NCBI GenBank assembly: GCA_020061125.1
Contig: JAGUYV010000434.1
Coordinates: 1-29,641, forward strand
Direction of reading: 5' to 3'
Source of the DNA: a bacterium
GTDB taxonomy: Bacteria > UBP15 > UBA6099 > DSWB01
Length of the DNA: 29,641 nt
Part shown: piece by piece, positions 1 through 29,641 of the stretch
Position numbering within the stretch: the stretch's first letter is position 1
Layout: each line of letters opens with the position of its first letter
The notes under the pieces: generated by a model
Told to the model about the DNA's origin: nothing
The model's database searches: none
What the model saw: the letters and a program-made list of their open reading frames with translations, nothing else
Position numbers and translations under genes: made by a program

Positions 1-512
1 GCGGCCGCAACCGGAATGTTCACGGCGTCCGCCACCTGCGGCACAAGCGCCAGAGTCGTGGTTTCGTCCGGGCTGTTGTGCCCGCCCGCCTCGAACCCTT
101 CGCAGATAACCGCGTCCACGCCTTCCTTCTGGCATTTGATCGCGCCGCGCACGCTGGGAACCACATGTATGACTGTGGCTCCGGGCCGCTTGACCAGTGG
201 CACGATGTTTGCGGGATTGCCCGCGGAAGTGATCACGATTTTTACCCCCATGTCCAGGCACAGGCGCGCTATGTCCGGTGCGTCGCTTCGCAGCATGGGG
301 ATATTCACCGCGAACGGGCGTTCCGTGTGCTCGAACATCTTTTCGAGGTTTTCCCGGACCGCGTCGGGGCGCATGGCGCCGGTTCCCACAACGCCCAGGA
401 TGCCCGCGTTGGATGCGGCGGCGGCAAGTTCCCAGGTGGACACCCACACCATGCCGGCCTGGATGATGGGATAGCGGATGCCGAGCAGATCGCACAGGGG
501 ATTGCCGTTCAT
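1..512 (-). CDS. Nitronate monooxygenase / enoyl-ACP reductase II (FabK)-like flavoprotein, C-terminus cut by window edge
   Basis: FMN-dependent TIM-barrel enzyme of the 2-nitropropane dioxygenase/FabK family. It oxidises nitronates or, in FabK, reduces enoyl-ACP; the two roles cannot be told apart here. About 170 codons are present, starting at the ATG at 512-510, and the frame is open to base 1 with no stop. Visible family features are an N-terminal YPIIQAGM, GVVGTGAM near residue 45, and the flavin/phosphate-region motif EGFEAGGHNSPDE near residues 143-155. A GGAGG lies about 10 nt before the ATG. It follows the aldehyde dehydrogenase gene by 35 bases on the same strand, so it is probably co-transcribed. 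About half of a normal 310-360-residue protein is missing because of the window edge. Confidence 0.85.
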   Translation of the reverse strand, partial: MNGNPLCDLLGIRYPIIQAGMVWVSTWELAAAASNAGILGVVGTGAMRPDAVRENLEKMFEHTERPFAVNIPMLRSDAPDIARLCLDMGVKIVITSAGNPANIVPLVKRPGATVIHVVPSVRGAIKCQKEGVDAVICEGFEAGGHNSPDETTTLALVPQVADAVNIPVAA

Positions 513-547
513 TTCGGAAAACCCTCCAGCGCCCCGGACAGGGGCCG

Positions 548-2110
548 TCATTTGAGCAGCTTGAAATTCTTCAGCAGAGACAGCACGCCGCCCGCCTTGC
601 AGGACATGCCCTCGCAGAACAGGGCGTCGAACGCGGCTTTAAGTCCGCTGTACTTGGCTTCGGAGTAGGGATGCCACCAGATGTCGTGGGAGAGCATGCT
701 GCGGTGCGTGGTGATGTTTTTGATGCTGGTGTATTCGAGGAGTCCGTGCACGGAATGCGTGCGGCCGATGCCGCTCTCCTTGACGCCGCCCCAGGGCGCC
801 TGGGCGAACCCGTAGGTGATGAGGCAGTTGTTGATGGTGACCACGCCGGTATGAATTCGCCGCGCGATCTTTTTGGCCCTGGCCGCGTCTTTTGTCCACA
901 CGCTGGCGGTGAGTCCGTAGTCCGAGTCGTTGGCCAGTTCCACGGCTTCGTCTATGCCGGAAAATTCCATGATGGGCAGGGTTGGGCCGAAGGTTTCCTC
1001 GCGCATGCACTCCATGGAGTGGTTGGCGTTCAGAATAACCGTGGGCTGGTAAAAGTACCCGCCGAATGTGAGGATGCGATCGCCACCCGTGGCGATTTCC
1101 GCGCCTTTGGCGCGCGCGTCGGCCACATGCTTTTCCACAAGCGTGATGCGGTCCTCGCTGATCAGCGGCCCCATGTCCGTGGTGTGTTCGAGACCGTTTC
1201 CCACGCGCAGCGCCCTGGTCTTTTCCACTACTTTGTTGATGAAGCGCTGGGCCACGCTGTTGTGCACATACACGCGCTCCACGGATGCGCAGGTCTGGCC
1301 CGCGTTCACGAAAGCGCCCCACACGGCCGCGGCGGCTGCGCGGTCTATGTCTGCGTCGGGCAGCACGATGAACGGATCCTTGCCCCCGAGTTCCAGGGTG
1401 ATGGGAATGAGGGTTTCCGCGGCGCGCGCCATGAGTTGCTTGCCCACGGGCACGCTGCCGGTGAACACCACCTTGTCCGGCCGTGCGTCCATCATGGCGT
1501 TGCCGAGCACCGAGCCGGAACCCTGCAAAATCTGGAGCAACCCGTCCGGCAGGCGGCTTTCGCGGAACAAACGGCCGATGGCGTCGCCCACCCATGCTGT
1601 GAGGTTCGAGGGTTTCAGCACCACGGCGTTGCCAGCGAGCAACGCTGCCAGGATCTGCGTCATGGGTATTGCGAAGGGATAATTCCACGGAGAAATGATG
1701 CCCGCCACGCCCACCGGCTCGAACACATTGCCGCTCTCGATGCGCGCGATGGGAAAGATGGGATTGTTCAATTTCTCGCCGCGCAGGGCGCGCGCGCCGT
1801 CCGTGGCGATGAACCGGTACATGTCCAGCACGGGATAAATTTCCGCGGCCAGGGATTCGAGCAGGGTCTTGCCGTTGTCCAGGGTGATGATGCGCGCGTA
1901 TTCGTCAGTGTTTGCGAGCAGAAACTCCTTGCCGGCCATGAGACAGTCAAGGCGTTTCCTGACGCTCAAGGCGCCCCACTTGCGTTGCGCGGTGCGAGCC
2001 TGTTCGAATATGCCGGGAATGTCGCCCGGCGCCGTGGATTGGATTTCCGCGTTCACTTCAAGAGTGGCCGGGTTTATGGATTGAATCATGCGGCTGGTGT
2101 CTGCGGTCAT
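548..2110 (-). CDS. NAD(P)-dependent aldehyde dehydrogenase family protein
   Basis: Cytosolic ALDH-superfamily enzyme of 520 residues that oxidises an aldehyde to the acid. It has PWNYP (141-145), the cofactor lysine in KPSN (166-169), FTGSVPVG (216-223), the general base in LELGGKDP (E240), the nucleophile in GQTCAS (C274), and EETFGP (371-376). The start ATG at 2110 has a strong AAGGAGG about 8 nt upstream; an in-frame ATG seven codons later lacks such a site. The C-terminus is about 40 residues longer than a minimal ALDH (residues about 475-520, with HDIWWHPYSEAKYSG), as in some aryl/coniferyl-aldehyde dehydrogenase-like members. Substrate is not readable from sequence. The neighbouring korAB and nitronate monooxygenase-like genes suggest oxoacid or aldehyde catabolism, which is an inference. 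Confidence 0.93.
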   Translation of the reverse strand: MTADTSRMIQSINPATLEVNAEIQSTAPGDIPGIFEQARTAQRKWGALSVRKRLDCLMAGKEFLLANTDEYARIITLDNGKTLLESLAAEIYPVLDMYRFIATDGARALRGEKLNNPIFPIARIESGNVFEPVGVAGIISPWNYPFAIPMTQILAALLAGNAVVLKPSNLTAWVGDAIGRLFRESRLPDGLLQILQGSGSVLGNAMMDARPDKVVFTGSVPVGKQLMARAAETLIPITLELGGKDPFIVLPDADIDRAAAAAVWGAFVNAGQTCASVERVYVHNSVAQRFINKVVEKTRALRVGNGLEHTTDMGPLISEDRITLVEKHVADARAKGAEIATGGDRILTFGGYFYQPTVILNANHSMECMREETFGPTLPIMEFSGIDEAVELANDSDYGLTASVWTKDAARAKKIARRIHTGVVTINNCLITYGFAQAPWGGVKESGIGRTHSVHGLLEYTSIKNITTHRSMLSHDIWWHPYSEAKYSGLKAAFDALFCEGMSCKAGGVLSLLKNFKLLK

Positions 2111-2153
2111 GTCGGAGTCCTCCTTGCGCGCGCTTTGTGCGAATTTGTGTTTG

Positions 2154-2183
2154 AGTATACATCACCGTAAATAAATTGAATAA
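2154..2183 (-). promoter_or_regulatory. Weak candidate promoter for the aldehyde dehydrogenase gene
   Basis: On the minus strand a TATACT (2159-2154) lies about 44 nt before the ATG, with TTATTC (2183-2178) 18 bp upstream. The -10 match is good and the -35 match is poor. It lies just past the putative korB terminator, in the only sizeable gap (2111-2265) of this region. Confidence 0.35.
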
Positions 2184-2235
2184 CATGCACGCGATACACT
2201 GCGGGGCTGAATCCAAAACGCGCCTGATTTATTCA

Positions 2236-2266
2236 TTAATAAAACCGGAGAAACATCATTCCGGTT
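2236..2266 (-). terminator. Intrinsic terminator after korB
   Basis: On the minus strand a perfect 7-bp stem AACCGGA/TCCGGTT (2266-2260 with 2249-2243) encloses a 10-nt loop. The 3' arm runs into TTTTATTAAT. It begins at the last base of the korB stop codon, so it would end the korAB transcript and separate it from the aldehyde dehydrogenase gene. Confidence 0.6.
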
Positions 2267-3090
2267 CACGGGGGCGTTTGCGTGAAAGCGTTGACAAGGG
2301 GCGCGCCCGAGAGGATGGGGTGAGCGTCCTCGAACGCAGGGCGCGCGCCGCGGTATATCACACCCACGGGAATTTCGTCTCCCCATGTCATGGCCGCTGC
2401 CAGGGCCTGATCCCGGTCCCTCGGGTCGTGGTTTTTGGGCAATTCCTTGACGCGGTCCCGGTACCATTTGTAGGTATTCACCTTATTAAATGTCACGCAC
2501 GGTTGTAGGATGTCGAGCAACGCGAACCCTTTGGCGCGTATGGCCTCCTGCATCATGGTCTGGAGATGGTCCGGGATAACCGCGCTGCTGCGCGCCACAA
2601 AAGAAACGCCGAGCGTCACGGCCAGGGCCAGAGGGTTGAACGGCGCGGACAGTACGCCGTCCACCTGCACCTTGGTCACGAAGCCCGGCTCGGATGTGGG
2701 TGATGCCTGGCCCTTGGTGAGGCCGTACACCTGGTTGTTGTGAACGAATGCTTTGACGCCGATGTTGCGGCGCATGGCGTGAACGAGATGGTTGCCCCCC
2801 TCGCCGTACATGTCGCCGTCGCCGCTGGTGATTAGCACCAGGAGTTTCTTGTTGGCCATTTTAATGCCCGTGGCCGCGGGCAGGGCGCGGCCGTGCAGTC
2901 CGTTGAACACATTGGCCTTGGCGTAATGGGGCAGCTTGGCGGCCTGGCCGATGCCCGACACCAGCACGAGCCTGCGGCGATCCGTGCCCAGGGTGTCCAG
3001 AGCATGTTCCAGCGCTTCCAGGATGTGAAAATTGCCGCATCCCGGACACCACGCCGTTTCTATTGCGCTGTTCTCGTTTGCGCCGCTCAT
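2266..3090 (-). CDS. korB: 2-oxoacid:ferredoxin oxidoreductase, beta (thiamine diphosphate) subunit
   Basis: Beta subunit (274 residues) of a CoA-dependent 2-oxoacid:ferredoxin oxidoreductase. It carries thiamine diphosphate and contributes to the [4Fe-4S] site that passes electrons to ferredoxin. CPGCG (15-19) and a later PCVTFN supply cluster cysteines. The ThDP/Mg2+ motif is GDGDMYGEGGNH (90-101), followed by NNQVYGLTKGQASPT (118-132). The start ATG overlaps the korA stop as ATGA, and GGAGG lies 7 nt upstream, so the two are translationally coupled. The Kor-type motif set suggests 2-oxoglutarate or a related 2-oxoacid rather than pyruvate, but substrate is an inference. No separate delta (ferredoxin-like) subunit gene is adjacent. 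Confidence 0.93.
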   Translation of the reverse strand: MSGANENSAIETAWCPGCGNFHILEALEHALDTLGTDRRRLVLVSGIGQAAKLPHYAKANVFNGLHGRALPAATGIKMANKKLLVLITSGDGDMYGEGGNHLVHAMRRNIGVKAFVHNNQVYGLTKGQASPTSEPGFVTKVQVDGVLSAPFNPLALAVTLGVSFVARSSAVIPDHLQTMMQEAIRAKGFALLDILQPCVTFNKVNTYKWYRDRVKELPKNHDPRDRDQALAAAMTWGDEIPVGVIYRGARPAFEDAHPILSGAPLVNAFTQTPP

Positions 3091-4754
3091 GACAGGACCT
3101 CCGTTTCAATGAACTCGGCGGTGAAGGGCAGTCCATCGTAGCGGGGCAGGAGAGAAAACTCGCGCAGCGCGCCCGCCTGGCGCAGCAGCAGCGCGAACTG
3201 TCCCGTTCCGTTTCCCTCGACGGCGATCACGCGGCGGCCCTCGAAGAGCGGGGCGAGCGCCGCTCCGTCAAGAGGCCACACCATGGGAAAATGGACCATG
3301 CACACATCGCGGCCCCGTGCGCGTAGCAGGTTTACGGCCGCGCGGCAGGGGCCATAAGTGCTGCCCCAGCACAGCAGGATTTCTCCTGCTGGCTCGGGGT
3401 AGATTTCGGGCTTTATGAATTCGTTGAGGATGCCTGTTATCTTGCGCATGCGTTTATCTTGGAGCGCGATTTGCACATTGAAGTCCTCGGAGAGATGCCC
3501 GCCTTCCGCATGCATGTCCGACGCGGACACCACATAGGAATCGCCACCGGGCACGGCGCGTGGGGACACACCGTTGTCCGTCACCAGATAGCGTTCGTAC
3601 GCCTTGCCCGGAGCGGATTTCTTGGCCAGATGCAGATTGATGTAATCCGGCGCATCGGGCAGCGCGGGAATGTTTTTCTGAAGATCGGTCAAAAACTGAT
3701 CCGCAACAAGAATCACGGGGGTCTGGAATTTGTGGGCGAGTTCAAAAGCGTGGCGCGTGAGGTCGAACGCCTGCCGCAAATCGCCGGGCGCAAGGATGAT
3801 TTTGGGAAACTCGCCATGGCCCGCGTGTGCGGCGAAAGCCAGGTCGCCCTGGGCCGTGCGTGTGGGCATGCCCGTGGCGGGGCCGGGGCGCATGGACAGG
3901 AAAATGACGATCGGCAACTCCAGCATCCCGGCGAGGGACAGGCCTTCAGCCATGAGCGCGAACCCGCCGCCGCTGGTGGTGGTCATGGCCGGAACCCCGG
4001 CGAAAGCCGCCCCGCACAGCAGGTTCGGCGCAGCGATTTCATCTTCGGCCTGTTCCACCACCATGCCGTATTTGTGAGACAGGCCCGCGAGCGCGGTGAG
4101 CACGCCCGAGCTTGGCGTCATGGGATAACTGAACACGATCTTGACCCCGGCCGTGGCCGCGCCAATAGCAATGGCTGTGCTGCCGTCGTACAGCGTGGAG
4201 GGCGCTCCGGCGGGTTTTGGGGCGCGTACCAGTCCCTCGTGTCCGGCCACGGCTCGATACCCGCGTGAAGCCGCGTCAAGGTTCTGTTCCACGATGTCCC
4301 GGCCTTTTTTCGAGAATTCTTCAGTAAGGCATTTATGAAGCGCATCAAGGTCGTAGCCGAGCACGGAAACAACCGCTCCAGCGCCCGCGCTGTTGGCCAT
4401 GCGCGCCGTTCCTCCCGCAGCCTGGGCCAGCTTGTCCATTTGCAACGCCAGATAGTTTCCTCCGGATTCCGCCGTGTTCAGTATCATCACGCCGTTCAGG
4501 GCCAGATTGGCTTTTTCCTGCTCCATGGATTCCCGGTTGAGCGCCACGAGCAGATCGGTTTTTCGCGCGGATGAAAAAAGCTCTTCGGACCCGATGCGGA
4601 CATCGTAGCTGTTGATCCCGCCGCGGATGCGAGACAGGTAACTTTGCGTGGCGAACACATGCAGTCCCATGGACGCAAATGTTCTGGCAAGCAGATCGCC
4701 GAAGGATTGCACGCCCTGGCCAGCTGCTCCGCAGATGCGAATGTTGGTCGTCAT
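3087..4754 (-). CDS. korA: 2-oxoacid:ferredoxin oxidoreductase, fused gamma-alpha subunit
   Basis: The 555-residue protein joins a gamma domain (about 1-175, with GAAGQGVQ at 9-16 and SRIRGG at 41-46) to the catalytic alpha domain (about 185-555). The alpha domain has YPMTPSS (210-216), AEDEIAA (236-242), and RPGPATGMPTRT (289-300) of the oxoacid/CoA-binding region. With KorB it forms the cytosolic complex that decarboxylates a 2-oxoacid to acyl-CoA and reduces ferredoxin, or runs in reverse for CO2 fixation. I chose the ATG at 4754 because AAGGAG lies 6 nt upstream; a TTG two codons earlier has no proper site. It overlaps korB by 4 bases. A good promoter lies about 45-70 nt upstream. The fused gamma-alpha form is common in anaerobes. 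Confidence 0.93.
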   Translation of the reverse strand: MTTNIRICGAAGQGVQSFGDLLARTFASMGLHVFATQSYLSRIRGGINSYDVRIGSEELFSSARKTDLLVALNRESMEQEKANLALNGVMILNTAESGGNYLALQMDKLAQAAGGTARMANSAGAGAVVSVLGYDLDALHKCLTEEFSKKGRDIVEQNLDAASRGYRAVAGHEGLVRAPKPAGAPSTLYDGSTAIAIGAATAGVKIVFSYPMTPSSGVLTALAGLSHKYGMVVEQAEDEIAAPNLLCGAAFAGVPAMTTTSGGGFALMAEGLSLAGMLELPIVIFLSMRPGPATGMPTRTAQGDLAFAAHAGHGEFPKIILAPGDLRQAFDLTRHAFELAHKFQTPVILVADQFLTDLQKNIPALPDAPDYINLHLAKKSAPGKAYERYLVTDNGVSPRAVPGGDSYVVSASDMHAEGGHLSEDFNVQIALQDKRMRKITGILNEFIKPEIYPEPAGEILLCWGSTYGPCRAAVNLLRARGRDVCMVHFPMVWPLDGAALAPLFEGRRVIAVEGNGTGQFALLLRQAGALREFSLLPRYDGLPFTAEFIETEVLS

Positions 4755-4798
4755 GGCCAACTCCTTTCATCGTGCGTGCATGGATTATTACTGTGCAT

Positions 4799-4827
4799 AT
4801 TGTATTCAGCAATGCAAGACCGGGCAA
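4799..4827 (-). promoter_or_regulatory. Sigma-70-type promoter of korAB
   Basis: On the minus strand TTGCCC (4827-4822) and TACAAT (4804-4799) are separated by exactly 17 bp. Transcription would start near 4792, giving a leader of about 38 nt before the korA ATG at 4754. The -10 matches the consensus in five of six positions. Confidence 0.6.
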
Positions 4828-4894
4828 AATCCCTGGTAATCTGGCATGGGAATTTTGCGCGGTTCAGAGCGGAAATTCTGTTCCCGGACGACTG

Positions 4895-5197
4895 TTACTT
4901 TTTGGCTTTAACGGCTTTGGCCGCGCTCATCTTTGGTTTTTGAAGCGCGGTGGGCTTGCACAGCAGGTTGCGCGCTGTGGCCACGCGGCCGCAGTTGGCG
5001 CAGGAGTACTTGACTTCCACAACCTTGGGCGCGCAGATGTGCCGCGCGTCTGTGGCCGTGTTGCCGCAGTACTCGCATTCATACGCCTGGTCCAGTTCAA
5101 CAGGGTCGCACAAATGGCCTTTTTTCGTGGTCGTCTCGCCGCAGCTTTTGCACTTGTAAACCTTCTTGGCCGTGGCCGTTGCTGGTTTCTTCGCCAT
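4895..5197 (-). CDS. Small protein with three tandem Cys (CX2CX10CxP) metal-binding-like repeats
   Basis: A 100-residue protein that I cannot assign to a named family. It contains three copies of C-X2-C-X10-C-x-P, with cysteines at 16/19/30, 41/44/55 and 66/69/80, a strict 25-residue period. The ends are rich in Lys and Ala, and the net charge is basic. The pattern suggests a zinc-ribbon or other metal-binding module, but each repeat shows only three invariant Cys; a His precedes the third Cys in repeats one and two but not three. The start ATG at 5197 has AAAGGAGG upstream. The neighbouring gene at 5280-5444 encodes one copy of the same motif. It is the last gene of the minus-strand redox island. 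Function is unknown; a metal-storage, rubredoxin-partner or nucleic-acid role would be speculation. Confidence 0.8.
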   Translation of the reverse strand: MAKKPATATAKKVYKCKSCGETTTKKGHLCDPVELDQAYECEYCGNTATDARHICAPKVVEVKYSCANCGRVATARNLLCKPTALQKPKMSAAKAVKAKK

Positions 5198-5279
5198 AAT
5201 GTAATCCTCCTTTTTCTTGGCCGTGGTATATCGGATTGATTCCGGGCGTCAGGTTCCGGAAATCGGTCCGCGCGAGGGG

Positions 5280-5444
5280 TTATTCGCTGCACGGCTTTTT
5301 CTTAAGCTCTTTTTTGGACAGTTCGTCCTTCGCTACTTTGCCGGGTTTGCACACGGCTTTCTTGTCTCTGGAAACGCCTCCGCAGTTGTCGCACTGATAG
5401 AGCGTTCCGCTTTTTTTATCTTTTGATTTTTTACCTTTGCCCAT
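5280..5444 (-). CDS. 54-residue protein with a single CX2CX10CxP motif
   Basis: A very small lysine-rich protein. Cys18, Cys21 and Cys32, followed by K-P, match the repeat unit of the 100-residue protein encoded just downstream, and an extra Cys lies three residues from the C-terminus (Cys52). The frame is open far upstream, but the ATG at 5444 is preferred: GGAG lies 8 nt before it and the sequence upstream is not protein-like. It sits 13 bases after the 52-residue rubredoxin-like gene. An 82-base gap to the 100-residue gene holds a bulged hairpin (GATTTCCGG/CCGGAATC) without a T run. No known function. Confidence 0.72.
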   Translation of the reverse strand: MGKGKKSKDKKSGTLYQCDNCGGVSRDKKAVCKPGKVAKDELSKKELKKKPCSE

Positions 5445-5457
5445 GGTACGCGCTCCA

Positions 5458-5616
5458 TTATTCGATGATTCGGAACATTCTGCGCGGCGCTCCGCAGCGG
5501 GGACACCTGTGCGGCGGTTCCTGCCCGTGATGCACGAAACCGCACACGGAACACTTCCATGCATGAGGCGTATCAGTGGCCTTGGGTTCGCCTGGTTGCG
5601 GGGTTTCGGGGTTCAT
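5458..5616 (-). CDS. 52-residue rubredoxin-like (rubrerythrin C-terminal type) protein
   Basis: A mini-protein with [12 protein letters not shown] (20-31) and HRCPRCGAP (36-44). The two CX2C knuckles, C22/C25 and C38/C41, lie only 12 residues apart, as in the short rubredoxin-like domain found at the end of rubrerythrins rather than in classical rubredoxin. Such domains bind one iron (or zinc) in a Cys4 site and carry electrons in the cytosol. The ATG at 5616 lies 13 bases after the stop of the 64-residue gene; the ribosome site is weak, so translation may depend on coupling. It could supply the missing rubredoxin domain to the rubredoxin-less rubrerythrin encoded at 8032-8502, which is an inference. 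Confidence 0.75.
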
Positions 5617-5629
5617 GGAAACCGCCGGC

Positions 5630-5824
5630 TCACTGTACTCCCGCTTCGCCGTACGGCGAACAGGTGTCGAACTCGATAATCACTCCGCACTTCTTGCACT
5701 TGTGCTCGCGGTCGAACTCGTCCGAGAAGATCTCGATTTCCTCATCGCATTGCGGACACTTGCAGAAAAAAGATTTCAAGTGTTTGAAATTTGCGAAACC
5801 GGGACAATGTTTCGGGGTGCTCAT
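5630..5824 (-). CDS. 64-residue Cys-rich zinc-ribbon-like protein
   Basis: Seven cysteines in 64 residues: C7, then CKCPQC (21-26), HKCKKCG (41-47) and C55. The CPxC...CxxC arrangement spaced by an acidic stretch ([12 protein letters not shown]) looks like a zinc ribbon. Small proteins of this pattern occur beside flavodoxin and rubredoxin genes in anaerobes, but I know of no assigned function. The start ATG at 5824 has AAGGAGG about 8 nt upstream. It lies 24 bases after the flavodoxin gene and is part of the same minus-strand series. Confidence 0.78.
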
Positions 5825-5848
5825 GGGTATGCGCCTCCTTGTAAGTTG

Positions 5849-6286
5849 TTATTCCTGGGCCAGCGCAATGACTGCGCGGCCGTAATCCTGCGCCATCTTC
5901 ATGCCGCCGGGAAGGGACACCTGCTTGAGCCGCAGGGAATCGCTGACCAGCTTCATCTTCAAGTCGTCTTTCATGACCTTGAAAATCTGGTCCGGAGCTT
6001 CACCGCTCCATCCGTACGCGCCGAACGCGCCGCCCCGCTTGCCTTCGAGATTCACGGTTTTCATGACTTCGAGAAATTGCTCCATCTCGTCCATCATGCG
6101 GCTGTTGTAAGTGGCGGAGCCGAGAACGATGGCGTCGAATTCCTGGAGTTCCGCGGGGTCAGCGATGTCCTGCAGTGTTTTGACCGTGGCCTGTCCGCCC
6201 GCAAAGCGGCAGCCTTCGGCGATGATTTGTGCGATCTCTCGCGTGTTTCCGGTCTGCGTGGCGTAGGCGATGAGAACTCTGCTCAT
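5849..6286 (-). CDS. Flavodoxin
   Basis: A 145-residue flavodoxin-fold protein that should carry FMN and act as a cytosolic one-electron carrier. The phosphate-binding loop is TQTGNT (10-15), right after the first beta strand (VLIAYA). GSATYNSRMMDEM (56-68) and GAFGAYGWSGEAP (87-99) match the isoalloxazine loops, with Tyr and Trp available for stacking. Length is normal for a short-chain flavodoxin; the same fold also forms the C-terminal domain of diiron flavoproteins, but no metallo-beta-lactamase domain is attached here. The ribosome site is modest (GGGA, about 12 nt upstream). It lies in the redox island and may exchange electrons with the rubredoxins or KorAB. Confidence 0.9.
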   Translation of the reverse strand: MSRVLIAYATQTGNTREIAQIIAEGCRFAGGQATVKTLQDIADPAELQEFDAIVLGSATYNSRMMDEMEQFLEVMKTVNLEGKRGGAFGAYGWSGEAPDQIFKVMKDDLKMKLVSDSLRLKQVSLPGGMKMAQDYGRAVIALAQE

Positions 6287-6326
6287 GTGATTGTGTGGTC
6301 CCTTTCCAGGATATATGTTGGTATCA

Positions 6327-6674
6327 TCAAAATGTGATGATCTCGTAACCGCGCTCGATGTAAGACGCCATTCCGGGGTGGTTGCTCATGTCTCCGATGA
6401 GAGGTATGCCCAGGCTCTCTATGTCCGCCGCGACCTTGAGTTTTGAGGAACAGGCCCGGCACGCGCCCTCTATGAGTCCCTTGTTTCGCACGGCGTTGAA
6501 CAGCTCATGCATGGGATTGTCCGGTTGCGCCAGTTTGGGCAGCAGGGTCACGGCCGCTCCTTCCATCACCACTGTGACTTCATGTCCCTTATCCTTCATG
6601 TCCTGCGCATTCAGCAGAACATGTATGAAGCACATCATGTCGTCACGGAACGGAAACAATGCGATTTTTTTCAT
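6327..6674 (-). CDS. DsrE/DsrF-like family protein
   Basis: A 115-residue cytosolic protein with the DsrE-type alpha/beta fold: an N-terminal MKKIALFPF strand, GHEVTVVMEGAA (30-41), and a two-cysteine element GACRACSS (70-77; C72 and C75). It ends in ...GYEIITF. DsrE relatives bind and relay sulfur or persulfide, and many stand-alone members lack a defined role. The frame is open nine codons further upstream, but the ATG at 6674 is preceded by a G-rich ribosome site 5 nt away and starts the fold cleanly. It stands between the flavodoxin and the rubredoxin-like mini-gene, so a thiol or persulfide role during oxidative stress is plausible but unproven. Confidence 0.82.
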   Translation of the reverse strand: MKKIALFPFRDDMMCFIHVLLNAQDMKDKGHEVTVVMEGAAVTLLPKLAQPDNPMHELFNAVRNKGLIEGACRACSSKLKVAADIESLGIPLIGDMSNHPGMASYIERGYEIITF

Positions 6675-6770
6675 GAATTCCCCCCAGGAGCTTTTTGTCA
6701 TTCATGCTATTGCGTTACAGTGTAAAGAACAGAGAAATTGGCATTGGTGTTCCCGCGCGTCTCTGGAAAA

Positions 6771-6941
6771 TCACTTGATGCGCTCATCCAGATTTTTGTC
6801 CGCGCAGTCGGGCGTGTAGCATGTGGCGTCCAGGAACGAACAGGTCTGCTTGCAGGCGGGGCATTGTTCCGGCACGGCGGCGGCGTCGAAGGTGTAGCCG
6901 CAATTGCTGCATTTCCAGGTTTTTTGGGGTTGATCGGACAT
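6771..6941 (-). CDS. 56-residue rubredoxin-like (RUBY_RBDX-type) protein
   Basis: A small Cys4 protein with WKCSNCGYTF (9-18) and QCPACKQTC (26-34), followed by a conserved-looking tail LDATCYTPDC (37-46) with two further cysteines. I recognise this arrangement, a rubredoxin-like knuckle pair plus CYTPDC tail, from short proteins in sulfate reducers, acetogens and methanogens, usually near oxygen-defence genes. It likely binds iron and carries electrons in the cytosol. The ATG at 6941 has AGGGAG about 8 nt upstream. It follows desulfoferrodoxin by about 120 bases, separated by a very strong hairpin, so its expression may differ from that of dfx. A natural partner would be the superoxide reductase or the rubrerythrin, which is an inference. 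Confidence 0.85.
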   Translation of the reverse strand: MSDQPQKTWKCSNCGYTFDAAAVPEQCPACKQTCSFLDATCYTPDCADKNLDERIK

Positions 6942-7020
6942 AGGAGTTTCTCCCTGAAGTTATGATGATGAAAACAATGTGTCTGGGCGGTGTTCGAGAA
7001 AAGGAAGAGCCGGTGAAGCG

Positions 7021-7049
7021 CGCCGGGCGGGGAGGCGCCCCGCCCGGCG
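7021..7049 (-). terminator. Very strong GC hairpin after dfx (terminator or RNA-processing element)
   Basis: A perfect 12-bp stem CGCCGGGCGGGG/CCCCGCCCGGCG (7021-7032 with 7038-7049) with a 5-nt loop lies 14 bases past the dfx stop. On the minus strand the sequence after it is only moderately T-rich (CGCTTCACCGGCTCTTCC), so it is not a textbook terminator. It may end part of the transcription or protect the upstream mRNA. Confidence 0.45.
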
Positions 7050-7062
7050 TATGATCGAATGA

Positions 7063-7443
7063 TCAGGCAGTGGCTTTCCAGTGGCCGTGCAGGTTGCAGT
7101 ACTCGCGCGCGGTCACGGATGCGGCCTGGATGCAGAACTCGGCCACGGGCGCGTCCCCGGGGTTCAGGAACTTGCGATAGGACTTGCCGTCGGCGATGAG
7201 TTCGATCCACTCGATCCAGTGCTTTTCTTCCATGGGATGGGCCACGCTGCCAACCGAGACCTTGTAACCGTCCGCGGTTTTCTCGATCACGGGCACATGC
7301 TTCTCCCTGGCGGCGTCCACGGTGTTCTCATTCATCAGCTCCATGGGCTTTCCGCAGCACACGAGCTGTCCTTTTCCGGAGTGAAGAACCTCCACGATGT
7401 TGCCGCACACTTCGCACTTGTAAATTTCGAGCTTTTCGGCCAT
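7063..7443 (-). CDS. dfx: Desulfoferrodoxin, class I (two-iron) superoxide reductase
   Basis: A cytosolic enzyme of 126 residues that reduces superoxide to hydrogen peroxide without releasing O2. The N-terminal desulforedoxin domain carries center I with C10, C13, C29 and C30 (CEVCG...CCGKP). The C-terminal domain carries the catalytic Fe(His)4Cys center II: H49 in EKHVP with E47 and K48 preceding, H69, H75, C116 and H119 (EYCNLHGHW). These positions equal the ligand numbering known for Desulfovibrio Dfx. The start ATG at 7443 has AAGGAGG about 11 nt upstream. It lies 18 bases after tpx, so the peroxide it makes can be removed by the thiol peroxidase and rubrerythrin encoded next door. Rubredoxin is the usual electron donor in this family. 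Confidence 0.97.
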
Positions 7444-7461
7444 TTCGGGTACGGCCTCCTT

Positions 7462-7977
7462 TCAAATGATATTTTTTGCCGCAGCCAGTGCGGCGTCGTA
7501 ATCCGGCTCCGTGGCCACTTCGGACACGATCTGGGTGTAGCGGATCACGCCGTCGCGATCCACGACAAGCACGGCGCGCGCCAGAAGGCGCAGGCCCTTG
7601 ATGAGCAGGCCGTAGGCCGCGCCGAACGCGGCTTCCCGGTGGTCCGAAAGCGTGACCACGCGGTCCACTCCCGCAGCCCCGCACCAGCGCGCCTGCGCAA
7701 ACGGCAGGTCCACGCTCACGGTCAGGACGACTACATCATCCCCAAGGGCCGAAGCCTTTTCGTTGAACTTGCGTGTCTGCGTGTCGCATACCGGGGTGTC
7801 CAGGGACGGAACCACGGAGAGCACGATGACCTTGCCCGCATAGTCGCCCAGGGTTGCGGGACTCATGTCGTTTTTCAGCAATGAAAAATCCGGCGCTTTG
7901 TCTCCGGCCTTGAGCTCCGGTCCCAGCAGGGTCACGGCATTGCCCTGAAGCGTTACCAATCCATTGCGTTCCTGCAT
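7462..7977 (-). CDS. tpx: Thiol peroxidase (Tpx-type 2-Cys peroxiredoxin)
   Basis: A 171-residue cytosolic peroxiredoxin that reduces H2O2 and organic peroxides. SLDTPVCDTQTRKFN (58-72) holds the peroxidatic C64, and C99 in ARWCG is the resolving cysteine on helix 3; both positions fit the atypical 2-Cys Tpx pattern. The N-terminal TLQGNAVTLLG hairpin is also typical. The ATG at 7977 (MQERNG) is chosen over an upstream in-frame start because it carries GAGGT about 9 nt before it and gives the normal family length. The 54-base gap after the rubrerythrin-like gene includes a CCGGCC/GGCCGG hairpin. It works with the superoxide reductase immediately downstream. The reductant, thioredoxin in other species, is not encoded in the window. 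Confidence 0.96.
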   Translation of the reverse strand: MQERNGLVTLQGNAVTLLGPELKAGDKAPDFSLLKNDMSPATLGDYAGKVIVLSVVPSLDTPVCDTQTRKFNEKASALGDDVVVLTVSVDLPFAQARWCGAAGVDRVVTLSDHREAAFGAAYGLLIKGLRLLARAVLVVDRDGVIRYTQIVSEVATEPDYDAALAAAKNII

Positions 7978-8031
7978 GGCGCAACACCTCTTTTCATCAG
8001 AAGTTGTCAACCGGCCGCAGGCCGGCACGGA

Positions 8032-8502
8032 TCAGTTCTCGGTCAGAACCTGATCGTCGTATATGATTTCAAACCGCAGTTTGTGCTTGGCTTCTTCGTT
8101 GGCCAGGGCCAGGAAGGTTTCGGACACGGCCTGGTCGTCCGTAAGTTCGGACAGGGCCAGATAAAGTTTGTAGGCGGCCTTTTCCTTTTTCATGGCCACG
8201 ATCAGCGCTTCCTGATAATCCATGTCCGGCGACGGCTTGATGTCCACGAGATAGTCCGAGACTTTGAGGTCCTGGACCTTTTTCTCGGCGCTCATGAGCT
8301 GCTTGCCTTCCTTGACCTTTTCGAGGCGTGCCTTGTGTCCGGCTTCCTCGCGGGCGAAACCTTCGAACACCTTCTTGATGCCCGGCTGCTTGGCGTTTGC
8401 GGCCAGGCCCATGTAGAAGTCGTGGGATTCCTGTTCGCCCTGGATGGCGAAATCGAGTGCGTCGTTGACTGATGCGAATTCGCTGGGAACTTCGTTGTGC
8501 AT
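8032..8502 (-). CDS. Rubrerythrin-type ferritin-like diiron protein lacking a rubredoxin domain
   Basis: A 156-residue four-helix protein. Diiron-ligand motifs are visible as GEQES (22-26), REEAGH (51-56), KKEKAAY (105-111) and NEEAKH (135-140), the standard Glu/His set of rubrerythrins. These reduce H2O2 to water using electrons from rubredoxin. The usual C-terminal Cys4 rubredoxin domain is absent and the protein ends in QVLTEN, so an external rubredoxin must serve it; three small rubredoxin-type genes lie nearby. The start ATG at 8502 has AGGAGG about 9 nt upstream; a longer in-frame extension begins in non-coding-looking sequence. It lies between the CX4C rubredoxin gene and tpx. Peroxidase activity is inferred. 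Confidence 0.92.
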   Translation of the reverse strand: MHNEVPSEFASVNDALDFAIQGEQESHDFYMGLAANAKQPGIKKVFEGFAREEAGHKARLEKVKEGKQLMSAEKKVQDLKVSDYLVDIKPSPDMDYQEALIVAMKKEKAAYKLYLALSELTDDQAVSETFLALANEEAKHKLRFEIIYDDQVLTEN

Positions 8503-8598
8503 TTTCCTTATCCTCCTGTGTGTGAGGCGGGCGGATTGCGCCGTCCGCGCGATTGTGCCGCTTTGCGCAGCTCCCCGTGTCGGGAGCGTACTCGTGTT

Positions 8599-8632
8599 AT
8601 TAGAGTTTACCACAAAAAGCGGGCGTTTTGTG
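8599..8632 (-). promoter_or_regulatory. Candidate promoter with overlapping inverted repeat upstream of the rubrerythrin gene
   Basis: A perfect 7-bp inverted repeat CACAAAA-8nt-TTTTGTG (8611-8632) lies in the 136-base gap between the rubredoxin and rubrerythrin-like genes. On the minus strand TCTAAT (8604-8599) could be a -10, which would place the repeat across a poor -35 (AACGCC). This geometry suits a redox-responsive operator. It could instead be a weak hairpin after the rubredoxin gene. Confidence 0.35.
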
Positions 8633-8638
8633 TCTTGT

Positions 8639-8818
8639 TTATCCCATGGGCTTGAAAAACTTCTTGCCCGCGCCGCAGCTCGGGCATTTCCAGTCTTCGG
8701 GCAGTTCCTCGAAGTGTGTGCCTTTTGGCGTCTGGCTTTTCTTGTCGCCCTTGTCGGGGTTGTAGATGTATCCGCAGGTGGTTCCCTGGCACTGCTTGAG
8801 GTCTTTGGGATCCGGCAT
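8639..8818 (-). CDS. Rubredoxin with CX4C N-terminal knuckle (Rd-2 type)
   Basis: A 59-residue cytosolic electron carrier with one Fe(Cys)4 site. The second knuckle CPSCGAGKKFF (45-55) and EELPEDWKC (37-45) are classical. The first is CQGTTCGYIYNPDKGD (10-25), with four residues instead of two between Cys10 and Cys15. This CX4C form is known from the second rubredoxin (Rd-2) of Desulfovibrio desulfuricans and is otherwise rare. The ATG at 8818 has GGAGG 8 nt upstream, and the stop is TAA. The gene begins 14 bases after the stop of the hexaheme cytochrome, so both probably share a transcript. It is a likely donor to the superoxide reductase and rubrerythrin encoded downstream. Confidence 0.93.
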   Translation of the reverse strand: MPDPKDLKQCQGTTCGYIYNPDKGDKKSQTPKGTHFEELPEDWKCPSCGAGKKFFKPMG

Positions 8819-8832
8819 GGTATTGTCCTCCG

Positions 8833-10392
8833 TCAGAATGAGAACGATCTCGCGTCATTAGCCATGGTGAACACGGGAATGTCTCCCAGGGTTCCCGCGG
8901 CGTTGACTTCTTCAAGCCCGGCCGGGCTGACGGACCGGTACTGGAGTTTCACGGTTATGGTGATCTTCCCTTTTCGTGCGGGCATGGACACGCTCTCTTT
9001 GAGCGTGGCGCGCGGGGGGATGCGGTGATCCCGAGTTTTTTCCACCGCGTTCCAGAACTGTGTGGTGAACTGGCCCTGTGCGTTTTTCACCCAGGTGTAA
9101 TATAAAATAGGTTCGGGACTTGCGGCGATGTTTCCCTGCGCATCGAGTGCGCCGGAATGGAAGAACACCTTTCCAGAAGCGTCGGCCGCAGTGATTTCGA
9201 GCCACGCCTGCCGGATTTCCGTTACGCCCGTGGGGATGCTGTGCCCAGCGCCCTTGTTGGTCACATCCACCGTGAGTTTGAACGAACTGCCGTTCAGCGA
9301 CAGATCCGCAATCTTGACTTCTGCGGCGCTGCGCAGCAGCTTTTCGCTCAATGCGCGCAGTTCCGGCGCCTCTTTCACATTTTTGAAAAGCAGATTCGGC
9401 CCGGCGAAATAGTGCAGGGACACATGGCTGCGGTCCGGCCCGGACAGAGCGGCTTTGCCCGGGCTGGCCTCGAATTTGGTCAGGCCGCGCGACATGTGGC
9501 AATCCTGGCAGGTGACGCCCTCGGCCGCGTATGGCCCGTTCTTCCATTCCTTGTAAGTCGTTTCGAGCGGGATGCCGTTGCCCGGATGATCCACATCGTG
9601 GCAGTTGCCGCAGAACTCGGCGCTGGTGTGAAGTTTGGAATAGGCGGTTTCGTGAAAAGAGGACACGGCGTCCTTGAACGGCCCGTATTTCACATTTGAG
9701 CGCGTGACAACATAGCTCGCATTGCCCGGCTTGCCCGGTTTGCTGGAACTGATGCTGTGGCAGAAATCGCACTGCACGCCGTCCGACGCGATTTCCGAAA
9801 CCCTGGTGTCACCGATATTCTTAAGCGGTTGCGGGAACGGGATTTCCTTGTCCAGAACGCCTATGGGCGTGTGGCACGACGCGCAGAACACCTCAAGCTC
9901 TTTGCCGCTGTCCTGCGAGGCCTTGATAAAATAGGCGTCGTACAGGGGTTCGGAATGCGCGAGCGCATGCATGGAGTGGCGCCAGTGATTGAAATTCTGG
10001 TCGTGGCACGACCCGCATGTCTTTGCTGAAATGAATGCGTAGAAGCCGCCTCCAGCCCGGGATTCCGCAGCGCCGCCGCGCATGAAACCCGCCAGAGCCG
10101 TGATGTCTGCATCCGACAGGATTTGCGAGTACGCGGACATGACATGCACATTCTGGATGGCGTTCTTGAGGGATTCTGGCGTGGCTGCTCCCATTTTGTC
10201 CAAATCATGGCATGTGGAGCATTCCGCGTGCCACATTTTTGCGGGAGAAAAATTGCCTTTCTCATCCGCGTATATTGAGGGTTTGTTTTTTGACGGCTCG
10301 TGCCCGGAGCGGCACGAGGGCAGGGCGATAAGGCATGCGCCAAGCAAAATGGCGCATGGAACATTCAACGGGGTCTGCGCATGTTTTTTCAT
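8833..10392 (-). CDS. Hexaheme c-type cytochrome, probable periplasmic lipoprotein (cytochrome c554-like)
   Basis: A 519-residue exported cytochrome. The N-terminal signal is lipoprotein-like, with hydrophobic residues 11-26 and candidate lipobox Cys27 (LPSC). Six CXXCH heme sites are present: 58-62, 126-130, 170-174, 208-212, 261-265 and 295-299. The first belongs to a mono-heme cytochrome c domain (about 50-105); the other five form a c554-like multiheme block. Residues about 340-519 lack Cys and look like a beta-sandwich. Extra His residues are available as distal ligands. It should move electrons outside the cytoplasmic membrane; the redox partner is unknown. The start ATG at 10392 has a poor ribosome site. 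It is followed at 14 bases by the rubredoxin gene. Confidence 0.9.
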   Translation of the reverse strand: MKKHAQTPLNVPCAILLGACLIALPSCRSGHEPSKNKPSIYADEKGNFSPAKMWHAECSTCHDLDKMGAATPESLKNAIQNVHVMSAYSQILSDADITALAGFMRGGAAESRAGGGFYAFISAKTCGSCHDQNFNHWRHSMHALAHSEPLYDAYFIKASQDSGKELEVFCASCHTPIGVLDKEIPFPQPLKNIGDTRVSEIASDGVQCDFCHSISSSKPGKPGNASYVVTRSNVKYGPFKDAVSSFHETAYSKLHTSAEFCGNCHDVDHPGNGIPLETTYKEWKNGPYAAEGVTCQDCHMSRGLTKFEASPGKAALSGPDRSHVSLHYFAGPNLLFKNVKEAPELRALSEKLLRSAAEVKIADLSLNGSSFKLTVDVTNKGAGHSIPTGVTEIRQAWLEITAADASGKVFFHSGALDAQGNIAASPEPILYYTWVKNAQGQFTTQFWNAVEKTRDHRIPPRATLKESVSMPARKGKITITVKLQYRSVSPAGLEEVNAAGTLGDIPVFTMANDARSFSF

Positions 10393-10467
10393 TATTGGTG
10401 TCCCATGATGGTCTTGTCCGGGTTCAACTCCCAGCGAATGCGGCGTGGCGGAAACAGTTTTGGGGCA

Positions 10468-12584
10468 TCATGTTTCCCGGAGAACGGAAGCAAGCGCTTC
10501 CGGTGTGCGCACCGGCGCTTTGCAGGAAAACCCGTTGCACACGAACGCCGCAGTCTGGGCGTGATTTCCGGTCTTGCTCTCGATCCATGGAATGATGCCA
10601 AGCAAATCTCTGCCGTGTTCATCCCTGCAAAAGTGTATCAAAATCCTGTCATGATTGTAAACCGCACGCGCCGTTCGGATTAAGTCCACTGTCAGCGGAT
10701 TTTCTGCGGGACCGGAGATCACAATTTCCTGGGGCGGGGTCGAGAGAAAGTCCGCGGCCTGAAGCATTTGCGTGAACGCATGGGGAACCTGCTCAATGAG
10801 CGCAGCGAACGCGGACACCGTGCCGCGGGCAAGAGCTTCATAGTCATCCAGTTGCAGGAATCGGGCCAGGCGCGCCAGTGTGAGCGCGGCCATGGAATTG
10901 CCCGACGGCTCCGCGCCGTCCATGCCTTCTTTTACGGGCTTGATGAGCTGTTCGTTGTCTCTCGCTCCGTAGAAAAACGCACCGTGTTCTCCGTCGTGGA
11001 ACAACGCGATCATGTCCCTGGCCAGGCTCGCGGCGCGGCCAAGCCACTCGGGCTTGAATGTGGCTTCGTATAAATCAATCAGCGCATTGGCCAGGAATGC
11101 ATAGTCATCAAGGAATCCCGGATTTCCGGCCTGGCCGTCTCGCCAGCTTCGAAACAGCCGGTTGTCAATGACCATGGTATTGAAGATGAAGTGCGCGGCG
11201 CGCTCCGCGGCCTGTGCGTAGCGCGGTTCGTCAAGAACCTGCGCCGCAACCGCGAACGAGGAAATCATCAGTCCGTTCCAGGCAGCGATGACTTTGTCGT
11301 CACGCAGCGGCCGGGGACGGGAAGCGCGCGCCTGGAGGAGCGCCGCATTAATGCGCGCGAGGCGTTCCAGAAGTTCGTCCAGCTTCATGCCGCGCGAGGC
11401 CGCGAACGCATCGGGCGCAACGGGCGCGTGCAGAATGTTTGCTCCCTCGAAATTGCCTTCGGCGGTCATGCCGTAGTAATCAATCGCCAGATCCGCATCC
11501 CCGGATGAAAGCACGGCGCGTACTTCTGGAATGGTCCAGATGTAAAATTTGCCTTCTTTACCTTCGGAGTCCGCGTCTTCCGCGCTGTAAAATTCGCCGT
11601 GCGCACCGGTCATGTCGCGCAGTACATATTCGAAAATCCCTCTCGCCGCGCGTTCGTGCGCCGGGTCGCCGGTTGCCTGAAACGCTTCCGCATAGGAGCG
11701 CGCGAGCAGCGCCTGATCGTAGAGCATTTTTTCAAATGGGGCACGAGCCATTTCTCATCCACGGAATATCTGTGGAACCCGCCGCCGATCTGATCGTGCA
11801 GCCCGCCTCGAGCCATGGCGTCCAGGGTTTTGAGAGCCATGTCCATCGCGGCCTGGTTTCCGGTCCGCTTCCATGCGCGGAGCAGATATGTCCACTGGTG
11901 GCTCTGTGGAAATTTCGGGCCGGTCATGCCGATGCCGCCGTGCCGCGGATCGAACAGTTTTCCGATGAGAGTCACCGCCTGCTTGGCGGACTGTTGCGGA
12001 ATGTCTCCGCCCGGCTGCGGCGCGGCCTCGCGGTTCAAAAACTGCACCACCCGGTTTGCGGAATCCTCGATGTCGGCCCGGCGCGCGCTCCAGGCGTTTG
12101 CGATTTCCGCAAGAATGGTCTTGAAGCCTTTGATGCCATAGCGGTCATCGGACGGGAAGAATGTGCCAGCGAAGAATGGCCGTTTGTCCGGGGTCATGAA
12201 AATGCTGTTGGGCCAGCCGCCCCCGCCGGTCATGGCCTGGGTCACATCCATGTACACCTTGTCAATGTCCGGCCGCTCCTCGCGGTCCACTTTCACGGCC
12301 ACGAAGTGCTCATTCAGAAGCGCAGCCACGGCAGCGTTTTCGAAAGAATCGTGCTCCATGACATGGCACCAGTGGCACGAACTGTATCCAATGGAAAGGA
12401 AAACGGGCTTGTCTTCGGCCCTGGCGCGCTCGAATGCGCGTTCGTTCCAGGCCCGCCAGTTCACGGGATTATGCGCATGCTGCAGCAGATAGAGACTCTT
12501 TTCATGAATCAGCTCGTTGGTGTGTTCGTGCGGCGCGTTCGGAACGCCCTTTTTTGTTGTTTGCGATTTATGTGAATTCTCCAT
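10468..12584 (-). pseudogene. YyaL/SPATA20-type thioredoxin-domain protein (DUF255), split by a one-base frameshift
   Basis: Two overlapping frames together make one gene. The 5' part (12584 to about 11735) encodes the DUF255 thioredoxin-like domain with [14 protein letters not shown] (68-81; C70 and C73), [13 protein letters not shown], and [14 protein letters not shown]. The 3' part (about 11735 to 10468) encodes the alpha/alpha-barrel domain similar to N-acylglucosamine 2-epimerases. The break follows DEKWLVPH: the frame reads LKKC..., while the other frame gives the expected [19 protein letters not shown]. Adding one T to CATTTGAAAAAATG (minus strand, about 11739-11726) restores a protein of about 705 residues, normal for the family. 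The ATG at 12584 has a GGAG site. It could be a sequencing or assembly error, a recent mutation, or slippage at the six-A run. Biological function of the family is poorly defined. Confidence 0.85.
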
Positions 12585-12670
12585 GTATGGCTCCGTTGAA
12601 TCAAAAATTTAACTGCGAACATCAAACATGGGAATTCTGGCGCATGTTCCGGAACCCGGCCGCGCGATCG

Positions 12671-12683
12671 TATAATGGGAACA
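12671..12683 (+). promoter_or_regulatory. Consensus -10 (TATAAT) seven bases before the hydrolase ATG; probable leaderless start
   Basis: TATAAT at 12671-12676 is a perfect -10 box. Transcription would begin at or next to the A of the ATG at 12683. No clear -35 (TTCCGG 18 bp upstream) and no usable Shine-Dalgarno sequence are seen. A 10-bp palindrome, GTTCCGGAAC, lies at 12646-12655, where a regulator could bind. Confidence 0.5.
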
Positions 12684-13420
12684 TGGCGCGGACGCAAGAC
12701 ATCGGAATCCCCGTGGACGGACTGGTTCTGCAGGGCGTGCTTCACACGCCTCAAGAGCCTGCCGCGGCATGTGTGGTGATCAGCCACGGATTTGCCGGAT
12801 ATGGAGACAGCCCCAAGTGGACCATGATGGCGGAAGGGCTTGCCGGGGCGGGGTTTGCGGCTCTGCGGTTCAGCCACCGGGGCTGCGGCCGCAGCGAGGG
12901 CGATTTTGCTGACACCACCCTCACGGCCCGCGTGCGCGATTTGGATGCCGCCATGAACGCCGCCTCCCGGCTCACGGGCGCGCGCGAACTGGCGCTGTTC
13001 GGCAGCAGTTTCGGAGGCGTCACTGCCATTTTGTGTGCACAGGATCCGCGCGTGCGTTGCGCTCTCGTCATGGGCACGCCCGCGGATTTTGATTTCTTTT
13101 CCGTGATGTTCGCCGGCGGCGACGAGCACGGCGGGCTTCTTGAAGTGGACGGCATGCGCGTCAAATCCGGCATCCTTGTAGATGTAAAAAACTACGACAT
13201 TCTCGACGCCGCATCGCGCGCGCCGGCCCTGTGCGTGGTTCACGGGCAGAATGACGAATTGCTCCCGGTCAGCCACGCGGAGCGAATCTTCAACGCCGCC
13301 CGCGAGCCGCGGGAACTGCACATTCTCCCCGGCGCTGACCACCCGTTCTCCGGCGAAGAACACCAGCGGATCATTCTGGAAACTTCAGTGCGCTGGTTCA
13401 CGGAGCATTGCCGCGGCTGA
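12683..13420 (+). CDS. Alpha/beta hydrolase
   Basis: A 245-residue serine hydrolase of the dienelactone hydrolase/acylaminoacyl-peptidase-like type. It has an oxyanion motif SHGFAGYGDS (34-43), FSHRGCGRSEG (63-73), the nucleophile elbow GSSFGG (S109), the acid HGQNDELLP (D191), and the catalytic histidine GADHPF (H220). No signal peptide is present, so it is cytosolic; the substrate is unknown. The ATG at 12683 is chosen because the frame further upstream overlaps the divergent gene and is not protein-like. It lies 7 nt after a perfect TATAAT and lacks a ribosome site, consistent with a leaderless mRNA. It is divergent from the frameshifted YyaL-type gene and 19 bases upstream of the first radical SAM gene. 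Confidence 0.9.
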   Translation: MARTQDIGIPVDGLVLQGVLHTPQEPAAACVVISHGFAGYGDSPKWTMMAEGLAGAGFAALRFSHRGCGRSEGDFADTTLTARVRDLDAAMNAASRLTGARELALFGSSFGGVTAILCAQDPRVRCALVMGTPADFDFFSVMFAGGDEHGGLLEVDGMRVKSGILVDVKNYDILDAASRAPALCVVHGQNDELLPVSHAERIFNAAREPRELHILPGADHPFSGEEHQRIILETSVRWFTEHCRG

Positions 13421-13439
13421 CGGCCGCGGACCCCCGGCT

Positions 13440-14882
13440 ATGCCAACTCCCAAGAATCCAGACCCCGGCAGAATCCTCCTCGTGCAGGCGGGCGTGACTT
13501 CAGCGCTGTATCCTTTCAGATCGCATCCGCTCGGGCTGATGATGCTGGCCGCATGCGTGCGCCGGGATATTCCGGAGACGCACATCCGCATCATTGACAT
13601 GAAGGTGGAGAGGATCACGCCGCAGGGGGTGGCCCGTGAGGCGCGGAACGGCGGGTTCGGGCTTGTGGGCGTGGGCGCGTTTTCGTTGCATGCGGACATC
13701 CAGGCTGAAACAGCGCGCGCGGTGCGCGACGCCGCCCCCGGCGCTGTGCTCGTGGCCGGAGGCCCGCACGCTACATGCCATCCCGAGCGTGTGCTGCGCC
13801 AGGCGCCGTTTGATGCGGCAATATCAGGTGAAGGTGAAATTTCGTTCACCGTTCTGGTGCGGAAATTGCGCGAGGACATGGGGTGTAACGGGCTGGCGGG
13901 TTTGCCGGGAATTTCAGTTCTGCGCGACGGGGAATTCATTGCAGGGGAGCCTCCAACGGCCGCGGAACCCGATACGCTGCCGCGCCCAGCCTGGGATCTC
14001 ATCAATCTTCGAGCCTACGAGCGCTCGTCCAGTTTCAGCATTCTGGGCCGCCGCAGGTACATGAGCCTGTTCACCTCGCGCGGCTGCCCGTTCCATTGCA
14101 TCTACTGCCACAGAATATTCGGAAAATCGTTCCGGCCGAGGAGCGCGCAGAGCGTGGTGGAGGAGATCCGCGAACTGGCCGATCGGTACGGCATTACGGA
14201 TTTCGACATTCTCGATGACGCATTCAATCTGGACCGCGCGCGCGTTCACGCCATTTGCGAAGCGCTTCTGAAACTGCCGCGTCCGGTGACGGTCGCATTT
14301 CCCAACGGCCTGCGTTCGGACCTGCTTGATGATGAAACGCTCAAGCTAATGCGCCGCGCCGGAACCATTTACATCAGCTTCGCCGTGGAATCCGCCAGTC
14401 CGCGCATGCAGAAGCTTATGAGAAAAAATCTGGATCTGGAAAAAGCGGAGCGCGCCATACGCACGGCCGCGCGGCTCGGCATTTTCTGCAATGGGTTTTT
14501 CATGCTGGGATTTCCAGGAGAAACGCGGCAGGAAATGGAGCGCACCGTGAGATTCGCCACGCGTTCGCCCCTGCACACAGCGCATTTTCTCAAAGTGACT
14601 CCATTCGAAGGCACGGAATTGTTCGGCATGATGCCGGAATGCGAACGCGCGAGGGCCGCGGCCATGACCGGAGCCATGAAATACTATGACCGCAGCTTCA
14701 ATCTTTCGGATGTAGACAATAAGCAATTTATGAGAATCATGAGCCGCGCGCACAGGCGGTTCTATGTGAATCCCGCGCGCCTGTTGCGCCTGGTTTCCGC
14801 GCATCCTTTCAAGCGCAATGTCGCGTCCTTCGCCGCATTCGCGGCGCGCCGCATCCTGCTCGGCTCCTCCAGGGGCGAATAA
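13440..14882 (+). CDS. B12-binding-domain radical SAM protein
   Basis: A 480-residue protein with an N-terminal cobalamin-binding-type Rossmann domain (about 10-150; PLGLMMLAA near 30-38, VAGGPHATCHPE at 105-116, and SGEGE at 129-133). A radical SAM domain follows, with the [4Fe-4S] motif CPFHCIYC (C216, C220, C223), then GFPGET near residue 363. The classical DXHXXG base-off cobalamin motif is not obvious, so cobalamin binding is uncertain. Members methylate or rearrange unreactive carbons in natural products, tetrapyrroles and lipids. The ATG at 13440 follows the hydrolase stop by 19 bases with no clear ribosome site. Substrate is unknown. Its C-terminal 60 residues are basic. A second protein of this type lies at 17596-19017. 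Confidence 0.92.
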   Translation: MPTPKNPDPGRILLVQAGVTSALYPFRSHPLGLMMLAACVRRDIPETHIRIIDMKVERITPQGVAREARNGGFGLVGVGAFSLHADIQAETARAVRDAAPGAVLVAGGPHATCHPERVLRQAPFDAAISGEGEISFTVLVRKLREDMGCNGLAGLPGISVLRDGEFIAGEPPTAAEPDTLPRPAWDLINLRAYERSSSFSILGRRRYMSLFTSRGCPFHCIYCHRIFGKSFRPRSAQSVVEEIRELADRYGITDFDILDDAFNLDRARVHAICEALLKLPRPVTVAFPNGLRSDLLDDETLKLMRRAGTIYISFAVESASPRMQKLMRKNLDLEKAERAIRTAARLGIFCNGFFMLGFPGETRQEMERTVRFATRSPLHTAHFLKVTPFEGTELFGMMPECERARAAAMTGAMKYYDRSFNLSDVDNKQFMRIMSRAHRRFYVNPARLLRLVSAHPFKRNVASFAAFAARRILLGSSRGE

Positions 14883-14888
14883 TATCCG

Positions 14889-14918
14889 TTGTGCATTGCC
14901 GCCGGGGCATGATATTCT
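14889..14918 (+). promoter_or_regulatory. Candidate promoter of the FAD oxidoreductase gene
   Basis: An extended -10 TGATATTCT (14910-14918) lies 18 bp after TTGTGC (14889-14894), just past the stop of the first radical SAM gene. The predicted leader is about 30 nt and contains the GGGGGGCGG ribosome site. Confidence 0.4.
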
Positions 14919-14955
14919 AATCCGTAACTTGAACGGCAATGCGGGGGGCGGAACC

Positions 14956-16266
14956 ATGAGCGAGAAAAAATTCGATGTGATTATTACGGGCGGCGGCATC
15001 GCGGGCTTGAGCGCCGGGGCGCTGCTTTCGAGAAAAGGGTATTCCTGCTGCGTGCTGGAGCAGCTTCCCATCGCCGGGGGCCGCGCGCGCGTGGTGGAAA
15101 AAGACGGGTTTCTCATTGACTACGGCATTCATGTGCACCGGTACGCGGGACAGGGCCGTGCCGCGGATGTGCTGCGAAAAGCAGGAATCGCCCGCCGGTT
15201 TCTGCCCGCAGGTCCGCCCCTGGTGTGGCACAACGGCCGGTTCACCGCGTTCCCCAAAGGCCCGGCGCAGATCATCGCGTCCCCGCTCCTCGGGCTTGCG
15301 GGCAAGGTTCAGCTCATCAAGCTCTTTGCGGGCGTGCTGCTGGGCAAATCCGATCCCGCGGATTACAGGCTCACGGTTACGGAATGGCTCAAGAATAAAG
15401 GCGCCACGGCCCAGGATTTGCAGGATTTCGCGCGCCTGATCAGCACGGCTGGTCTGGTGTGCAGCGACATCGAGCGCGCGTCCGCTGGTGAACTTGCGGA
15501 TTTTTTACGGTCAGCCATCAAGGCGCACGAGGCGTCCGGCTATTTTCTCGGCGGGTGGGACAACCTGATCGAGCAGTTCATGCGCGTGATAGAAGAGCAT
15601 GGCGAAGTGCGCATGGATGTGAAGGCCGAGAAGATTATTGTGCAGGATGGTGTGGCCGCCGGAGTGCGCGCGAACGGATCGGACCTGTTCACGCGTTGCG
15701 TAATAGCCGCCGTGCCCGTGCAGCATCTTGCGAAAATCGCACAGCCGGACTGGTTTGAACAAGGCGTATGGGACAGGATGCAGGCCATGGAGCCGACCGC
15801 CGGGTTGAGCGTGGACCTGTGCCTCAAGCGGCGGGTCACGGACATCAGCGGCATCGTCTTCACAATGGATCCGTACACCATGGGCGTGTTCACGAGCAAC
15901 ATCGAGCCGGCCCTGGCGCCGCGCGGAAAACAACTCGCCACATGGTACTACCCCATCCCTCGCGATAAAATGGATGACAAAGCGTTTCTCAAGGGAGAGC
16001 GTGTGCGCCTCAACGATCTCATCGAATCCATGTTCCCGGGCCTGCGGGACGCCGTGGAATACGAGCGGTTCATCGCCATGGACATGGTGGATGGCGCGGT
16101 GCCAGTGGTGGGACAGTCCTGGCCCGAACGCCCTGCCGTGGATTGCAGCCGCGTGAAAAATTTGTTTATCGCGGGTGACGCGTGCGGCGTTCCGGGGCAG
16201 GGCGGGGACATCGCGTTCAACGCGGGTATCCATGCCGCGGAAAAAGCCGCGGATTTTCTCAAATGA
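14956..16266 (+). CDS. FAD-dependent oxidoreductase (phytoene desaturase / amine oxidase-like)
   Basis: A 436-residue flavoprotein. The N-terminal dinucleotide-binding motif is ITGGGIAGLSAGALLSRKG (10-28), followed by LEQLPIAGGRARV, and the C-terminal FAD motif is NLFIAGDACGVPGQGGDIAFN near residues 398-418. This layout is that of CrtI-type desaturases, prolycopene isomerases and flavin amine oxidases. The substrate cannot be read, but a hydrophobic or isoprenoid substrate would fit the CrtI resemblance. The ATG at 14956 is preceded by a G-rich ribosome site (GGCGG, 4 nt away). Its position between two B12-type radical SAM genes suggests a shared pathway on an unknown small molecule, which is an inference. 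Confidence 0.9.
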   Translation: MSEKKFDVIITGGGIAGLSAGALLSRKGYSCCVLEQLPIAGGRARVVEKDGFLIDYGIHVHRYAGQGRAADVLRKAGIARRFLPAGPPLVWHNGRFTAFPKGPAQIIASPLLGLAGKVQLIKLFAGVLLGKSDPADYRLTVTEWLKNKGATAQDLQDFARLISTAGLVCSDIERASAGELADFLRSAIKAHEASGYFLGGWDNLIEQFMRVIEEHGEVRMDVKAEKIIVQDGVAAGVRANGSDLFTRCVIAAVPVQHLAKIAQPDWFEQGVWDRMQAMEPTAGLSVDLCLKRRVTDISGIVFTMDPYTMGVFTSNIEPALAPRGKQLATWYYPIPRDKMDDKAFLKGERVRLNDLIESMFPGLRDAVEYERFIAMDMVDGAVPVVGQSWPERPAVDCSRVKNLFIAGDACGVPGQGGDIAFNAGIHAAEKAADFLK

Positions 16267-16313
16267 CATGTGATGAATTGCGCCCGCAACTCCCGGCGGC
16301 GCATTCCCCGCAC

Positions 16314-16319
16314 TATACT
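16314..16319 (+). promoter_or_regulatory. Candidate -10 element before the M28 peptidase gene
   Basis: TATACT at 16314-16319 lies 46 nt before the ATG, in the 99-base gap after the FAD oxidoreductase gene. No convincing -35 is present. Confidence 0.3.
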
Positions 16320-16365
16320 TGATTGACACTTGAAACCGGCGCGGACACGGCGCCGATGGAGGCCC

Positions 16366-17565
16366 ATGAGAGCGGAACGATACAAAGACTACATGTACAA
16401 ACTCATAGATCGCGCGGTGCGCGACATCGGACCCCGCGAACCTTGCAGCATTCAGGAAAAACAGCTCGGCGAGTTGCTGGTCGAGGAATTCAAACCTTCA
16501 TGCGACTCCGCCGCGATCGAGTCCTTCACATGCAGTCCCGCCGCATTTCTTGGTTTTTTCCCAATCATCGTCGTGCTGTACATCGCCTCCGCGGCATTGT
16601 ACTGGGTGTTTCCGCCCGCGGCCGCCGCGCTCATGTTTCTGGCCATGACGATTTTTCTTCTCCAGTTCGTGCGCTACCGCGAGTTTCTGGATTTTCTGTA
16701 TCCCAAAAAGCAGGGGCACAGCGCCATCGGCGTGATCAAACCAAAAGGCGAGGTCAAGCGCCGTGTGGTGGTCGCGGGGCACACGGACACAGCCTATGAA
16801 TTCAACATCTGGCTATTTTTCAAGAACGCCGCCATTCCTGTAATGATCCTCACCATCCTTGCGTTTCTGTTTCTGCTCGGCATCAGCGTTGCGAAAAGCA
16901 TCGTCTGGCTCCAGGGAGACCCGGCCGCGCCCGTCTATACCGCGCTCGGAATAGCGGCCGTGGCCCTGTATCCCCTGGTGGGCATGTTTCTGTTTTTCCA
17001 CACTTATGTTCCGGTGCCCGGCGCCATGGACAACATGGCGGGCTGCGCCGTAGCAGCGGGTCTCGGGAAATATCTGGCGGACGCGCGGGGCAACGGAGAG
17101 TTTTTTCCCGAGAACACCGAAGTCGTGCTCATCGGCATGGGTTGCGAGGAGGCCGGGCTGCGCGGCACCCGCGCCTATGTGAAACAGCATCTTGGCGAAC
17201 TGAAAAAAATCCCCACTCACGGCCTGTTCGTGGATGGCGTTTACGATGAAAAGTATCTGACCGTGATCACCCGCGAAATCTGCACGGGCGCGAAACACGA
17301 CCCCGCGCTTGTGAAAATGGCCCAGGAAGCGGCGGCGAAGCGCAACTGGCCCATGCTCAAAACCGTGATTCCTCTGGGCGCGTCGGACGCCACGGAGTTT
17401 TCGCGCGCCGGAATTTCCGCCACCTGCCTGCTCTGTCAGGACACATCCCGCCTCGTTCCGAATTACCATACGCGTTATGACACCATCGAACACATCAGAC
17501 CCGAGTCCCTGGCCGTGACGCTCCAGATCGTCATTGACATGCTCGAACGCATTGATCGGCAGTGA
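16366..17565 (+). CDS. M28-family zinc aminopeptidase-like protein with four transmembrane segments
   Basis: A 399-residue membrane protein with the complete dizinc ligand pattern of M28 peptidases: GHTDT (H139, D141), GAMDNMAG (D222), the catalytic EE pair in CEEAGLRG (E261, E262), VDG (D290), and YHTRYDT (H368). Four hydrophobic helices are seen at about 61-81, 84-103, 154-175 and 188-211. The second pair lies between the first (H/D) and second (D) metal ligands, so a membrane hairpin is inserted in the catalytic domain. I start at the ATG at 16366, after GGAGG at a short 3-nt spacing; an alternative TTG twelve codons upstream has no site. It probably cleaves peptides at the membrane; substrate and side are unknown. 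The neighbours are unrelated enzymes. Confidence 0.85.
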   Translation: MRAERYKDYMYKLIDRAVRDIGPREPCSIQEKQLGELLVEEFKPSCDSAAIESFTCSPAAFLGFFPIIVVLYIASAALYWVFPPAAAALMFLAMTIFLLQFVRYREFLDFLYPKKQGHSAIGVIKPKGEVKRRVVVAGHTDTAYEFNIWLFFKNAAIPVMILTILAFLFLLGISVAKSIVWLQGDPAAPVYTALGIAAVALYPLVGMFLFFHTYVPVPGAMDNMAGCAVAAGLGKYLADARGNGEFFPENTEVVLIGMGCEEAGLRGTRAYVKQHLGELKKIPTHGLFVDGVYDEKYLTVITREICTGAKHDPALVKMAQEAAAKRNWPMLKTVIPLGASDATEFSRAGISATCLLCQDTSRLVPNYHTRYDTIEHIRPESLAVTLQIVIDMLERIDRQ

Positions 17566-17588
17566 CAATACATCTTTGCTGCTATAAT
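17562..17588 (+). promoter_or_regulatory. Extended -10 promoter directly before the second radical SAM gene; probable leaderless GTG start
   Basis: TGCTATAAT (17580-17588) is an extended, perfect -10. GTGACA (17562-17567) is a near-consensus -35 with a short 15-bp spacer and overlaps the stop codon of the peptidase gene. Transcription should start at about 17595-17596, the first base of the GTG codon. No Shine-Dalgarno sequence precedes it. Confidence 0.5.
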
Positions 17589-17595
17589 TGAATCC

Positions 17596-19017
17596 GTGGC
17601 GCGCATCGCATTCCTGCAAGATTTCTGGTTCGAGCTTCCCGGCCCCATGGTTCTGGGCGGCGTGCTCACGGCCGCGGATCACCATGTCACAGCCGTGATC
17701 ACCCCCGGCGGGCGGCACATGCTGGATGTGGTGCGCAAATTCCAGCCGGACATCGCCGCGTTCAGCGTGACCACGGGGGCGCACCGCTGGGCCGCCTCGG
17801 CCGCCGCGCTCATCAAGCAGGAATTCCCTCATATCGTCACCATCGCCGGTGGCGCTCACCCCACTTTTTACCCGGATTTCGTGCGCGCTCCAGGACTTGA
17901 TTGCGTGTGCCGCGGAGAAGGAGAAGGCGCGATCCTCGAAATGGCGCACGCCGTGGATTCCGGAGAGGACTGGTCAGGAATCCTCAATCTCGCGTATGTG
18001 AATCATGACGGGCAGCTCACAATCAACCCGTTGCGGCCGCCGGTGCCGGACCTCGACGCGTTGCCGCATCCCGCGCGCTGCATGTACTACCGCCGTTACC
18101 CGTTCCTGCGAGATAATCCCACGCGGATGATCATCACGGGCCGCGGGTGTCCCTACAACTGCTCGTTCTGCTTCAACCACGCCTTGGGAGCGCTCTACGC
18201 GCCATGCGGCGGATATCCGGTCAGGCGGTTAAGCCCGCAACGCTGCATAGACATGATCAACTGGGCCTGCCGCGATTACCGGATCAAATATGCGCGCTTC
18301 GATGACGATGTGTTCATCCTGGACAAAAAATGGTTGTTCGAATTTCTCGAATTATATGCGCGGCGCGTGGCGGTCCCGTTTTCTTGCCTGGTGCGCGCCA
18401 ATCTCATGACCGCGGACATTGCCGACGCTCTGGCCAACGCGGGCTGCGCATGGGCGCATTTCGGCGTGGAGACGGGAAACGATCACCTGCGCAATCAGGT
18501 TCTGGACAAGAGAATATCGGACGAGCAAATTGTGAACGCCGCGGATCTGCTGCGCGCGCGCAACATCCGCATCGGAACCTTCAATATGCTGAATCTTCCC
18601 GGCGAAACGCTGGAAAACGGGTGGGAGACCGTGCGGCTCAACATCCGCATCCGCGCGCAGGAACACTGGTGTTCGCTGGCGCAGCCGTATCCCGGCACGC
18701 GCATGGAGCAGCGCGCGAGAGACATGGGGCTGCTGCCGGAGGATTTCTCCGCGGATTCCATTCCGGTGTCCTATTTCAGGAATTCCCCTATCCGTAATCC
18801 GGATCGCCAGGCGCTCGAAAATCTGCACAAAGTCTTCGCCCTGGCGGTCAAGGCCCCCTGGCTGCATGCCGCTCTGGCCCGCCTCGTGAAGCGAAAGCCC
18901 GGCCCGCTCCTGGACGCAATTTTCAAAATCACCTATGGAATCCGCTATGCGCGCGTATACCGGAATTCGCTGTGGCGCGTGTGGAAGACCGGTCGGCTCA
19001 ACGCCCGGCAATATTGA
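17596..19017 (+). CDS. B12-binding-domain radical SAM protein (second copy)
   Basis: A 473-residue protein built like the first radical SAM protein: a cobalamin-type Rossmann domain (about 1-150; AGGAHPTFYPDFV at 84-96 and CRGEGEG at 105-111), then the radical SAM domain with CPYNCSFC (C185, C189, C192), and NLPGET near residue 332. The C-terminal 60 residues are basic. The sequence is diverged from the 13440-14882 protein, so this is not a recent duplication. Start GTG at 17596 is inferred from the B12-domain start ARIAFLQDF; the first in-frame ATG is 17 codons later and would remove the first strand. The start is only 7 nt after a perfect -10. It is convergent with the EamA gene, with only 13 bases between stops and no terminator seen. 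Substrate is unknown. Confidence 0.9.
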   Translation: MARIAFLQDFWFELPGPMVLGGVLTAADHHVTAVITPGGRHMLDVVRKFQPDIAAFSVTTGAHRWAASAAALIKQEFPHIVTIAGGAHPTFYPDFVRAPGLDCVCRGEGEGAILEMAHAVDSGEDWSGILNLAYVNHDGQLTINPLRPPVPDLDALPHPARCMYYRRYPFLRDNPTRMIITGRGCPYNCSFCFNHALGALYAPCGGYPVRRLSPQRCIDMINWACRDYRIKYARFDDDVFILDKKWLFEFLELYARRVAVPFSCLVRANLMTADIADALANAGCAWAHFGVETGNDHLRNQVLDKRISDEQIVNAADLLRARNIRIGTFNMLNLPGETLENGWETVRLNIRIRAQEHWCSLAQPYPGTRMEQRARDMGLLPEDFSADSIPVSYFRNSPIRNPDRQALENLHKVFALAVKAPWLHAALARLVKRKPGPLLDAIFKITYGIRYARVYRNSLWRVWKTGRLNARQY

Positions 19018-19030
19018 AACCCGCCATCCC

Positions 19031-19894
19031 CTATGACGCTCCGTAATAGCCGCAGATGGCCGCGGCCAGAAAAATCATGGCCATGCCGATCCAGTTGCGC
19101 GTCACGGGCCGCTCCTTGAGTATGAACACGGACAATATGAAGCTGAAGGGTATGATCGTAGCGTACACCGGGGAGAAAATCGAGGCGGGCAGACCGTTCA
19201 CGCCCATCATGAGCAGGATGTCGCCCGGCACAAGCAGAACCGCGGACACCGCGCAGAACCAGAACCCGCCGCGCGTGATGCGAGACCTGATCGCCGGAAA
19301 AAACAGCGTATGGAATCCCGTGGCCCACAGCATTTTGACGAAAACAAAAGTGGAGCGGGGCACATCGGCCACAAAGAGCTTGGTGAGAATCAGATTCACG
19401 GCCCACATGAGCGCCACAAGCAGGGCCAGGGGCAGGGCGGGTTTCCAGCGCTGCGTGCCCGCGTGGGACGGCGACATCAGCACGATGCCAAACAACAAAA
19501 GGGCAAGCGCCACGCCAAGCGCAGGAAAAAACGGCTCCCCCAGAAACACAATGGCCAGGGCCACGGTCCAGATGCTCACGGAATTGCACACCGGCGACAC
19601 CCGGTGCATGCTGTCCCGCGCCATGAGCGTATAGAAAAGCAGTGCCCCTGCGCCCCAGGCCAGCACCCCGATGCCGCCAATAATCACAAACAGACGCAGC
19701 GGCATGTCCAGCCCCCACGATCCGGTTTCCCACACCCCGGCAAGGTAGCACACCGGCGCGGCCAGGCCGAATCGCAGACCGCACACGAAGACCGGATGTA
19801 TCCGGTCCGCGGCCATTTTTCCGGTCAATTGAGAAAACGACACAATGAAACAGCCCGCAACGGTGAAGAATATGGCTGCAACCGCTCCGCTCAC
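19031..19894 (-). CDS. EamA/DMT-family transporter
   Basis: A 287-residue integral membrane protein with about ten hydrophobic segments arranged as two five-helix EamA repeats (about 1-140 and 150-287). Small residues and motifs such as EPFFPALGVALAL in the first half and KERPVTRNWIGMAMI in the second are typical. Drug/metabolite transporters of this kind export or import small organic solutes; the substrate is unknown. The start codon is GTG at 19894 with only a weak ribosome site (AAAGG, about 11 nt away), and no nearby in-frame ATG would keep the first helix. An extended -10 lies about 45 nt upstream. The gene runs opposite to the radical SAM block and could be exposed to antisense transcription from it. 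Confidence 0.9.
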   Translation of the reverse strand: MSGAVAAIFFTVAGCFIVSFSQLTGKMAADRIHPVFVCGLRFGLAAPVCYLAGVWETGSWGLDMPLRLFVIIGGIGVLAWGAGALLFYTLMARDSMHRVSPVCNSVSIWTVALAIVFLGEPFFPALGVALALLLFGIVLMSPSHAGTQRWKPALPLALLVALMWAVNLILTKLFVADVPRSTFVFVKMLWATGFHTLFFPAIRSRITRGGFWFCAVSAVLLVPGDILLMMGVNGLPASIFSPVYATIIPFSFILSVFILKERPVTRNWIGMAMIFLAAAICGYYGAS

Positions 19895-19939
19895 TCCACT
19901 CGGAACCTTTCAGGAACTGGTCTCAAGACAAACACGCAT

Positions 19940-19948
19940 ATCATAACA
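19940..19948 (-). promoter_or_regulatory. Extended -10 promoter of the EamA gene
   Basis: On the minus strand TGTTATGAT (19948-19940) is an extended -10 with five of six matches to TATAAT. The predicted leader to the GTG at 19894 is about 39 nt. No good -35 is visible, which an extended -10 can tolerate. Confidence 0.4.
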
Positions 19949-19984
19949 GCGGGAACGCCGCGCCGCTACAGGGTTTTCTCGATA

Positions 19985-20019
19985 CCGGAGATCGGATTCC
20001 TCCGGGTTTCTTTTTTTTT
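19985..20019 (+). terminator. Strong plus-strand intrinsic terminator with no gene directly upstream
   Basis: A perfect 6-bp stem CCGGAG/CTCCGG (19985-19990 with 20000-20005) with a 9-nt loop is followed by GTTTCTTTTTTTTT. It is oriented plus, yet the nearest plus-strand gene ends at 19017, and the EamA gene in between is on the minus strand. It also insulates the secreted protein gene at 20106 from upstream transcription. Confidence 0.75.
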
Positions 20020-20028
20020 AATCTATGG

Positions 20029-20034
20029 TAATAT
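20029..20034 (+). promoter_or_regulatory. Candidate -10 element for the secreted Ig-like protein gene
   Basis: TAATAT at 20029-20034 sits in an unusually AT-rich patch (about 20007-20060) right after the terminator and about 72 nt before the ATG. The -35 region is a T run with no clear match. Confidence 0.3.
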
Positions 20035-20105
20035 TTAATGTATATTCGGCGTTCATAATAATCAGACAGGCCGAAGCGTCCGGGGACATGTCAATGGAGG
20101 CTACA

Positions 20106-22484
20106 ATGGTTGGGAAACTCCAGCAAGCGTGCATACTGGCATTGGCGTTTATGGTTGTGATGTGCGGCGCGGCGGCCGCGCAGACCGGTTCGCCCCCGGG
20201 GGTGGAAAAGGGCTGGAATCTGGTGAGTTCGCCATGCGATGTCAGCCTTGACGAATTGCACCAGAAACTTGGCAACGATGAGATTCTGGTGTTCGCCTGG
20301 GACGGGCAGAGATATGTGCAGGCGAACGCCATGGAACGCGGCCGCGGCTACTTTCTGAACGACAACGCGATTCTGAACTCCTCCATCGTGTGCAAAAACG
20401 AAACGCCCCTGCCCGAGGGGTTCGCCGTGCAATTGCATGAGGGCTGGAATCTGATCGGCAATCCGTATCATCGTTCCATAACCTTCCAGAATGCATTCGG
20501 ATCCGCTGCCGATCTCATGGGCGCAATTTACGCCTGGCAGGGGAACAGGCTGCGGCTCCTGGACAGCTCGGACCACATGATCCCGTTCAGGGGCTACTGG
20601 GTCCATGCGCAGGCCCCGGCTTCGCTGTCCTTTGCAGAATTCAATCCGGACATCGGTCCGGGCGGGTACGATGTCAACTGCAATCCTTTTGTCATCAACC
20701 GTGTTATGCCCGCGAACGGAGCGGATGTGACCGAGGGAGACACCGTCATCCTTCAGGCCATGTGCACGGAAGCCGGACAGGAAACGGATGTGACCGCGGC
20801 CGCACTGTGGAGCGTGGACAACGAGTCCGTGCTCGTCCCGCGCGACGCTCCGGGCGAGTTCGGCGCCGCCGGCCAGGGTGACGCCGTAGTCATGGTCAAC
20901 TATCTCAACAACCTCGCTTATCTCGACATCGCGGTCATGAAATACACCAACCCCCTTGTGTCGCTGTCCCTCACTGCGGATAAAACCGCCCTCAACCTCG
21001 ATGAGACCGCAGCGTTAAAAGTCATTGGAACCTACAAGGACGGGACAACGAAAGACCTTTCATCACAGGCGCAATTCACGGTGACCGGTGATGCGGGCAT
21101 TGTGATAGACGGCGTTTTTGCCGCGTTGTCTGAAGGTTCCGCTTCCGTGACAGCGGCCGTGGACGGCGTGACCAGCAATTCCCTGGGTTTCACGGTCCGA
21201 AGTGTGGTCCTTGAAAAATTGCACATTGAAGCGGCGAGCGATGTGCTGGAGATTCACGAAACTACGGTCGTGCTTGCCAAAGCCACATACAATGACGGCT
21301 CCGTGAAATCGGTGACCGCGAATGTCGCATGGCAACTCAACCCCTCTGACGCCGCATCCATTGAAAAGAGCGGCCGGTTCAATCCTCTGAAGCTCGGCAC
21401 CGTGAATGTGTCGGCCACGCTCGACGGAATGCGCAGCAACACTCTGTCCATCAATGTCACGCCCAAAACTCTGCGCTGGCTCATGCCTTACAGCATTTAT
21501 GGTCTGGAGCCGCTTCCGTGTCCCACGGATCCGCGCCATACCTGGTGCTATACGCATGGCGCGCTCCGGATGGGCGAGGAGGGCAAGGTTGTCATTGGCG
21601 GAGAATTCGACAACGGCTCGACCCGGTACCTGCCCCCGCCATACAAATTCGAACTTTCTGACACGACGGTTTTGAACATCACCAGCGATGGCGTAATCAC
21701 GGCGCTCAAGCCGGGATTGTGCGGCATTCGCGCGTATGTGGACGGCGTGTACTCCGAATGGCTCTGGCTCATCGTTTACGAGCAGGACAAGCTCTCGAAA
21801 CACCTTCTCCTCGAATTCTCCAACGAGGAAACCATCGTGGAGAAGGGTCACTCCATCAACATCGGCGCCACATATTACGAAAAATCGCAATTTTCCAATT
21901 CGTTCATTTCGCATAATGTCACAAAAATCGCGAAATGGACTCTTGGCAACGGCGCCGTGGGGAGCATTTCCGAGGGCGTTTTCACCGGCGCCGCGGCCGG
22001 GCAGACCTCGGTGAGCGCTTCATTCAACGGCTTCACGAGCAACAGCACGGACCTGCGCGTGTGGGAGCCTTCCCACCTGGAATTCTGCGATCCCAACAAT
22101 CCCAATGAGCAGTCGTGGAACGACGGGTTGAGCGTGGCCACGCTCGAAACGAGCTGCCGGCAATATAATCCCGGCGAAACTGTGGATGTGTGCTTCAACG
22201 CGGAGCTGCGCAACGATGTGGAGCGCCGCGTGCTCGATGTGTGCATGGATCTGTACATCTATGACGAAAACCAGAATCTGGTGCGCACCTTCCAGGACAG
22301 AAATTGCAGTCCCGCACCCCTGTTCCGCCGCACCCAAGGGTATCACCCCGTGTACCAGTATTGCGCCGGATGGGACCGCAGGGACGACGGCGGCAACGCC
22401 GTTCCGCCCGGCAAATACACAGCCGTGGCGCGCTATTACATCCTGTACTGCCCGGTGCTCAAGGTGACATTCGAGATCAAATAA
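20106..22484 (+). CDS. Secreted protein with GWNL repeats, bacterial Ig-like (Big_2) domains and a FlgD-like C-terminus
   Basis: A 792-residue exported protein. The signal peptide is residues 1-25, with cleavage expected after AAA at 23-25. Next come two copies of a roughly 75-residue module beginning GWNLVSSP (36) and GWNLIGNPY (113), each ending in a GYF or GYW turn. Four or five Ig-like beta-sandwich repeats follow (about 195-277, 284-365, 368-452, 453-557 with an insertion, and 566-652), with recurring D-G-x-T/S-K and G-x-A-x-V-T/S-A elements as in Big_2. Residues about 688-792 resemble FlgD-type Ig domains (WDRRDDGGNAVPPGKY). The ATG at 20106 has GGAGG 5 nt upstream; the upstream in-frame extension is not signal-like. 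It is probably a cell-surface or matrix adhesin. No membrane anchor or sorting signal is recognised. Confidence 0.85.
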   Translation: MVGKLQQACILALAFMVVMCGAAAAQTGSPPGVEKGWNLVSSPCDVSLDELHQKLGNDEILVFAWDGQRYVQANAMERGRGYFLNDNAILNSSIVCKNETPLPEGFAVQLHEGWNLIGNPYHRSITFQNAFGSAADLMGAIYAWQGNRLRLLDSSDHMIPFRGYWVHAQAPASLSFAEFNPDIGPGGYDVNCNPFVINRVMPANGADVTEGDTVILQAMCTEAGQETDVTAAALWSVDNESVLVPRDAPGEFGAAGQGDAVVMVNYLNNLAYLDIAVMKYTNPLVSLSLTADKTALNLDETAALKVIGTYKDGTTKDLSSQAQFTVTGDAGIVIDGVFAALSEGSASVTAAVDGVTSNSLGFTVRSVVLEKLHIEAASDVLEIHETTVVLAKATYNDGSVKSVTANVAWQLNPSDAASIEKSGRFNPLKLGTVNVSATLDGMRSNTLSINVTPKTLRWLMPYSIYGLEPLPCPTDPRHTWCYTHGALRMGEEGKVVIGGEFDNGSTRYLPPPYKFELSDTTVLNITSDGVITALKPGLCGIRAYVDGVYSEWLWLIVYEQDKLSKHLLLEFSNEETIVEKGHSINIGATYYEKSQFSNSFISHNVTKIAKWTLGNGAVGSISEGVFTGAAAGQTSVSASFNGFTSNSTDLRVWEPSHLEFCDPNNPNEQSWNDGLSVATLETSCRQYNPGETVDVCFNAELRNDVERRVLDVCMDLYIYDENQNLVRTFQDRNCSPAPLFRRTQGYHPVYQYCAGWDRRDDGGNAVPPGKYTAVARYYILYCPVLKVTFEIK

Positions 22485-22516
22485 CGCGATTTTCTTTGAA
22501 TGCTCCATGCAATCAA

Positions 22517-22555
22517 CGCCCCCCGGCGCATTTTCCGGGGGCGTTTTCGTTTTTG
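22517..22555 (+). terminator. Intrinsic terminator of the secreted Ig-like protein gene
   Basis: CGCCCCCCGG pairs with CCGGGGGCG (22517-22526 with 22535-22543, one bulged C), followed by TTTTCGTTTTT. It lies 33 bases after the stop codon at 22484. Confidence 0.85.
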
Positions 22556-22588
22556 GGAAGAAGGATTGTTTGAGTGCGGAAATTCGGT

Positions 22589-22822
22589 TCAGGGTTTCAT
22601 TTGTCTGATGGCCTGGCCGAGGCGTTCGAGAAGCTGCTGCACGCCGGGGTGGCTTGTGGATACGGTGAAACCTACATTCTCTTCCTTGGTCACGGTGATG
22701 AACACATCGTCACCGGCCTGAAGGCGCAGCTTGCTTCCGGGCGGCGCGCCCTGGATCAGCATGACCAGCACAGGCACAAGCTCGTCCGTTTCACTGATGA
22801 AATAGTTGCTTTCCTGCGCCAT
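22589..22822 (-). CDS. Hypothetical 77-residue protein
   Basis: I do not recognise this protein. It has 77 residues, no Cys or Trp, and reads as a small alpha/beta domain: strands around VLVMLIQG (18-25), KLRLQAG (31-37) and DDVFITVTK (38-46), then a C-terminal helix VQQLLERLGQAIRQM (61-75). The ATG at 22822 (MAQESN) is preferred, with AAAGG about 9 nt upstream; a GTG eight codons earlier lacks a site. A good promoter lies just upstream. It follows thpR on the same strand by about 54 bases and is convergent with the secreted Ig-like gene. Confidence 0.7.
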   Translation of the reverse strand: MAQESNYFISETDELVPVLVMLIQGAPPGSKLRLQAGDDVFITVTKEENVGFTVSTSHPGVQQLLERLGQAIRQMKP

Positions 22823-22847
22823 CAATTTGAACCTTTCCGTATGCACA

Positions 22848-22875
22848 AGTATAGCCGGGATCGGATATGGGGCAA
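22848..22875 (-). promoter_or_regulatory. Candidate promoter for the 77-residue hypothetical gene
   Basis: On the minus strand TTGCCC (22875-22870) and TATACT (22853-22848) are 16 bp apart, about 26 nt before the ATG. The same -35 variant, TTGCCC, is used in the korAB promoter. Confidence 0.5.
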
Positions 22876-22876
22876 G

Positions 22877-23452
22877 TCAGTCAAGGGGCGCCGTGGCGAG
22901 AGGCGTGTAAACAGCGCCGCGCGGGTCCAGTTCGCTCTGGAACAATACCACGCGCCGCACCGGAAACCGCATGTGCGGAACCTGGGAATCGAGAATGGTC
23001 TGCGAGACCGGAGCGGGATCGCGGAACCGGGCCAGGGTGAGGTGCGCACGGAACGGCCGGTTTTCCTGCGTGAATCCGAGTCCGGCCATTGCGCTCTCGA
23101 TGCGCCGGTGCAGAGCGGCGCAGGCGTCTGTGCCGCCGGACAATCCCGCCCAGAGCACGCGCGCCTTGCGCGGATTGGGGAACGCTCCGAGTGCGTCCGT
23201 GGCGAGTTCGAACGAACCGGTTTGCGAGGCCGCGGCTTGCATGGCGTGGGAAATGTCCGGAATGATTTCCGCGGGCGTGTCTCCAAGAAATTTGAGTGTG
23301 AGGTGCATGGAATCCGGCTTGACCCACCGGGCGGCGCACAAATCGCTGGCCAGGGCGCGGCCGGTTTCATGCAGCGCATCCCGGACATCGCGCGGCAATT
23401 CCACGGCCATGAAACAGCGGATGGTATCAGATGCGGATGGCAACGACGACAT
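22877..23452 (-). CDS. thpR: RNA 2',3'-cyclic phosphodiesterase (LigT/ThpR family)
   Basis: A 191-residue 2H-phosphoesterase that opens 2',3'-cyclic phosphates on RNA ends. The two catalytic HXTX motifs are HLTLKF (H50) and HLTLAR (H137), with the family N-terminus IRCFMAVELP (11-20) and WVKPDSMH before the first. Normal length is about 180 residues; the extra ten N-terminal residues come from choosing the ATG at 23452. An internal ATG at 23410 would cut the first strand. The gene begins inside the last codons of the RSH gene (26-base overlap), so translation is probably coupled. The ribosome site is weak. Confidence 0.92.
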   Translation of the reverse strand: MSSLPSASDTIRCFMAVELPRDVRDALHETGRALASDLCAARWVKPDSMHLTLKFLGDTPAEIIPDISHAMQAAASQTGSFELATDALGAFPNPRKARVLWAGLSGGTDACAALHRRIESAMAGLGFTQENRPFRAHLTLARFRDPAPVSQTILDSQVPHMRFPVRRVVLFQSELDPRGAVYTPLATAPLD

Positions 23453-25598
23453 CCTTGAGGCTCAAGATTTGGGATTCGATGGAAGAGAGCATGGACGCAT
23501 CGGCGATTTCGAGAATGACTTCGATCATTTCCAGACCGTCCACGGAATGCGCGTCCGCCTTGATGGTCACGAAACGCGCGTTGTTTTCGGTTATGGTTTC
23601 ACGGATTTTTCGGTGCGTGTCTTCCTGGTGGAAGACTTTGAGCCTAAGGCGCACCGGGAAGAAGGTGTTCTGCACCTGGCCCCATGATACAGTGGATTTT
23701 CTGGACCAGAACGCGCGGCGGGACAGCGTCCGGCAGTCCATGCGGTGCAACATGTTCTTGCGTCCCGAGGTGCGCATGACAATGGCGTCACCGGGCACAG
23801 GAGAGCAGGATTCGCAGATGTGCACGGGACCGCGGAACGGTTTGTCGGATGTGATGGTGTTTGCATCGTAGGCGCGCGCGAACACCGGGTGTGACGGAAT
23901 CAGGGGCAGCATCTGTTCGGGAGAGAGCATCGCCGAGCGTTTGCGCTGGGCGCGCAGGGCGCTGATCGCGTCTTCGATTCCGATTTCCCCGTATCCGATG
24001 GCTTCATAGAATTCGTTGAGGCTCTTCATCTGCAGGAATTCGGCAACCGGGAATATCAGGGCCTCGAGTTCCCCTGCTTGTCCCGAATGAACAAGGCCGA
24101 TGCGGCTCACGGCTTCCGTGAGATGTTCGCGCCCGTCATTGCGTGCGTGCTCGCGTGATCGTTCCTTGAGCCTTTGCATGATACACGACCGCGCGTAAGG
24201 GGTGCGCACGAACGAAAGCCATTCCACTGCCGGTGAAGCGTCCGGGTCCGTGCGGATTTCCACCTTGTCGCAGCTTCGCAGCCTGTAGCCGATGCTCACG
24301 GGGCGGGTGTTGACCACGGCGCGCTTGAATTGATCGGCCGTGTTGCGATCCAGGTGGTAGGCGTAATCCAGAACCGTGGATTCCGGCGGCAGGGAGATGC
24401 GATCCTGCTTTTCCGTGATCACGAATATTTCATTGCGGAAAAGGTCCGATGTCATGTATTCCACGGCGGACGGTTCGCCCTGGGCTCTCATCCTGTGCAT
24501 GATGTCGTGGATTTCCGAGAGGCGTTTCTGCAGGAAATCCGTGCGTTTGAGCTTGGACGGTTCGGACAGATAGGGAATGATGCCGCGCCTGTTCACATCG
24601 TGCATTTCCTCGGTCATGACGCGGATCTTGAATGGCACGCCGCGGTCGTGCACGCGGGTTTCGAGCCAGCGCTTGATGTCCGCGGTCTCGAATTGCAGGT
24701 GGTCGTCGAAACTGCCCTTGAGGTGTTCGTACAGGGAATGCACCACGCCCAGGGCCGGGTAGCATTCAGAATCGTCGTTGACGACCACGGTGAGGAAGCC
24801 CGAAAGCATCTCGCCGCTTAAGGGAGCGGCGTTCATGCATTCGTCGTGGAAATGAGCCAGGTTGTAGTCCGTGCGCACGATGCGGCTGCTGATGCCCGCA
24901 TCGCACATGGCCTGGTGCAGCGCGGCGCCCGCTCGGGTGAAAAACGGTTCTTCCTTTTCATGCGCGTATGCAAAGGCTTCTTCGGCGTGCAGGAAGCCTT
25001 CCTCGTTCATGAACTTGAGCACTATGTCTTCGTAGGCGTCCTTGACATCCTTCATGCCCAGGAACCGCGCCAGGGGGATGAAAATTTTCTGGGTTTCCAC
25101 GCAGTTGTTGATCTGTTTCTGCCTGGGAAGGTGGCGCAGGGTGTGCATGTTGTGCAGGCGGTCCGCGAGTTTGATGATGGCTACGCGGATGTCGCTGGCC
25201 GCGGACAGAAAGATCCGGTGGTGGTAGGCGGTGTCCGCGTCCACATCGGTCTTGAGTTCGAATTTGCGCAGCTTGGTTACGCCTTCAATCAGAAACGAAA
25301 CCTCGTCCTTGAAAGTGGCGTGGAGTTGGTACTCGCTGATTTTGGGATCTTCTATGACATCGTGCAGGATGCCCGCGGCGATGGTGGCGCCGTCCATGCG
25401 CCAATCCACCAAGGTTTCGGCTACGGCGATGGGGTGGATGATGGCCGGTTCGCCGCTCATGCGCAGCAGGCGGATGCGTTTGAAACTGCCGGCCGTGAAT
25501 TCGTAGGCGCGCCGAATGAGATCGAGATCCCCTTCGGAGAGGTATTCCGACCCTTTGGCGATGATGTGCTCGAGGCTGTCTTTGAAGACAACAGGCAA
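23427..25598 (-). CDS. RelA/SpoT homologue (RSH) with intact (p)ppGpp hydrolase motifs and degenerate synthetase domain
   Basis: A 723-residue long-form RSH. The hydrolase HD domain (about 20-190) keeps its metal and catalytic residues: IIHPIAVAE (H55), LHDVIEDP (H79, D80, E83, D84) and KLADRLHNM (D146). In the region that should be the synthetase (about 225-345), RxKxxxS, the D-x-x-A-x-R-V strand and YxSLHT are missing, while the framework ECYPALGVVHSLY and KIRVMTEEMH remains. A TGS domain (about 391-455), a Cys-containing region with SCSPVPGDAI and LHRMDC, and a C-terminal ACT-like domain (about 650-723) follow. So it probably only degrades (p)ppGpp, a SpoT-like role. The start codon is TTG at 25598; an in-frame stop lies upstream and no ATG fits. 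Confidence 0.88.
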   Translation of the reverse strand: MPVVFKDSLEHIIAKGSEYLSEGDLDLIRRAYEFTAGSFKRIRLLRMSGEPAIIHPIAVAETLVDWRMDGATIAAGILHDVIEDPKISEYQLHATFKDEVSFLIEGVTKLRKFELKTDVDADTAYHHRIFLSAASDIRVAIIKLADRLHNMHTLRHLPRQKQINNCVETQKIFIPLARFLGMKDVKDAYEDIVLKFMNEEGFLHAEEAFAYAHEKEEPFFTRAGAALHQAMCDAGISSRIVRTDYNLAHFHDECMNAAPLSGEMLSGFLTVVVNDDSECYPALGVVHSLYEHLKGSFDDHLQFETADIKRWLETRVHDRGVPFKIRVMTEEMHDVNRRGIIPYLSEPSKLKRTDFLQKRLSEIHDIMHRMRAQGEPSAVEYMTSDLFRNEIFVITEKQDRISLPPESTVLDYAYHLDRNTADQFKRAVVNTRPVSIGYRLRSCDKVEIRTDPDASPAVEWLSFVRTPYARSCIMQRLKERSREHARNDGREHLTEAVSRIGLVHSGQAGELEALIFPVAEFLQMKSLNEFYEAIGYGEIGIEDAISALRAQRKRSAMLSPEQMLPLIPSHPVFARAYDANTITSDKPFRGPVHICESCSPVPGDAIVMRTSGRKNMLHRMDCRTLSRRAFWSRKSTVSWGQVQNTFFPVRLRLKVFHQEDTHRKIRETITENNARFVTIKADAHSVDGLEMIEVILEIADASMLSSIESQILSLKDVVVAIRI

Positions 25599-25648
25599 AG
25601 GGCAGCACCCCGGTTCGCCGGATAGTTTCCCGGCGGGTTTGGTGTCTT

Positions 25649-25677
25649 ATTTTAATGGATGCGAACAGGGGGTTCAA
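25649..25677 (-). promoter_or_regulatory. Sigma-70-type promoter of the RSH gene
   Basis: On the minus strand TTGAAC (25677-25672) and TAAAAT (25654-25649) are spaced by exactly 17 bp. Transcription would start near 25642, about 44 nt before the TTG start codon at 25598. Confidence 0.6.
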
Positions 25678-25699
25678 GCGCAGTATGACAGGCGGCGCA

Positions 25700-25742
25700 A
25701 ATACAAAGCGCGCCGCGCATGATGTCTCGTCCCGCGGCGCGC
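25700..25742 (-). terminator. Terminator after hemL
   Basis: On the minus strand a perfect 10-bp stem GCGCGCCGCG/CGCGGCGCGC (25742-25733 with 25717-25708) and a 15-nt loop are followed by TTTGTATTTG. It lies 23 bases past the hemL stop and separates the heme genes from the RSH promoter. Confidence 0.6.
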
Positions 25743-25765
25743 CTGACAACGGATTCGTTATGCGA

Positions 25766-27052
25766 TTACAGCTTTTTGAGCGCCGCGGCGGCAGCCTTGT
25801 GTGTGGCGCGAATATCGTCCCATGAATGCGCCGCGGACACGAAGTTGGCCTCGAACTGGGACGGCGACACATACACGCCGCGCTTGAGCATTTCGTGGAA
25901 GTATTTTGCGAACCGTTTGGTGTCGCACTTTTTCGCGGATGCGAAATCCGTGACCGGTTCCGTGGTGAAGAAAATCGTGAACATGGATCCGACGCGGTTG
26001 ATTATGACCGGAACGCCTGCATTGCCGGCCGCACCCTGGATTTCATCGCACAGAAATTCGGCCTTTTGCTCTATTTGTTTGTATACGGATTTGTTGGCGA
26101 GACGGCTCACGGTGGCGATGCCCGCGGCCATGGCCACGGGATTGCCGCTCAATGTGCCAGCCTGGTACACAGGCCCAAGGGGCGCGATTTTGTCCATGAT
26201 GTCCGCGCGGCCTCCGTAAGCGCCCACGGGCATACCGCCGCCGATGATTTTCCCGAGGCAGGTCAGATCGGGCGTGACGCCGAAAAGACCCTGCGCGCCG
26301 GTGAACCCGGCCCGGAATCCGGAAATGACTTCGTCAAAAATCAGCAGAGCGCCCGCGGCGGTGCATTCTTTGCGCAGGCCTTCGAGGAACCCCGGCGCAG
26401 GCGGTACAACGCCCATGTTTCCGGCGATAGGCTCCAGAATTACGCATGCGACTTTGTCCTTGTGCTTTTTGAACGCATTCTTCACGGCCCCGAGGTCATT
26501 GTACGGCAGCACAATGGTTTCCTTGACAAACGGAGCGGGCACGCCCGCGCTGTCCGGTATGCCGAGCGTGGCCACGCCCGAACCGGCGCCGGCCAGCAGA
26601 AAATCCGCGTGCCCGTGATAGCAGCCGTCGAATTTGATGATGCGCGTGCGGCCCGTGAATCCGCGAGCGAGCCGGATCGCGCTCATCGTGGCTTCGGTCC
26701 CGGAACTGACAAAACGCACCTTTTCCATGGACGGCAGAGCCTTGCACAGCATGGTCGCCAGGCACTCCTCGGCCGCGGTCGAGATGCCGAAGCTCATGCC
26801 TTTGTCCGCCGCGCGCTTGACCGCCGCCACCACGCGCGCGTCCGCATGGCCCAGAATCAGCGGTCCCCACGAGCAGCAGTAATCAATGTATTCCCGCCCG
26901 TTTTCGTCCGTGAATTTCGAGCCTTTGCCGTGTTTCACGAAAATGGGATCCCCGCCCACGGACTTGAATGCTCGCACCGGGCTGTTGACTCCGCCGGGGA
27001 TGACCTTTACGGCCTTTTCATAGATTTTTTTGTTCATGTTCACGGATGCCAT
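25766..27052 (-). CDS. hemL: Glutamate-1-semialdehyde 2,1-aminomutase
   Basis: A 428-residue PLP enzyme that converts glutamate-1-semialdehyde to 5-aminolevulinate in the C5 route of tetrapyrrole synthesis. It has PGGVNSPVRAF (19-29), SSGTEATMSAIR (116-127), DGCYHGHAD (142-150), DEVISGFR (240-247), the PLP lysine in CLGKIIGGGMPVGAYGG (K268), and GTLSGNP. The ATG at 27052 has AGGAG 8 nt upstream; the longer open frame overlaps hemB and is not protein-like. It lies 43 bases after hemB and is the last gene of the operon, before a GC-rich terminator. The matching glutamyl-tRNA reductase gene (hemA) is not in the window. Confidence 0.97.
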   Translation of the reverse strand: MASVNMNKKIYEKAVKVIPGGVNSPVRAFKSVGGDPIFVKHGKGSKFTDENGREYIDYCCSWGPLILGHADARVVAAVKRAADKGMSFGISTAAEECLATMLCKALPSMEKVRFVSSGTEATMSAIRLARGFTGRTRIIKFDGCYHGHADFLLAGAGSGVATLGIPDSAGVPAPFVKETIVLPYNDLGAVKNAFKKHKDKVACVILEPIAGNMGVVPPAPGFLEGLRKECTAAGALLIFDEVISGFRAGFTGAQGLFGVTPDLTCLGKIIGGGMPVGAYGGRADIMDKIAPLGPVYQAGTLSGNPVAMAAGIATVSRLANKSVYKQIEQKAEFLCDEIQGAAGNAGVPVIINRVGSMFTIFFTTEPVTDFASAKKCDTKRFAKYFHEMLKRGVYVSPSQFEANFVSAAHSWDDIRATHKAAAAALKKL

Positions 27053-27095
27053 GATGAAATCTCCTGGATCATGTGTGGATTGCAGTTCAGCGTTT

Positions 27096-28079
27096 CTATT
27101 CCACCAGCCATTTGGCGGCGTCTGTGGCCCAGTAGGTGATAATGATGTCCGCGCCCGCGCGGCGCATGGCCGTGAGCATTTCCAGAGCCACGGCGCGTTC
27201 GTCGGCCCAGCCGTTTCTGGCGGCGGCTTTGACCATGGAATATTCGCCCGATACATTGTATGCGGCCAAGGGTTGCTCGAAGTTCCGGCGCATCATGGAG
27301 ATGACGTCAAGATAGGCGAGGGCTGGCTTGACCATGATAATGTCCGCGCCTTCCTGAATGTCGAGAGAGGTTTCTATCAGGGCCTCGCGCGCGTTTGCGG
27401 GATTCATCTGATACGCTTTGCGGTCACCCTTGCCCGGCGCCGAATGTGCGGCCTCGCGGAACGGGCCGTAGAAAGCGGATGCGTATTTTGCGGAATAACC
27501 CATGATTACGGTGTTCTTGAACCCTTTGCCGTCCAGGGCGTCGCGGATGGCGGCGACCTGGCCGTCCATCATGGCGCTGGGGGCCACGATGTCCGCGCCC
27601 GCTTCGGCGTGGGACGCCGCCATTCTGCCAAGAAGCGCGGCGCTGGGGTCGTTGTCCACATCATCACCCTTGAGAATGCCGCAATGCCCGTGGTCCGTGT
27701 ATGCGCACACGCACACATCCGTGGCCACGACCAGTTCCGGAAGGTTCTTTTTGAGCGCGCGCACGGCCTGCTGCACGATTCCGTTTTTGGATGTGGCTTC
27801 GCTTGCTTTGGCGTCCTTGGATTTGGGGAGACCGAACAGCAACACGGACGGCACGCCGCGCGCATATGCTTTTTCCGCTTCCTGCACGATGTTCTCCACA
27901 GACAGGTGAAACACGCCGGGCATGGAGGATACCGGCTCGCGCACATTCTTTCCGTGGCACACGAACAGGGGATACATGAGATTGGCGGCGCAAAGGCTTG
28001 TTTCGCTTACCATGCGGCGCAGGCCTGCTGTGCGGCGCAGGCGCCGGGGCCGGCATTCGAGGTCGAAAGGCAGGGACAT
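27096..28079 (-). CDS. hemB: Delta-aminolevulinic acid dehydratase (porphobilinogen synthase)
   Basis: A 327-residue enzyme that condenses two 5-aminolevulinate molecules to porphobilinogen. The active-site lysines are in GYSAKYASAFYGPFR (K198) and IMVKPALAYLD (K251, Schiff base). The metal site VCVCAYTDHGHCG has C123, C125 and C133, so this is the zinc-dependent type. FPLFV-like N-terminal elements (MYPLFVCHG) are typical. The ATG at 28079 has GGAGG 7 nt upstream and lies 13 bases after the cobA/hemD stop, so the genes are co-transcribed. Product flows to uroporphyrinogen III through HemC (not seen) and the HemD domain next door. Confidence 0.97.
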   Translation of the reverse strand: MSLPFDLECRPRRLRRTAGLRRMVSETSLCAANLMYPLFVCHGKNVREPVSSMPGVFHLSVENIVQEAEKAYARGVPSVLLFGLPKSKDAKASEATSKNGIVQQAVRALKKNLPELVVATDVCVCAYTDHGHCGILKGDDVDNDPSAALLGRMAASHAEAGADIVAPSAMMDGQVAAIRDALDGKGFKNTVIMGYSAKYASAFYGPFREAAHSAPGKGDRKAYQMNPANAREALIETSLDIQEGADIIMVKPALAYLDVISMMRRNFEQPLAAYNVSGEYSMVKAAARNGWADERAVALEMLTAMRRAGADIIITYWATDAAKWLVE

Positions 28080-28092
28080 GGCGTGTCCTCCG

Positions 28093-29616
28093 TTACAAGG
28101 TTTCCGTGTGGTATTTTACCAGAGCGTCCACCAATCCGGGAATGGTGAATTCCTCGGCTTCGGCATGAACGGTTAGCCCATGCTCGCGCGCCGTGTCCGT
28201 GGTGACCGGCCCGATGGAAATGATGCGCGCGTTCGCTTTGAGTTTGTCGAGGTTCAGCCCCTTGCATTTTTCGAAAAAATTGCGGACTGTTGACGAGCTT
28301 GTGAAGGTGAGATAATCAATCTCCCCGGTTTCAATGGCGCGCGCCGCGTCCGCGGGCATAGACTCGTCCAGCACGGTCCGGTAGGCTGTGACCTCGGTGA
28401 CCTGTGCGCCCGCGGCTTCGAGGTCCTCGCGCAGCACGGGCGGGGCGATGTCCGCGCGCGGCAGCAGCACTTTGTGGCCGGAAACGGCTTTGCCCATGGC
28501 CTCACCCAGCGCTTTGGCGAAAAATTCCATGGGCAGTTTTTCCACTGTGATGCCGCGCGCTGTGAGTTCATCGCGCGTGGCCGGGCCGATGGCCCAGATG
28601 CGGGGACCCTTGAGTTCTCTGATGTCCAGATGCAGATCGCGAAGGCGATTGAAGAAAAACTCGACTCCGTTCACGCTGGTGAAAACGATGTGATCGAATT
28701 CCGCAGCGTTGCGCAGAGCGGCGTCGAGGGGAGCGAAATCCAGGGGCGGCTCGATTTTGATGGAATGGAACTCGGTCACGGAAGCGCCCAGCGCGTAGAG
28801 GTCATTCACCAGTTTGCTGGCCTGTGTGCGTGAGCGGGTTACAAGCACGCGCGCTCCGAACAGGGGCCGGTTCTCGAACCACGAGAGCTTATCGCGCATG
28901 GACACGACTTCGCCGATTACAATGAGCGTGGGCGGCTTGATGGCGTGGTCCCGTATTGCCTGCGAAAGGCCGCCCAGCGTGGTCACGACCGTGCGTTGCG
29001 AGGGCAGGGTGCCCTGCTGGATGAGAGCGGCCGGGGTGTCCGCACTGCGGCCCGAGTCGAGGATCTGCTGAATGTTCTTTTCCGAGTGTTTGATGCCCAT
29101 GTAGATGACGATGGTGCCGATGGCTGGGCCGATACGGCTCCAGTCCACCGCGGTTTCGGCCTTGTTGGGATCCTCGTGCCCGGTGATGAATGCGACCGTT
29201 GAGGTGCAGTCGCGGTGCGTGGCCGGAATGCCCGCATACGCGGTCGCCGCGATGGCCGCGGTCACGCCCGGCACAATCTCGAATGGCACGCCCGCCTCGG
29301 CCAGGGCCTCGGCTTCCTCTCCGCCGCGCCCGAAAATGTACGGGTCGCCGCCCTTGAGCCGCGCCACGATTTTGCCCTCAAGCCCCTTTTCCACGAGGAG
29401 GCGGTTGATCTCTTCCTGGGGCACGGGATGCCTGTCCGGCATCTTGCCTACGAAAATCAGCTCCGCATCGGGGCGGCATTCCTTCAGAAACGACTCGTTG
29501 GCCAGGCGGTCGTACAGAACCACGCCCGCGCGGCGCAGCGCGTCCAGCCCTTTGACCGTGATCAGGCCCGGATCTCCGGGTCCCGCGCCGATGATGTACA
29601 CCAGTCCTTTTTTCAT
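28093..29616 (-). CDS. cobA/hemD: Fused uroporphyrinogen-III C-methyltransferase / uroporphyrinogen-III synthase
   Basis: A 507-residue bifunctional protein. Residues 1 to about 245 form the SAM-dependent methyltransferase (CobA/SUMT) with GAGPGDPGLITVKG (10-23), ARLKGGDPYIFGRGGEE (85-101), and VPGVTAAIAATAYAGIPATHRD (115-136, read as two adjoining stretches). It makes precorrin-2, the entry to siroheme and cobalamin. Residues about 254-507 form HemD, which cyclises hydroxymethylbilane (LVTRSRTQASKL at 258-269, FTSVNGVEFF, and FTSSSTVRNFFE). This fusion is common in sulfate reducers and clostridia. The ATG at 29616 has AAGG only 2 nt upstream and an AGGAAA further away, so the ribosome site is weak. 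It leads the hemB-hemL genes; the upstream gene, possibly hemC, is outside the window. Confidence 0.95.
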   Translation of the reverse strand: MKKGLVYIIGAGPGDPGLITVKGLDALRRAGVVLYDRLANESFLKECRPDAELIFVGKMPDRHPVPQEEINRLLVEKGLEGKIVARLKGGDPYIFGRGGEEAEALAEAGVPFEIVPGVTAAIAATAYAGIPATHRDCTSTVAFITGHEDPNKAETAVDWSRIGPAIGTIVIYMGIKHSEKNIQQILDSGRSADTPAALIQQGTLPSQRTVVTTLGGLSQAIRDHAIKPPTLIVIGEVVSMRDKLSWFENRPLFGARVLVTRSRTQASKLVNDLYALGASVTEFHSIKIEPPLDFAPLDAALRNAAEFDHIVFTSVNGVEFFFNRLRDLHLDIRELKGPRIWAIGPATRDELTARGITVEKLPMEFFAKALGEAMGKAVSGHKVLLPRADIAPPVLREDLEAAGAQVTEVTAYRTVLDESMPADAARAIETGEIDYLTFTSSSTVRNFFEKCKGLNLDKLKANARIISIGPVTTDTAREHGLTVHAEAEEFTIPGLVDALVKYHTETL

Positions 29617-29641
29617 AGCCTTGTGTCAATCCATTTCCTCA

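Follow-up and report, generated by a model that had tools for sequence, protein, structure and literature searches.

Rsh[Hs] of a UBP15 bacterium, probably the hydrolase-only partner in a pair of long RelA/SpoT homologues with reciprocal specialisation

Locus and domain layout

We describe a gene for a long RelA/SpoT homologue (RSH) in a bacterium of the candidate phylum UBP15 (GTDB lineage UBA6099; DSWB01). The window, which is the whole stretch of DNA that was analysed, comprises 29,641 nucleotides (contig JAGUYV010000434.1, assembly GCA_020061125.1) and belongs to a metagenome-assembled genome of 4.1 Mb that is 79% complete. The features of the locus are listed below in window coordinates, with residue numbers of the protein.

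22877..23452, minus strand: gene for a thpR-like LigT/2'-5' RNA ligase family phosphoesterase, overlapping the end of rsh by 26 bases
23427..25598, minus strand: rsh, gene for a long, putatively hydrolase-only RSH (Rsh[Hs]; 723 aa, TTG start, stop at 23427-23429)
25053..25502, minus strand: HD hydrolase domain, residues 33-182 (Pfam HD_4 and residue census, 8/8)
25347..25364, minus strand: HDVIED, residues 79-84, the hydrolase motif H-D-x-x-E-D
24564..24986, minus strand: pseudo-synthetase, residues 205-345, with the fold of a nucleotidyltransferase and 0/14 catalytic positions
24855..24875, minus strand: RTDYNLA, residues 242-248, occupying the place of the ATP-binding GRxKHxYS in the alignment
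24657..24680, minus strand: DIKRWLET, residues 307-314, aligned exactly with the G-loop NMYQSLHT
24249..24428, minus strand: TGS domain, residues 391-450 (Pfam)
24348-24350, minus strand: D417 of the TGS domain, replacing the His that reads the CCA end (E. coli RelA H432)
23727..23813, minus strand: zinc-finger region, residues 596-624, reading SC..PGD..H...C, in which the CC pair lacks its first Cys
23433..23669, minus strand: ACT/RRM domain, residues 644-722 (Pfam ACT_4)
25766..27256, minus strand: gene for a hemL-like class-III aminotransferase, upstream of rsh at a distance of ~170 bases

The TTG start site is supported because relatives of the gene have ATG at the identical codon (MPV...). 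The protein has the layout of a long RSH, with HD, synthetase-fold, TGS and C-terminal ACT domains in a chain of ~700-750 aa. Three Pfam families matched above their cut-offs (HD_4, 100 bits; TGS, 37 bits; ACT_4, 28 bits). RelA_SpoT, at 22.1 bits, stays below its cut-off (27 bits), yet the match lies in the correct place and has the right fold. The NCBIfam model TIGR00691 (spoT_relA) matched residues 45-720 with 366 bits (E 3.4e-109); although this does not reach the curated cut-off of 499.2, the sequence comparison marks the protein as a clear RelA/SpoT homologue.

An AlphaFold2 model of the protein had a mean pLDDT of 81 and a pTM of 0.55, with values below 50 at the pseudo G-loop; the domain packing of the model is uncertain, and a compact tau-state lies outside what it supports. 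The best match of the predicted structure in the PDB was the full-length hydrolase-only SpoT of Acinetobacter baumannii (7qpr; E 3.5e-34), and for the N-terminal half of the model S. aureus Rel was a match, at 2.4 A.

The neighbourhood of rsh[Hs] was compared with that of its orthologues in six relatives of the same order. The LigT/thpR-like gene lies directly after rsh[Hs] in 6/6 genomes with readable downstream DNA and is the sole LigT match in each of the six, and thpR was not found beside any of 73 other RSH loci having upstream DNA. The order rpoZ-spoT of E. coli does not occur at rsh[Hs], which has hemL upstream and thpR downstream. No hem genes were found next to rsh[Hs] in the relatives, which give no support to co-transcription of hemL and rsh. 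Scans for promoters and terminators at the locus gave results no better than chance, and the folding of a hairpin after hemL was no better than that of shuffled sequences. Elsewhere, the window encodes a protein of 819 aa (20025-22484, plus strand) that is probably secreted, contains repeated Ig-like segments and could not be assigned to a Pfam family with confidence. It also has a 519-aa open reading frame (8836-10392, minus strand) that weakly matches the outer-membrane cytochrome domains of MtrC/MtrF.

Hydrolase residues and the pseudo-synthetase

Catalytic residues were counted in an alignment of ~130 RSH sequences, using the numbering of Bacillus subtilis Rel. All eight hydrolase residues tested (R44, H53, H77, D78, E81, D82, D144, N148) are identical in the window protein, in agreement with the original prediction that its HD motifs are complete. 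None of the 14 synthetase residues is identical (R241, K243, S247, D264, R269, K297, K304, N306, Y308, S310, H312, E324, Q326, R328; 0/14); these include the residues that bind metal (D264 and E324) and stack on guanine (Y308), as established for RelSeq. The prediction had further placed RTDYNLA and a stretch around DIKRWLE where RxKxxxS and YxSLHT would be expected, with the neighbouring EMH kept, and the alignment confirms these assignments (residues 242-248, 307-313 and 331-333, respectively). Since the G-loop aligns without indels (PNMYQSLHT in Rel, ADIKRWLET in the window protein), the synthetase motifs are replaced and not shifted, and the outcome named beforehand as speaking against the prediction, catalytic motifs that are shifted but present, is ruled out. 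A frameshift or assembly artefact is likewise ruled out by the open frame, the lack of a match in a second frame and six concordant relatives; a six-frame search of the whole genome found no second or out-of-frame RelA_SpoT match at the place of rsh. The TGS and ACT-like regions remain as predicted, according to Pfam, whereas the Cys region is only partly kept: its CC has become xC, and the later His and Cys are still present. The residue-level alignment thus supports the view that the protein selectively lost synthesis and kept hydrolysis, and we infer its catalytic activities accordingly from sequence.

Continued production of (p)ppGpp or a related nucleotide by a rearranged active site is extremely unlikely. 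The nucleotidyltransferase fold and several framework residues (Y280, H287, F297, D299, G320) are retained, but the equivalents of D264, E324, Y308 and the ATP-binding Arg and Lys are all gone, and no alternative catalytic set is conserved, the only invariant acids of the domain being E216, D299, D307, E313 and E331.

Purifying selection acts strongly on the pseudo-synthetase, whose dN/dS within the genus g3 ranges from 0 to 0.048 (omega ~0.04), as low as that of the HD domain. In all four divergent lineages of the order, the G-loop N-x-Y-Q-x-x-H-T has become D-x-K-R-x-x-E-T, and D307, K309, R310, E313 and T314 are invariant; three of these positions are N, Y and H in 103/103 of the other RSH sequences. 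The degree to which invariant residues cluster at the pseudo G-loop was reached by 1215/10000 shuffles (12%) and is not significant alone. The argument for repurposing therefore rests on the fixed new residues at the N, Y and H positions, and the pseudo G-loop is a lead and not proof of a new site.

Mere decay, in which the synthetase domain would be a redundant, roleless remnant heading for loss, would fit the disappearance of every catalytic residue and the much lower conservation of this domain across families (invariant columns among four lineages, 21/141 in the synthetase and 77/160 in the HD domain). We consider it improbable, as every relative has the domain at full length, without decay by indels, its dN/dS is ~0.04 or less within one genus and the identical replacement is fixed in four divergent lineages. 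The pseudo-synthetase instead has the appearance of a domain retained for regulation or as a scaffold. A more specific and rather speculative suggestion is that the dead pocket has been rebuilt as a lineage-specific regulatory site, whose invariant and highly charged D-x-K-R-x-x-E-T might bind a ligand or partner or lock a hydrolase-on state and so control ppGpp breakdown, possibly tied to RNA repair via the adjacent ThpR-like enzyme.

The partner enzyme and the origin of the pair

If synthesis was lost from the window protein, (p)ppGpp must be made elsewhere in the genome, as the original prediction had stated. The genome search that it proposed found both kinds of candidate, namely, on contig C81, a second long RSH whose synthetase is intact and, on contig C19, a small alarmone synthetase. 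The long RSH on C81 retains 13/14 synthetase and 2/8 HD residues and is thus a separate, putatively synthetase-only enzyme (Rsh[hS]) in the same genome as Rsh[Hs]. Its single synthetase change puts D in the place of K297, which is also the case in E. coli RelA; the surrounding motif reads TFDD in the C81 protein and EFDD or EFDN in the Rsh[hS] of relatives. RelA has an EXDD motif and bifunctional enzymes have RXKD (PMC3153485), so that the mostly ExDD-like motifs of UBP15 Rsh[hS] are a likeness to RelA.

The small alarmone synthetase (363 aa; L043, positions 834-1925, minus strand; RelA_SpoT 76 bits) lies beside transketolase genes and matches the PADLOC candidate defence family PDC-S33 (68 bits). 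It stands in a stretch of 32% G+C on a contig otherwise of ~57-65% G+C, was not found in the six other genomes of the order and is probably a recent acquisition.

The six relatives encode an orthologue of Rsh[Hs] at 36-41% identity, with 8/8 HD and 0-1/14 synthetase residues, and the pair of Rsh[Hs] and Rsh[hS] is present in 7/7 genomes of the UBP15 order of UBA6099, with the gene of Rsh[hS] broken by contig ends in two of them (G005 and G006; the part missing from G005 includes most of the HD domain). No other HD_4 proteins were found besides the pair in the seven genomes; as the window genome is 79% complete, further RSHs may be missing from it. Contamination of the genome bin is ruled out by recurrence of the pair in the six other genomes. 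The dead HD residues of Rsh[hS] vary among genera, and D144 is lost throughout (N, A, S, A), a pattern as would be expected if the loss was shared and drift came later. The residue patterns of both proteins support the view that the order shows complete reciprocal subfunctionalisation.

The gene order around Rsh[hS] is recJ-apt-rel. Among the other RSH loci with upstream DNA (n=73), recJ flanks 55 and apt flanks 32, and the gene of Rsh[hS] therefore keeps the ancestral rel site; rsh[Hs] sits at a locus apart from it.

In phylogenetic trees, Rsh[Hs] and Rsh[hS] each form a monophyletic clade with full support. For the C-terminal domains, a tree uniting the two clades improved on the unconstrained quick tree by 19 log units (p-AU 0.87), which is compatible with duplication inside the lineage, and we infer that the pair arose there from one bifunctional Rel. 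A weak grouping of Rsh[hS] with gammaproteobacterial RelA was also recovered, at a support of 88-94. The value is 99 in the quick tree of full-length sequences, where the dead HD domains of both may attract each other. Given this grouping, one copy may have a horizontal origin.

Horizontal acquisition of Rsh[Hs] as a relative of the hydrolase-only SpoT of Moraxellaceae, in place of an independent loss, would account for the same loss pattern, and AU tests keep a clade of Rsh[Hs] and A. baumannii SpoT (p 0.52 for the C-terminal columns, 0.57 for the HD columns). We nevertheless regard it as very improbable. In quick trees of the HD and C-terminal columns, A. baumannii SpoT is placed with the other proteobacterial SpoTs with starred support, and Rsh[Hs] lies apart from that clade; Rsh[Hs] is present order-wide; the G-loop replacements differ (DIKRWLET in Rsh[Hs], GGNQSLMI in A. 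baumannii); and the following gene is thpR in UBP15 and a RidA family gene in A. baumannii. Because of gene order, distribution and the different replacements, the loss in UBP15 Rsh[Hs] is likely to be independent of that in Moraxellaceae SpoT, although the trees, with AU values of p ~0.5, do not prove it. In the NCBIfam SpoT equivalog PRK11092, the window protein scored 264 bits and missed the cut-off of 947.

Proposed mechanism and comparison with known systems

In this UBP15 order, two long RSHs have very probably specialised reciprocally, and Rsh[Hs] is the one restricted to hydrolysis. Its HD domain would remove the 3'-pyrophosphate from (p)ppGpp, and its pseudo-synthetase, by analogy with A. 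baumannii SpoT, would keep its fold, be unable to bind ATP or GTP and act as a scaffold or regulatory domain. In E. coli RelA, H432 intercalates in the CCA end of the tRNA (PMC4974054); the corresponding position of the TGS domain is D, D, G or S in UBP15 Rsh[Hs] and His in all Rsh[hS]. Lacking this tRNA-reading His, Rsh[Hs] should escape being switched off by starved ribosomes, and (p)ppGpp would be supplied by Rsh[hS], which keeps the synthetase and the His and has a dead HD domain. The loss of the His in one protein and its retention in the other therefore favour a hydrolase that is constitutive and blind to the ribosome, working alongside a synthetase that ribosome and tRNA activate.

Several known systems share part of this arrangement. 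The small alarmone hydrolases Mesh1 and RelH resemble Rsh[Hs] in hydrolysing (p)ppGpp with an HD domain only, but are without the synthetase, TGS and ACT domains, all three of which Rsh[Hs] retains. In E. coli, RelA[hS] and SpoT[HS] are also duplicated long RSHs, one with a dead HD domain and an ExDD-type synthetase; SpoT, however, retains 14/14 synthetase positions and the TGS His, and Rsh[Hs] neither. Bacteroides finegoldii encodes two long RSHs, Rel and RshB. The HD domain of RshB (L163, 156-2372; HD 2/8, synthetase 13/14) is degraded, and this protein is comparable to Rsh[hS] and looks synthetase-only (the label in the 2011 census is [HS]). The Rel of B. finegoldii is bifunctional by residues (HD 8/8, synthetase 12/14), so that specialisation there would be one-sided, unlike in UBP15.

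Among the ~130 aligned RSH sequences, on which rarity is judged here (a PF04607 survey of 242 genomes omitted the tail of weak matches), the sole other RSH of the [Hs] type is A. baumannii SpoT. Two further sequences were seen with an intact HD domain and fewer synthetase residues. A long RSH on plasmid p1 of Streptomyces sp. BHT-5-2 (L166, 251-2236; synthetase 11/14) is possibly another enzyme losing synthesis, and an IMG/VR contig filed as viral (L154, match 3001-4386) encodes an RSH with 8/8 HD and 8/14 synthetase residues.

In the literature consulted, complete subfunctionalisation into [Hs] and [hS] enzymes is described for a single family, Moraxellaceae, with SpoT[Hs] and RelA[hS] (PMC3153485, PMC9974481). 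In A. baumannii SpoT, the inactive pseudo-synthetase is a regulatory domain of a compact monomer, the CCA-reading His of the TGS domain is lost and hydrolysis proceeds without ribosome control (PMC9974481). The Moraxellaceae SpoT[Hs] (7qpr) and UBP15 Rsh[Hs] are alike in their intact HD domain, folded dead synthetase, lost TGS His and synthetase-only partner. They differ in that Rsh[Hs] has ~20% identity over the structural alignment, belongs to another phylum, lies at a locus with a thpR neighbour and has its dead motifs replaced differently, by the lineage-fixed D-x-K-R-x-x-E-T, and in that its partner retains the canonical recJ-apt-rel locus. By its residues, the UBP15 pair thus appears to resemble the Moraxellaceae pair, while the identity of Rsh[Hs] as SpoT proper lies beyond the evidence, given the missed equivalog cut-off, the other locus and the position outside the SpoT clade in quick trees. 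The pair is apparently a separate instance of a full split of a bifunctional stringent-response enzyme into a synthetase and a hydrolase that each work one way, fixed across an order of a candidate phylum, in which the side changes recur (loss of the TGS His in the hydrolase; D for K297, mostly of the ExDD type, in the synthetase). Such a second instance makes the evolutionary rules of the split testable by comparison, and Rsh[Hs] provides, beside the SpoT of Moraxellaceae, a second and distant pseudo-synthetase for asking what the dead domain does.
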